Below are positions 1 to 51,619 of a stretch of 51,619 nt of DNA, one piece after another. The DNA lies in NCBI GenBank assembly GCA_017856435.1, contig JAFMFB010000015.1, positions 1 through 51,619 of the forward strand, written 5' to 3'. Numbering within the stretch: the first letter of the stretch is position 1; every line of letters begins with the position of its first letter. The DNA is from Burkholderiaceae bacterium. GTDB taxonomy: Bacteria; Pseudomonadota; Gammaproteobacteria; Burkholderiales; Burkholderiaceae_C. The translations under genes and the position numbers were made by a program. Below the pieces are notes generated by a model, which saw nothing but the letters and a program-made list of their open reading frames with translations, was not told the origin of the DNA and ran no database searches.

Positions 1-1
1 C

Positions 2-91
2 TGGCGGAGGCGGTGAGATTCGAACTCACGAACGTCGCAAAACGTTGCCGGTTTTCAAGACCGGTGCAATCGACCACTCTGCCACACCTCC
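2..91 (-). tRNA. tRNA-Ser (anticodon UGA)
   Basis: Read on the minus strand, the sequence folds as a class II tRNA. The acceptor arm GGAGGTG pairs with CGCCTCC (one T-G pair) and is followed by a G discriminator and an encoded CCA. The anticodon loop CTTGAAA gives anticodon UGA, which reads UCA serine codons. A long variable arm precedes the T arm with GTTCGAATC. Serine identity fits both the anticodon and the long variable arm. The gene sits at the window edge. tRNA 3' ends can be integration sites, but no integrase or repeat of the 3' end was seen nearby. Confidence 0.95.
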
Positions 92-159
92 GGATGCGCT
101 GATTCTACTGTGTTGAGCGGGCAGTCTTGCCACGGGCCAGAGTAGAAAACGCCCGCCGA

Positions 160-1062
160 TCAGGCGTCTGGGGCCACCTTGTGATTGGCCAGGGTTTCGA
201 TGGCCTTAACCAGGGCCGAGTGGTCGGCCTGATCATGACCCAAGGCGGCGCAGGCCTGCATCAGCTGGGCGGCGTTGGCCGTCTGCGGTAGCGCCATTTT
301 CAGCGCCTTAGCGCCTTGAAGCGCCAGGTTCAGGTCTTTCTGGTGCAGCGCAATACGAAAACCCGGGTTAAAGGTGCGCTTGACCATGCGCTCACCGTGC
401 ACCTCCAGAATGCGCGATGAGGCAAAGCCGCCCATCAGCGCCTGGCGCACCTTGGATGGGTCAGCACCCGCCTTGGACGCAAACACCAGCGCTTCGCTGA
501 CGGCGGCGATGTTGAGTGCCACGATGATCTGGTTGGCCACCTTGCAGGTCTGGCCGGCACCAACACCACCGATTAGCGTGATGTTTTTGCCCATCAGCTC
601 GAACAGTGGCTTGACGCGCTCGAACACCGCCTCGTCGGCCCCCACCATGATGGTCAGGCTGGCCGCCTTGGCGCCCACCTCACCGCCAGACACCGGGGCG
701 TCCACATAGTCGGCCCCCAGCGCGTTGATCTTCTGCGCGAAGGCCTTGGTGGCAATCGGGTCGATCGAGCTCATGTCCACCACCACCTTGCCCTTGCCAA
801 TGCCGCTGGCTACGCCGTTCTCACCAAACAGGACTTTCTCCACATCCGGGGTGTCGGGCACCATGGTAATGATGATGTCGGCCTGCCGGGCCACTTCGGC
901 CGCATTGGCACAGCCTTTGGCGCCCGCATCCAGCAGTTCTTGCGGCACCTGGCGCCGGGTGTTGACAAACAGGGTGTGCCCGCCCTTGATCAGGTTCAGC
1001 GCCATGGGCGTGCCCATGATGCCCAGTCCGATAAAGCCGATTTTTTGTGCCGTGTTGCTCAT
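160..1062 (-). CDS. glxR: 2-hydroxy-3-oxopropionate (tartronate semialdehyde) reductase
   Basis: A 300-residue member of the 3-hydroxyisobutyrate dehydrogenase family. The N-terminal Rossmann motif GFIGLGIMG is at residues 9-17. The substrate signature DAPVSGGEVG is at 121-130, and the catalytic lysine is K174 in GQTCKVANQ. Length and motifs fit GarR/GlxR enzymes, which reduce tartronate semialdehyde to D-glycerate with NAD(P)H in the cytosol. It follows a hydroxypyruvate isomerase gene on the same strand after 80 bp, the usual glyoxylate/glycerate pairing, which favours this function over 3-hydroxyisobutyrate dehydrogenase. Glyoxylate carboligase, often next to this pair, is not in the window. 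The ATG start is preceded by an AGAAGGAA ribosome-binding site. Confidence 0.88.
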   Translation of the reverse strand: MSNTAQKIGFIGLGIMGTPMALNLIKGGHTLFVNTRRQVPQELLDAGAKGCANAAEVARQADIIITMVPDTPDVEKVLFGENGVASGIGKGKVVVDMSSIDPIATKAFAQKINALGADYVDAPVSGGEVGAKAASLTIMVGADEAVFERVKPLFELMGKNITLIGGVGAGQTCKVANQIIVALNIAAVSEALVFASKAGADPSKVRQALMGGFASSRILEVHGERMVKRTFNPGFRIALHQKDLNLALQGAKALKMALPQTANAAQLMQACAALGHDQADHSALVKAIETLANHKVAPDA

Positions 1063-1142
1063 TTGGGTTCCTTCTTTGAATGCAATTGTTCTGGCTGAGC
1101 GCCTCTAAGTCGCACCATGGACGCTGCCAGGGGTGAAAAAAT

Positions 1143-1922
1143 TTATCTGGACAAGGCCTTGAACCAGCCCAATCCCTCAACCGTGGTGGTCTTGGGCTTG
1201 TACTCACAACCAATCCAGCCCTGATAGCCAATGGCATCCAGGTGCTTGAATAAAAAGTCGTAATTGATCTCTCCGGTGCCTGGCTCGTTGCGTCCCGGGT
1301 TGTCAGCCAGCTGCATGTGGGCAATGCGTGCCAGATACTTTTGCGCCGTGGCAGCCAGTTCCCCCTCCATGCGCTGGGCATGGTAGATGTCGTACTGGAT
1401 GAACAGGTTGTCGCTGCCCACCTCATCAATGATGGCCGAGGCCTGCGCGGTGTAATTCAAAAAGAAGCCGGGCATATCGAAATGGTTGATCGGCTCCATC
1501 AGCAGCTTGATGCCTGCGGCCTTGAGTTTTTCGGCGGCGTATTTAAGGTTGGGCACCAAAGTCTGGTGCGCCAGTTCGCGACTCAGACCTGGAATCAGCT
1601 TGCCAGCCAGGCAGTTGACTTGCGGGCATCCCAAGGCTGTGGCGTATTCGATCGTCTTGTCCACGCCCGCTCGAAACTCCTCGATCCGCTCAGGGTGGCA
1701 AGCCATGCCCCGCTCACCGGCATCCCAGTCACCGGGCGGCATGTTGTGCAAGACCTGCTTCAGGCCATGGGCCTTGAGCGCTTGCGCCAGTTCGTTTTTA
1801 TCGTAGGCATAGGGAAAGAGATATTCCACGGCCTGGAACCCAGCCGCCTTGGCCGCGGCAAAGCGCTCCATGAAAGGCAGCTCGGTAAAGAGCATGGACA
1901 AGTTGGCAGCAAATTTGGGCAT
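1143..1922 (-). CDS. hyi: hydroxypyruvate isomerase
   Basis: A 259-residue TIM-barrel protein of the xylose-isomerase-like superfamily. It starts MPKFAANLSMLFTE and carries LMEPIN, QYDIYHAQ and ADNPGRNEPGTGEI, all typical of hydroxypyruvate isomerase (Hyi/Gip). The Glu, Asp and His residues in these segments are expected metal and substrate ligands. The enzyme interconverts hydroxypyruvate and tartronate semialdehyde, which the downstream reductase then converts to D-glycerate. The two genes are probably one transcript. The 228 bp upstream to the next gene should hold the promoter, and a GGAG lies about 10 nt before the ATG. A less specific sugar isomerase is possible but less likely given the neighbour. 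Confidence 0.87.
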   Translation of the reverse strand: MPKFAANLSMLFTELPFMERFAAAKAAGFQAVEYLFPYAYDKNELAQALKAHGLKQVLHNMPPGDWDAGERGMACHPERIEEFRAGVDKTIEYATALGCPQVNCLAGKLIPGLSRELAHQTLVPNLKYAAEKLKAAGIKLLMEPINHFDMPGFFLNYTAQASAIIDEVGSDNLFIQYDIYHAQRMEGELAATAQKYLARIAHMQLADNPGRNEPGTGEINYDFLFKHLDAIGYQGWIGCEYKPKTTTVEGLGWFKALSR

Positions 1923-2150
1923 GTTGGTTTTACTCCGTGATGGTGAGGGCCTGGTAAAGCAGGCCCAGCGCGCGCAAGATTCTGGCTAGGCTGGCTTGAA
2001 AATCATCGAGGCCTTCAGGTCAATAAAGCCACAGGGCTTTAGAGCTTTTGACACCCCTCGAGGCCATCCCGGGCAGACCTGCTGATCAGACCGCTAATCA
2101 GATTGTGCCATCTGCCGGCAGGCCTTCTGCAGAAGAGATGACAAAAGAAT

Positions 2151-2690
2151 TTAGGCTTGTCCTTCAGTCAGTGTATCGAGCTGGAATCGGCCACTCTTGT
2201 GCCATAACCATGTATCGGTATAAACGACCCGCCCCATCTTGACGGGTGCCGGAAAAGGTGCCGCCTCGCGCACGGTTCGTTCGATCTCTGCGATCACCTC
2301 GGGCGCATGCCTGGGTGCACGCATCCAGTCCAGATGCTGCACCCGCCCCTGGCGGTCAACCTGCACCCGCAGCACGCCCACGGCGTAAAGCAAGGCTGGC
2401 AACCTGCCCTGGAAGATGCGGTGATTGTTCATACTGTAGAGGTGGGAAGCCGCATCACGGCGGTAATCTCTCTCGTTCATGGCAACCGAGATCTTGTCCG
2501 GCGGCAGTTCCTCGATCGGTTTTACCTGGACCACAGGCGGTTCGGGCGCCGGTTCTGGCAGGGGTGCGGGCCGTACAGGCGGCAGGCTGACAACGGCCTT
2601 AGGCGCAGAGGTGCAGGCCGCAAGCCAGTTGACCAGGCTGCCCGCCGATGCAAGCAGCAACAAGCGTCGATACAAAGGGGCAGACTTCAC
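2151..2690 (-). CDS. TonB C-terminal-like lipoprotein, function unknown
   Basis: About 179 residues from a GTG start at 2690. A longer reading from 2729 is possible, but the GTG start puts a proper signal at the N-terminus: basic residues (YRR), a hydrophobic stretch, then a lipobox LAAC. This is therefore probably a lipoprotein. A proline-rich segment (PAPLPEPAPEPP) follows. The C-terminal half, with VGVLRVQVDRQGRVQHLDWMR and later ERTVREAAPFPAP, resembles the TonB C-terminal fold that contacts envelope partners. There is no ExbB/ExbD nearby, so classical energy transduction is not supported. It is read in the same direction as hyi, 228 bp upstream of it. Confidence 0.6.
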   Translation of the reverse strand: MKSAPLYRRLLLLASAGSLVNWLAACTSAPKAVVSLPPVRPAPLPEPAPEPPVVQVKPIEELPPDKISVAMNERDYRRDAASHLYSMNNHRIFQGRLPALLYAVGVLRVQVDRQGRVQHLDWMRAPRHAPEVIAEIERTVREAAPFPAPVKMGRVVYTDTWLWHKSGRFQLDTLTEGQA

Positions 2691-2845
2691 GCAAGAGCTC
2701 CCACAGTGGATATGACCCCACTGTGCCATAAGTCGGGGCTACCTTGTGATTGGCCGCATAAATCTCCGGAAATCCGCAAAAATCCCAAATCCGGACTCAG
2801 ATATTCGAAATGCGTGCCCCAAAATTTATTGGACTACGATGCACA

Positions 2846-2886
2846 TGCAAAGCCTTCAGAGCTTGCAAAGCCCGCAGAGCCCGAAC
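2846..2886 (+). repeat. short direct repeats in the ttuC upstream region
   Basis: The divergent intergenic region 2691-2985 contains four consecutive 9-bp units at 2851-2886 (AGCCTTCAG, AGCTTGCAA, AGCCCGCAG, AGCCCGAAC). Seen another way, a 17-bp direct repeat, TGCAAAGCC-NN-CAGAGC, occurs at 2846-2862 and 2864-2880, 18 bp apart. They lie about 100-140 bp upstream of the tartrate dehydrogenase-like gene. They could be a regulator-binding array or chance low complexity. No function is assigned. Confidence 0.4.
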
Positions 2887-2985
2887 TTTATTGATAATGT
2901 CGCTTGGTGTGCGTCAGCTTTGCCCATCAACCCGGGCCAAGGAACTGGCCCTTTTCCCTGATCTTCAACTCAAGAAAAAACCACT

Positions 2986-4062
2986 GTGAAAACTTACAAA
3001 ATTGCGTGCATCCCCGGTGACGGTATTGGCAAGGAAGTCATTCCGGCCGGTCAGACGGTGCTGGACATCCTGGCCAAAAAGATGGGGGCCTTTCAGTTTG
3101 AATTCACATCCTTTGACTGGGGCGGTGATTACTACCGCCAGCACGGGATCATGATGCCTGCCGATGGTTTGAATGACTTGCGCGACAAGGACGCCATGCT
3201 GTTCGGCTCCGCCGGTGATCCCCATATCCCGGATCACATAACCCTGTGGGGACTGCGCCTGAAGATCTGCCAGGGGTTTGACCAGTACGCCAATGTGCGT
3301 CCCACCCGAATCCTGCCTGGCATTGATGCCCCGCTCAAGCGCTGCCGCACCGAGGACCTGAATTGGGTCATCGTGCGGGAAAACTCCGAGGGCGAGTACG
3401 CTGGTGTTGGTGGCCGGGTGCACCAAGGTCACCCCACCGAGGTGGCCACCGATGTGGCCATGCATACACGCGCCGGAGTGGAGCGCATCATGCGCTTTGC
3501 CTTCAACCTGGCCCGCAGTCGGCCACGCAGGCTGCTGACCGTGGTCACCAAGTCCAACGCCCAGCGCCACGGCATGGTGATGTGGGACGAAATCGCGCGC
3601 CAGATCAGCAAGGAATACCCTGACGTCAAATGGGACAAAGAGCTGGTGGACGCCATGACCGCCCGCATGGTCAATCGCCCGGCGTCTCTGGACACGGTGG
3701 TGGCGACCAACCTGCATGCCGATGTGCTGAGCGATTTGGCCGCAGCGCTGGCCGGCAGCCTGGGCATTGCGCCAACAGGCAATATTGATCCTGAGCGGCG
3801 TTACCCTTCGATGTTTGAACCCATCCATGGCTCTGCCTTTGACATCATGGGCAAAGGACTGGCCAACCCGATCGGCACGTTCTGGTCCTGCGTGATGATG
3901 CTTGAGCACTTGGGTGAACACACTGCAGCGGCCAGACTGATGGCCGTCATTGAATCGGTCACTGCAGACCCATCTCTGCACACCGGCGATCTGGGCGGCC
4001 AGGCCACCACCGCTCAGGTTACCAGTGCAGTTTGTCAGCGGATTGAGGCTGGAACCCATTAA
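2986..4062 (+). CDS. ttuC: tartrate dehydrogenase/decarboxylase (TtuC family)
   Basis: A 358-residue beta-decarboxylating dehydrogenase of the isopropylmalate/isocitrate dehydrogenase superfamily. The N-terminal KIACIPGDGIGKEV is the family signature, and VIVRENSEGEYAG and ATNLHADVLSDLAAALAGS supply the substrate and divalent-metal ligands. SMFEPIHGSAFDI completes the NAD-binding region. The sequence resembles tartrate dehydrogenase/D-malate dehydrogenase more than LeuB, and a glycerate kinase lies downstream. Substrates could be tartrate, D-malate or meso-tartrate. The start is GTG at 2986. It probably forms a unit with the Bug protein (41-bp gap) and glycerate kinase. Confidence 0.82.
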   Translation: MKTYKIACIPGDGIGKEVIPAGQTVLDILAKKMGAFQFEFTSFDWGGDYYRQHGIMMPADGLNDLRDKDAMLFGSAGDPHIPDHITLWGLRLKICQGFDQYANVRPTRILPGIDAPLKRCRTEDLNWVIVRENSEGEYAGVGGRVHQGHPTEVATDVAMHTRAGVERIMRFAFNLARSRPRRLLTVVTKSNAQRHGMVMWDEIARQISKEYPDVKWDKELVDAMTARMVNRPASLDTVVATNLHADVLSDLAAALAGSLGIAPTGNIDPERRYPSMFEPIHGSAFDIMGKGLANPIGTFWSCVMMLEHLGEHTAAARLMAVIESVTADPSLHTGDLGGQATTAQVTSAVCQRIEAGTH

Positions 4063-4103
4063 TTTTTTTTGCCAAGACCACATCACCCACACGAGGAGAT
4101 TTC

Positions 4104-5051
4104 ATGAAAAAACTTTTACTTGCTTTTACCCTGACTTTGCTGACTCAATTGGCGGCAGCCCAGTCTTGCCCCGACAAAAACATGCTTTACTGGCAGGCCT
4201 TTCCACCCGGTGGGGAATCTGACCTCTCGGCACGCCACCAACAAGTGGTTCTCAAGAAAAAATGTGCGGCGATCGACGCCATCATTCAATACAAGGCCGG
4301 AGCGGGTGGCGGGCTGATGTGGGCCCAAATGAACCAACTAGCAGGCGATGGCAACACAGTGGTGGGCATCAACCTGCCCCATATCGTGTTCCAACCCCTG
4401 GAAGGTCAGGTCCAGTACAAAACCCAGGACATCACCCCGGTTTTCTGGTTCCACTACACCCCTGATGCGCTGGTGGTTCCCGATGCCAGTCCGATCAAGA
4501 ACTTTGCCGATTTCGTCAAGGCTGCACAAAGCAAGCCAGGCGCCATCAACCTGGGTGGCTCGGGCCTGAATTCAGCCAACCATGCGGCCCATGAGCGCAT
4601 GAATGCCGCCTTCAAGGTCAAGACCAACTACATTCCCTACAAAGGCACGGGCGACATGACCACGGCGGTGCTGGGCGCCCAAGTCGATGGGGCCATGACT
4701 TACACCGCGTTCGCGGTCAATAACAAAGGCCGGGTGCGTGCCCTGGCGGTTGCCATGGACAAGCGCCATCCGCTGCTGCCGGATGTACCCACCTTCAAGG
4801 AGCTGGGCGTCAATTGGGTGGACGGCGCCTACCGCGGGATCGGCGTACCCAAATCCACACCCCCTGAAGCACGCAAGCGTATTTCTGACCTGTGGGCCTC
4901 GATCAACAATGAGCCCGAGATGAAGGAACTCGCAGCCAAGGCCGGCTTTGAGCTGATCAATGTCGGGGTGGATCAGATGGACGCCTTCATGAAAGACAAG
5001 ATCGGCATTTACACCGAAGCTGCCAAGCAGTTGGGGCTGGGCAAGAAGTAA
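4104..5051 (+). CDS. Bug/TctC-family periplasmic solute-binding protein
   Basis: 315 residues with a clear signal peptide (KK, then a hydrophobic run, cleavage near AAAQS). The mature protein has the Bug-family pattern: FPPGGESDLSAR near the N-terminus, YKAGAGGGLMWAQ, and a domain with NLGGSGLNSANHAAHERMN, then IPYKGTGDMTTAVLGAQVDGAMT. Such proteins bind carboxylates for tripartite tricarboxylate transporters or act as orphan sensors. No TctA/TctB is in the window, so the membrane partner is elsewhere or absent. Its place between ttuC and glycerate kinase suggests tartrate, glycerate or a related acid as ligand. Two Cys residues (in QSCPDK and KKKCAA) may form a disulfide. Confidence 0.82.
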   Translation: MKKLLLAFTLTLLTQLAAAQSCPDKNMLYWQAFPPGGESDLSARHQQVVLKKKCAAIDAIIQYKAGAGGGLMWAQMNQLAGDGNTVVGINLPHIVFQPLEGQVQYKTQDITPVFWFHYTPDALVVPDASPIKNFADFVKAAQSKPGAINLGGSGLNSANHAAHERMNAAFKVKTNYIPYKGTGDMTTAVLGAQVDGAMTYTAFAVNNKGRVRALAVAMDKRHPLLPDVPTFKELGVNWVDGAYRGIGVPKSTPPEARKRISDLWASINNEPEMKELAAKAGFELINVGVDQMDAFMKDKIGIYTEAAKQLGLGKK

Positions 5052-5071
5052 GTTTCGACGCGGTCAGGTAC

Positions 5072-5104
5072 CGGCCCGGCTCCAGCGGCACTGGGACCGG
5101 GCCG
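5072..5104 (+). other. strong hairpin between Bug gene and glycerate kinase
   Basis: CGGCCCGG (5072-5079) is complementary to CCGGGCCG (5097-5104), and the loop holds a further CCAG/CTGG pairing. No T-run follows, so it is not a standard intrinsic terminator. It could be an RNA-processing or stability element that sets different expression of the two genes. Confidence 0.4.
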
Positions 5105-5147
5105 CTCTCATCTGGGCCTGGCAGATCAACCGGCGACAATACCGCCC

Positions 5148-6473
5148 ATGACTGCTGAAATGCCCATGGACCCGCGTCACCAGCCACGCCAGTTCCTCCA
5201 ACACCTGTTCCAGGTCGCCGTCAGGCGCGCGCTGCCACTGCACAACCTGGCGCCCCATCTTCCCAAGCCGCCCAAAGGGCGCACGATCGTGATTGGCGCT
5301 GGCAAGGCGGGGGCGGCCATGGCCCAGGCGGTCGAAGCCCTCTGGCCCGCCGATGCGCCGCTGACGGGACTTGTCATCACCCGCTACCACCACACCCCAG
5401 CCCGCGCGCCAGACCTGGCCCACCGCATCGAGATTGTCGAGGCGGCCCACCCGGTACCCGACGAGGCGGGGCTGCTGGCCTCTCAGCGCATACTGACCAT
5501 GGTGCAGGGGCTCAGCGCCGATGACCTGGTGTTGTGCCTGATTTCTGGTGGGGGTTCGGCCTTGCTCACACTGCCGGCAGAGAATCTGACGCTGGCGCAA
5601 AAGCAAAAAATCAACAAGGATTTGCTGATCAGTGGAGCCAATATCGGCGAGATGAACTGCGTGCGAAAACACCTCTCGCGCATCAAGGGCGGGCGATTGG
5701 CCGCCGCCTGTGCCCCGGCCATGGTCGTGACGCTGACCATCAGCGATGTCCCCGGCGACGACCCCTCGGTGATCGCCAGTGGCCCAACCGTACCCGATAC
5801 CACCACCTGCGCCGATGCCCTGGAGATCTTGCGCCGCTATCAGATTGAACTCCCCTCGCCCATCCAGTCTGCGCTGCAGGCCAATGCGCTGGAGACACCC
5901 AAGCCGGGAGACCCCGCCTTTGCCGGCCATCAGGTTCATATGATCGCCACCCCGCAGCAGTCGCTGGAAGCGGCCGCCCAGGCAGCACGCGACGCCGGGC
6001 TCAAGGCCTATATTTTGAGCGACGAGATGGAGGGTGAGTCGCGTGAGGTGGGCAAGGTTCAGGCGGCGATGGCCAGAGCCATTGCCCGGCATGCCCAACC
6101 CTTTGACAAGCCCTGCGTGCTGCTTAGTGGTGGCGAGACAACCGTCACCGCACGCCCCCTGCCAGAGGGCCAAACGCGCGGCAAGGGCGGCCGTGCCGGC
6201 GAGTTTTGCCTCGGCCTAGCCTTAGCCCTGCAAGGTCAGCCAGGGGTGTTTGCGCTGGCCGCTGACACCGATGGCATTGATGGCATGGAAAGCAACGCCG
6301 GCGCCTGGGTCGAACCCACCACCCTGAGCCGGGCCGCCGCGCACGGCATGAAGATTGAGCGCTATCTGGATCGCAACGACGCGCACGGCTTTTTCTCCGC
6401 CCTCGGTGATCTGGTCGTCACCGGTCCGACTTATACCAATGTCAATGATTTTCGGGCGCTGCTGATCCTTTGA
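5148..6473 (+). CDS. ttuD: glycerate 2-kinase (MOFRL/GckA-TtuD type)
   Basis: A 441-residue protein of the glycerate kinase type-2 family, often labelled hydroxypyruvate reductase TtuD in older annotation. The N-terminal domain has VIGAGKAGAAMAQA and the nucleotide-associated LCLISGGGSALL. The central segment has NCVRKHLSRIKGGRLA, and the MOFRL domain has VLLSGGETTVT, GGRAGEFCLGLAL and AADTDGIDG. It should phosphorylate D-glycerate to 2-phosphoglycerate, joining the glycerate made by the glxR/hyi branch to glycolysis. An in-frame ATG at 5160 is an alternative start. It follows ttuC and the Bug gene on the same strand. Confidence 0.87.
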   Translation: MTAEMPMDPRHQPRQFLQHLFQVAVRRALPLHNLAPHLPKPPKGRTIVIGAGKAGAAMAQAVEALWPADAPLTGLVITRYHHTPARAPDLAHRIEIVEAAHPVPDEAGLLASQRILTMVQGLSADDLVLCLISGGGSALLTLPAENLTLAQKQKINKDLLISGANIGEMNCVRKHLSRIKGGRLAAACAPAMVVTLTISDVPGDDPSVIASGPTVPDTTTCADALEILRRYQIELPSPIQSALQANALETPKPGDPAFAGHQVHMIATPQQSLEAAAQAARDAGLKAYILSDEMEGESREVGKVQAAMARAIARHAQPFDKPCVLLSGGETTVTARPLPEGQTRGKGGRAGEFCLGLALALQGQPGVFALAADTDGIDGMESNAGAWVEPTTLSRAAAHGMKIERYLDRNDAHGFFSALGDLVVTGPTYTNVNDFRALLIL

Positions 6474-6501
6474 AAATCGACGGGCCGTCTTAGGCCATGG
6501 C

Positions 6502-6515
6502 TTGATTTGCCTCAA
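6502..6515 (+). promoter_or_regulatory. FNR-type box upstream of the Crp/Fnr regulator
   Basis: The sequence TTGAT-TTGC-CTCAA matches the FNR/Dnr consensus TTGAT-N4-ATCAA in 9 of 10 defined positions. It lies 35 bp before the start codon of a Crp/Fnr-family gene whose recognition helix has the FNR-type E-x-x-S-R residues. Autoregulation is the simplest reading. It could also belong to another FNR homologue. Confidence 0.6.
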
Positions 6516-6550
6516 GTCTGGCCGTTCACACAGAGGGCAAAGTATGCGTC

Positions 6551-7174
6551 ATGCTTTCTGTCAACTTCACCACGCCTGTCACCGAGCAGCGCGCGCTGTC
6601 ATCCGGTACGGTCTTGCTGCGCCGTGGCCAAGCCACAACCGCAGTGATCTATATCGAATCTGGACGGGTCGCGCTGGGCCTCCTGAATAATCAGACGCTT
6701 GAGCATCGGCTCGGTTCGGTGCAGGGACCGGCCTGGCTGGATGCCTCCAGCGTGGTGCTGGAGCTACGCAGCGCTGTGGATGCCGTGGCAGAAAGTGATG
6801 TCGTGGTGCGAAGAATTCCGATGGCACGCTTTCGTCAGATTCTCAGTGATTCGTCGCACGAGGTGCAAACCGTGCTGCACGATGTCGCCCTGGCCCATCG
6901 CAAGCAAACCGAACTGGCCGTAAGCCGACTGGCCAAGGATGCTGAAGCTCGCTTTGCCGAGTGGTTGCTGCAACACGCCGAACGCGGCAAGGAAGGGGCT
7001 CTGGCCATTTCCTTGCAGCAACGCAAGCGCCTGATCGCCGCGCAACTGGGCATTGCGCCGGAGACCCTGTCGCGGGTACTGCGCCAGCTCAAGGAGCGCA
7101 GCCTGATCAAGGGGACGGGCCGCCAGCTGCAAGTGGTGGATCCCGTCGGCCTGCGTGACGTCGCCGGCAAATAG
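6551..7174 (+). CDS. Crp/Fnr-family transcriptional regulator without cysteines
   Basis: 207 residues. The N-terminal beta-roll sensor domain (about 15-105) is followed by a long dimer helix and a C-terminal winged helix-turn-helix. The segment RKRLIAAQLGIAPETLSRVL (159-178) contains E171-x-x-S174-R175, the residues FNR uses to read TTGAT. The protein has no cysteine at all, so an FNR-type iron-sulfur sensor is excluded. The cAMP-binding signature is not evident either. It may sense heme/NO (Dnr-like), another ligand, or act constitutively. A matching TTGAT-N4-CTCAA box lies in its own promoter. It is convergent with the TRAP operon and co-directional with ttuD 77 bp upstream. Confidence 0.83.
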   Translation: MLSVNFTTPVTEQRALSSGTVLLRRGQATTAVIYIESGRVALGLLNNQTLEHRLGSVQGPAWLDASSVVLELRSAVDAVAESDVVVRRIPMARFRQILSDSSHEVQTVLHDVALAHRKQTELAVSRLAKDAEARFAEWLLQHAERGKEGALAISLQQRKRLIAAQLGIAPETLSRVLRQLKERSLIKGTGRQLQVVDPVGLRDVAGK

Positions 7175-7220
7175 CTCAGCCGCCCAACCCAGGCATCGGA
7201 CCAGCCTTCATTGCCATCGC

Positions 7221-8522
7221 TCAGCCCATGCGGCTCGGTAGCCACAAGGCGATGGCGGGAAAAGCGATCAGGATGGCCAGGCGCAACAGGTCGATACCGA
7301 CAAAGGGCAGCACCCCCCGGAATATGGTGGTGAAACTGACATCCTGCACCACGCTCTTGATGACAAACACATTCATACCGACTGGCGGATGAATCAATCC
7401 AAGCTCGACCGTCATCACGATGATGATCCCGAACCAGATGGGGTCAAACCCGAGATGAATGATCAAGGGAAAGATGATCGGCACGGTCAGGATGATCATG
7501 GCCATGGCATCCATCAGACAGCCTAGCACCAGATAAAACCCCATGATGATGGCCAGCAGAGCGTAGCGGCCAAGCCCCAGGCCGGTCAGAAACTCCGTCA
7601 GTTTTTGCGGGGTCTGGGTAATGGTCAGAAAGTAGCCGAACAGCAGCGCCCCGATCAACACAGTAAACACGGCAGCGCTGGTGCGGGTGGCTTCCAGCAA
7701 AGCATCGCGAATCTGCTGTCTTGTCAGGCGCCGACGCAACAAGCCAAGAAAGAAGGCACCAGCCGCACCAACCCCACCGGCCTCCGTGGGGGTAAAAATG
7801 CCGCCATACAGGCCACCAATCACAAACAGGAACAAGGCCATCGGGGCCCAGATATCACGCTGGCTGGCCAGCCGCTCTCGCCAGGGCTTGGCTTCCCCGG
7901 CGGGCAGGAATTGAGGTCGCACGGCCACAATGATCACGATGGTCAGGACATACATGGCAATGGCCAGCAGTCCGGGCAACACCCCGGCCATGAACAGCTT
8001 GCCAATGTCCTGCTCGGTCAGAATGGCATAGACCGCCAGTACGGTGGATGGCGGAATCATGATGCCAAGCGTGCCGCCCGCTGCGATCACACCGGTGGCA
8101 AACGATTGCGGATAGCCGTAGCGACGCATCTCGGGATAGGCCACATTGGAAAAGGTAGCTGCCGTGGCAACCGAGGACCCGCAAATTGCCGCAAAACCAC
8201 CACAGGCAAAAATGGTGGCAACCCCCAAACCGCCGCGCAGGTGGCCAATCAGGGCATTGGCAGCACGAAACAGCTCGCGACTGATGCCCGAGGCTGAGAC
8301 AAACGCGCCCATCAGCATGAACATCGGGATCACCCCAAAGTTGTAGTCAGTAACGGTTCGCATGGTGGTCTGGCCAACCATCTTCAATGCCGGGCCAGCA
8401 CCGACGATCCAGCCATACCCTGTCACGCCTACCAGGCCCATGGCCATGCCCACGGGCACACGCAACATCATGAGCCCGAAGAGCGCCACAAAGCCGATAA
8501 AGGCAATCAGGTCGGTATTCAA
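7221..8522 (-). CDS. dctM: TRAP transporter large permease (DctM)
   Basis: A 433-residue, strongly hydrophobic protein with about 12 predicted membrane segments and typical DctM motifs: MLRVPVGMAMG near the N-terminus, GGFAAICGSSVATAATF, GGTLGIMIPPSTVLAVYA and, near the end, LGLIHPPVGMNVFV. It forms the sodium-coupled channel of a tripartite ATP-independent periplasmic transporter. It is the last gene of a dctP-dctQ-dctM operon, 10 bp after dctQ. Substrates of this family are usually organic acids. The adjacent glycerate/tartrate genes make a hydroxy or dicarboxylic acid plausible, but that is inference. Confidence 0.92.
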   Translation of the reverse strand: MNTDLIAFIGFVALFGLMMLRVPVGMAMGLVGVTGYGWIVGAGPALKMVGQTTMRTVTDYNFGVIPMFMLMGAFVSASGISRELFRAANALIGHLRGGLGVATIFACGGFAAICGSSVATAATFSNVAYPEMRRYGYPQSFATGVIAAGGTLGIMIPPSTVLAVYAILTEQDIGKLFMAGVLPGLLAIAMYVLTIVIIVAVRPQFLPAGEAKPWRERLASQRDIWAPMALFLFVIGGLYGGIFTPTEAGGVGAAGAFFLGLLRRRLTRQQIRDALLEATRTSAAVFTVLIGALLFGYFLTITQTPQKLTEFLTGLGLGRYALLAIIMGFYLVLGCLMDAMAMIILTVPIIFPLIIHLGFDPIWFGIIIVMTVELGLIHPPVGMNVFVIKSVVQDVSFTTIFRGVLPFVGIDLLRLAILIAFPAIALWLPSRMG

Positions 8523-8532
8523 GAATCAGGCC

Positions 8533-9054
8533 TCACTCGATAACACGCTGCTCTGGATGATCCGCGATGGCTTCGGGCGAAACAATCAGTCGCCAGGTCC
8601 GCACCCCGATCAGAACCACCGCAGCAACATCACCCAGCCAGGCCAGCGCGTAAAAAGGCCAGACCGGCAGATGCAGGTCGAAGGTCTGCACCCGGTCAAG
8701 GTAGGTCCCCTTGACCTTGTCAAACAGGGTGTAGGTTTGAACCACCACAACCAATAGTAGGACCAGGGTGGCAAAGACATCGATCCAGCGCTTGAGCCGC
8801 GGTCCGGCGGCACTCCAGACCAGGTCAACCGTGATGTGGGTTCCTCGGTAACTGGTGGCTGCAATCCCCCAGAAAATCAGCACGCCCAGCATCAGGCTGC
8901 CAAAGTCATACGCATCCGGAATTGAAACACTGAAAAACTTGCGAAGGAAGACTGAAAAGAAAATGTTCAGAGCGACCAGACCCACAAAAATCGCAGCGAT
9001 CCACTCAATCGTGTCGATGACACGATCAGTTACTTTGCGGGTCACGGCATTCAT
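8533..9054 (-). CDS. dctQ: TRAP transporter small permease (DctQ)
   Basis: About 173 residues from ATG at 9054. An upstream in-frame start at 9099 would add 15 residues without improving the membrane topology. Four hydrophobic segments and the conserved FWGIAATSYRGTHITVDLVW region identify a DctQ-type subunit, which supports assembly of the large permease. It lies between the binding-protein gene (63 bp upstream) and dctM (10 bp downstream), so the three are cotranscribed. Confidence 0.88.
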   Translation of the reverse strand: MNAVTRKVTDRVIDTIEWIAAIFVGLVALNIFFSVFLRKFFSVSIPDAYDFGSLMLGVLIFWGIAATSYRGTHITVDLVWSAAGPRLKRWIDVFATLVLLLVVVVQTYTLFDKVKGTYLDRVQTFDLHLPVWPFYALAWLGDVAAVVLIGVRTWRLIVSPEAIADHPEQRVIE

Positions 9055-9117
9055 GTAGAAGACAGGCGCACAAAAAAGATCGGGGATGCCACAAGGCATC
9101 CCCCACGCTTGGCAGGA

Positions 9118-10149
9118 TCAAAGCGCCGAATTACGCTTTTTCAGTTCAGCCTTGAGGCTGTTCATCACCGCTTTGGGGTCCACGCCCGACTTGCTGGCCA
9201 CATCCTTGGCCCACTCGGCTTCGACGGGTGCCACCGCCTTGTACCAGGCTGCCATCTGCGGAGCAGACAACTTGTACACCTCATGGCCCGGCAAGGCCGC
9301 CAGCTTGGCATGACCGCCAAATTCATAGTCAGCCCACTGGCTGGCCACTTTTTCAGCCCACTCGGTGGTGCAATGGCTGTCAACGGCTTTCTTCTGTGAT
9401 GCGGACAGCGCGTCGTATTTGGCCTTGTTCATGACCCAGACAAAGGGCGTCACATACAGGGGCACGTCCATGTGGTATTTGGTGACCTTCTCGATACCAA
9501 ATAACGGGATTGAGCCCCAGGGAAAGGTGACGGCATCAGCCACGCCGCGCTCGATGATTTCGCGCACCTCGGGGGCAGAGGACTGCACATTGGTACCACC
9601 CAGCAAGGTAATCATGCGCGCCACCGAGTCACCGGCCGGACGCACCTTCATGCCCTTGATGTCATCCGGCGAAACAATTTTTTTGCGCGAGTGAAAAGTG
9701 CCCGGGTCATGCACAAAGGCAAAGCAGAAGTGCACATCCTTCATTTCCTTGGCCGCGTAATTACGGTACCAGGCGTCCACCGCAGCCGACCCGCCCTTGC
9801 CGTTGGACATCAGAAACGGCAGCGCGGCACCGGCAAAGATCGGGAAGCGGCCGGGCTGGTAGCCAGGATTGACATAAGTGAAGTCAGCAATGCCGTCGCG
9901 GGCCATGTCGTAGTGGTCAAAGGCCTTGCCCAGCTGCTGGGACGGGAACATGGTGGCACTGAGGGTTCCACCGGAAGCCTGCTTCAGGCTTTCACCCCAG
10001 GCCACCAGGGATGGATTGAGGGGGTGCTGGGGCGGCACCCAGCTGGAGAAACGAAAGCTGACCGGTTTGTCCTGGGCCTGGGCCGGGCTAACGGCCAGCA
10101 GGATGGCTGCTGCACTGCAGGCCATCAAAGTCTTGAGGGAAGTTCGCAT
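9118..10149 (-). CDS. dctP: TRAP transporter solute-binding protein (DctP)
   Basis: 343 residues with a signal peptide (MRTSLKTLMAC then a hydrophobic run, cleavage near PAQAQDK). The mature part has the DctP pattern: FRFSSWVPPQHPLNPSL at the start, SQQLGKAFDHYDMARDGIAD, and GMKVRPAGDSVARMITLLGG with the ligand-carboxylate arginine, then VADAVTFPWGSIPLF. The protein delivers its ligand to the DctQM membrane unit. It is the first gene of the operon. The 120 bp between it and the next minus-strand gene should hold the promoter, and an AGGAGA ribosome-binding site precedes the ATG. Confidence 0.9.
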   Translation of the reverse strand: MRTSLKTLMACSAAAILLAVSPAQAQDKPVSFRFSSWVPPQHPLNPSLVAWGESLKQASGGTLSATMFPSQQLGKAFDHYDMARDGIADFTYVNPGYQPGRFPIFAGAALPFLMSNGKGGSAAVDAWYRNYAAKEMKDVHFCFAFVHDPGTFHSRKKIVSPDDIKGMKVRPAGDSVARMITLLGGTNVQSSAPEVREIIERGVADAVTFPWGSIPLFGIEKVTKYHMDVPLYVTPFVWVMNKAKYDALSASQKKAVDSHCTTEWAEKVASQWADYEFGGHAKLAALPGHEVYKLSAPQMAAWYKAVAPVEAEWAKDVASKSGVDPKAVMNSLKAELKKRNSAL

Positions 10150-10269
10150 GGGACTGTTCTCCTGTTTGTGGTTGAGTTGAAGAATCTAAAGTGACTGCTT
10201 AAGTGGTGATTTTCAGGTCAGCATACCGTACAAAGCGGTCTTCAACCATTCTGGTAACTACTAGCCCTT

Positions 10270-11838
10270 TCAGGCTTGCTGGCGTTCAACAGGTCTTCGG
10301 CGCATCCATCGGATCGGCTGCTCCTTCAGGGGCCGCGCTGGTGCGCCATGCTGCTGCAAGGTGAGGTCAAGCTTCTTGCCCGCCTCATCGGTCAAGGCAG
10401 CTTCTCGTGCTGCGGCGATGGCTGCTGCCTGGTCCAGATGACGAATGATATGAAGCAAATTATCCTTGCCACGCTCGTTGGTCGAGCCATAGCCCTTGAT
10501 CAGCCGGCCGCATCTGGCCAGCTCCAGGCCTGCTTGCCAGTCCTGCGCCAGGTGACTTGTCAGACTGTCCAGCCACTCTTCAATCAGCGCCTGTTCCGTG
10601 GCGTAGCGGCTGCCCTTTGGGCGCAGCCAGCGAAGCGCTGCCAAGCCGCGCAGGGCCAACAGCCCGCTGACCGTATGGGTGCCGATCTTCAGGGGCAGGG
10701 CCAGGGCCGGCTTGCCCGCCAGCAGGCGTCGGCGTTCCCACGCCAACAAGGGCTTTGCCAGGGCTTGGGGTAACAGCGCGGCAAATTCAGGCAGGCCCGG
10801 CTTGAAGTGGTCGTACAACTTGACCAGATCGCTGGCATCCGCTTTGACTTCCTGGCGCACGCGCGACCAGCGCGTCGCTCGGCTTTTCAGGTCAGCCACC
10901 CGGACGATGTCGTCAAACGCCATCCAGAGCGCCAGCCACCGGGCCGTCTCGCGCGTGACCTCCAAGCCATGAGCGGCTTGCGGGTCGCGGCTTTGCTCGG
11001 TCTCATAGACCTTGCGCAGCCGCTCGATATAAAGCCGGGCATAGGCCACGTCCTGGTAATCAAGCAGACGCGCATGGCCCAGGGCCAGCAGTTCATGCAG
11101 AGAGACTGGAAACTGTTGCGCGAAGGCGTTTGGCAGAGCTGGCGGGTTGGGGGCAGACGCCGGGGCTGGCGCCAGCAAGCCTTCCACATAGCTGGCCTGG
11201 GCGCGCTGGCGCTCCACGGCCTCATAGGCCAGGGCAAAGCCGCGCAGGCTGGCTTTGGCACTCGCACTGTTGCCCCCCATCACAGCTTCAAAGTCAGAAC
11301 GCTTCATCGGCAGCAGGCCGCTGGCGGCAATGGCGCCCAGCATCACCGCGCTGACCACCGTACCGGCCTGTCGGGTGAGGGCACCCATGTCCAGCAGATG
11401 ATGCGCGCGGCTGTGTTCAGCCACGATGTGCGCCAGCGTGGCGTTGTCTTGCCGTCCGTCACCCATCTGCATTTTTTCTAGGGTGGTCAAAGCACGCGCG
11501 GTTGAACTGATGACCAAGGTACGCTCGCGGCTGGCCTGACCCAGCCCCAGCTGTCTCACGGTTTCCAGCAACTCGCTGGAGATCAGGGCATCCATGCGCC
11601 CAGACATGGGGTACAGACCCAGCACCGGCCGCCGGCCGCCCAACTCTGCAAGCGGCACCGGAAAAACTTCCAGGTAGTAAGTGGTGGCACCGGTTCGTTG
11701 TGCCACGCCCGGGATGGAGGTGGCCTGGGCCAGGTAGCCAGCGTGGCGGGCCGCATCAACCAGCCATTCGGTCAGGACGCCACCGCCCTCGCCGCCCAGG
11801 GCGCACAGCAGCAGGGAAACCGGTTGTTGTGTGCTCAT
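10270..11838 (-). CDS. iorB: indolepyruvate oxidoreductase subunit B-like protein with C-terminal extension
   Basis: 522 residues, far longer than archaeal IorB (about 200). The first ~200 residues form the gamma-type 2-oxoacid oxidoreductase domain (LLLCALGGEGGGVLTEWL, GVAQRTGATTYYLE). The remaining ~300 are a helical C-terminal domain found fused in proteobacterial homologues (DUF6537-like, from memory of the family). The ATG overlaps the stop of the upstream TPP subunit as ATGA, indicating translational coupling. With that subunit it should oxidatively decarboxylate aryl pyruvates to acyl-CoA. The electron acceptor is not shown by the sequence. Confidence 0.82.
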   Translation of the reverse strand: MSTQQPVSLLLCALGGEGGGVLTEWLVDAARHAGYLAQATSIPGVAQRTGATTYYLEVFPVPLAELGGRRPVLGLYPMSGRMDALISSELLETVRQLGLGQASRERTLVISSTARALTTLEKMQMGDGRQDNATLAHIVAEHSRAHHLLDMGALTRQAGTVVSAVMLGAIAASGLLPMKRSDFEAVMGGNSASAKASLRGFALAYEAVERQRAQASYVEGLLAPAPASAPNPPALPNAFAQQFPVSLHELLALGHARLLDYQDVAYARLYIERLRKVYETEQSRDPQAAHGLEVTRETARWLALWMAFDDIVRVADLKSRATRWSRVRQEVKADASDLVKLYDHFKPGLPEFAALLPQALAKPLLAWERRRLLAGKPALALPLKIGTHTVSGLLALRGLAALRWLRPKGSRYATEQALIEEWLDSLTSHLAQDWQAGLELARCGRLIKGYGSTNERGKDNLLHIIRHLDQAAAIAAAREAALTDEAGKKLDLTLQQHGAPARPLKEQPIRWMRRRPVERQQA

Positions 11839-13994
11839 GATGCGATGGATTGGAGTTTTTGAACCAGCGGACGGCGCAAGCGAGCCAGCAGGCGCTCATG
11901 CCAGCGCGGGTTTTGCACCACCTCGGCCCGGTAGAACGAGGGGCAGAGGGTGGCGGCATGGGCATTGGCACCGCACAGGCCGCAGCCCACACAGCCATCG
12001 ACCACCGTGGCCACCGGATCCACCTTGAGCGGGTCTGGGTTGTCCTTGAGCGTCAAGGTCGGACAACCCGACAGCCGGATGCAGGCATGGTCGCCGGTGC
12101 AGACATCTTCATCGACGCCATACTTCACCCGCTCAACGCGCCGGCCCTGCTTGAGCAGGCTGGCAAGCCAGGGCTTGATGCGACGCTGGCGCTCAAGCTG
12201 GCACTCACCTTCGGCAATGATGACCTTCAGGCCAGAGAAGTCAGAGGTCAGGGCCTCCACCAGGGTCTTGCGCACCTTGTCCACCTCGTAGGTGGTGACC
12301 GTGCGCATCCACTTGACCCCCAGACCCTGCAGGGCATTTTCAATGGTCTTGTTGGTATGAACCAGGCTCTCCTGCTTGTTGCTGGCATGCGCCTTGACGT
12401 CCTCGTCGGGCGTGGAAATGATGTCCTGGGTGCCGGTGGCCGAGGTGTAGCCGTTCTTGAAAATCAGCAGCACAGCGTCATCGCCATTGAAGAGGGCGCT
12501 TTGCACGCCGGTCAGCATCCCGTTGTGCCAGAAACCGCCATCACCCATCACTGAAATGACCCGTCGGTTCATCATGGGCGAAACGCCAGCCCGGCTGGCC
12601 AGCGACATGCCGTAGCCCAGAATAGTCTGGCCTGAGGAAAAGGGCTCAAAAGTCGCCAGCGCATGGCAGCCAATGTCGGCTGCCACATGCACCTCGCCCA
12701 CTTGCTGCTTGGCCAGCTTCAAGGCTGCAAAAACCGGGCGCTCCGGACAACCGATGCACATGCCAGGAGGACGGGCCGGCAGCGGCTGGCCCAGCGCCTG
12801 GGCAATCGCAGCACGGCGCTCGCGGTTGCCACTCAACCAGCCCGACACGCTGGCTGGCAGCATCTCACTTCGGTACAGACGCAGAAACTTTTCCAGTCCG
12901 TTGGCCATCAACTCGGCGGTGTACTCACCCGCCGGCGCCAACAGGTCCTTGCCATGCAGCGGCGTCTGCACATCCTTGCGGCGCAGCAAGGTGGCCAGTT
13001 CCTGCTCGATGAATTCGGGTTGCCCCTCCTCCATCATGAGCACGGCCCGCTTGCCGAGACAAAACTCGGTCAGTTCCTCAGGCACCAGCGGGTAGGTGAC
13101 ATTGAGCACCAGGATCGGAATGTCGGTCGCGCCAAATGCATCGGCCAGATCGAACTGCTGCAAGGTGCGTATCAGGGTGTTGTAAAGACCCCCCTGCACC
13201 ACAATGCCCAGGTCCTTGTGCTTGCCTTCAAACAATTCATTGAGCTGGTGTTTCCGAACATAGGCGCGCGCCGCCGGCAGGCGCTGTTCGACCTTGAGTT
13301 TCTCGTGGGGAAAGGTCACCGGCGGGTGGGCCAGCTTCATGTAGTCAAAGGCCGCAGGCTCTTCCAGCAACTGGCGGGTCGAAATCCGGGGCGACTGGTT
13401 ATCACGGGCCACAAAGCTGCCGCGCACATGACAGGCGCGAATGCGCAGCTCGAGCATCACCGGCATATTGGAGGCCTCGGACATGGCAAAGCCATGCTCC
13501 ACCATGTCCACCATGCGTGCGAGGTCCGGCCTCGGGTCGAGCAGGCACATGCCTGACTTCAGGGCATAGGCATGGGTGCGCTCCTGGGTCACGCTCGCGC
13601 CTTCGCCGTAGTCCTCACCGACCACAATCAGCGCGCCGCCCTTCACGCCTGGCGAGGCCAGGTAGGACAGGGCATCGGCCGCCACATTGGTGCCGACTAT
13701 CGACTTCCAGGTCACGGCGCCGCGCACCGGGTAATGAATCGACGCACCCAGCATGGCTGCGGCCGAGGCCTCGTTGGAACAGGCCTCGACATGCACGCCC
13801 AGCTCATCCATATACCCCTTGGCCTGTACCATGACATCGAGCAGGTGCGATACCGGGGCCCCCTGGTAGCCCCCCACATAGGACACGCCGGACTGCAGCA
13901 AAGCCTTGGTAATGGCCAGGATGCCTTCTCCATGGAAGGTCTGCCCCTGGCCCAGGGCCAGCGACTTGATTTCTTGGCTGAACGAGATTTCCAC
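11835..13994 (-). CDS. iorA: indolepyruvate ferredoxin oxidoreductase, TPP-binding subunit
   Basis: About 719 residues from a GTG at 13994 preceded by AAGAGGAG. An in-frame ATG at 14057 is upstream but has no such site. Domains in order: pyrimidine-binding domain (GGYQGAPVSHLLDVM; EACSNEASAAAMLGAS), a linker, the TPP/PP domain (ADIGCHALATF; SVMGDGGFWHNGMLTG, the metal-TPP motif), and a C-terminal 2[4Fe-4S] ferredoxin segment. The first cluster reads CTGDHAC with Asp in place of the second Cys; the second reads CVGCGLC with a distant fourth Cys before Pro. It acts in aromatic amino-acid catabolism as a CoA-acylating oxidoreductase of indolepyruvate or phenylpyruvate. iorB follows with a 4-bp overlap. 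Confidence 0.86.
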   Translation of the reverse strand: MEISFSQEIKSLALGQGQTFHGEGILAITKALLQSGVSYVGGYQGAPVSHLLDVMVQAKGYMDELGVHVEACSNEASAAAMLGASIHYPVRGAVTWKSIVGTNVAADALSYLASPGVKGGALIVVGEDYGEGASVTQERTHAYALKSGMCLLDPRPDLARMVDMVEHGFAMSEASNMPVMLELRIRACHVRGSFVARDNQSPRISTRQLLEEPAAFDYMKLAHPPVTFPHEKLKVEQRLPAARAYVRKHQLNELFEGKHKDLGIVVQGGLYNTLIRTLQQFDLADAFGATDIPILVLNVTYPLVPEELTEFCLGKRAVLMMEEGQPEFIEQELATLLRRKDVQTPLHGKDLLAPAGEYTAELMANGLEKFLRLYRSEMLPASVSGWLSGNRERRAAIAQALGQPLPARPPGMCIGCPERPVFAALKLAKQQVGEVHVAADIGCHALATFEPFSSGQTILGYGMSLASRAGVSPMMNRRVISVMGDGGFWHNGMLTGVQSALFNGDDAVLLIFKNGYTSATGTQDIISTPDEDVKAHASNKQESLVHTNKTIENALQGLGVKWMRTVTTYEVDKVRKTLVEALTSDFSGLKVIIAEGECQLERQRRIKPWLASLLKQGRRVERVKYGVDEDVCTGDHACIRLSGCPTLTLKDNPDPLKVDPVATVVDGCVGCGLCGANAHAATLCPSFYRAEVVQNPRWHERLLARLRRPLVQKLQSIAS

Positions 13995-14146
13995 AGTGCT
14001 CCTCTTGCTGCTTTGCTGTCTGAGAAAGCCCATGGGGCGGGCCTCAGCCCAGGTCACAAGCCCGAACTATAAACGCCCTTTTCTGCCAGCAAGGCTGCGG
14101 TCAAGCCGGCCTGCCTACAATTCCGGCATCAACAGGAAAACTGAGC

Positions 14147-14716
14147 ATGAGCATCAAAAGTGACAAATGGATTCGCCGTATGGCTGAGCAGCACGGCATG
14201 ATCGAGCCCTTCGAGCCCGGCCAGGTACGTCATGCGGCCGACGGCCACAGGATCGTCAGCTACGGCACCAGCAGCTATGGCTACGACATCCGCTGCGCGC
14301 CCGAGTTCAAGGTCTTCACCAACATCTACAGCACGGTGGTAGACCCGAAAAACTTTGACGAAAAAAGTTTTGTCGATATTCAAAGCGAGGTCTGCATCAT
14401 TCCCCCCAACAGTTTTGCGCTGGCCCGCACGGTGGAGTATTTCCGCATCCCCCGCAATGTGCTGACCGTCTGCCTGGGCAAAAGCACTTATGCCCGCTGC
14501 GGCATCATCGTCAATGTCACGCCCTTTGAGCCCGAGTGGGAGGGCTATGTCACGCTCGAGTTCAGCAACACCACCCCACTACCGGCCAAGATCTATGCCG
14601 GTGAGGGATGCGCCCAGGTGCTCTTTTTCGAAAGCGACGAGGTCTGCGAAACCAGTTACAAGGACCGGGGTGGCAAGTACCAGGGCCAGCGCGGCGTGAC
14701 CCTGCCCAAGACCTGA
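14147..14716 (+). CDS. dcd: dCTP deaminase
   Basis: 189 residues, close to the 188-193 usual for bacterial Dcd. The signature [11 protein letters not shown] is at about 42-52. [20 protein letters not shown] leads to the catalytic Glu in GYVTLEFSN, and [10 protein letters not shown] forms the trimer core. It deaminates dCTP to dUTP, which dUTPase then turns to dUMP for thymidylate synthesis. It is divergent from the ior operon, and the 152 bp between them must hold both promoters. Confidence 0.95.
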
Positions 14717-14728
14717 TTCAATACCGCT

Positions 14729-15679
14729 TTATGCTGTCGCCAGCCGCGCAGCCGCCAGATCCCAGCCGGCCCAGCCGCAACTCTTGAAAAGCACCGGCCC
14801 TGGCGGCCGACCTTGGGGTCGCTGTTGCTCTTGCTGTTGCTGCTGCAGGACCACGTCCTTTAGGGTGACAAAGCGTGTCACATCAAGACCAGCCTGTAGC
14901 AAGTCGCCCGCCTCATGGTCGGCATCGCGAGTGTCCACCACCACACTGCCGCACTGCGCGCAATGAACGCACACTTCTGCAGAAAGCTCCACCATGGCAG
15001 GCGTGAAAGCGCCAACGGCTGCGATGAAAGCATCGGGGCGGGGCAATGCGCTGAGCACCACACCAGCAGCTGGCGTGCAGGTCACCACCAGCGGGCAATC
15101 GGCAAGCGCTGTATTGGGGTCAAGCACAAGCTCGGCCTGCAGCCCCAGGGTTTGGGCATGCTCGGCCAAAGCCTGCGCGCCGGCCGGGCGTCGTGAGGCA
15201 ATCCGAACCTCTCGCACGCCCAAGCCGAGGGCAAACGCTTCCAGGTGGGCCCGGCCCTGAACGCCCGCTCCCACAATCAGCAAGGGACCACGGGGATTGG
15301 GCGCCAGTTGCTGGGCTGCCAGCAAAGACACGGCTGCGGTGCGACGGGCTGTCACCGTAGGCCCATCCAGCATCGCCAGCCGCTCACCGGTTGCAACATC
15401 AAACACCAGCACATGGCCCTGGATCGTGGGTCTGTCGGTGCCCAGGTTGGCAGGGGTGTAGGTAATCAGTTTGGTGATGGCCAGTCGCCCATCCAGCGCG
15501 GGCATGACAAACAGGCTCCCTCCACCGGGCAGCGCTTGCACCAGGCGCGGTGGCACCTGAACCCTGGCATCGGCCAGCATGCGGCCAATTTCAGCGGCCA
15601 GAGCCGGATAGGGCAGGCACGCAGCGGTGTGGGCCGCGTCCAGCAAGAGGGTCGGGTCAAGGGGATCGGGCATCGGCAA
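14729..15679 (-). CDS. ornithine cyclodeaminase/mu-crystallin family ketimine reductase
   Basis: 316 residues. The N-terminal substrate domain has LAITKLITYTPAN, with the conserved Lys expected to touch the imine. The Rossmann domain has LLIVGAGVQGRAHLEA. Family members include ornithine cyclodeaminase, alanine dehydrogenase and delta1-pyrroline-2-carboxylate / delta1-piperideine-2-carboxylate reductases (LhpI type). Similarity of layout favours the last group, but the exact substrate cannot be fixed. An odd feature is a glutamine-rich tract (QQQQQEQQRPQG) near residue 285, made by CAG/CAA codons. It is convergent with dcd, with only 12 bp between the stops. Confidence 0.75.
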   Translation of the reverse strand: MPMPDPLDPTLLLDAAHTAACLPYPALAAEIGRMLADARVQVPPRLVQALPGGGSLFVMPALDGRLAITKLITYTPANLGTDRPTIQGHVLVFDVATGERLAMLDGPTVTARRTAAVSLLAAQQLAPNPRGPLLIVGAGVQGRAHLEAFALGLGVREVRIASRRPAGAQALAEHAQTLGLQAELVLDPNTALADCPLVVTCTPAAGVVLSALPRPDAFIAAVGAFTPAMVELSAEVCVHCAQCGSVVVDTRDADHEAGDLLQAGLDVTRFVTLKDVVLQQQQQEQQRPQGRPPGPVLFKSCGWAGWDLAAARLATA

Positions 15680-15787
15680 TCAAGGAGGGGATAGGGGATA
15701 ATACGGCCTTGCCCTGGCAACGCCAGGCCTGAATGGGCCGCTCAAGTCGACACACCGTAAGTCGAAGGCCCTCACCTCCTGAGATGC

Positions 15788-17233
15788 ATGACCGATAGCA
15801 CCCCCATCCCGCAGCGCTACGCTGACCTGAATCTGGCCGAGCCGCTCAAGCGCGCCGTCGCCGAAATGGGCTATGAAACCATGACGCCGATCCAGGCCCA
15901 GGCCATTCCGGTGGTGCTGCAGGGACGCGATGTCATGGGCGCTGCCCAGACCGGGACCGGCAAAACCGCTGCGTTTTCCCTGCCCTTGCTGCAACGCCTA
16001 CTCAAACATGAGAATGGCTCGACCTCACCCGCCCGCCACCCGGTGCGCGCCCTGGTCCTGCTGCCCACCCGCGAACTGGCCGACCAGGTCGCCCAACAGG
16101 TCAAGCTGTACGCCAAGCACACCCAGTTGCGCAGCACGGTTGTCTTTGGCGGCATGGACATGAAACCGCAGACCTCCGAGCTGAAAAAAGGCGTCGAAGT
16201 GCTGGTGGCCACGCCAGGCCGCCTGCTTGACCATATCGAAGCCAAGAACGCGGTCCTCAATCAGGTCGAGTATGTAGTGCTTGATGAAGCCGACCGCATG
16301 CTTGACATCGGTTTCCTGCCTGATCTGCAGCGCATCCTGTCCTTTCTGCCCAAACAGCGCACCACCCTGCTTTTTTCTGCCACCTTCTCCCCCGAGATCA
16401 AGCGCCTAGCCAGCAGCTACCTGCAGGATCCGGTCACCATCGAAGTCGCCCGCTCCAACGCCACCGCCGCTACGGTTGAGCAGCATATCTTCAGCGTGCC
16501 CGAAGACGACAAGCGACGTGCGCTCAAGCAGATCCTGCGCGACCATGACCTCAAGCAGGCCTTTGTGTTTGTCAACAGCAAGCTCGGTTGTGCCCGCCTG
16601 GCCCGAGCTCTGGAGCGCGATGGGCTCAAGGCCACCGCCCTGCATGGCGACAAGAGCCAAGACGAGCGGCTCAAGGCCCTGGACGCCTTCAAGAAAGGTG
16701 AAGTTGACCTGCTGGTTTGCACCGATGTGGCCGCGCGCGGACTGGACATCAAGGATGTGCCGGCTGTGTTCAACTTCGACATCCCCTTCAATGCCGAAGA
16801 CTATGTGCACCGCATCGGTCGAACCGGCCGCGCTGGCGCTTCAGGCCTGGCGGTGAGCTTTGCCACCAACAAGGACAGCAAGCTGGTGGCGGACATTGAA
16901 AAACTAATCAAGACCAAATTCGAGCTGGAACCGGTGGAGTTCGACGAATACAAGCCCGACATCCACCGCCAGGGCCGCTTCAACGAGGGGCATCGCCTCT
17001 ACGACCAGCACGAGCAGCAGGGCTGGCGCGGTCAAAGGGACAGGGACAGGAGTGCTGGCTACCAGGCTACACCACCCGCACCCCGCGACCCATTCTTTGA
17101 CAAGCCCTACGAGGCCGATGCCGTCAGCCAGCCGCCCGCCTGGGAGGCCACGCCCAAGGCGCCAGCCCGCGGCGCCATCTCCACCAACATCAAGGCCAAG
17201 CGCAAGGTGGCTGCCTTGTTCAAAGCAGACTGA
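15788..17233 (+). CDS. rhlE: DEAD-box ATP-dependent RNA helicase (RhlE type)
   Basis: 481 residues with all helicase motifs in order: Q motif near YETMTPIQAQ, motif I AQTGTGKT, Ia PTRELADQ, Ib TPGRLLDH, II DEAD (VLDEADRMLDIGFLPD), III SAT, IV FVNSK, V TDVAARGLD and VI HRIGRTGRAG. The RecA-like core ends near residue 380. The C-terminal ~100 residues are polar, rich in Arg, Gln and Pro, and likely disordered RNA-binding tail. It remodels RNA in ribosome assembly, decay or cold adaptation. It is convergent with apaH, 18 bp apart. Confidence 0.9.
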   Translation: MTDSTPIPQRYADLNLAEPLKRAVAEMGYETMTPIQAQAIPVVLQGRDVMGAAQTGTGKTAAFSLPLLQRLLKHENGSTSPARHPVRALVLLPTRELADQVAQQVKLYAKHTQLRSTVVFGGMDMKPQTSELKKGVEVLVATPGRLLDHIEAKNAVLNQVEYVVLDEADRMLDIGFLPDLQRILSFLPKQRTTLLFSATFSPEIKRLASSYLQDPVTIEVARSNATAATVEQHIFSVPEDDKRRALKQILRDHDLKQAFVFVNSKLGCARLARALERDGLKATALHGDKSQDERLKALDAFKKGEVDLLVCTDVAARGLDIKDVPAVFNFDIPFNAEDYVHRIGRTGRAGASGLAVSFATNKDSKLVADIEKLIKTKFELEPVEFDEYKPDIHRQGRFNEGHRLYDQHEQQGWRGQRDRDRSAGYQATPPAPRDPFFDKPYEADAVSQPPAWEATPKAPARGAISTNIKAKRKVAALFKAD

Positions 17234-17251
17234 CCCCAACCGAGACGTGCC

Positions 17252-18094
17252 TCAGGCGCCAGGCTCCTGCGCCATCGGGCAAGGCACTTGCAACAACTCG
17301 CGCTGGCCCGCCTGACCCAGGCGCAAGGCGCTAAGCACCCCGCCCCAGACACACCCGGTATCTAGCGCCAGCAAGTGCGGATGCGCCAGCCAGCCCAGGG
17401 TGGACCAGTGCCCGAAGGCAACGGTGACATCGGCTGTTTTGCGACCCGGCACCTCAAACCAGGGCAGGTAACCCTCTGGCGCGGCTTGGGCCCCCTGCTT
17501 GGCAGCAAATTCCATCTCGCCATTGGGCGTGCAGAAACGCAAGCGCGTCAGGGCGTTGACGATTACCCGCAAGCGATCGAAGCCCGATAGATCCTCCCGC
17601 CAGCCCGCTGGCTGATTGCCATACATCCGGGAGAGAAATTCAAACAGGTCGGGGCCACGCAACACCGCCTGCACCTCACCAGCCAGCGCCATGGTTTGCT
17701 CGGCGCTCCAACTGGGCAGCACGCCCGCATGCACCATCAACACCGCTTCACCGTGGAGGCGCTCGTAAATCGCCATCTCCTGCTGGCTCAACCAGTCCAG
17801 CAGGGCCAGTCGATCGGTCGCCTGCAAGACCTCATCCAGGGTGTCACCGCGGTGGGGCGGTCGGATACCATGGGCAATGGCCAGCAGATGCAGGTCATGG
17901 TTGCCCAACAGGCATCGGGCCGAACCACCGTAGGACTGCAGGCGACGCAACACGCCCAGGGAGTCAGGGCCCCGGTTGACCAGATCTCCCAACAGATAGA
18001 GCTGGTCGCGGCTGGGCGAAAAATCCGCCTGCGCCAATAGGCTGGCCAGCGCCGCGTCGCAGCCCTGCACATCGCCGATCAGGTAAAGTGACAT
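17252..18094 (-). CDS. apaH: symmetrical bis(5'-nucleosyl)-tetraphosphatase
   Basis: 280 residues starting MSLYLIGD at ATG 18094. An ATG at 18109 would add five residues before the conserved beginning, so the internal start is preferred. The metallophosphatase motifs are present: YLIGDVQGCDAAL, LLGDLVNRGPDSL and LLGNHDLHLL, followed by VHAGVLPSW and FGHWSTLGW. ApaH splits diadenosine tetraphosphate to two ADP and also removes Np4 caps from RNA. It is divergent from the CNNM/CorC-type gene, only 24 bp away, so the two promoters overlap. Confidence 0.93.
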   Translation of the reverse strand: MSLYLIGDVQGCDAALASLLAQADFSPSRDQLYLLGDLVNRGPDSLGVLRRLQSYGGSARCLLGNHDLHLLAIAHGIRPPHRGDTLDEVLQATDRLALLDWLSQQEMAIYERLHGEAVLMVHAGVLPSWSAEQTMALAGEVQAVLRGPDLFEFLSRMYGNQPAGWREDLSGFDRLRVIVNALTRLRFCTPNGEMEFAAKQGAQAAPEGYLPWFEVPGRKTADVTVAFGHWSTLGWLAHPHLLALDTGCVWGGVLSALRLGQAGQRELLQVPCPMAQEPGA

Positions 18095-18118
18095 GGTGTC
18101 TATTCTCACCCGGCTTCC

Positions 18119-19444
18119 ATGGAAGTGCTACTGATTGTCCTGCTGATCCTGCTCAACGGCCTGTTTGCGATGTCCGAACTGGCCCTGGCAGCCAGTCGCA
18201 AAGCCCGCCTGCTGGCCATGGCCGAAGCCGGCGATAGCGGGGCAAAAAGTGCCCTGCACCTGATGGACCACCCAAACCAGTTTTTGTCCACCATCCAGGT
18301 CGGGATCACCTCGATTGGTGTGCTCAACGGCATTGTGGGTGAAGCGGCTTTCAGTGGCGGCCTGGCCGATTGGTTGCGTGAGCTGGGCCTGTCCGAGCAG
18401 GTCGCCAGCATCACCGCCACCGGGCTGGTGGTGACGATCATCACCTTCTTCACCATCATCTTTGGCGAATTGGTGCCAAAACGCATTGGCCAGTTGTTCC
18501 CAGAGACTGTGGCGCGCTGGATGGCCCGCCCCATGCGCTGGTTGGCGACATCAGCGCGGCCCTTTGTCGCCTTGCTTTCGGCCACCACCCAGGCGGTTCT
18601 GGTGATTTTTCGCATCCCCACCGACACCGACCGAGGCGTGACCGAGGAAGAAATCCGCCACAGTCTTGAAGAGGGCGTGGACTCCGGAGTGATCGAGCGG
18701 CATGAGCAGAAACTGGTCCAGAATGTTTTCAGACTGGATGACCGGCCCCTCACTTCGCTGATGGTTCCGCGCGGCGAGATCGACTGGCTTGAAGCCGATT
18801 TATCGGTCACGCAAAGCCTGCGCCAGATTGGTCAGAACGGCGCTTTGGCATCGCACGCCTGGTACCCGGTCTGCAAGGGCTCGCTGGACCAGGTCGAAGG
18901 CATCATCAGCGTGGGCATGCTGCTAGAGCTGGGCACTGACGAGCCGCTTGCCTTGTCGCACCACATCGAACCGGCGGTCTTCGTCCCCGAGACTTTGAGT
19001 GGCCTGGAGTTGCTGGAGCAGTTTCGCGCGCGCGCCAGCCGGCTGGTCTTTGTGGTGGATGAGTATGGCGTCGTTCAGGGACTGGTCACACCGGGTGATC
19101 TGCTGGAGGCCATCACCGGTGAATTGCAGCCAATCACCCAGACCGAAGCCTGGGCCACCGCCCGGGCAGATGGTTCCTGGCTGCTCGATGGCCTCATGCC
19201 GATCGATGAGTTGAAAAGCCGGCTCGATATCCGGGATCTGCCCCAGGAAGACCGAGGCCGCTACAACACGCTGGCCGGGCTGCTGCAGGCGGTCAGCGGA
19301 GAGCTGCCCAATGTGGGCGAGCGCATCGAGTGTGCCAACTGGATGTTCGAGATCGTTGACCTGGATGGCCGCCGCATCGACAAGGTGCTGGCCATGCCGA
19401 TAGCCCCTGAGTCCTCTGCCGAGTCCCTGGAAATGTCCGGATAA
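18119..19444 (+). CDS. CNNM/CorC-type membrane protein (hemolysin-like family)
   Basis: 441 residues. A DUF21 membrane domain (about 1-190) has several hydrophobic segments and the family stretch LAASRKARLLAMAEAGDSGA, then FFTIIFGELVPKRIGQ. Two CBS modules follow (about 215-340, including SLMVPRGEIDWL and FVVDEYGVVQGLVTPGDLLEAI). A CorC_HlyC domain (about 355-430) ends the protein. Such proteins are linked to magnesium or cobalt homeostasis; the hemolysin name is historical. It sits head-to-head with apaH. Confidence 0.88.
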   Translation: MEVLLIVLLILLNGLFAMSELALAASRKARLLAMAEAGDSGAKSALHLMDHPNQFLSTIQVGITSIGVLNGIVGEAAFSGGLADWLRELGLSEQVASITATGLVVTIITFFTIIFGELVPKRIGQLFPETVARWMARPMRWLATSARPFVALLSATTQAVLVIFRIPTDTDRGVTEEEIRHSLEEGVDSGVIERHEQKLVQNVFRLDDRPLTSLMVPRGEIDWLEADLSVTQSLRQIGQNGALASHAWYPVCKGSLDQVEGIISVGMLLELGTDEPLALSHHIEPAVFVPETLSGLELLEQFRARASRLVFVVDEYGVVQGLVTPGDLLEAITGELQPITQTEAWATARADGSWLLDGLMPIDELKSRLDIRDLPQEDRGRYNTLAGLLQAVSGELPNVGERIECANWMFEIVDLDGRRIDKVLAMPIAPESSAESLEMSG

Positions 19445-19513
19445 AGGGTTTCCCCGGATTCAGGATTGAAAAATTTTGGAGCACGCTACGGTTCCTGTTA
19501 ACTAGGAGCCCCC

Positions 19514-20446
19514 ATGTCTTCTCTTGGAAAATTTTTCAGTCTGTCAACAAGAATCGCTGCCCTGGCAGCCCTGCTATGCCTCCAACCCGCCGTGGCTGCC
19601 GAGCCACTGGTGGATGTAGCCTGGCTCAAGGCCAATATGGGCAAGCCCGGCCTGGTGGTGCTCGACTCCCAGCCGGGCGCCGACTTTCTAAAAGCGCATA
19701 TCCCCGGCGCCGTGAACACCAACTTTGACAAGTCCGGCTGGCGCGAGGAGCGCAATGACAAGGTGCCTGACATGCTGCCCACAGACACCTCCAAACTGGC
19801 GGCGCATATCGGTTCGCTGGGCATCGACAACAACACCCATGTGGTGCTGGTCTCACCTGGCAAGAACAACGCCGACATGGGCTGGTCCACACGGATTTAC
19901 TGGACCTTCAAGGTATTCGGCCACGACCAGGTGTCCATCCTCAACGGCGGCATGACCGCCTGGGCCAAGGACAAGGCCAATCCGGTGCAGGCGGGCGCCG
20001 TGCAAGCCAGCGCAAAGACTTTCGCCATCAAGTTGCGTCCGGAGATGCTCGCCAGTTCTGATGACGTCAAGGCGGCCATGGGCCGCGGAGTCCTGATGGT
20101 GGACAACCGGCCTGAAGACCAGTTCATGGGCATCAACCGCAACCCCAAGGCCAGTGTCAACGGCACCCTGACCGGCGCCAAGAACCTGCCAGCCCTCTGG
20201 ACCACCGAAAACGCGGGTGGCCTGTTTCGCAGCAAGGCCCAGATCGAGCAGCTTTACCAGGTGGCCAAGGTCCCCACCCAGGGCGAGCAGGTCAACTTCT
20301 GCAACACCGGCCATCTGGCCTCAATCGGCTGGTTTGTCTCCAGTGAGATCCTGGGCAACAAGCAGGCCAAGCTGTATGACGGCTCCATGACCGAGTGGAC
20401 CCTGAACAAGGTCGGCCCGGTGGAGCAACACATCAAGCTCAACTGA
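19514..20446 (+). CDS. exported rhodanese-type sulfurtransferase
   Basis: 310 residues with an N-terminal signal peptide (cleavage near PAVAAEP). Two rhodanese domains follow. The first, inactive-looking, has VVLDSQPGADFLKAHIPGAVNTNF; the second has MVDNRPEDQFMG and the active-site loop CNTGHL with C263. It is probably a periplasmic thiosulfate or 3-mercaptopyruvate sulfurtransferase. The ribosome-binding site AGGAG is 6 nt before the ATG. No sulfur-oxidation genes lie nearby, so the physiological donor is unknown. It is convergent with the YdcF-family gene, 8 bp apart. Confidence 0.85.
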   Translation: MSSLGKFFSLSTRIAALAALLCLQPAVAAEPLVDVAWLKANMGKPGLVVLDSQPGADFLKAHIPGAVNTNFDKSGWREERNDKVPDMLPTDTSKLAAHIGSLGIDNNTHVVLVSPGKNNADMGWSTRIYWTFKVFGHDQVSILNGGMTAWAKDKANPVQAGAVQASAKTFAIKLRPEMLASSDDVKAAMGRGVLMVDNRPEDQFMGINRNPKASVNGTLTGAKNLPALWTTENAGGLFRSKAQIEQLYQVAKVPTQGEQVNFCNTGHLASIGWFVSSEILGNKQAKLYDGSMTEWTLNKVGPVEQHIKLN

Positions 20447-20454
20447 GCAAAAAA

Positions 20455-21222
20455 TCACAACCGCCCAAGCAGGCGATACGACAGCAGACCCAGGTACTCA
20501 TTGAGCGTGGTCTGCCAGCGGCTGACACCCTGGGCCAGTGAATACTGCGTCCAGGGCGTGCTCAAGCCAGTTCTATAGTCCACCGGCCAGGGCGTCACAT
20601 TCCAGCCGGCTTTTTTAAACACCGCCATTGAACGGGGCATGTGCCAGGCCGAGGTCACCAGCAGCCAGGGCTGGGCTTTGTCCACCCCGGGCAAGCGGGC
20701 ACTGAGTACGGCGTTTTCATAGGTGTTGCGCGATTGGTCTTCCAGCATGAGCTGGGCTGGCGGCACTCCCATCTGGTCAAAAAAGCGACGCGCCCGCTCG
20801 GCTTCACTTAGGCTACCCCCGATCAGTTCGCCCTCGCCCCCGGTAAACAACAGCTTCCAGTGCGGCTGCCCGCGCAACAGTGGTAGCACCACCGTCATGC
20901 GTTCAGCCGCTGCGTTCAGCGCAGGCTGGTCATGGCCTTCCCACACATAGGACGACTCGGTGGCGCCACCCAGCACCACCACGCCAGCGTAGTTCACTGG
21001 GTCAATCTGTTTGGGTGCAGGATGCATTTGCTCCAGGGCACGCAGCAGCGCGTTCGGCAAAGGCAACCAACCAACCAGCATCAGCAGAACCAAAGCCGTC
21101 TGAAAAAACTGTCGGGCAGCTTGCGGGCGGCGCTGCAGTTGCAAAAGGCCCAGAACCAGCATCAGACCCACCCAGACCAGGGGTTGGGTTAACAGCACCA
21201 TGAATTTGGAGATCAGGAACAT
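20455..21222 (-). CDS. YdcF/ElyC-family (DUF218) membrane protein
   Basis: 255 residues. Two N-terminal hydrophobic segments (about 5-25 and 38-58) anchor a DUF218 domain with VVVLGGATESSYVW, LLFTGGEGELIGG, LMLEDQSRNTYENAVLSA and LLVTSAWHMPRSMAVFKKAG. These are the hallmark loops of YdcF/SanA/ElyC proteins, which affect envelope integrity and peptidoglycan precursor pools. No catalytic activity is firmly known. An internal ATG at 21201 is an alternative start. It follows the cation exchanger gene on the same strand (107-bp gap). Confidence 0.82.
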   Translation of the reverse strand: MFLISKFMVLLTQPLVWVGLMLVLGLLQLQRRPQAARQFFQTALVLLMLVGWLPLPNALLRALEQMHPAPKQIDPVNYAGVVVLGGATESSYVWEGHDQPALNAAAERMTVVLPLLRGQPHWKLLFTGGEGELIGGSLSEAERARRFFDQMGVPPAQLMLEDQSRNTYENAVLSARLPGVDKAQPWLLVTSAWHMPRSMAVFKKAGWNVTPWPVDYRTGLSTPWTQYSLAQGVSRWQTTLNEYLGLLSYRLLGRL

Positions 21223-21329
21223 GAGCCTGGATTGTCCGTCACCCGGGGTGAAAATAAAGATTCGCTCAATGACTCAGCGGCAATTCGTCACATGGACCCT
21301 TGCCAGCTCTCACGCGGCGTCCAACGCGA

Positions 21330-22253
21330 TCAGGCCAGCGTCAGGCCGGCAAAGACGGCGTAAGCGCCGATCAGCAACCAGGCGCGCTCTTGAGGGATGC
21401 GGTCTTTGCGCGGCAGAATCAGCAGCAGGGTCAGCAGGCCGATGATGAGTGCCGGGGCGACATCCAGGGGGGACACCACAATCGGATGAATCGAGGCGGC
21501 CGTCCCCACGATCACCAGACCGTTGAACAGGTTGCTGCCCAGCACGGTGCCCAGCCCGATGTCATGCTGGCCACGCCGGCGCGACAGCAGCACGGTCACG
21601 AGCTCGGGCAGGGAGGTGCCCACGGCCACCAAGGTCGCGCCAATCACATAGTTGCTCAGGCCCAGTGCCGCGGCGATGCCGCTGGCTCCGCTCACAAACA
21701 GCCGACCGGCCGTCACCAACAGCAACAAGCCCACCAGAAAGGACAGCGTCGCCCGCCAGGGGCTTGCTAAAGTCTGCGTCTCATTCACCGAGGTCTTGCG
21801 GTGTTGCATTGCCTGCCGGGCGCCCAGGGTGATCCAGAGCGCAAACAGCACCAGCAGCACAGCTCCGTCAGCGCGCGATAGCTGGCCATCGAGCAACAGC
21901 ATCAAAGTGATCATCGGAACAAACAGCGCAAAAATCAGCTCCCGGCGGATATCCTTCCAGGGTGCATCCAAAGCCCCAAAGAGAAGTCCCAGGCCCATTC
22001 CCAGGCCAATGTTGACGACATTGCTGCCCAGCGCATCGCCCAGGCCAATGCCAGGCTGAGCGGCCGTAGCTGCCATTACAGAAACACTCAGCTCGGGGCT
22101 CGAGGTCGCTGCAGCCGACAAGGTGGTGGCAATCAATGCTGGCGGCAGTCTCAGCCAGGCGGCGGTCTGGACGACGCCCCTGAGAAAAAGATCGCCGCCG
22201 ATGGCGGCCAGCACGACGGCTACAAACAGAACAAGGGCATCCGTCATTGGCAT
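21330..22253 (-). CDS. sodium/calcium (cation/H+) exchanger, CaCA family
   Basis: About 307 residues from ATG 22253. A longer reading would start at 22421 but collides with the divergent DUF3422 gene and adds a non-membrane extension, so it is rejected. There are about ten membrane segments and two inverted alpha-repeats: ALIATTLSAAATSSPELSVSV with GDALGSNVVNIGLG, and IGATLVAVGTSLPELVTVLL with GTVLGSNLFNGLV. The first repeat has SAAATSSPE where G-T-S-x-P-E is usual. YrbG-like proteins exchange Ca2+ or other cations for Na+ or H+ across the inner membrane. Confidence 0.87.
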   Translation of the reverse strand: MPMTDALVLFVAVVLAAIGGDLFLRGVVQTAAWLRLPPALIATTLSAAATSSPELSVSVMAATAAQPGIGLGDALGSNVVNIGLGMGLGLLFGALDAPWKDIRRELIFALFVPMITLMLLLDGQLSRADGAVLLVLFALWITLGARQAMQHRKTSVNETQTLASPWRATLSFLVGLLLLVTAGRLFVSGASGIAAALGLSNYVIGATLVAVGTSLPELVTVLLSRRRGQHDIGLGTVLGSNLFNGLVIVGTAASIHPIVVSPLDVAPALIIGLLTLLLILPRKDRIPQERAWLLIGAYAVFAGLTLA

Positions 22254-22419
22254 AGCCAGAATTGCTGAAGCGGCGAATTCTTCCGGGCAGCCGTTCTTGA
22301 TGGCATGTTGGTCATGCCTAACGATCTTGCCAGCATTTGTCAAACTCCTGATACACCGACATGCAATCATTTGGCCTGACAATTGGCCCACTGTCCACCC
22401 CTTCAACTGTGTCACAGCC

Positions 22420-23712
22420 ATGAAGTATTTTCCTCAGCGCACTGCCCTGCACAACGAAGTGCATGCACGCCCCCCCGAGTCCATGAGCTCGCCGCTGGCC
22501 ATCACCCATATCGTGATGTTGGCCGATGCCAGCCAGCATGAGGCCAGCCGCGCGCATCTGGCTGCCTTGCTGCGTGATCACCATCAGCCCCCACCGGACC
22601 CCCTGGCCAGCCATATCCGGGTTGATCTGGGCGCCTTTCGACTGCGCTGGGAGTTGCATACCGAGTTTGTCACCTACACCATTCTTCAATCCCTGGAGGG
22701 CAAATCCTTCAGCGAGGGCGATCTGCCGCAGGCCTCGGCCGTCGTGCCCCAGGCCTGGCTGGCCAATATGCCGCTTGAATGCCTGTGCAGCATGCATCTG
22801 TGGGTGCTCAGCGGCAACGCCCAGGCGCGCCAGTCCTGGGTGGGTCACCATTTGCGGGAAGACATGCTGATTGGCTCGACCGTGCTGGATGGTCACGCCG
22901 AGTTCTATACCGACTTGGCCATCCATCCTGATGGTTTTTCGCGCGGCCTGGTGTTCACCGAAAGCGGACAGAAAAACCTCTCGGCCCGCCGGCTGGGCCG
23001 CCTGGTACAGCGCCTGCTGGAGATCGAAACCTATCGCATGGTCGCGCTGCTAGGCCTGCCGGTGGCCCGCGCTGCCTCGGCCCTGCTGGCGCGGGGCGAG
23101 GCCGAACTGGCCTCGCTGGCACAAGCCATTCGCACCGCCCTGAGCGAGGAGGAACCCGAGCTGCTCGATCGGCTTACCCGACTGGCTGGCGAAGTGGAAA
23201 GTCATTACGCCGCCACCCACTCGCGTTTCTCGGCGAGCGATGCCTATTTTGCGCTGGTCAATCGCCGCATCAAGGAAATTGCCGAGGTCCGGCTTGAAGG
23301 CCTGCAAAGCATGCACGACTTCATGGACCGGCGCCTGACACCTGCCATGAACACCTGCGACTGGGCGCGCCGCCGGCAACAGGCCCTGTCCGAGCGCATC
23401 TCCCGCATGAGCAACCTGCTGCGTACCCGGGTTGAAATCGAACAGCAGCAAAGCAGCCAGGCCTTGCTCTCCACCATGAGCCAGCGCCAGGACCTGCAGC
23501 TCAAACTGCAATCCACCGTGGAAGGGCTGTCGGTGGCCGCCATCACCTATTACACCGTGGGCCTGATTGCCTACCTGGCCAAAGGGGCTGCCCCGCTGGG
23601 CTGGTCCCTGAGCTCAGAAACCACCTCGGCGCTGGCGGTGCCGCTGGTGGCGCTGGCGGTCTGGTGGTCTCTGCGAAAATTGCACAGGAAAATATCGGAA
23701 CGACTGTCATGA
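22420..23712 (+). CDS. DUF3422 family protein
   Basis: 430 residues. The ATG at 22420 gives MKYFPQRTALHNEVHARPPE, the conserved N-terminus of this family, whereas the longer upstream reading frame overlaps the divergent exchanger. The central part is helical with a predicted coiled coil (about 300-380, rich in Gln, Arg, Leu), and two hydrophobic segments lie near the C-terminus (about 367-385 and 400-420). This makes it a membrane-anchored protein with a large cytoplasmic part. Function is unknown. The stop overlaps the next start (ATGA), suggesting coupling to the Bug-family gene. Confidence 0.82.
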   Translation: MKYFPQRTALHNEVHARPPESMSSPLAITHIVMLADASQHEASRAHLAALLRDHHQPPPDPLASHIRVDLGAFRLRWELHTEFVTYTILQSLEGKSFSEGDLPQASAVVPQAWLANMPLECLCSMHLWVLSGNAQARQSWVGHHLREDMLIGSTVLDGHAEFYTDLAIHPDGFSRGLVFTESGQKNLSARRLGRLVQRLLEIETYRMVALLGLPVARAASALLARGEAELASLAQAIRTALSEEEPELLDRLTRLAGEVESHYAATHSRFSASDAYFALVNRRIKEIAEVRLEGLQSMHDFMDRRLTPAMNTCDWARRRQQALSERISRMSNLLRTRVEIEQQQSSQALLSTMSQRQDLQLKLQSTVEGLSVAAITYYTVGLIAYLAKGAAPLGWSLSSETTSALAVPLVALAVWWSLRKLHRKISERLS

Positions 23713-24668
23713 AACTCAAACACTACCTGTTGGGGCTGGCCTGCTGCCTGACGCTGGGTGCAGCAGCGCAAACCTATCCCAGCAAACCGATCCGGCTGAT
23801 CGTTCCCTTCCCGCCCGGCGGCGCCACCGACATCTTGTCCCGTGCACTGTCACAGGAAATGGGCAAGAAGCTGAACCAGTCGGTCATCATCGAAAACAAA
23901 CCCGGCGCGGGTGGCACCATCGGCGCATTGGCTGGCGCCCAGGCCATGCCCGACGGCTACAGCCTGTTGCTCACCACCACCAGCACCCACAGCATCGGAC
24001 CAGCGCTCAATCCTCGCATCCCCTACAACCCCGAAACCGACTTCACCCCGATCGTCTATGTGGCCAATTCGCCGCAAATCATCCTGGTCCCGCTGAGTTC
24101 ACCGGCCAAGAACCTGAGCGAGTTCATCGAACATGCCCGCAGAAACCCGGGCCGACTCAACTATGCCTCCAGCGGCAACGGCACCATCTCCAACCTGTCG
24201 ACCGAAGTCTTCAAAGCCCAATCCGGCACCTTCATGGTGCATATTCCCTACCGTGGCACCGGCCTATCGATTTCTGACCTGATCAGCGGCAAGGTGGATG
24301 TGCTGTTTGACTCGGTGGTCTCGGGTATGCCGCATGTGCGCGACGGCAAGTTGCGCGCCCTGGCAGTCACCAGCCTCAAGCGCAGCGCCCTGGCACCCAA
24401 TCTGCCCGCGGTTTCTGAGGTCTTGCCGGGCTTTGAGTCAGTGACCTGGTTTGGCATCTATGGCCCGAAAAACCTGCCCGCCGAGGTCGTGAGCAAGGTC
24501 AACCAGGCTGTGAATGCGGCGCTGGCCGAACCCGACCTGAAAGAACGCTTCCTGCGCTTAGGGGCCGAGCCCACCGGCAGCACACCCCAAGCCTTTGCCA
24601 GCCTGGTGCGAGCTGATCACGCCAAGTGGAAGAAGATCATCACCGAACGCAAGATCGGCAGCGAGTAG
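23709..24668 (+). CDS. Bug/TctC-family periplasmic solute-binding protein
   Basis: 319 residues from ATG 23709, whose last bases overlap the DUF3422 stop. The signal peptide is MKLKHYLLGLACC to GAAAQ. The mature N-terminus YPSKPIRLIVPFPPGGATD is the classic Bug signature, followed by NKPGAGGTIGA, NYASSGNGTISNLSTEVF and IPYRGTGLSISDLISGKVDVLFD. The ligand is unknown; carboxylates and nicotinate-like compounds are typical for the family. No TctAB partner is in the window. A gamma-glutamyltransferase homologue follows 19 bp downstream, perhaps sharing the transcript. Confidence 0.87.
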   Translation: MKLKHYLLGLACCLTLGAAAQTYPSKPIRLIVPFPPGGATDILSRALSQEMGKKLNQSVIIENKPGAGGTIGALAGAQAMPDGYSLLLTTTSTHSIGPALNPRIPYNPETDFTPIVYVANSPQIILVPLSSPAKNLSEFIEHARRNPGRLNYASSGNGTISNLSTEVFKAQSGTFMVHIPYRGTGLSISDLISGKVDVLFDSVVSGMPHVRDGKLRALAVTSLKRSALAPNLPAVSEVLPGFESVTWFGIYGPKNLPAEVVSKVNQAVNAALAEPDLKERFLRLGAEPTGSTPQAFASLVRADHAKWKKIITERKIGSE

Positions 24669-24687
24669 TACTGCCCCGCCCCATGCC

Positions 24688-26310
24688 ATGAAATTCAATT
24701 ACCAGAATCCCTACACCACCACCCGACTGCCTGTCTTTGCTAGAAATGTCGTCTCCACCTCGCACCCGCTGGCCTCGCAGGCTGGCCTGCGCATCCTGTG
24801 GCAAGGCGGCAATGCAGTCGATGCTGCCATTGCCGCGGCTGCCACGCTGACCATCACCGAGCCGGTGAGCAACGGCCTGGGCAGCGATGCCTTTGCCATT
24901 CTGTGGGATGGCCAGGCGCTGCATGGCCTCAACGCCTCGGGCCGCGCGCCCCAGAGCTGGACGCCGGATTACTTCAGCCGCAAGTACGGCGGCGACGCCC
25001 TGTCTCCGCCCAAACGCGGCTTTGACTCGGTGACTGTGCCCGGCGCCGTGGCCAGCTGGGTGGCCATGAGCGAACGCTTTGGCAAGCTGCCCTTTGAAGA
25101 CCTGCTGGCCCCGGCCATCGAAATTGCCGAGCGCGGTTATCTGCTGCCCACCGTGGTGCAACAGAAATGGGCTGCTGCCACGCCCGAGTTGCAGGGCCAG
25201 CCCGGCTTTGCCCAGGCCTTCCTACCCTGGGGGCGCGCCCCGCAAGTGGGCGAGCTGTTTCAGTTCAAGGCCGCCGCCCGCGGCCTGCGTGCAATTGCCC
25301 AGACCCGGGGCCAGGCCTTCTATGGCGGTGAGATCGCCCAGGCGATCGAGACCTTTGCCGCCCAGCACGGGGGCAGCCTCAAGGCCAGCGACTTTGCGGC
25401 CTACCAGGCCGAGTGGGTCACCCCGATCGCCAAGGACTACCGTGGCTACACCCTGCATGAAATTCCGCCCAACGGCCAGGGCATCGCGGCCCTAATTGCG
25501 CTGGGCATCCTGGACCAGTTCGACCTGGCCGCACTGCCAGTGGACGGGGTGGACTCGCAGCACCTGCAGATCGAGGCGATGAAGCTGGCCTTTGCCGATG
25601 TCTACCGCTATGTCGCAGAAGCCGGCAGCATGGAAGTCACCGCCGAGCGGATGCTCGATGACCGCTACCTCGCCGCACGCGCCAAGCTGATCGACATGCG
25701 CCGCGCGCAGGACTTTGGCGCGGGCAACCCGGTCAAGGGCGGCACCATCTATCTTTCTGCTGCCGACGAGAACGGCATGATGGTCAGCTTCATCCAGAGC
25801 AACTACATGGGCTTTGGCTCGGGTTGTGTCGAACCCAACTTCGGGGTCAGCCTGCAGAACCGGGGTCATGCCTTCAGCCTTAACCCCAAGGGGCTGAACC
25901 CGGCCAATCTGGTGGCCCCGGGCAAGCGCCCCTTCCACACCATCATCCCGGCTTTCCTGACCCGTGACGGGCAACCGGTGATGAGCTATGGCGTGATGGG
26001 CGCCAACATGCAACCGCAGGGGCACCTGCAAACCTTGGTGCGCATGCTGGACTACCAGCAGAACCCGCAGGCCGCCTGCGACGCACCGCGCTGGCGCTAC
26101 AACCAGGGGCTGGAAATCAATGTCGAAGCCGGCATGAGTGCCCCCACCGTGCAAGGTCTGGCCGAGCGCGGCCACCGCATGGAAGTCATCAACGACTCCT
26201 ACCAGGACTTTGGCTCCGGCCAGTTCATCTGGCGCGCTGGCGACCCCAAGGTAGAGGGCTATGTGGTGGCCAGCGACTCCCGGCGCGATGGCCAGGCCGC
26301 CGGCTTTTGA
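24688..26310 (+). CDS. gamma-glutamyltransferase family protein
   Basis: 540 residues from ATG 24688. Upstream codons are in frame but lie inside the preceding gene. It has the Ntn-hydrolase GGT layout: VVSTSHPLASQAGLRIL and GGNAVDAAIAAAATLTITEP in the large subunit, then GGTIYLSAADENGMMVSF, where the Thr is the expected autoprocessing nucleophile and new N-terminus of the small subunit. NYMGFGSGCV and LQNRGHAFSLNP follow. No signal peptide is evident, so this is probably a cytoplasmic GGT-like hydrolase. Its substrate may be glutathione-related or another gamma-glutamyl or acyl compound. Confidence 0.85.
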   Translation: MKFNYQNPYTTTRLPVFARNVVSTSHPLASQAGLRILWQGGNAVDAAIAAAATLTITEPVSNGLGSDAFAILWDGQALHGLNASGRAPQSWTPDYFSRKYGGDALSPPKRGFDSVTVPGAVASWVAMSERFGKLPFEDLLAPAIEIAERGYLLPTVVQQKWAAATPELQGQPGFAQAFLPWGRAPQVGELFQFKAAARGLRAIAQTRGQAFYGGEIAQAIETFAAQHGGSLKASDFAAYQAEWVTPIAKDYRGYTLHEIPPNGQGIAALIALGILDQFDLAALPVDGVDSQHLQIEAMKLAFADVYRYVAEAGSMEVTAERMLDDRYLAARAKLIDMRRAQDFGAGNPVKGGTIYLSAADENGMMVSFIQSNYMGFGSGCVEPNFGVSLQNRGHAFSLNPKGLNPANLVAPGKRPFHTIIPAFLTRDGQPVMSYGVMGANMQPQGHLQTLVRMLDYQQNPQAACDAPRWRYNQGLEINVEAGMSAPTVQGLAERGHRMEVINDSYQDFGSGQFIWRAGDPKVEGYVVASDSRRDGQAAGF

Positions 26311-26354
26311 GATGAACCCCAGCCATACGCACACAGGGCAGAGGTCTCGCTGAA

Positions 26355-27251
26355 GTGAAAACCGCTGAGCGGGGCATTGGCACCGGGTTGATGCTGGCCG
26401 CGATCGGCTCGATTGCGTTTTCCGGCAAGTCCATCATCATCAAACTGGCCTATCGCTACGGTGTCGATGCAGTCACCCTGATCATGTACCGCATGCTGTT
26501 TGCGCTGCCGCTGTTTCTGGCCATGGCCTGGTGGGCCAGCAAAAACAAGCCGCCGCTCAGCGGCCGTGATTGGCTCCATGTATTCGGACTGGGCTTCAGT
26601 GGTTATTACCTGGCCAGTTTCCTGGACTTTGCCGGTCTGACCTACATCACGGCCTCTCTCGAGCGGCTGATCATCTACCTGACCCCCACTCTGGTTCTGT
26701 TGCTCGAGCGGGTGGTGTTTGGCCGGGCCATCACCAAAATCCATCTGCTTGGGTTTGCACTGAGTTACGGTGGCTTATTGCTGGTCTTCGGTCACGAAGT
26801 CAGCTTTGCCGGCTCCGAGGTGGCCCTGGGCATGCTGCTGGTCTTTGGCAGCGCTGTCAGCTACGCCCTGTACCTTACCTACAGCGGCGAGCTGGTGCGC
26901 CGTCTGGGGTCCCTGCGCCTGGTGGGGCTGGCCACCAGCGTGGCCTGTGTCCTGTGCATCACCCAGTTTGTCCTGCTGCGCCCGCTGCAGGCGGCGCAGG
27001 TGCCCAGCGAGGTGCTTTGGCTGTCTCTGCTCAACGCCACCGCCTGTACTGCAGTGCCGGTGCTGCTGGTGATGATGGCCATCGAGCGCATTGGGTCAAG
27101 GCTGACCGCCCAGGTGGGCATGGTCGGCCCCCTGTCCACCATTTTGATGGGCATCTGGCTGCTGGCCGAGCCCGTTTCTTACTGGCTGGCCGCGGGTACC
27201 GCGATGGTCATCACCGGAATCTATGTTTTCAGCCGAACGGCCCGGGGCTGA
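26355..27251 (+). CDS. DMT-superfamily transporter (EamA)
   Basis: 298 residues with about ten hydrophobic segments arranged as two EamA repeats (about 12-140 and 155-290). The first repeat holds SGKSIIIKLAYRYGVDAVTLIMYR and the second ends WLLAEPVSYWLAAGTAMVITGIY, both typical of drug/metabolite exporters. The GTG at 26355 is the likely start; the ATG at 26391 would cut into the first membrane helix. Substrate unknown. It follows the GGT homologue by 44 bp. Confidence 0.83.
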   Translation: MKTAERGIGTGLMLAAIGSIAFSGKSIIIKLAYRYGVDAVTLIMYRMLFALPLFLAMAWWASKNKPPLSGRDWLHVFGLGFSGYYLASFLDFAGLTYITASLERLIIYLTPTLVLLLERVVFGRAITKIHLLGFALSYGGLLLVFGHEVSFAGSEVALGMLLVFGSAVSYALYLTYSGELVRRLGSLRLVGLATSVACVLCITQFVLLRPLQAAQVPSEVLWLSLLNATACTAVPVLLVMMAIERIGSRLTAQVGMVGPLSTILMGIWLLAEPVSYWLAAGTAMVITGIYVFSRTARG

Positions 27252-27303
27252 CAGCCCGTATCATTCGACCGGTTCAAACGATTTTTTTTAACAAGGATTC
27301 AAC

Positions 27304-28092
27304 ATGGATTTAGGCATTGCAGGCAAATGGGCGCTGGTCGGTGGCGCCAGCAAGGGGCTGGGCTTTGGGTGTGCACAAGCCCTGGCCAATGAAGGCGTCA
27401 ATGTGGTGATCGTGGCGCGTGGCGCTGAAGCGCTTCAGGCTGCTGCCGCCAAAATCACGGCCCAGGCCAAGGGCGTGCAGGTCATTGCGGTGGCCACCGA
27501 CATCACCACCGTGGCCGGGCGCGAAGCCATCTTTGCCCACCGCAAAGAATTCGACATCGTGGTCACCAACGCCGGCGGCCCACCCCCGGGCGACTTCCGC
27601 GACTGGGACCGTGAGGCCTGGATCAAGGCGGTGGATGCCAACATGCTGACCCCGATCGAGCTGATCAAGGCCACGGTGGACGGCATGGCCAGCCGCGGCT
27701 TTGGCCGCATCATCAACATCACCTCCAGCTCGGTCAAGTCACCGATTGACGTGCTAGGCCTGTCCAATGGCGCGCGCAGTGGCCTCACTGGCTTTGTCGC
27801 GGGCGTGGCCCGTACCTCCAAGCTGGCCGCAGCCAATGTGACCATCAACAATCTGCTGCCCGGCACCTTTGATACTGACCGCATCAACGGCGTTGACGCA
27901 GCCACGGCACAGAAAACCGGCAAGTCGATGGCCGATGTGCGGGCGGCGCGGTTCGTCAAGATACCGGCCGGCCGCTTGGGTACGCCCGCCGAATTCGGCG
28001 CCATCTGTGCCTTTCTCTGCAGCCAGCAGGCCAGCTACATCACCGGCCAGAATGTGTTGGCCGACGGCGGCGCTTACCCGGGCACCTACTAA
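27304..28092 (+). CDS. SDR-family oxidoreductase
   Basis: 262 residues. The cofactor motif GGASKGLG is at 13-20 and NAG lies in VVTNAGGPPPGDF. The catalytic Ser is in IINITSSSVKSP. The usual YxxxK is replaced: after PIDVLGLSNGARSGL no Tyr-Lys pair appears, and an N-G-x-R-S arrangement stands in its place. This is a known divergence in the group containing 3-oxoacyl-ACP-reductase-like and L-fucose-dehydrogenase-like SDRs. The C-terminal GQNVLADGGAYPGTY is typical. The substrate cannot be inferred. Confidence 0.8.
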   Translation: MDLGIAGKWALVGGASKGLGFGCAQALANEGVNVVIVARGAEALQAAAAKITAQAKGVQVIAVATDITTVAGREAIFAHRKEFDIVVTNAGGPPPGDFRDWDREAWIKAVDANMLTPIELIKATVDGMASRGFGRIINITSSSVKSPIDVLGLSNGARSGLTGFVAGVARTSKLAAANVTINNLLPGTFDTDRINGVDAATAQKTGKSMADVRAARFVKIPAGRLGTPAEFGAICAFLCSQQASYITGQNVLADGGAYPGTY

Positions 28093-28117
28093 GCGCGTCC
28101 TGGCAGCCTCTGCACGG

Positions 28118-28618
28118 TCAGGGTCGGCGAGGCGCTCCCTGGGCGCCAGCCGCAGAGGGCTCGGGCTGGGTGCTGCGCGGTGAGATGGTCAGCACCGCCC
28201 TGGCCCCGCCCTCCAGAAAGCCTGCTTCGCTCAATTCCACGGTGATGCTTCGATCGGCTTTGGTGAACACCAGCAGGCTGTTCTTGCCGCGCACCGCGCT
28301 CACCAGCATCCAGCCCTGGCGCGGGTATTGCTGAAGAAAATAGTTGTAGGCCTCGCTACTGGCCTGATTGAGCTGCAGCACCATGCGCCCGATCCAGTTC
28401 TGCCCGGAACCGAAAATCAGCGACTTGTCATAGTCAACCTTGGCGCCCCCGGGCGGAATCAGTCCGGCCGAGGTCAGGTCACTGGCCGACACGCCCGCAG
28501 ACTTTGCCGCATTGGTATCTTTGCCCAGGTCCACCGAGCTGCCGGTGCTGCTGCAGGCCACCACCGAGACCGCCAGCAGGCAGGCCAGGCAGCGCAGCAA
28601 AAGAGTGTTTGGTTTCAT
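28118..28618 (-). CDS. predicted lipoprotein, function unknown
   Basis: 166 residues with a lipoprotein signal: MKPNTLLLRCLACLLAVSVVAC ends in a V-V-A-C lipobox, with Ser-Ser after the Cys. The mature part has a small alpha/beta domain (LIFGSGQNWIGRMVL, YFLQQYPRQGWMLVSAVRGK) and a disordered Pro/Gln-rich C-terminus. I recognise no named domain. Its ATG overlaps the stop of the EamA transporter upstream (ATGA), so the two are translationally coupled. It is convergent with the SDR gene (25-bp gap). Confidence 0.7.
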   Translation of the reverse strand: MKPNTLLLRCLACLLAVSVVACSSTGSSVDLGKDTNAAKSAGVSASDLTSAGLIPPGGAKVDYDKSLIFGSGQNWIGRMVLQLNQASSEAYNYFLQQYPRQGWMLVSAVRGKNSLLVFTKADRSITVELSEAGFLEGGARAVLTISPRSTQPEPSAAGAQGAPRRP

Positions 28619-29562
28619 GTCAATTTGTCTCCCAAGGCATTGGGTGTGATCTGGACGACCCGTCGACGGGAAGATATCACGATCCCACCCACGATCAGCA
28701 CAAAAGCCAGGCCATGATAAGGTTGCGGCAGCTCACCCAGCAGGACCGAAGAAAAGACGGCGGTGAACAGGGGGGTGAGGTTGGCAAAAAAACTGGCAAT
28801 GGTGGGTCCCGCCCTCTGCACCCCCACCCCCCAGCAACGGTAGGCCATCATGGCCGGTCCGATGGCAATGAACAACAGCGCGCTCGCCAGCGGCCAGCCC
28901 CACACGATGTGCGCATCGGTGAACGTCCACTCGCCCAATGTGAACAACGCAGACCAGCCCAGACCAAATACCATTTGCGCCAGCAGAAAGGCAATCCAGT
29001 CGCCCCGGATGTCTGCGGGCTCCAGGCCCGTTTGGGTTAGTAGCCAGCTGTACCAGGCCCAGGCGATGGCCGCCAGCAGGATGTACAGGTCGCCCGGCAC
29101 CAGCCGAACGCTGAGCAGATACGCCAGTTGTCCGCGCCCCAACACCAGCAGCACCCCGGCCATCGATAACATCGCCCCCAGCAACTGGCGCCGGGAAATC
29201 GGCGTGTCAAAAAACAGGCGCCCGATCAGCACCATCCAGACCGGTGAGCTGGCGGCCACCAGGGTGACATTGATCGGGCTGGACGTCTGCAGGGCCAGGT
29301 ATTGCAGCGCGTTGTAGGCCCCCACACCCAGCAAGCCCAGTAGGACAAAGCGACGCCAGGCGGGCCACAGGGAACTGCCCGGTCGCAGCAGTCTGAAACC
29401 AAACGGCAGCAGCAGCACAAAGGCCAGCACCCAGCGCAGCAGGTTCAGGGTTATGGGCGGCACCAGGTCGCTCACCATGCGCCCGACAATCACATTGCCT
29501 GCCCACATCAGGGGCGGCACAGTCAGCAACAGGGCCGTGGTCGGGGTCAGGCGTGCATTCAT
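28615..29562 (-). CDS. DMT-superfamily transporter (EamA)
   Basis: About 315 residues from ATG 29562 (MNARLTPTTALLL). A longer frame back to 29640 has an N-terminal polar extension not seen in the family. Ten hydrophobic segments form two EamA repeats: TVPPLMWAGNVIVGRMVSDLVPP starts the first, and SVLLGELPQPYHGLAFVLIVGGIVI ends the second. The substrate is unknown. It is co-translated with the downstream lipoprotein and divergent from the quinone oxidoreductase gene (122 bp apart). Confidence 0.83.
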   Translation of the reverse strand: MNARLTPTTALLLTVPPLMWAGNVIVGRMVSDLVPPITLNLLRWVLAFVLLLPFGFRLLRPGSSLWPAWRRFVLLGLLGVGAYNALQYLALQTSSPINVTLVAASSPVWMVLIGRLFFDTPISRRQLLGAMLSMAGVLLVLGRGQLAYLLSVRLVPGDLYILLAAIAWAWYSWLLTQTGLEPADIRGDWIAFLLAQMVFGLGWSALFTLGEWTFTDAHIVWGWPLASALLFIAIGPAMMAYRCWGVGVQRAGPTIASFFANLTPLFTAVFSSVLLGELPQPYHGLAFVLIVGGIVISSRRRVVQITPNALGDKLT

Positions 29563-29684
29563 CAGGGCTACTGTAACAAGCTTGAGCCAGCTCCTGAGCC
29601 CAGGCTGTGGCGAACTGCTGCTGCCAGCCGCAGCAGTCATGGCACACTAGCGTCCGTCGTTTTTTCCAATTGGAGATTTTTTTC

Positions 29685-30680
29685 ATGACCCAGATTTCTT
29701 CCCGCGTCGTTCGCATCGATCAGAACGGCGGACCCGAGCAACTCAAGATTGTCAACGTGATGGTGGGTGACCCCGGCCCGGGCGAGATTCGCATCCGCCA
29801 CAAGGCCTGCGGCCTGAACTACATCGACACCTACCAGCGCTCGGGCCTGTACAAGCTGCCCCTGCCGCTGAGCCTGGGCATGGAAGCCTCGGGCGTTGTC
29901 GAAGCCGTGGGCGACGGCGTAACCCACCTCAAGGTGGGCGACCGCGCCGCCTATGCCAGCCAGCCCCCGGGGGCTTACTGCGAAGTGCGCGTCATGCCGG
30001 CCAAGACGGTCTGCAAGCTGCCCGATGACATCTCGTTTGAGACCGGCGCGGCGATGATGCTCAAGGGCCTGACGGTGCAGTACCTGCTGCGCCGTACCCT
30101 GCCCGTGGGTGGCCTGCAGGCAGGCGACCACATCCTGTTTCATGCCGCCGCAGGGGGTGTGGGCCTGATCGCCTGCCAGTGGGCCGCGGCCCTGGGCCTG
30201 CAACTGATCGGCACCGCCGGCTCCGACGCCAAATGCGCCCTGGCCAAGGCCAATGGTGCGGCCCATGTGATCAACTACGCCAAGGAAGATTTTGTTGCCC
30301 GGGTCAAGGAAATCACCGGCGGCAAAGGCCTCAAGGTGGTCTATGACTCGGTGGGCAAGGACACCTTCATGAAGTCGCTGGACTGCCTGCGCCCCTTCGG
30401 GCTGGCGGTCAATTTTGGCAACGCCTCGGGCAAGGTCGAACCGTTTGATCTGAACATTCTGGCGGCCAAGGGCTCGCTCTACACCACCCGCCCCACCGTG
30501 TTCTCGCACAATTCCAGCCGCGAATCAGCCCAGGAAATGGCTGACGATCTGTTTGGCATGGTCAGCAGCGGCAAGGTGAAGATTCCAATCGACCAGACCT
30601 ACCCGCTCGATCAAGTGGCGCAGGCGCATATCGACCTGGAGTCCCGCAAGACCACCGGCTGCACTGTGCTCACGCTCTGA
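29685..30680 (+). CDS. qor: NADPH:quinone oxidoreductase (zeta-crystallin type)
   Basis: 331 residues from ATG 29685, preceded by TGGAGA. It is a zinc-free medium-chain dehydrogenase. The N-terminal GroES-like domain has KACGLNYIDTYQRSGLY and GMEASGVVEAVGDGV; the Rossmann domain has HAAAGGVGLIACQWA and binds NADPH. VYDSVGKDTF and RPTVFSH follow. Length and motifs match E. coli QorA, which reduces quinones by one electron and protects against oxidative stress. It ends at a strong bidirectional terminator shared with lspA. Confidence 0.9.
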   Translation: MTQISSRVVRIDQNGGPEQLKIVNVMVGDPGPGEIRIRHKACGLNYIDTYQRSGLYKLPLPLSLGMEASGVVEAVGDGVTHLKVGDRAAYASQPPGAYCEVRVMPAKTVCKLPDDISFETGAAMMLKGLTVQYLLRRTLPVGGLQAGDHILFHAAAGGVGLIACQWAAALGLQLIGTAGSDAKCALAKANGAAHVINYAKEDFVARVKEITGGKGLKVVYDSVGKDTFMKSLDCLRPFGLAVNFGNASGKVEPFDLNILAAKGSLYTTRPTVFSHNSSRESAQEMADDLFGMVSSGKVKIPIDQTYPLDQVAQAHIDLESRKTTGCTVLTL

Positions 30681-30720
30681 GTCAAAGCTACCTGTCAGGC
30701 GCAGCGCTCTGCGCTTGGCA

Positions 30721-30752
30721 AAGCCCGGCCAACGCCGGGCTTTTTTATTTTT
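30721..30752. terminator. intrinsic terminator between convergent qor and lspA
   Basis: AAGCCCGGC (30721-30729), a CAAC loop and GCCGGGCTT (30734-30742) form a 9-bp perfect stem, followed by TTTTATTTTTT on the plus strand. On the minus strand the stem is preceded by an A-rich and followed by a short T-containing run. It clearly ends qor and may also serve lspA, whose stop codon lies inside its T-tract. Confidence 0.9.
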
Positions 30753-31239
30753 TGGATCGGGCCACCCGCAGCAACTCGTCCAGGATCAGGCAGGCCGCGC
30801 CCACGGTGATCGCGCTGTCGGCCACATTGAAGGCCGGAAAATGCCAGGCGCCGATATGAAAATCGACAAAGTCGATCACATAGCCATGCAGGATGCGGTC
30901 CAGCACATTGCCCACCGCGCCGCCCAGCATGCAGGCCAGGGCAAAGCTGAACAGCCGCTGGGAGCTATGGGAGCGCAACATGACCACAATGAAGACCATG
31001 GCCAAACCCCCCACCGCCACAAAAAACCAGCGTTGCCAGCCCGAGGCATCGGCCAGAAAGGAAAAGGCTGCGCCGGTGTTGTGAACCCGTACCAGGTTCA
31101 GCCAGCCAAACAGCTGGGTGCCTTCACCCAACTGGTAGTAGGTGATGAGCAGCATCTTGCTCAGCTGGTCGAGCAGAAACAGGCCAAAGGCCAACCCCAG
31201 CCAGCGCATCAACCCCTGCGAATTGCCCGAGCGCGCCAT
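30745..31239 (-). CDS. lspA: lipoprotein signal peptidase (signal peptidase II)
   Basis: 164 residues, the normal size. Four membrane segments are visible. The conserved [41 protein letters not shown] and [11 protein letters not shown] boxes are all present; D123 and D141 fit the catalytic aspartate pair. It cleaves prolipoprotein signal peptides in the inner membrane. The ribF-ileS-lspA order is widespread in proteobacteria. An 82-bp spacer with tandem GC-rich hairpins (31265-31282 and 31284-31300) separates it from ileS. Confidence 0.95.
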
Positions 31240-31321
31240 CAGTCAGCCCCGCAGGATCGCAACAGGGCCAGCACGCTGGCCCGCCGCTGGCCGTCAGCGG
31301 GCCGGTGCAGGGCCAAACCGC

Positions 31322-34174
31322 TCAGGCGCACTTGCGGTCCTCTCCGCTGCCGTAGAGGTTGCTGGTGCAGCGCTGGCACAGGGCCGGGTGCGCCGGGTCG
31401 TGCCCCACATCCTCGCGGTAATGCCAGCAACGGCCGCACTTTTGCAGCTGCAGGGTCTGCACCTGCACCGCCAGCTCGCTGCCAGCTTGCAAGCTGACCG
31501 ATGAAGTGATGAAGACAAACTTCAGGTCTTCGCCCAGGCTTTGCAGCAGGGCCAGGTCATTGGCCCCGGCCGTGATGCTCACATGCGCCTGCAGCGCCGC
31601 GCCGAGCTGGCCGGCCGCACGCACGGTCTCGATGTCCTTGTTGACCACATCCCGGATCTCACGAATGCGGCGCCACTTGTCCAGCAATACCGCATCCGCC
31701 GTGCCCAGCGGGACATAGGTTTCGACAAAGATGGACTCGGAGTCGCCAAACAGCTGCCAGGCCTCCTCGGCGGTGAAGCTAAGAAAGGGGGCCATCCAGC
31801 GCAGCATGGCCTGGGTGATCTGGTAGAGCGCGGTCTGGGCACTGCGCCGTGCCAGCGACTTGGGCGCCGTGGTGTAGAGCCGATCCTTCAGGATGTCCAG
31901 GTAGAAAGCGCCCAGGTCTTCCGAGCAATACACCTGCAGCTTGGCCACCACCGGGTGAAACTCATACACCTCGTAGTGGGCCAGAAATTCCTCCTGCAGG
32001 GCTGCGGCCCGGCTGAGCGCGTAGCGGTCAATCTCCAGCAGCTGATCAGCGGGCACGGTGTCCAGCGCGGGGTCAAAGTCGCTCACATTGGCCAGCAGGA
32101 AGCGCAAGGTGTTGCGAATCCGGCGGTAGGCGTCCACCACCCGCGCCAGAATCTTGTCATCGATGCCCAGGTCACCCGAGTAGTCGGTGGCGGCACACCA
32201 CAGCCGGATGATCTCGGCGCCCATCTTTTCGCTGACCTGCTGCGGCGCCACCACATTGCCAACGCTCTTGCTCATCTTGCGGCCCTGCCCATCGACCGTG
32301 AAGCCGTGGGTGAGCAGGCCCCGATAGGGCGCCCGTCCGTACATCGCGCAGGCGGTGAGCAGCGAGGAGTGGAACCAGCCGCGGTGCTGGTCGTGACCCT
32401 CCAGATACAAATCGGCCTCGGGACCGCCGTCTTCATGGCCACTGTGCGGATGCGAGGTCTTGAGTACCGTGGTGTGGGTGGTGCCCGAGTCGAACCACAC
32501 CTCCAGAATGTCGCTGCTCTTGCTCCAGCGCGCGGGCGCGCTGGTGTCACCGATGCGCTGCAGGATGTCGGCAGCGCTCAACTTGCTCCAGGACTCGATG
32601 CCGCCTTGCGCCACCACCTCGGCGGCCAGATCGATGATCTCGGGCGTGCGCGGGTGCGGCTCGCCGCTGTCCACGTCCAGCAGAAACGGCAGCGGCACGC
32701 CCCAGCTGCGCTGGCGCGAGATGCACCAGTCCGGCCGGTTGGCAATCATGTCGCGCAGGCGGGCCTTGCCGTTTTCCGGGTAGAAATTGGTCTGCTCGAT
32801 CGCTGCCAGGGCCAGCTGGCGCAGCGTCTGCGGTGCCTTGTCACGGGTGAAGATGCCCTCGCCCTCGTCCATGCGCACAAACCACTGGGCCGCAGCGCGG
32901 TAAATCACCGGCGTCTTGTGGCGCCAGCAGTGCGGATAGCTGTGGGTGATGTCGTGGCTGGCAAACAGGCGACCGGCTTGGCGCAGCGCCTCGATCACCA
33001 CCGGCACCGCCTTCCAGATGTTCATGCCACCAAACAGGGGGAAGTCGGCCGCGTAACTGCCGTTGCCCTGCACCGGATTGAGAATGTCCTCGTACTTCAG
33101 GCCATGGGCCACGCAACTATTGAAGTCATCCACGCCATAGGCCGGTGACGAGTGCACCAGGCCGGTACCGTCGTCGGCGGTGGCGTAGTCGGCCAGGTAA
33201 ATCGGGCTCAGGCGCCGGTAGCCCGCATCCACATCGTAAAGCGGATGCCTGAAATTGATCAGGCCCAGCTGTTTGCCCAGCGTGGTGGCCAGCACCGTGC
33301 CGCTGAGCTGGTAGCGTTCCATGCACTGCTGCACCAGACTGGCCGCCAGCACCAGCAGGCCGCGCTCGGTCTGCACCAGCGCGTACTCGAGCTCGGGGTT
33401 CAGGTTGAGCGCCTGATTGGCCGGAATGGTCCAGGCGGTGGTGGTCCAGATCACCGCATAGGCGGGTTGCGCCAGGCTTGGCAAGCCAAAAGCGGTCGCC
33501 AGCTTGTCGGGCTCGGCACATTCAAAGCCCACGTCCAGCGTGGTGCTCTTCTTGTCCTGGTACTCGATCTCGAACTCGGCCAGCGAGGAACCGCAGTCAA
33601 AGCACCAATAGACCGGCTTCAAGCCACGGTAAACAAAGCCGCGCTCCATCACCCGCTTGAAGGCGCGGATCTCGGCGGCCTCGTTCACATAGTCCATGGT
33701 GCGGTAGGGCTTGTCCCACTGGCCCAGCACCCCCAGGCGCTTGAAATCGGCCATCTGCTGAGCGATCTGCTCGGTGGCAAAGGCGCGGCTCTTGGCCTGC
33801 ATGGCGTCGCGCGGCAGGTTGCGTCCGTGCAGCTTCTCGATCGCGTTCTCGATCGGCAGGCCGTGACAGTCCCAGCCCGGGATGTACTGCGCATCCAGCC
33901 CCTTGAGCTGACGCGCCTTGACGATCATGTCCTTGAGGATCTTGTTGACCGCGTGGCCAATGTGGATCTGCCCGTTGGCGTAGGGCGGGCCATCGTGCAG
34001 GATGAATTTCGGCGCCCCGACGCGGGCAGCGCGCAGCTTCTTATAAACGCCCTGCTCGTCCCAGGCCTTGACCCAGCCCGGCTCGCGCTTGGCCAGATCG
34101 CCACGCATCGGGAAGGGGGTTTCAGGCAGGTTCAGCGTGGCGCGGTAATCGTCTTCGGAATTGTCAGTGCTCAT
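31322..34174 (-). CDS. ileS: isoleucyl-tRNA synthetase
   Basis: 950 residues from ATG 34174 ([10 protein letters not shown]); an ATG at 34210 would add 12 residues lacking conservation. Class I motifs: HIGH at 71-74 and KMSKS near residue 630. An editing CP1 insertion lies between them. The C-terminal zinc finger CGRCWHY...LCQRC is present, marking the eubacterial type. It charges tRNA-Ile and edits Val-tRNA-Ile. It overlaps the end of ribF by 11 bp, so translation is probably coupled. Confidence 0.97.
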
Positions 34175-35228
34175 GATGGCGGGTAGATGCGAAATACGCC
34201 CGCGCATCATCGATGTCTTTTGCGATGCCGCGCCTTAGCGATTCCAGGCTGTCGTACTTCAGTTCGTCGTGCAGCTTGTGGAGCAGTTCCACGCGGATGA
34301 TTTTACCGTAGGCCCCCTCATGCCCCAGTTCCTGCGGCCAGTCCAGGCAGTGGGTCTCCAAAAGCACCCTGCCGCCATTGACATCATCGGCGTCCAGCGA
34401 CGGGCGCACGCCCAGGTTGGCCACGCCGCGCAAGACCTGATCGGCCAGCCCATGCACCTGCACCGCAAAGATACCGCAGGCCGCGGGCTTCCAATGGGTA
34501 AAGCGCTGGTTCAGTGTCTTGAAGCCCAGTTCGCGCCCGAGCTTGCGCCCGTGCAGCACATGGCCGGAGATGTGATACGGGTGGCCCAGCAGCCGGGCCA
34601 CATCCTGCATGCGCCCCTCGGCCAGGGCCTGGCGCACCATTGAGCTGGAGATGCGCTGCCCGGGGCCAGCACGCTCGGGCAGGTCGGCCTCAGGGCCAGC
34701 ACCCGAAGGGCTTCTGTGATCAGCGCCCGGCAGCGGGTAGGAAATTTCATAACTATTCATGCGCGCCACATCCATGCCCAGGGACGGGCCCACCGAGTTG
34801 AGCAGCGCAAAGTCGCCCGCACGCTTGGCGCCAAACCGAAAATCATCGCCCACCAGCAGGTAGCGTGTTCCCAGGCCGTTCACCAGCACCTCTTGCACAA
34901 AAGCCTGTGGGCTGAGGGCGGCCAGCCGGGCATCGAAGGGCAGGACCACCACCTGCTCCACCCCACAGCGCTGCAGATCGCTGAGCTTGTCGCGCAAGGT
35001 GGCAATGCGCGCCGGGGCCAGGCCGGGGTTGTGGGACAGCTGCGCAAAATAGTCGCGCGGGTGCGGCTCAAAGGTGAGCGCGCAACTAATCAGGCCACGC
35101 TGGCTGGCCTCGCCACGCATCAGGGCGAGCATGGCCTGGTGGCCCCGATGCACGCCATCAAAGTTGCCCAGGGTCAGGGCACAGGCGCTGGCAATGCCAG
35201 GGTGATGAATACCGCGAAATACCTTCAT
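34164..35228 (-). CDS. ribF: bifunctional riboflavin kinase / FAD synthetase
   Basis: 354 residues from ATG 35228 ([10 protein letters not shown]). The N-terminal FAD synthetase domain has [13 protein letters not shown] (19-31) and, at about 112, [18 protein letters not shown]. The C-terminal riboflavin kinase domain (about 195-320) has [20 protein letters not shown]. The usual PTAN motif reads KTLN here: Thr and Asn remain, while Pro and Ala are changed. It makes FMN and FAD. The middle of the protein has an extra Ser/Pro/Gly-rich insert ([18 protein letters not shown]) before [10 protein letters not shown], longer than in E. coli RibF. Confidence 0.93.
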
Positions 35229-35375
35229 GGACCGGCAGAGATTTGGAAACAACCAACACCCACCTGCATGTCAGGGGGCTGCTGGGGCAATCTGTCATGA
35301 AAACACGGTATATTGTCTCGCACTGTTTGACACGTTCTTGCTGGCTACCGGTTTATCTGTTGTAGGAGGCCTTGT

Positions 35376-35933
35376 TTGAAAGTCTTGAAGCTGTCTGCCC
35401 AGGGGCTGCCCCAGTCCTGGATCTCGCTGGAAGAAGCGGTGTTGCATTACGCCGCCGAGGAAGTGCGCTGGGAATCCGGCGCTGACATCGCGGTCTTTCA
35501 TGGCGGCCACAACGCCATCACCGGCCAGCAATCGATCATCACCGTCAACAGCATCATCGGCACCAAGGGCGTGCCCAGCATCAACCCGTTTGAGCTACGC
35601 CCCAGCCTGACCAACACCAAGCTGTTTGCGCGCGACCGCAATGTCTGCGCCTACTGCGGCAACCACTTTCATGAAACCGACCTCACCCGCGAACATGTGG
35701 TGCCCTTTGCCCAGCGCGGCCAGGACCACTGGATGAACGTGGTCACCGCCTGCCGCGCCTGCAACCACCGCAAGAGCCACCGCACCCCCGAGCAGGCCGG
35801 CATGCCCCTGCTCTATGCGCCCTATGTGCCCAGCCTGTGGGAAGACTTCATCCTGCGTAACCGGCGCATCCTGTCCGACCAGATGGAATTCCTGATGGCG
35901 CATGTGCCCAAGTCATCCAGGCTGCTGATTTAG
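35376..35933 (+). CDS. HNH endonuclease family protein
   Basis: 185 residues from a TTG at 35376 with an excellent TAGGAGG site 6 nt upstream; no ATG fits. The HNH/zinc finger is complete: C91-x2-C94, the EHV at 106-108, N121 and C126-x2-C129 followed by NH. Such stand-alone HNH proteins are common and conserved in Burkholderiales and resemble McrA-like nucleases, but their targets are not known. A TTGACA at 35327-35332 lies in the upstream region, without a clear -10 partner. It is divergent from ribF and convergent with the acyl-CoA dehydrogenase pair. Confidence 0.82.
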   Translation: MKVLKLSAQGLPQSWISLEEAVLHYAAEEVRWESGADIAVFHGGHNAITGQQSIITVNSIIGTKGVPSINPFELRPSLTNTKLFARDRNVCAYCGNHFHETDLTREHVVPFAQRGQDHWMNVVTACRACNHRKSHRTPEQAGMPLLYAPYVPSLWEDFILRNRRILSDQMEFLMAHVPKSSRLLI

Positions 35934-36000
35934 CACCTTCGCGCGACCGCCGCGCAAAGACAGGGCATAGACAGCGCGACGTCCGCACCAAACTCCCGCA

Positions 36001-36025
36001 CTCAGGCCGCCCATTCATGCCTGAG
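36001..36025. other. hairpin in the convergent HNH / acyl-CoA dehydrogenase spacer
   Basis: CTCAGGC (36001-36007) and GCCTGAG (36019-36025) form a 7-bp stem with an 11-nt loop in the 123-bp spacer. No T-run follows on either strand. It may be a weak or Rho-assisted stop, or chance. Confidence 0.3.
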
Positions 36026-36056
36026 GCGCGCGGGTTCCGCCCTTGCAAAACACCCC

Positions 36057-37172
36057 TCAGGCGAACACCCCTGCGCTGTCCTGCATGCGCGACGACACCT
36101 CACCCAGTTGGTGCAGGCTGTCACCAAAAGTCAATTCCATCTGGGTCAGCCGCTTGAAGTAGTGGCTGACAATGTATTCGTCAGTCACCCCGATCCCGCC
36201 ATGCAACTGCACCGCCTGCTGGCCCACAAAGCGCATCGATTGACCCATCTGGTACTTGGCCCGGGCCAGGGCACGGCGCCGCTCCGGGGCCGGTGCGTTG
36301 AGCTTCAAGCTGGCGTAATAACTCATGGAGCGCGCCAGTTCCAGCTGCATCTTCATGTCAGCCACCCGATGCCGCAAGGCCTGAAACGAGCTGATCGCCA
36401 CGCCAAACTGCTTGCGCGTGTTGAGGTACTCCAGGGTGGCCTGCATGGTTTTATCCATCACACCCACCGCCTCGGCGCACAGCGCGGCAATCCCGCAGTC
36501 CACCGCGTGCTCCAGGGCCAGCAGGCCGTCTAGCGTCACCAGTTGCGCCGGTGCATTGGTCAGCACCAGGTCAGCCGCGCGCGCGCCGTCCTGCGTGCCG
36601 TAGCCCCGCGTGCTCACGCCCTGCGCCTGGCGCTCAACCAGAAACAGCGCCAGCTGATCGTTCAGACGCGCCGGCACCAAAAAAGCGTCGGCCGTATCAC
36701 CCGCGCTCACCAGGTGCTTGGTGGCGCTCACGCTGCAGCCCGAACCGGCGCGCACGGCGCTGGCCTGGCAGACATCCAGACGAAAGCGCATCTGGCGCTC
36801 CTGCTGTGCCAGCACCACCAGGGCCTCGCCCGAAGCCATGCGCGGCAGCCAGCTGGCCTTCAGGCTGGCCAGGCCGTAAGCGCCCAGCACGGTGCTGGCC
36901 ATCAGCGTCTGGGTCAGCGGCTCCAGCACCAGGCCTCGCCCCAGCTCCTCCATCACCACCATGGCCTCGATCGGGCCCATGTCCAGCCCGCCAAAGTCTG
37001 CATCGACCGTCAGGCCGCACAGGCCGAGTTCGGCCAGTTCTGCATAGGCCTCGCGTGAAAAGCCCCCCGCCTGGACAATTGCGCGACGCCGCTCAAAGCC
37101 GTAGCCGCGCTCCACCCACTTGCGCACCGCGTCGCGCAACTGCGTCTGGTCATCTGAAAAATCAAAATCCAT
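36057..37172 (-). CDS. acyl-CoA dehydrogenase, small-subunit type (PimD-like)
   Basis: 371 residues from ATG 37172 (MDFDFSDDQTQLRD). The acyl-CoA dehydrogenase fold is evident: an N-terminal helical domain with FGGLDMGPIEAMVVMEELGRG, a beta middle domain, and a C-terminal FAD domain with QAVQLHGGIGVTDEYIVSHYF. The C-terminal loop that normally bears the catalytic Glu reads MELTFGDSLHQL, without the YEG motif. With the upstream gene it resembles the two-subunit pimeloyl-CoA dehydrogenase (PimC/PimD) and steroid-type heteromeric enzymes. The two genes are 16 bp apart, so they are cotranscribed and probably form one complex. Confidence 0.82.
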   Translation of the reverse strand: MDFDFSDDQTQLRDAVRKWVERGYGFERRRAIVQAGGFSREAYAELAELGLCGLTVDADFGGLDMGPIEAMVVMEELGRGLVLEPLTQTLMASTVLGAYGLASLKASWLPRMASGEALVVLAQQERQMRFRLDVCQASAVRAGSGCSVSATKHLVSAGDTADAFLVPARLNDQLALFLVERQAQGVSTRGYGTQDGARAADLVLTNAPAQLVTLDGLLALEHAVDCGIAALCAEAVGVMDKTMQATLEYLNTRKQFGVAISSFQALRHRVADMKMQLELARSMSYYASLKLNAPAPERRRALARAKYQMGQSMRFVGQQAVQLHGGIGVTDEYIVSHYFKRLTQMELTFGDSLHQLGEVSSRMQDSAGVFA

Positions 37173-37188
37173 GTCTGTTCTCCCGGGC

Positions 37189-38370
37189 TCACCCCAGCAG
37201 GGTCTGGGCCACGATGTTGCGCTGCACTTCGTTGCTGCCGCCGTAGATGGTGGTCTTGCGGTAATTGAAATAGGCGCCGGCCAACGGCGCGTTGGCCAGC
37301 GCACCGCCAGGGAAGTCGCCCTGCCAGCCCGCCTCCATCGCTTCGCGGATCAGGGGCAGGGCGTAGGGTCCGGCGGCCAGCATCATCAGCTCGGTGTAGC
37401 GCTGCTGGATTTCGCTACCCCGAATTTTGAGCAGGGCGGCAATGTCCAGCGACTGCTTGCCCGATTTTTCTGCCGACAGCACCCGCAGCACCATCATCTC
37501 CAGCGCCACCACATCCACTTCGAGCTTGGCAATTTCGTCTCGAAAACGCGGCTCGTCGTAAACCCCTTCGCTCCTGGCAATGCGCTTGAGCCGCTCCAGT
37601 TCGCGCTTGGCGCGGTTGACATCGGCAATGTTGGTGCGCTCGTGGCTGAGCAGGTACTTGGCGTAGGTCCAGCCCTTGTTCTCTTCGCCAATCAGGTTTT
37701 CCACTGGCACCCTGACATTGTCAAAAAACACCTCGTTGACCTCGCACTCGCCATCGAGCAGGCGAATCGGGCGAACCGTCACCCCCGGCGATTTCATGTC
37801 GATCAGCAGAAATGAAATGCCGGTCTGTGGCTTGCCCTCAGTGCTGGTGCGCACCAGGCAGAAGATCCAGTCGCCGTATTGGCCCAGCGTGGTCCAGGTC
37901 TTCTGGCCATTGACCAGGTAGTGATTGCCCTGGCGCTCGGCGCGCGTCTTGAGCGAGGCCAGGTCCGAGCCCGAGCCGGGCTCGCTGTAACCCTGGCTCC
38001 ACCACACCTCACCGCTGGCGATGCCGGGCAAAAAGCGCTGCTGCTGCTCGGGCGTGCCAAAGGCCATGATCACCGGCGCCACCATCACCGGGCCAAACGG
38101 AACCACCCGCGGCGCCCCGGCCAGAGCGCATTCTTCCTCGAACAGGTGCCTTTGCACGGCATTCCAGCCCGGCCCGCCGAAGGCCTTGGGCCAGCCCCAG
38201 GCCAGCCAGCCCTGCTTGCCCAGAATGCGCGCCCAGTTCTGCAAATCATCGCGGCTGAGCTGCAGGGCCTGAAACACCTTGTGCGAAATTTCAGCGGGCA
38301 GATTCGCGCGGACCCAGGCGCGAACTTCTTCGCGAAACTGTTGTTCCTCGGGGGTAAATGCCAAATCCAT
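37189..38370 (-). CDS. acyl-CoA dehydrogenase, large-subunit type (PimC-like)
   Basis: 393 residues from ATG 38370 (MDLAFTPEEQQFREEV), with GGAG 8 nt upstream. Motifs are WSQGYSEPGSGSDLASLKT and YLVNGQKTWTTLGQYGDWIF (flavin and CoA contacts) and a C-terminal TIYGGSNEVQRNIVAQ. In ordinary enzymes that last loop is YEG, with catalytic Glu; here it is YGG. The catalytic base may instead be the Glu in LLSHERTNI, as in heteromeric steroid acyl-CoA dehydrogenases. The fatty or dicarboxyl-CoA substrate is uncertain. Upstream codons stay open to a GTG at 38445 and would encode a hydrophobic, low-complexity extension; this is judged non-coding. Confidence 0.84.
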   Translation of the reverse strand: MDLAFTPEEQQFREEVRAWVRANLPAEISHKVFQALQLSRDDLQNWARILGKQGWLAWGWPKAFGGPGWNAVQRHLFEEECALAGAPRVVPFGPVMVAPVIMAFGTPEQQQRFLPGIASGEVWWSQGYSEPGSGSDLASLKTRAERQGNHYLVNGQKTWTTLGQYGDWIFCLVRTSTEGKPQTGISFLLIDMKSPGVTVRPIRLLDGECEVNEVFFDNVRVPVENLIGEENKGWTYAKYLLSHERTNIADVNRAKRELERLKRIARSEGVYDEPRFRDEIAKLEVDVVALEMMVLRVLSAEKSGKQSLDIAALLKIRGSEIQQRYTELMMLAAGPYALPLIREAMEAGWQGDFPGGALANAPLAGAYFNYRKTTIYGGSNEVQRNIVAQTLLG

Positions 38371-38567
38371 GGGAGACGCTCCAACGACTGCAACAATTGC
38401 AAAAACTACGACGACAGCGATAACTGCGGCGATTACCGCAACCACTGCAGCAGTTTATTCGGTTGACCGGCCGCAGCTGCGGGCCGCCCGACCAACGCAA
38501 GTGCGAAAGTATGCACCATGCAAGCGGACCGACCTGCTGTGGACTCGCTGGATAATCGGCCCTGCCC

Positions 38568-39149
38568 ATGAAAAATATCGTGATCCTGATCTCCGGCGGC
38601 GGCTCCAACATGCAGGCCATCGTGCAGGCGACCCAGCGCGACCATTGGCCTGAGCGGCTGGGCGCGCGCGTGGCCGCCGTCATCAGCAACCAGGCGCAGG
38701 CCAGGGGACTGGCCATCGCCCAAGCCCACGGTGTTGCCACCCAGGTCGTTGACCACACCCAGTACCCAACACGAGAGGCGTTTGACGCCCAACTGATGGC
38801 AAGCATTGACAGCCATCAGCCCACGCTGGTGGTGCTGGCAGGCTTTATGCGCATTCTCACGCCCGGCTTTGTGGCGCACTACAGCGGCCGGCTGCTCAAC
38901 ATCCACCCCTCGCTGCTGCCAGCCTTTACCGGCCTGCACACCCACCGGCGCGCCATCGAGGCTGGCTGCAAGTTTGCCGGCGCCACCGTCCACCTGGTCA
39001 CAGCCGAACTGGACCACGGCCCCATCCTGGCCCAGGCTGTGGTGCCGGTGTTGCCCAACGATGATGAGGCCAGCCTGGCCGCCCGCGTGCTCACCCAGGA
39101 GCACCTGATCTACCCGCGCGCCATCGCCCAACTGCTGGCGCAGCTATAG
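38568..39149 (+). CDS. purN: phosphoribosylglycinamide formyltransferase
   Basis: 193 residues. ISGGGSNMQAI at 8-18 binds the ribose phosphate. The catalytic triad N111, H113 (in LLNIHPSLLPAF) and D149 (in LDHGPIL) is intact. It transfers formyl from 10-formyl-THF to GAR in purine synthesis. It is divergent from the acyl-CoA dehydrogenase pair. The 197-bp spacer includes a low-complexity stretch (38385-38458) and presumably both promoters. Confidence 0.95.
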   Translation: MKNIVILISGGGSNMQAIVQATQRDHWPERLGARVAAVISNQAQARGLAIAQAHGVATQVVDHTQYPTREAFDAQLMASIDSHQPTLVVLAGFMRILTPGFVAHYSGRLLNIHPSLLPAFTGLHTHRRAIEAGCKFAGATVHLVTAELDHGPILAQAVVPVLPNDDEASLAARVLTQEHLIYPRAIAQLLAQL

Positions 39150-39401
39150 CTACGGCTGCTGGGCCGGGCCCAGCCAGGCAAAGCGCGGATGCATCTGCCC
39201 GTTAACCTGTACCGTTTCCTCAAACATCGCCAAGGGCCGCACCCACAGCCCCTGCTCGCCATACAGGGCGCGGTACACCACCATCGGCGCCAGCGTCTCA
39301 CTGTGCCGTGCGGTGCCGAACACCTCATAGAGCAGGCCCTTGTAGTGGCGGTAGCGGCCTGGCCGGATGGTGGGAAGGGGCGGGAGATCGTCTTGTGCCA
39401 T
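39150..39401 (-). CDS. DUF1653 family protein
   Basis: 83 residues. The pattern GRYRHYKGLLYEVFGTARHSET, VVYRALYG and the WVRPLAMFEETV segment define DUF1653, a small beta-rich domain of unknown function. Its stop codon abuts that of the convergent purN, and it is divergent from the RsmB-like gene with only 35 bp between the starts. Confidence 0.82.
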   Translation of the reverse strand: MAQDDLPPLPTIRPGRYRHYKGLLYEVFGTARHSETLAPMVVYRALYGEQGLWVRPLAMFEETVQVNGQMHPRFAWLGPAQQP

Positions 39402-39436
39402 GGGACAATCCTAGGTCAAATTCAAGACACACCCCC

Positions 39437-40708
39437 ATGCATCCAAAAGCCCTGCTGGACCTGTGCACCGAACTGGTTCGGCTGGTCCTCAAATTTGACC
39501 ACCCGGCTGACGCCATCGTGTCGCGCTACTTTCGTGACCACCGCGCCCTGGGGCCACGCGAGCGCGCCACCCTGGCCGAGACGGTGTATGCCGTGCTGCG
39601 CCAGAAACTGCGGTTTGAAAAACTGGCCCATTCCGGCAGCGGCCCCAAAGAGCGCCGCCTGGCCATCCTTGGGTTTGCCGCGCCGCGCGAGTTGCTGCGC
39701 GCTGCCCTGAGCGAGGCCGAGGCCCACTGGCTGCAACAGTGCGACCAGGTGCAGCCCGGCCAGCTGCTTGACCAGCACCGGCACAACCTGCCCGACTGGC
39801 TGGCCCAGGCACTAAGCGAACAACTGGGCGAGCAGTTCTGGCCCCTGGTGGACAGCCTCAACCAGAGCGCCGGGCTGGACTTGCGGGTCAACACCCAGCT
39901 GGCCAAGCGTGAGGCCGTGCAAAAAGAATTGCAGGCCGCCGGCATCCGGGCTGAGCTCACGCCCTACTCCCCCTGGGGGCTGCGCGTTGATGGCAAGCCC
40001 GCGCTGAACAAGCTGCAGGCCTTCACCCGTGGTGCCATTGAGGTGCAGGACGAAGGCTCGCAACTGCTGGCGCTGCTGCTCGATGCCCACCGCGGCGAGA
40101 TGGTGGTGGACTTCTGCGCCGGTGCCGGGGGCAAGACCCTGGCCATCGGCGCGGCCATGCGCAACACCGGCCGGCTCTACGCCTTTGACATCTCAGCGCA
40201 CCGGCTCGATGCGCTCAAGCCCCGGCTGGCGCGCAGCGGCCTGTCCAATGTGCACCCCGCGGCCATTGCCCATGAGCGCGACGATCGCATCAAGCGCCTG
40301 GCCGGCAAGATCGACCGCGTGCTGGTCGATGCCCCGTGCTCGGGCCTGGGCACCCTGCGCCGCAACCCCGACCTGAAATGGCGCCAGGGGCCCCAAGCGT
40401 TGCAGGAAATGGCGGTCAAGCAGGCGGCCATCCTCAGCAGTGCGGCGCGCCTGCTCAAGCCGGGGGGGCGCCTGGTCTATGCCACCTGCAGCCTGCTGGC
40501 CCAGGAAAACGAAGACATTGCCAGCGCCTTCAGCACCGCCCACCCCGATTTCAGCGTGCTGCCGGTGGCCGACCTGCTGGCTGGGCTCAAGCTGGCATCG
40601 CCCGCCAGCCTGTGCAGTGGTGGCAGTGATGGACGCCAATATTTGCGACTTTGGCCTCATCTGCACCAAACCGACGGCTTTTTTGCCGCAATTTGGCAGA
40701 AAAACTGA
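39437..40708 (+). CDS. RsmB-like RNA (cytosine-5) methyltransferase
   Basis: 423 residues from ATG 39437 (MHPKALLDLCTEL); the frame extends upstream but overlaps DUF1653. The N-terminal ~150 residues are a helical NusB-like domain. The SAM-dependent domain has VVDFCAGAGGKTLAIG (motif I), DAPCSGLGTLRRNPDLKW (motif IV with Cys) and LVYATCSLLAQENED (motif VI with the catalytic Cys). It fits the RsmB/NOL1/NSUN family that makes m5C in rRNA. E. coli RsmB modifies C967 of 16S rRNA; whether this paralogue has the same target is uncertain. Confidence 0.87.
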   Translation: MHPKALLDLCTELVRLVLKFDHPADAIVSRYFRDHRALGPRERATLAETVYAVLRQKLRFEKLAHSGSGPKERRLAILGFAAPRELLRAALSEAEAHWLQQCDQVQPGQLLDQHRHNLPDWLAQALSEQLGEQFWPLVDSLNQSAGLDLRVNTQLAKREAVQKELQAAGIRAELTPYSPWGLRVDGKPALNKLQAFTRGAIEVQDEGSQLLALLLDAHRGEMVVDFCAGAGGKTLAIGAAMRNTGRLYAFDISAHRLDALKPRLARSGLSNVHPAAIAHERDDRIKRLAGKIDRVLVDAPCSGLGTLRRNPDLKWRQGPQALQEMAVKQAAILSSAARLLKPGGRLVYATCSLLAQENEDIASAFSTAHPDFSVLPVADLLAGLKLASPASLCSGGSDGRQYLRLWPHLHQTDGFFAAIWQKN

Positions 40709-40763
40709 GTTTTTTGCGACACCCTCACCCCGGGTGGGCCAATCAAGCAAGCGCAAAAACTCA
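40679..40763 (+). other. two competing hairpins around the rsmB-like stop codon
   Basis: The first stem pairs TTTTTTGCC (40679-40687) with GGCAGAAAA (40695-40703) around a 7-nt loop, and TTTTTT follows at 40710-40715, so it could stop transcription. The second pairs TGAGTTTTTTGCG (40706-40718), which starts at the stop codon, with CGCAAAAACTCA (40752-40763), with one unpaired base. The second stem captures the T-run of the first. The element lies between the methyltransferase and desaturase genes and could be an attenuator or a leaky terminator. Confidence 0.5.
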
Positions 40764-40798
40764 AAAACCCTTAAAATTCAGGGCCTTAGGGTGCCAAA

Positions 40799-40859
40799 GC
40801 CACCATATTTTTTTATTGGTGGCTGAGCCACCCTTGTGTTTAGCGGTGGCAGGGCCACC
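40799..40859 (+). promoter_or_regulatory. tandem GGTGGC/GCCACC inverted repeats in desaturase leader
   Basis: Five alternating copies of one hexamer and its complement occur in 61 bp: GCCACC at 40799, GGTGGC at 40818, GCCACC at 40827, GGTGGC at 40845 and GCCACC at 40854. Two of them form GGTGGC-N3-GCCACC palindromes centred at 40825 and 40852, 27 bp apart, each followed by TTGT. As DNA they look like a pair of operators; as RNA any adjacent pair can form a stem, giving mutually exclusive folds. They end 32 bp before the desaturase start. Confidence 0.55.
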
Positions 40860-40891
40860 TTGTTGCTACCGACTCAAGAGAGACTCCAACT

Positions 40892-42106
40892 ATGCTGTTA
40901 CCTGACTGGGCTGTGCTCAACGCGCTGATCGACTGGCTGGCCCACGGAACCTGGCAACTGGCCTGGTGGCAGATCGTGCTCTTCACCCTGGCCATGACCC
41001 ATGTCACCATTGCCAGCGTCACCATCTTTTTGCACCGTTGCCAGGCCCACCGCGCCCTGGACCTGCACCCCATTCCCTCGCACTTCTTTCGCTTCTGGCT
41101 GTGGCTAACCACCGGTCAGGTCACCAAGGAGTGGGCCTCGATTCACCGCAAGCACCACGCCAAGTGCGAGCAGGAAGGTGACCCCCACAGCCCGCAAATC
41201 TTTGGCATCAAGAAAGTGTTCTGGCAAGGCGCCGAACTCTACCGGGCCGAATCCAAAAACAAGGAAACCATGGCCCGTTATGGCCACGGCACCCCGGACG
41301 ACTGGATCGAGCGCAACCTCTACACCCGCTACTCCTGGCAGGGCGTGGGGCTGATGATGATTATTGACCTCACCCTGTTTGGTGCAGCCGGCCTGGCGGT
41401 CTGGGCAGTGCAGATGGCCTGGATTCCGGTGACCGCTGCCGGCGTCATCAACGGCTTTGGCCACTGGTGGGGTTACCGCAACTTTGAGGCGCCCGACGCC
41501 AGCACCAATCTCAGCCCCTGGGGTATCCTGATTGGCGGTGAAGAGTTGCACAACAACCACCACACCTACCCCACCTCGGCCAAGCTCTCGGTCAAGCCCT
41601 ATGAGTTTGACATTGGCTGGCTCTACATCAGCGCGCTCAGTGCCCTGGGCCTGGCCCGGGTGAAGAAGACCCCGCCCAAGCTGGCCTTCGGCAGCATCAA
41701 GCCGGTGGCCGACGACAAAACCCTCGAAGCCCTGATCGCGCACCGCTACGAAGTGATGGCCGGCTATGCCCTGAGCATGCGCCAGGCCCTGCAACAAGAA
41801 CTGACCCAGCTCAAAGCCCTCAGCGCCGAAGCCAGCATGCTGCAGGCCGCCAACCGCTGGCTGCATCGTGATACCGAAAAAGTGCCGATGACCGCGGTGG
41901 CCGAGCTTGATAAGGCGCGCGCGGCCTCACCGGTGCTGGACCAGATGGTAACCATGCGTGAAGAGCTGCGCCAGCTCTGGCTCAACACCTCGCGCAGCCG
42001 CGAGCAGCTGCTGGCCGACCTGCAGGCCTGGTGCCATCGGGCTGAGGAAAGCGGCATTGCCGTGCTGCGCGAGTTCTCGCTCAAGCTGCGGGCTGCCAAA
42101 GCCTGA
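40892..42106 (+). CDS. acyl-CoA / acyl-lipid desaturase (delta-9 type)
   Basis: 404 residues. The three histidine boxes of membrane di-iron desaturases are present: HRCQAHR near residue 48, HRKHH near 86 and HNNHH near 227. Hydrophobic segments at the N-terminus and around 150-190 anchor it in the membrane. The C-terminal ~110 residues are helical and hydrophilic, typical of proteobacterial delta-9 desaturases. It introduces a double bond into fatty acyl chains to adjust membrane fluidity. The gene has a structured leader and ends at a strong terminator. Its codons ~171-346 are duplicated, with the central 507 bp identical, 9 kb downstream. Confidence 0.9.
   Translation: MLLPDWAVLNALIDWLAHGTWQLAWWQIVLFTLAMTHVTIASVTIFLHRCQAHRALDLHPIPSHFFRFWLWLTTGQVTKEWASIHRKHHAKCEQEGDPHSPQIFGIKKVFWQGAELYRAESKNKETMARYGHGTPDDWIERNLYTRYSWQGVGLMMIIDLTLFGAAGLAVWAVQMAWIPVTAAGVINGFGHWWGYRNFEAPDASTNLSPWGILIGGEELHNNHHTYPTSAKLSVKPYEFDIGWLYISALSALGLARVKKTPPKLAFGSIKPVADDKTLEALIAHRYEVMAGYALSMRQALQQELTQLKALSAEASMLQAANRWLHRDTEKVPMTAVAELDKARAASPVLDQMVTMREELRQLWLNTSRSREQLLADLQAWCHRAEESGIAVLREFSLKLRAAKA
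41404..41930 (+). repeat. direct repeat, left copy (inside the desaturase gene)
   Basis: This segment matches 50423-50949 in direct orientation at an offset of 9019 bp. The core 41419-41925 (507 bp) is identical, including third codon positions. Two mismatches occur in the left margin (41407, 41418) and one in the right (41926), beyond which the sequences are unrelated. This copy is in the intact gene. Confidence 0.97.
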
Positions 42107-42142
42107 GCCTAACCACACCCCTGCCCAGCCCTTTTCTTGGAT

Positions 42143-42169
42143 GGCCCGCTTCGGCGGGCCTTTTCTTTG
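42143..42169 (+). terminator. intrinsic terminator after the desaturase gene
   Basis: GGCCCGC (42143-42149), a TTCG tetraloop and GCGGGCC (42154-42160) form a perfect 7-bp stem with a very stable loop, followed by TTTTCTTTG. It lies 36 bp past the desaturase stop. Confidence 0.92.
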
Positions 42170-42484
42170 CTGCCCCGCCCCGCTTGGACGAACCTTTTCA
42201 CGCCTGACCCTTCCTCACCTTCTGCCTGCACTTGCCACCTTGAAGCGGGCCCGGTCTGCATACCGTCTGCGTCATACCATCAGGCCCCAGGGCAGATGCG
42301 AAGCACCAACCTGTGCTGGATAGTCCAGATCAATCTCTGCATCCTGTCAGCCTGGTCCATTCGTCCTGTTCGCTCGAACTATCTGGACACTTTGGTCATT
42401 GAAGCTTTTCAATACCCTCTGCCGGGATGCCCCCTAAGGTTTTACATCAAAAATTCTCTTCTGACTCGCTTGCAAAAGCCTTGC
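42170..42484. other. long intergenic stretch without a convincing gene
   Basis: The 461-bp gap between desaturase and anthranilate operon begins with the terminator and ends with the operon promoter. Between them, one plus-strand frame stays open (42137-42490) but starts before the terminator stem, reads through it and has no recognisable domain, so it is not called. An 8-bp inverted repeat, GTCCAGAT near 42324 and ATCTGGAC about 50 bp later, is the only structure noted. The stretch is more AT-rich towards its right end. Confidence 0.5.
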
Positions 42485-42513
42485 TTGTAGCGCCCGAAAA
42501 AATTGTTTATAGT
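42485..42513 (+). promoter_or_regulatory. predicted sigma-70 promoter of the anthranilate operon
   Basis: A -35 like TTGTAG (42485-42490) and a -10 TATAGT (42508-42513) are separated by exactly 17 bp. The -10 lies in the left arm of a large palindrome, and the predicted start of transcription (about 42520) falls on its centre, leaving a leader of roughly 48 nt before the GTG start. Confidence 0.6.
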
Positions 42514-42533
42514 TAAATTATTTAAAAATAAAC
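42505..42533 (+). promoter_or_regulatory. 29-bp near-perfect palindrome, candidate MarR operator
   Basis: The sequence GTTTAT-AG-TTAAAT-T-ATTTAA-AA-ATAAAC is symmetric about base 42519. Twelve of fourteen position pairs are complementary, and only the AG/AA pair of positions breaks symmetry. It overlaps the predicted -10 and start site, the usual place for a repressor. The operon's third gene encodes a MarR-family protein, and MarR dimers bind AT-rich palindromes of this kind. Confidence 0.7.
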
Positions 42534-42567
42534 CTTTTGAGGGCTCACTGGCCTGAAAGGACTCCAA

Positions 42568-44922
42568 GTGAAGATCGTTTGTATCGGTGGCGGCCCTGCT
42601 GGCCTATATCTGGGCCTTTTGATGAAAAAGCTGGATGCGGCGCACGATGTGACAGTGGTTGAACGAAATCAACCATACGACACTTTTGGCTGGGGCGTGG
42701 TGTTTTCTGATGCAACCATGGACAACATGCGCCAGTGGGACCCGCAAACTGCCGGTGAAATACAGGAATCTTTCAACCACTGGGACGATATCGAGTTGCT
42801 GTTCAAGGGCCGTACCATCCGCTCAGGCGGGCACGGATTTGTGGGGATCGGTCGCAAAAAGTTGCTCAATATCCTGCAGGCACGTTGCGAGCGCCTGGGC
42901 GTGCAACTGGTGTTTGAGACTGAGGCCAATTCTGACCTGGACTACCCTGATGCCGACCTGATCATCGCCTGCGACGGCATCAACTCACGCATCAGAGGCA
43001 AATATGCTGAAGTGTTCAAGCCCGACATCATCACAAGGCCAAACCGCTACATCTGGCTTGGGACGAACCGTTTGTACGACGCCTTCACCTTTGATTTCCA
43101 GAAAACCGACAAGGGATGGTTTCAGGCCCATATCTACAAGTTCGATGAGAACACCACCACATTCATCGTGGAATGCCCTGAAGGTGTCTGGAAAGCCAGT
43201 GGGTTGGATCAGGCCGACCAGGAGCAATCCATTACCTTTTGCGAAAACCTCTTCAAGGATACCTTGCAGGGTCACAAGTTGATGACCAATGCGCGCCACT
43301 TGCGTGGTTCGGCCTGGTTGAACTTCCAGCGCGTGGTGTGCGAACAGTGGTGGCTTAAAAACGCCAACGGAAGCCATGTGGTGTTGATGGGCGATGCTGT
43401 TCACACAGCTCACTTCGCCATTGGGTCCGGTACCAAGCTGGCCATTGAGGATGCAATTGAACTCACACGCCAGTTCCAACTTCTGGGTGATCGCCCCGAA
43501 AAGCTGCCCAAGGTGTTGACGGCTTACCAGGAACTGCGTCGGGTAGAGACTCTGCGTCTGCAAAATGCGGCATGGAACGCCATGGAATGGTTCGAAGTGT
43601 GTGGCGAGCGCTACTGCGATCAACTGGAGCCAGAGCAGTTCATGTACTCGATGCTCACACGCAGCCAGCGCATCAGCCACGAGAACCTGCGCCTGCGCGA
43701 CCAGCACTGGCTCGAAGGGTATGAACGCTGGTTTGCCGAGCGTGCTGGCCTGACTGGCGCAGAGCTGGCCGCCGCCAAACCCGTGCCACCCATGTTCGCG
43801 CCCTACCGTGTGCGCGCAGTGAAGCTCAAGAACCGCGTCGTGGTGTCGCCCATGGCGCAGTACAGCGCCGTGGATGGTCTGGTTGGGAACTACCACCTGG
43901 TTCATCTAGGCGCACGTGCCATGGGTGGAGCTGGCTTGGTGTTCACCGAGATGATCTGCACCAGTGCATATGCACGCATCACGCCCGGCTGCCCCGGCCT
44001 GTGGACCGATGAACAGGGCGACGCCTGGCAACACATTGTGGATTGGGTACATACCTATACCGATGCCAAGATCGCAGCTCAAATTGGCCATGCGGGCGCC
44101 AAAGGCTCGACCCGACGTGCCTGGGAGGGCATTGACAAACCCCTGCTGCCCAGCGATACCGAGGAAAACTGGCCTCTGGTCAGTGCGTCGCCACAACAAT
44201 ATCTGAAAGGGGAAAGTCAGGTCTCGCAAGCCATGACGCGGGCTGACATGGACAAGGTCAGGGAGGATTTCGTGGCTGCCACCCGGCGGGCCGCGATGGC
44301 CGGTTTCGACTGGCTGGAATTGCACTGTGCGCACGGTTATCTGCTTTCAAGCTTTATTTCCCCCCTGACCAACCGGCGTAGCGATGAATATGGCGGCAGC
44401 CTGAGCAATCGGCTGCGCTACCCGCTAGAGGTATTTACCGCTGTGCGCAACACCTGGCCGGCAGATAAACCCATATCGGTCAGAATTTCAGCCCACGACT
44501 GGGTGGAAGGCGGCATCACCCCGGCTGACGCAGTGACCATAGCTCAGGCGTTCAAGCTTGCCGGCGCGGACATGATCGACTGTTCCTCCGGACAGGTCAG
44601 CAAGCAGGAAAAAATCACTTTCGGCCGTATGTTCCAGACACCCTTTGCCGACCGCGTGCGTCAGATGGCTGACATACCGACCATTGCCGTGGGGGCCATC
44701 AGCGAAGCTGATCATGTCAACAGCATCATCGCTGCCGGGCGTGCGGACCTGTGCGCAGTAGCAAGGCCCCACCTGGCCAACCCGGCCTGGACCTTGACCG
44801 AAGCGGCAAAGATTGGTTACACCGCGATCGAATGGCCGAAGCAATATCGTTCTGCCAAGATGCAGATGGAAGCCAATTTCGCTCGCGAAAAGACCATGCA
44901 AGCTGCTGGTACGAAAGGCTGA
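42568..44922 (+). CDS. 2-aminobenzoyl-CoA monooxygenase/reductase (salicylyl-CoA 5-hydroxylase family)
   Basis: 784 residues, a natural fusion. Residues 1 to ~385 form an FAD-dependent aromatic hydroxylase: [10 protein letters not shown] at 7-16, and the second FAD motif [18 protein letters not shown] at about 271-288. Residues ~400-775 form an Old Yellow Enzyme-type NADH:flavin reductase ([12 protein letters not shown]; catalytic [16 protein letters not shown] near 585; [10 protein letters not shown]). The size and order match Azoarcus 2-aminobenzoyl-CoA monooxygenase/reductase, which hydroxylates and then reduces the ring of anthraniloyl-CoA; salicylyl-CoA 5-hydroxylases share the fold. The start is GTG with AAAGGA 6 nt upstream. 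First gene of the operon; the SDR starts 4 bp after its stop. Confidence 0.87.
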
Positions 44923-44925
44923 GTA

Positions 44926-45711
44926 ATGACTGATTCGATCCAGGCCCTGCAAGGCCGTCACGCGGTGGTCACCGGTGCGTCGCGTGGCATTGGCGCGGCA
45001 ATTGCAGAACAACTTGCCGCTCGAGGTGCGCGATTGACGCTGATGGGACGCCAGCTCTCCACCTTGCAGGCTCTGGCCGACACACTGCCAAGCTCGGCCA
45101 TGGCCCGTGCTGTAGTCTGCGATGTGACCGACCCGGCTGTCGTCAATGCTGCCTTTGCAGACGCACGCCAAGCCATGGGCCCAGTGGACATCCTTGTGAA
45201 CAACGCGGGACAGGCCGAGAGTGCACCACTGACCCGAACGGATGATGAGTTATGGGCACGCATGCTGGCTGTCAACCTGAGCGGCACGTTCTTTTGCACA
45301 CGAGCTGCGCTGCCTGACATGATCAGCCAGGGCTGGGGGCGCGTGTGCAACATCGCGAGCACGGCAGGACAACGCGGCTACGCATACGTTGCAGCCTATT
45401 CGGCCGCCAAGCATGGCGTGATCGGGCTGACGCGATCTCTCGCGCTGGAAGTCGCGCGCAAGGCGATCACTGTGAATTCCATTTGCCCGGGCTATACCGA
45501 ATCCGACCTGCTGACGCAAAGCCTGGAGAACGTCATGACCAAGACGGGACGAACCCTGGAACAGGCCCGCGCAGATTTCGCACGTCAAAATCCGCAAGGC
45601 CGACTGGTGCAGCCTATAGAGGTGGCCGATGCAGTCCTGTGGCTTTGCTCGCCGGCAGCCGCATCAATCCATGGGCAGTCAATCTCGGTGAGCGGTGGAG
45701 AAGTGATGTGA
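44926..45711 (+). CDS. SDR-family 3-hydroxyacyl-CoA dehydrogenase-like protein
   Basis: 261 residues, classical SDR. The cofactor motif TGASRGIG is at 16-23 and NNAG at 92-95. The catalytic set is S145, Y158 and K162 in YSAAK. C-terminal [12 protein letters not shown] fits 3-oxoacyl / 3-hydroxyacyl-CoA dehydrogenases. In this operon it would oxidise or reduce a hydroxy intermediate during beta-oxidation-like breakdown of the dearomatised ring. It shares one base with the following MarR start (TGATG), so they are translationally coupled. Confidence 0.85.
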
Positions 45712-46250
45712 TGCCAGGGCTTGCTCCAACACCCGCGCCCGTGCTTGATGACGCGCAGATTGGCCGCGAAGCTCAAGTGGCCAGAGAGGACCATCTTGCC
45801 ATTCGGCTGTGGCTGCGCCTGCTGTCATGCAGCACGCAGATTGAGCAGGATATCCGTACCCGTCTGCGACTGCAGTTTGGAACCACGTTGCCCAGGTTTG
45901 ATTACCTTGCACAGCTGGAACGCAACCCCGACGGTCTGCGCATGAACGTCCTGACACGTTACCTGATGGTCACCGGTGGTAATGTGACCGGCCTGACGGA
46001 CCAGTTGGTGGCTGATGGCTGGGTCGAACGCCTGCCCGATCCTCAAGACCGGCGTGCAACGATCGTTCGTTTGAGCGCGATAGGCAGAAGAGAATTTTCC
46101 AGCATGGCCCAGGCCCATGAGGCCTGGCTCAGCGCCATGTTTGAAGAGCTGGACGGCTCCTTCAAAGAAAACCTCTACACCATGCTGGGACAACTGCGAG
46201 TGCACCTGACGCAAATCACGCCCACAACACCCCACCCACCAAAGCCATGA
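45711..46250 (+). CDS. MarR-family transcriptional regulator
   Basis: 179 residues starting at the ATG that overlaps the SDR stop. A dimerisation helix region (about 20-50, with [20 protein letters not shown]) leads to a winged helix-turn-helix: [50 protein letters not shown], and the wing [17 protein letters not shown]. The DxRxxxVxLT-like wing is diagnostic. MarR proteins of aromatic-CoA operons typically release DNA on binding the aryl-CoA substrate. Lying inside the operon, it is well placed to regulate it through the 29-bp palindrome. Confidence 0.9.
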
Positions 46251-46266
46251 ACCTGAAAGCAACCCC

Positions 46267-47118
46267 ATGAGCAAAACCATTGATCCCACGCTGCTGGCGG
46301 GCAACCGCCGACCCATGGCCAATTACCAGGCCTCCCATTTCCTGTGGTCAGTGCAGGAGGGCGTGGGCACCATCACCCTCAACCGTCCTGAGCGCAAAAA
46401 CCCTCTGACCTTTGACAGCTACGCCGAACTGCGTGACCTGTTCCACCAGCTCAAATTGGCAGATGATGTGAAAACTGTGGTCCTGACTGGCGCGGGTGGC
46501 AATTTTTGCTCGGGCGGCGATGTGCATGAAATCATTGGACCGCTGATTGACTTGCCGATGCCCGAATTGCTGATGTTCACCCGCATGACGGGTGAGCTGG
46601 TGCAGATGATGCGCGCTTGCCCTCAACCCATTGTTGCGGCGGTGGACGGGGTATGTGCTGGAGCAGGTGCCATCATGGCCATGGCCGCCGACCTGCGCCT
46701 GGGCACGCCCAGAAGCAAGACTGCCTTTCTGTTTAACCGGGTTGGGCTGGCAGGTTGCGACATGGGTGCATGTGCCATCCTGCCTCGTATCGTCGGGCAG
46801 GGACGCGCCAGCGAACTGCTCTACACCGGACGCGTGCTGGGTGGAGAAGAAGGCGAGCGCTGGGGGTTTTTCAACCGACTTTGCTCGCCCGAAGAGTTGT
46901 TGAGCGAGGCGCTCAAACTGGCAGCGGGTCTGACGGCAGGCCCCTCTTTTGCCAACGGCATCACCAAAACCATGCTGCACCAGGAATGGTCCATGACGAT
47001 TGAGCAGGCCATTGAGGCCGAGGCTCAGGCCCAGGCGATCTGCATGATGACGCAAGACTATTCCCGTGCTTACCATGCTTTTGTGTCCAAGCAAAAGCCG
47101 GTTTTTCAGGGAAACTGA
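46267..47118 (+). CDS. enoyl-CoA hydratase/isomerase family protein
   Basis: 283 residues, crotonase fold. The oxyanion-hole motifs are [11 protein letters not shown] (about 79-89) and [21 protein letters not shown] (about 122-142). The glutamate that follows in typical hydratases (PEVKLGLIPG region) is not conserved; [19 protein letters not shown] takes its place, with an Asp nearby. Chemistry other than simple hydration, for instance ring hydrolysis or isomerisation, should be considered. The operon position and known anthranilate-CoA clusters support a role in ring cleavage or beta-oxidation. An internal ATG at 46315 is an alternative start. Confidence 0.83.
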
Positions 47119-47120
47119 GT

Positions 47121-48293
47121 ATGACCGATCAGACCTATCTGCAATGGCCCTTCTTTGAGCCTCGCCATGTCGAGCTGGCCCAGGCGCTGGACGATTGGGC
47201 CGCCAAACATGTGCCGCAAGGACATGGCCCGGACGTAGATGCCGACTGTGTGGGCTTGGTGCGCTCCCTGGGCGCAGCCGGCTGGTTACGACACGCGGTG
47301 GCTGGGTCCGATGTAGGGGGTGCCGGCCAGGCCATTGACACTCGCGCCATCTGCCTGATCCGCGAAACCCTGGCTCGTCACAACGGCCTGGCCGACTATG
47401 CCTTTGCCATGCAGGGTCTGGGCTCGGGCGCCATCTCATTGCACGGAACCGCTGAGCAACGCCAGCGATATCTGCCCCGCGTGGCAAGCGGCCAAGCCAT
47501 CGCGGCCTTTGCCCTGTCCGAGCCCAACGCAGGCTCCGATGTCGCAGCCATGGCATGCTCGGCCCGCCAGGAAGGCGAGCACTACATTCTGGACGGAGAA
47601 AAAACCTGGATTTCCAACGGCGGCATTGCAAACTTTTATGTGGTGTTTGCCCGTACGGGAGAGGCACCGGGGTCCCGCGGCATTTCTGCCTTCATTGTGG
47701 ATGCGAACACTACCGGCTTCGAGATTGCCGAGCGCATTGAAGTGATCGCACCTCACCCCCTGGCGCGACTTCGTTTCACCAACTGCCGAATTCCGGTCAG
47801 TCAGCGTGTCGCCCCTGCTGGCGAGGGCTTCAAGGTGGCCATGCGTACGCTGGATGTATTTCGGACTTCAGTAGCGGCGGCCTCGCTTGGCTTTGCCCGC
47901 CGAGCTCTGGATGAGGCTTTGCACCGCGCCACCACCCGTCAAATGTTCAAGGGTGTATTGGCTGATCTCCAGCTCACCCAGGCCAAGCTGGCTCAAATGG
48001 CCACGGCCATCGACAGCGCTGCGTTGTTGACTTACCGGGCCGCGTGGCAGCGTGACCAAGGCCTGAGCGTGACACGCGAAGCCGCCATGGCCAAGATGGT
48101 TGCCACCGAAAATGCCCAGCAGGTCATCGACGCTGCGGTCCAGCTTTGGGGAGGGCTGGGCGTTGTCAGCGAGATGCCTGTCGAACGTCTGTACCGCGAA
48201 ATCCGGGCGCTGCGAATTTACGAGGGCGCGACCGAGGTCCAGCAGCTCATCATTGCGCGTGAATTGCTCAAATTGATGGGCACACCTGACTGA
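47121..48293 (+). CDS. acyl-CoA dehydrogenase
   Basis: 390 residues with a complete set of motifs: [15 protein letters not shown] and [22 protein letters not shown] (flavin contacts), and the C-terminal [19 protein letters not shown] with the expected catalytic Glu in YEGATE. It starts two bases after the hydratase stop. It would introduce a double bond in a cyclic or open-chain CoA thioester downstream of the monooxygenase/reductase. Unlike the 36-38 kb pair it looks like a normal homo-oligomeric enzyme. Confidence 0.88.
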
Positions 48294-48323
48294 CAACCCT
48301 CCAGCTGAACCAGGATAAGCGTC

Positions 48324-49952
48324 ATGCCCACTGCACACATCGACACCTTTGCCCACGATCACCTGCCTCCCCCGGAGCTGCAGCCGGATTACCTTTTCGA
48401 GTTGCCAGAGCTGCAATTTCCAGAGCAGCTCAACTGCGCCGACGAGTTGCTGGACCGGCACCTGGCCAATGGCCATGGTGATCGGGTGTGCATCCGGGCG
48501 CCAGGACTGAGCTGGACCTACGCCGACTTGCAGGACAAATCCAACCGGATTGCCAACGTGCTGGTACACAACATGGGCCTGGTGCCTGGCAATCGCGTGC
48601 TTCTTCGGGCGCCCAACAGCCCGATGCTGGTGGCCTGCTGGTTTGCCGTCATAAAAGCGGGAGGCATCGCGGTAGCCACCATGCCACTGCTACGCGCCAA
48701 GGAGCTGAAATCCATTGTGGAGATCGGCCAGGTCAGATTTGCCCTGTGCGATGCAGCGCTGGCGCAGGAGCTGCAAGAAACTGCCCTGCAGACACCGCTG
48801 ATGCACCATATCTGCCTGTTCAACCACCAAGGCTCTGACAGTCTTGAAGCCCTGATGGCGTTGGCCTCGCCGCAGTTTGAGAATGTCAAGACTGCCAGCG
48901 ACGACACCTGCCTGTTCGCTTTCACATCGGGCACCACTGGCGTGCCCAAGGCCACCATGCATTTCCATCGGGACATCATGGCTGTCTGTCTTTGCTGGCC
49001 GCCACACGTCCTGCGCGCCACGGCTGATGATGTATTCATCGGCAGTCCACCGCTGGCCTTCACTTTTGGCCTGGGTGGGCTGGTGCTGTTCCCCATGGCC
49101 ATCGGGGCATCTACAGTATTGCTGGAAAAAGCCAGTCCGGCACAGTTGATCGACGCTATCCGCGATTTCGGTGCCACCGTTCTGTTCACCGCACCAACCT
49201 CTTACCGCGCAATTGCCCCCAGGGGCAATGAGCTGTCCAACACCCCCTTGCGCAAATGTGTGTCTGCAGGCGAGGCTTTACCTGCATCGACCCGTGCGCT
49301 GTGGAAAGAAGCGACTGGCCTTGAACTTATAGATGGCATTGGAGCCACTGAAATGCTTCACATCTTCATCTCGCATGATGAAGAGAACGTTCGCGCTGGC
49401 GCCACTGGTAAGGCAGTACCCGGCTATCACGCCAAGGTCATCGACGACGAAGGTCATGAGGTGGCGCCGGGAACCTTGGGTAGATTGGCTGTGCAGGGGC
49501 CCACTGGTTGCCGCTATCTGGCCGATGCGCGTCAGAAGAACTATGTCAAAAACGGCTGGAATCTCACGGGAGACGCCTACATCATGGACGCTGATGGCTA
49601 TTTCTTCTATCAGGCACGTACCGACGATTTGATCATTTCAGCCGGTTACAACATCGCCGCCCCTGAGGTAGAGGAAGCTTTGATGCAACATCCTGCCGTA
49701 GCGGAATGTGCCGTAGTGGGCATCCCTGATCCTGAGCGGGGCCAGATTGTCAAAGCCTTTGTGGTGCTTCGACCAGATCAGCAGCAGGATGAAGCCATGG
49801 TGAAAACCTTGCAGGACTTTGTCAAACAGACCGTGGCACCCTACAAATACCCTCGTGCCATCACCTTTGTCGATCAACTGCCGCGCACCCAGACCGGCAA
49901 ACTCCAGCGCTTCAGGCTGCAGGAGCCAATGCTTGGCAGATCCGCCAACTGA
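48324..49952 (+). CDS. 2-aminobenzoate-CoA ligase / benzoate-CoA ligase family
   Basis: 542 residues, ANL superfamily. The P-loop-like FTSGTTGVPKATMHFH lies near residue 200, GIGATEMLHIFISH near 341, the hinge TGDAYIMDADGYFFYQARTDD near 415-435, and the C-terminal catalytic Lys in TQTGKLQRF near 530. The MLHIF segment is typical of benzoate and 2-aminobenzoate ligases. It activates the aromatic acid to its CoA thioester with ATP, the entry step of the pathway. The presence of the aminobenzoyl-CoA monooxygenase suggests anthranilate, but salicylate or benzoate analogues cannot be excluded. Confidence 0.88.
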   Translation: MPTAHIDTFAHDHLPPPELQPDYLFELPELQFPEQLNCADELLDRHLANGHGDRVCIRAPGLSWTYADLQDKSNRIANVLVHNMGLVPGNRVLLRAPNSPMLVACWFAVIKAGGIAVATMPLLRAKELKSIVEIGQVRFALCDAALAQELQETALQTPLMHHICLFNHQGSDSLEALMALASPQFENVKTASDDTCLFAFTSGTTGVPKATMHFHRDIMAVCLCWPPHVLRATADDVFIGSPPLAFTFGLGGLVLFPMAIGASTVLLEKASPAQLIDAIRDFGATVLFTAPTSYRAIAPRGNELSNTPLRKCVSAGEALPASTRALWKEATGLELIDGIGATEMLHIFISHDEENVRAGATGKAVPGYHAKVIDDEGHEVAPGTLGRLAVQGPTGCRYLADARQKNYVKNGWNLTGDAYIMDADGYFFYQARTDDLIISAGYNIAAPEVEEALMQHPAVAECAVVGIPDPERGQIVKAFVVLRPDQQQDEAMVKTLQDFVKQTVAPYKYPRAITFVDQLPRTQTGKLQRFRLQEPMLGRSAN

Positions 49953-49985
49953 ACCACCTTCCACTGACAAAGACGGAGATTGTTG

Positions 49986-50378
49986 ATGCAAGTCTTACTT
50001 CCCCCCGGTTGGCCCCGACCCAAAGGCTATGCCAACGGCGTGACCGCTCGCGGGCGCATGGTTTTTGTGGCCGGCACGATCGGCTGGGACGAGCACGGCC
50101 AGTTTCATTCGGACGATATGGCGATCCAGGCACGGCAAGCCTTGCAGAACATCGTCACCGTTCTGACCGAGGGTGGCGCGAAGCCTGAGCACATAGTGCG
50201 CATGACATGGTATGTCACAAGCAAACGCGAATACCTGGAAAAATCCAGAGAAATCGGACAAGCTTTCAAGACCCATATTGGCTGCTTCAACGCGGCCATG
50301 ACGGCCGTGGAGGTCAGTGCACTCATCGAAGACCGTGCCAAGGTGGAAATCGAGGTCACCGCCGTGATACCGGATTGA
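49986..50378 (+). CDS. RidA-fold protein lacking the catalytic arginine
   Basis: 130 residues from ATG 49986 with GGAG 7 nt upstream; TTG codons at 49980 and 49983 are poorer starts. The YjgF/YER057c/UK114 fold is clear: MVFVAGTIGWDEHG, DMAIQARQALQNIVTVL, MTWYVTSKREYL and AAMTAVEVSAL...KVEIEVTAV. In classical RidA the segment reads ARSxVEV and the Arg holds the imine carboxylate; here it is M105. It therefore belongs with the arginine-less Rid groups. As the last gene of an aminobenzoyl-CoA operon it may act on an enamine or imine thioester during nitrogen removal, but the reaction is unproven. Confidence 0.85.
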   Translation: MQVLLPPGWPRPKGYANGVTARGRMVFVAGTIGWDEHGQFHSDDMAIQARQALQNIVTVLTEGGAKPEHIVRMTWYVTSKREYLEKSREIGQAFKTHIGCFNAAMTAVEVSALIEDRAKVEIEVTAVIPD

Positions 50379-50422
50379 TCTGAACGAGACAAATCTGGAT
50401 TCAGAGTCAGTATGCGGTGAAT

Positions 50423-50949
50423 GGCGGTGCAGATGGTCTGGATTCCGGTGACCGCTGCCGGCGTCATCAACGGCTTTGGCCACTGGTGGGGTTACCGCAA
50501 CTTTGAGGCGCCCGACGCCAGCACCAATCTCAGCCCCTGGGGTATCCTGATTGGCGGTGAAGAGTTGCACAACAACCACCACACCTACCCCACCTCGGCC
50601 AAGCTCTCGGTCAAGCCCTATGAGTTTGACATTGGCTGGCTCTACATCAGCGCGCTCAGTGCCCTGGGCCTGGCCCGGGTGAAGAAGACCCCGCCCAAGC
50701 TGGCCTTCGGCAGCATCAAGCCGGTGGCCGACGACAAAACCCTCGAAGCCCTGATCGCGCACCGCTACGAAGTGATGGCCGGCTATGCCCTGAGCATGCG
50801 CCAGGCCCTGCAACAAGAACTGACCCAGCTCAAAGCCCTCAGCGCCGAAGCCAGCATGCTGCAGGCCGCCAACCGCTGGCTGCATCGTGATACCGAAAAA
50901 GTGCCGATGACCGCGGTGGCCGAGCTTGATAAGGCGCGCGCGGCATCAC
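50423..50949 (+). pseudogene. internal fragment of the desaturase gene (right direct-repeat copy)
   Basis: This stretch repeats codons ~171-346 of the desaturase at 40892, with 507 bp (50438-50944) identical. It contains only the third histidine box (HNNHH) and lacks the first two, the N-terminal membrane region and the C-terminus, so it cannot encode an active enzyme. The reading frame continues past the junction into a non-homologous, PAS-encoding sequence in a different frame. The left junction has a 10-bp shared GTGCAGATGG just before the identity begins. No terminal repeats or insertion sequence border it. Confidence 0.93.
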
Positions 50950-51619
50950 GGCGGCGCAGTTCGACGGCACCTTGGCCGGGATGGAGACATTCACCCACCC
51001 GGAGGACTTCGCACGGGTGGTGGCGGCCTTTGCTGACACGACCGCGGGCGGGCTGGTGGACATCGAGTTTCGGGTGCAGCGGCCCGACGGCGAGGTGCGC
51101 TGGGTGCACGGCCGCGGGCGGCTGGAGACCGACGCCGCGGGCCGGCCCGTGCGCATTAGCGGCACGGAGGTGGACATCACCGAGCGCAAGGCGGCGAGCG
51201 AGTTGTTGCGCCAGAGCGAGACCAAGTTCCGCGACCTGTGGGAGAACAGCCGCGATGCGCAGGTGCTGTGCCTGCCGCCCGACTGGAAATTCAGCTCTGG
51301 CAATGCCGCAGCCGTAGCGCTCTATGGCGCGCGCGACCCTCAGCATCTGGCGCAGTGCACACCGAACGAGTTGACTCCGGAGCTGCAGCCGGACGGCACG
51401 CTATCGGCCGAGAAAACACCCTACTACCTTGAAATTGCCTTGCGCGAGGGCAGCACCTTCTTTGAGTGCACCCACCAGCGTCTTGATGGCACTCTGATAT
51501 TGGTCGAAATCTCGCTTAACCGAATCACGATCGACAACCTGACCGGCGTGCAGGCCACCATCCGCGACATCACCGAGCGCAAGCTGCTCGAGCAACGCGT
51601 GGCCCAGCGCACCGCGGAG
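50950..51619 (+). CDS. 5'-truncated PAS-domain sensor protein, runs off the window
   Basis: The frame beginning at the junction stays open to the last base (about 223 codons); the first in-frame ATG is 50981. A TAA at 50930-50932 in the same frame, inside the desaturase fragment, rules out an in-frame fusion. The start is the second half of a PAS_3-type domain (FTHPEDFARV, EFRVQRPDGEVRWVHGRGRL) with its PAC end VDITERK. A second PAS domain follows (KFRDLWENSRDAQVL to DITERKLLEQRVAQRT). Such arrays usually sit in sensor histidine kinases or diguanylate cyclases, whose output domain would lie beyond the window. Confidence 0.8.

What the first reader, a model, noticed from the sequence alone, without database searches (positions are those of the whole stretch)
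41404..50949. Anthranilate operon bracketed by identical 507-bp direct repeats of a desaturase fragment
41419-41925 and 50438-50944 are base-for-base identical in my line-by-line comparison, including silent positions, at an offset of 9019 bp. The left copy is in an intact gene; the right copy is an internal fragment fused to unrelated sequence. This is either a very recent duplication linked to acquisition of the operon, or a chimeric join made during assembly. If real, recombination between the repeats would excise the whole operon as a 9-kb circle.
Basis: seen in the sequence. Interest (0 to 1): 0.7.

Follow-up and report, generated by a model that had tools for sequence, protein, structure and literature searches.

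The report
Duplicated desaturase fragment beside anthranilate operon
A 507-base piece of a fatty-acid desaturase gene appears twice, letter for letter, on either side of a set of genes that probably breaks down anthranilate; it looks like a recent copy-and-paste accident at a DNA breakpoint, or a join made in sequencing, and not a mobile element.

Summary
The window is one whole contig of a 97-contig draft, and the right copy ends 675 bp before the contig end. The right copy is an internal piece of a DesA-type desaturase, placed between the RidA side of the operon and a PAS-domain gene without its 5' part. At the left junction the flanks match at 13 of 15 with 10 consecutive bases, rare between random positions (9 of 2,000,000), as template switching would leave. 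No other of the 97 contigs shares either junction flank, although this assembly leaves 55-bp overlaps elsewhere. Best reading: a real, very recent microhomology-mediated templated insertion (0.5); a library or assembly chimera is nearly as likely (0.4). A link to operon acquisition is not supported: 0 of 80 related operon loci show the desaturase in the flanks held. Recombination could release a 9,019-bp circle but would replace the end of the desaturase. Interest is low.

The parts
40892..42106 (+). intact DesA-family fatty acid desaturase gene (404 aa), source of the repeat
   Evidence: NF049918 645.7 bits, cut-off 400; orthologues next to rsmB in relatives
41404..41418 (+). 15 bp before the left copy; 13 of 15 match the 15 bp before the right copy (10 consecutive)
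41419..41925 (+). left copy of the 507-bp exact direct repeat, inside the desaturase (about residues 177-345)
42107..42567 (+). spacer between desaturase and operon; not repeated on the right side; its short ORFs were not matched to families
42568..44922 (+). 2-aminobenzoyl-CoA monooxygenase/reductase type gene (NCBI model name: bifunctional salicylyl-CoA 5-hydroxylase/oxidoreductase)
   Evidence: NF006101 1344.3 bits, cut-off 1078
44926..45711 (+). SDR-family dehydrogenase
45708..46250 (+). MarR-family regulator
   Evidence: PF12802/PF01047
46267..47118 (+). enoyl-CoA hydratase family
   Evidence: NF006107 494.6 bits, cut-off 330
47121..48293 (+). acyl-CoA dehydrogenase
48324..49952 (+). benzoate-CoA ligase family (probable 2-aminobenzoate-CoA ligase)
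   Evidence: TIGR02262 392.2 bits, cut-off 375.25
49986..50378 (+). RidA family gene, last gene of the operon
   Evidence: PF01042 82.2 bits, cut-off 27.3
50379..50422 (+). end of the operon side; no match in any other of the 97 contigs, only 14-bp matches in the loci compared
50423..50437 (+). microhomology stretch at the left junction of the right copy
50438..50944 (+). right copy of the 507-bp repeat, desaturase fragment
   Evidence: NF049918 profile positions 154-324 of 385
50945..51619 (+). PAS-domain gene without its 5' part; in its frame a TAA at 50930-50932 lies inside the repeat
   Evidence: PF08447, TIGR00229; stop
51565..51619 (.). contig end: 55 bp shared exactly with the ends of contigs C96 and C32 (assembly-graph overlap into a shared region downstream)

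Best explanation
The right copy is real DNA, a templated insertion. A broken or stalled end just downstream of RidA annealed at a 10-bp microhomology to the desaturase gene 9 kb away, copied 507 bp of it in the same orientation, and was then joined to a PAS-domain gene whose 5' part is missing. The event is so recent that no substitution has accumulated. It is a by-product of a rearrangement, not a mobile element, and probably has no function of its own. Shown: exact identity, the microhomology, truncation on both sides, no competing continuation among the held contigs. Inferred: the direction and mechanism of copying, and that it happened in the cell and not in the tube.
For: Exact 507-bp identity. 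Left-junction microhomology: 13 of 15 with 10 consecutive bases; 9 of 2,000,000 random position pairs reach 13 of 15. The inserted piece comes from nearby sequence, 9 kb away on the same contig. The assembly leaves 55-bp overlaps at branch points (13 inter-contig overlaps of exactly 55 bp, 12 of them at the very end of both contigs), yet neither the operon-side flank nor the PAS-side flank of the right copy matches any other of the 97 contigs. The PAS piece shares its last 55 bp with C32 and C96 of the same draft, so it probably belongs to this genome. The neighbourhood has been rearranged: argG lies close downstream of the desaturase in 5 of 8 relative loci compared, but in this genome argG abuts a yqeY-like gene, a join seen in 0 of 25 other genomes of the genus (in 7 of these 25 only the yqeY side was found). 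Passages of PMC3161906 report that complex events and microhomology junctions occur in E. coli amplification, and liken them to human events in which nearby sequence is inserted at the junction.
Against: The right copy ends only 675 bp from the contig end. Nowhere else in the 1.14 Mb sampled did the assembly place a non-tandem exact repeat longer than 55 bp twice. Template switching during amplification leaves the same signature. The left junction was not found in viral contigs and the right one in no fetched locus other than the window's own. Microhomology at the right junction could not be judged. Reads and coverage were not available. The shortest contig seen is 2,532 bases, so shorter pieces that might hold competing continuations are not held. 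At another contig end (C4/C89) the same assembly holds two alternative joins, so mixed strains or false extensions do occur in it. The place downstream of the desaturase varies among other relatives too, so the argG break need not belong to this event.
Confidence: 0.5

Rival explanations
1. Artefact: a chimeric DNA molecule (template switching in amplification or library making) or a false path in a k=55 assembly graph joined the operon end, a desaturase fragment and a PAS-gene fragment at the end of the contig.
For: Right copy 675 bp from the contig end; two genes broken at one place; the only non-tandem exact repeat over 55 bp placed twice in the sampled 44% of the genome; contig C4 begins with a 516-bp piece that competes with C89 for the same neighbour, and C89 carries the order seen in relatives.
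Against: Two true continuations would both have to be lost while two false ones were kept; no held contig carries either lost continuation. The shared stretch at the left junction (10 bp exact) is far shorter than the 55-bp overlap, so a simple graph mis-path is unlikely. The source lies 9 kb away on the same contig, which random chimeras would rarely hit.
Confidence: 0.4
2. Single-crossover integration: a circle carrying the 3' part of the desaturase plus the operon recombined into the chromosomal desaturase, leaving direct repeats; a later deletion fused the right copy to the PAS gene.
For: Explains an intact left gene and direct repeats flanking the operon; the operon has lower G+C than its surroundings and its full-length first enzyme is found in 1 of 24 other genomes of the genus searched; [quoted passage not shown]
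Against: Needs a second event; the right copy is followed neither by the desaturase 3' end nor by argG; identity to the nearest relative shows no clear change of origin at the repeat boundary; no desaturase match in the flanks held of 80 related operon loci.
Confidence: 0.06
3. Older fragment kept identical by gene conversion from the intact gene.
For: Imperfect homology just outside the exact tract on the left (3 differences over 16 bp, counted on the flanks printed) and a weak resemblance on the right (TCAC).
Against: The homologous flanks are far too short for a converted tract that would end at both edges of the fragment; the 10-bp stretch is explained by microhomology.
Confidence: 0.03

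Closest known systems
Microhomology-mediated template switching (MMBIR / long-distance template switch) junctions, studied in E. coli (PMC3161906, passages seen)
   Same: complex join with a short microhomology; a local stretch copied into the junction (in that paper's passages, inserted nearby sequence is described for human non-recurrent events, and complexity and microhomology for E. coli)
   Different: not shown to be in vivo here; microhomology at the second junction cannot be seen because the uninterrupted PAS gene is unknown; no stress experiment
Aerobic 2-aminobenzoyl-CoA (anthranilate) catabolic route as in Azoarcus evansii (PMC4539516, passages seen)
   Same: CoA ligase, flavin monooxygenase/reductase, beta-oxidation type enzymes; a RidA match in 64 of 80 related loci
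   Different: here beside a desaturase gene and followed by a desaturase fragment; substrate not tested; the NCBI model name is salicylyl-CoA 5-hydroxylase
Homology-facilitated illegitimate recombination in natural transformation (PMC6382021, passages seen; the two-sided picture is partly recalled)
   Same: joins DNA through homology at one place and microhomology at another
   Different: does not by itself produce a second, doubly truncated copy of the anchor

Membership tests
Templated insertion by template switching (MMBIR-like) | inserted sequence copied from a nearby locus | tested here: met
   507 of 507 identical to a locus 9,019 bp away, direct orientation
Templated insertion by template switching (MMBIR-like) | microhomology at the junctions | tested here: inconclusive
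   left junction met (10 bp exact); right junction cannot be judged because the intact PAS gene is not known
Templated insertion by template switching (MMBIR-like) | event present in living cells | not testable with these tools
   no reads or coverage available
Mobile or integrative element with flanking direct repeats | integrase, transposase or relaxase gene inside the bracketed stretch | tested here: not met
   the eight genes from the desaturase to RidA match enzymes and one MarR regulator. The desaturase tail does pass the Pfam cut-off for the ISL3 transposase model (PF01610, 27.2 against 23 bits), which NCBIfam explains as a tail shared by DesA and ISL3 proteins (NF049919). The short ORFs of the spacer were not scanned
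Mobile or integrative element with flanking direct repeats | repeat at the element ends in related copies | tested here: not met
   0 of 80 related loci has a desaturase match in the flanks held; exact direct repeats of 60 bp or more lying over 500 bp apart occur in 2 of 80, and the first pair printed for each lies upstream of the operon
2-aminobenzoyl-CoA pathway cluster | ligase and bifunctional monooxygenase/reductase together with beta-oxidation type genes | tested here: met
   48 of 80 related loci have matches (E 1e-10, paralogues not excluded) to the first enzyme, hydratase, dehydrogenase, ligase and RidA
2-aminobenzoyl-CoA pathway cluster | activity on anthranilate | not testable with these tools
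   needs an assay; the model name (salicylyl-CoA 5-hydroxylase) does not settle anthranilate against salicylate

The most novel reading that the evidence does not exclude
The genome of this lineage is being reworked by a burst of template switching: a 507-bp templated insertion, a broken desaturase-argG neighbourhood and three PAS-type sensor genes that run into one identical stretch would be products of the same recent instability, caught before any substitution.
Probability: 0.08. Interest if true: 0.5.

Novelty: new member of a known kind. Interest (0 to 1): 0.22.

Why it matters
If real, it is a fresh, mutation-free example of a templated insertion at a microhomology junction in an environmental bacterium, and it makes a catabolic operon deletable as a 9,019-bp circle at the cost of the desaturase 3' end. 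If not, it is a warning that contig ends of short-k drafts can carry convincing gene fragments. Either way it does not change what is known about anthranilate degradation.

Tried and rejected
Rejected: the repeat as an att-like or transposon boundary (no mobility gene among the eight genes from desaturase to RidA apart from the ISL3-like desaturase tail; no desaturase match beside the operon in 80 related loci). Rejected: a plasmid-borne unit close to this operon (14 plasmid records matched, best cover 28% of the query; desaturase repeat matched in 5 records at 60-80%). Led nowhere: looking for an intact orthologue of the PAS piece (at E 1e-30 or better only this genome among 299 of the family, own included; in the genus 19 of 26 genomes, own included, have some match at E 0.001 or better, but outside this genome the best is 78% over 129 bases); the left contig end in other contigs (none); G010's stretch downstream of its desaturase in this genome (only short or weak matches); the exact left junction in viral contigs (0) and the exact right junction in fetched loci (4 of 249, all four being copies of the window itself); a paper on assembler k-mer settings (0 found). 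Paper listings were seen as listings only and not used. An early idea that the right copy is a diverged desaturase of another strain was dropped as the leading one, because 507 identical bases beside 3 differences in 16 do not fit one uniform divergence.

A count of repeats in the enlarged sample was swamped by contigs that read as N; it was repeated without N. One fetched stretch of contig C54 (30000-40000) was left out of the repeat count; the first 20 kb of that contig was used. In one search only 8 of 53 candidate places of this genome were scored, so the two junction flanks were searched again on their own with all candidates scored (3 of 3, 11 of 11); the result stood.

Full report
Observation. 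The two stretches are identical over 507 bp with no mismatch and cannot be extended exactly on either side; no other exact direct repeat of 40 bp or more exists in the window. The left copy lies in an intact 404-aa desaturase (NF049918, 645.7 bits against a cut-off of 400). The right copy covers profile positions 154-324 of 385 of the same family, so it is an internal fragment.

Context. The window is a whole contig, C23 of a 97-contig, 2,565,767-base draft, 98.87% complete with 0 contamination as given by the tool. The right copy ends 675 bp before the contig end. The last 55 bp of the contig are identical to the end of C96 and, reversed, to the start of C32. In the sampled part of the genome (84 of 97 contigs; the window whole and at most the first 20 kb of the others; 1,138,779 non-N bases) there are 13 inter-contig exact matches of exactly 55 bp, 12 of them at the very ends of both contigs; one more 55-bp match is a tandem repeat inside C60, and three of 41-49 bp join C17 and C34. 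The only exact repeats longer than 55 bp are the 507-bp pair and one overlapping tandem array of 98 bp in C29. This is what a de Bruijn assembly with k=55 leaves behind (that SPAdes-type assemblers do this is recalled). Such an assembly normally breaks at repeats, so a repeat carried through twice is unusual in it.

Junctions. Left of the right copy, GGCGGTGCAGATGGT faces GGCAGTGCAGATGGC: 13 of 15, with 10 consecutive identical bases, then the exact tract. Of 2,000,000 random pairs of window positions (pairs under 50 bp apart skipped) 9 reach 13 of 15 and 8 share a 10-mer at that place. Desaturases of the genus have similar letters at this place, so a short diverged homologue was considered, but microhomology is simpler. 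Right of the right copy, 4 bases (TCAC) match after one mismatch; 1130 of 200,000 random pairs do as well, so this is weak. The sequence then reads as a PAS domain (PF08447, TIGR00229) whose start is missing; in its frame a stop, TAA, lies at 50930-50932 inside the repeat. No orthologue was found: at E 1e-30 or better only the window itself matched among 299 genomes of the family; in the genus the best match outside this genome is 78% over 129 bases.

Is there a competing continuation? Searches of all 97 contigs with the left flank (50360-50445) and with the right flank (50935-51015) found only the window itself, with all candidate places scored; searches with the longer pieces agree and did find the 55-bp overlaps at the contig end. 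This speaks for the join being the main one in the data, with the caveat that short contigs are not held (shortest seen 2,532 bases). Against it: C4 begins with a 516-bp piece, then meets a 55-mer that is also the end of C89, with about four differences in the 23 bases just before it (78 bp at 94.9%); C89 has the gene order of relatives. So alternative joins at contig ends do occur here.

Surroundings. purN, rsmB and the desaturase are neighbours in most relative loci long enough to show them. Downstream, 5 of 8 relative loci compared have argG and ppnP close to the desaturase; in this genome ppnP and argG lie on C4 and argG abuts a yqeY-like gene (named by eye), a join seen in 0 of 25 other genomes of the genus; in 7 of these 25 only the yqeY side was found at all. 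The stretch after the desaturase also differs between other relatives, so it is a place of frequent change, and the break need not date from the same event as the repeat.

The operon. First enzyme NF006101 (1344.3 bits, cut-off 1078), benzoate-CoA ligase family TIGR02262, hydratase NF006107, SDR, acyl-CoA dehydrogenase, MarR and RidA fit the 2-aminobenzoyl-CoA route described in passages of PMC4539516, though the NCBI name of the first enzyme points to salicylyl-CoA. Among 24 other genomes of the genus searched, one (G019) has a full-length first enzyme at 79%; its contig length (77,022) equals that of DDPM01000004.1, Hylemonella sp. UBA2468, so the genus is probably Hylemonella (inference). 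G019 has its desaturase on another contig. Of the 80 related loci kept (of 581 found), 64 have a RidA match, 48 have matches to the first enzyme, hydratase, dehydrogenase, ligase and RidA together, and 0 have a desaturase match in the flanks held, which are cut short in many. The operon is lower in G+C than its surroundings. It was probably acquired, but nothing ties the repeat to that.

Mechanism. An end downstream of RidA that anneals at a 10-bp microhomology in the desaturase, copies 507 bp and then joins elsewhere would give this anatomy. Passages of PMC3161906 describe nearby sequence inserted at junctions in human non-recurrent events, report complex events and microhomology junctions in E. 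coli as similar, and give microhomology of 3 to 30 bp for one class of E. coli events. The same signature arises in amplification chimeras.

Excision. Recombination between the copies would release a circle of 9,019 bp. What is left would read the desaturase start into the sequence now after the right copy: about 468 aa instead of 404, with the last 60 or so residues replaced (arithmetic from the coordinates). So excision would damage the desaturase, which argues against a selected excision device.

Noticed in passing
51565-51619; contigs C32 start and C96 end of the same genome: Three PAS-type sensor genes with different upstream parts run into the same 55 bp and presumably an identical stretch beyond, which suggests recent sharing of one downstream module; the shared part was not found in the held contigs.
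   Followed up: partly
40892-42106: The desaturase carries a C-terminal tail that matches ISL3 transposase models (NF049919, PF01610).
   Followed up: no
L173 1-571 and L201 7421-7475: Two different upstream sequences lead into the same ppnP-like gene; one keeps the order of relatives, the other brings the end of an ATPase-like gene (names by eye). Sign of mixed strains, a second copy or a false extension.
   Followed up: partly
L173 947-2833: argG abuts a yqeY-like gene, a join seen in none of 25 other genomes of the genus (only one side found in 7 of them); in 5 of 8 relative loci compared argG lies close to the desaturase.
   Followed up: yes
41781-41925: This part of the desaturase is much less conserved in relatives (57-70% identity) than the parts on either side.
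   Followed up: no
L145, about 10.0-10.4 kb (224-595 downstream of the desaturase match, minus strand): In one relative a short gene that looks like a RidA-family member (by eye, not searched) follows the desaturase, a curious parallel to the RidA gene beside the desaturase fragment here.
   Followed up: no
2-91: The contig begins at a tRNA-Ser gene on the minus strand, and its first 75 bases match no other contig.
   Followed up: no
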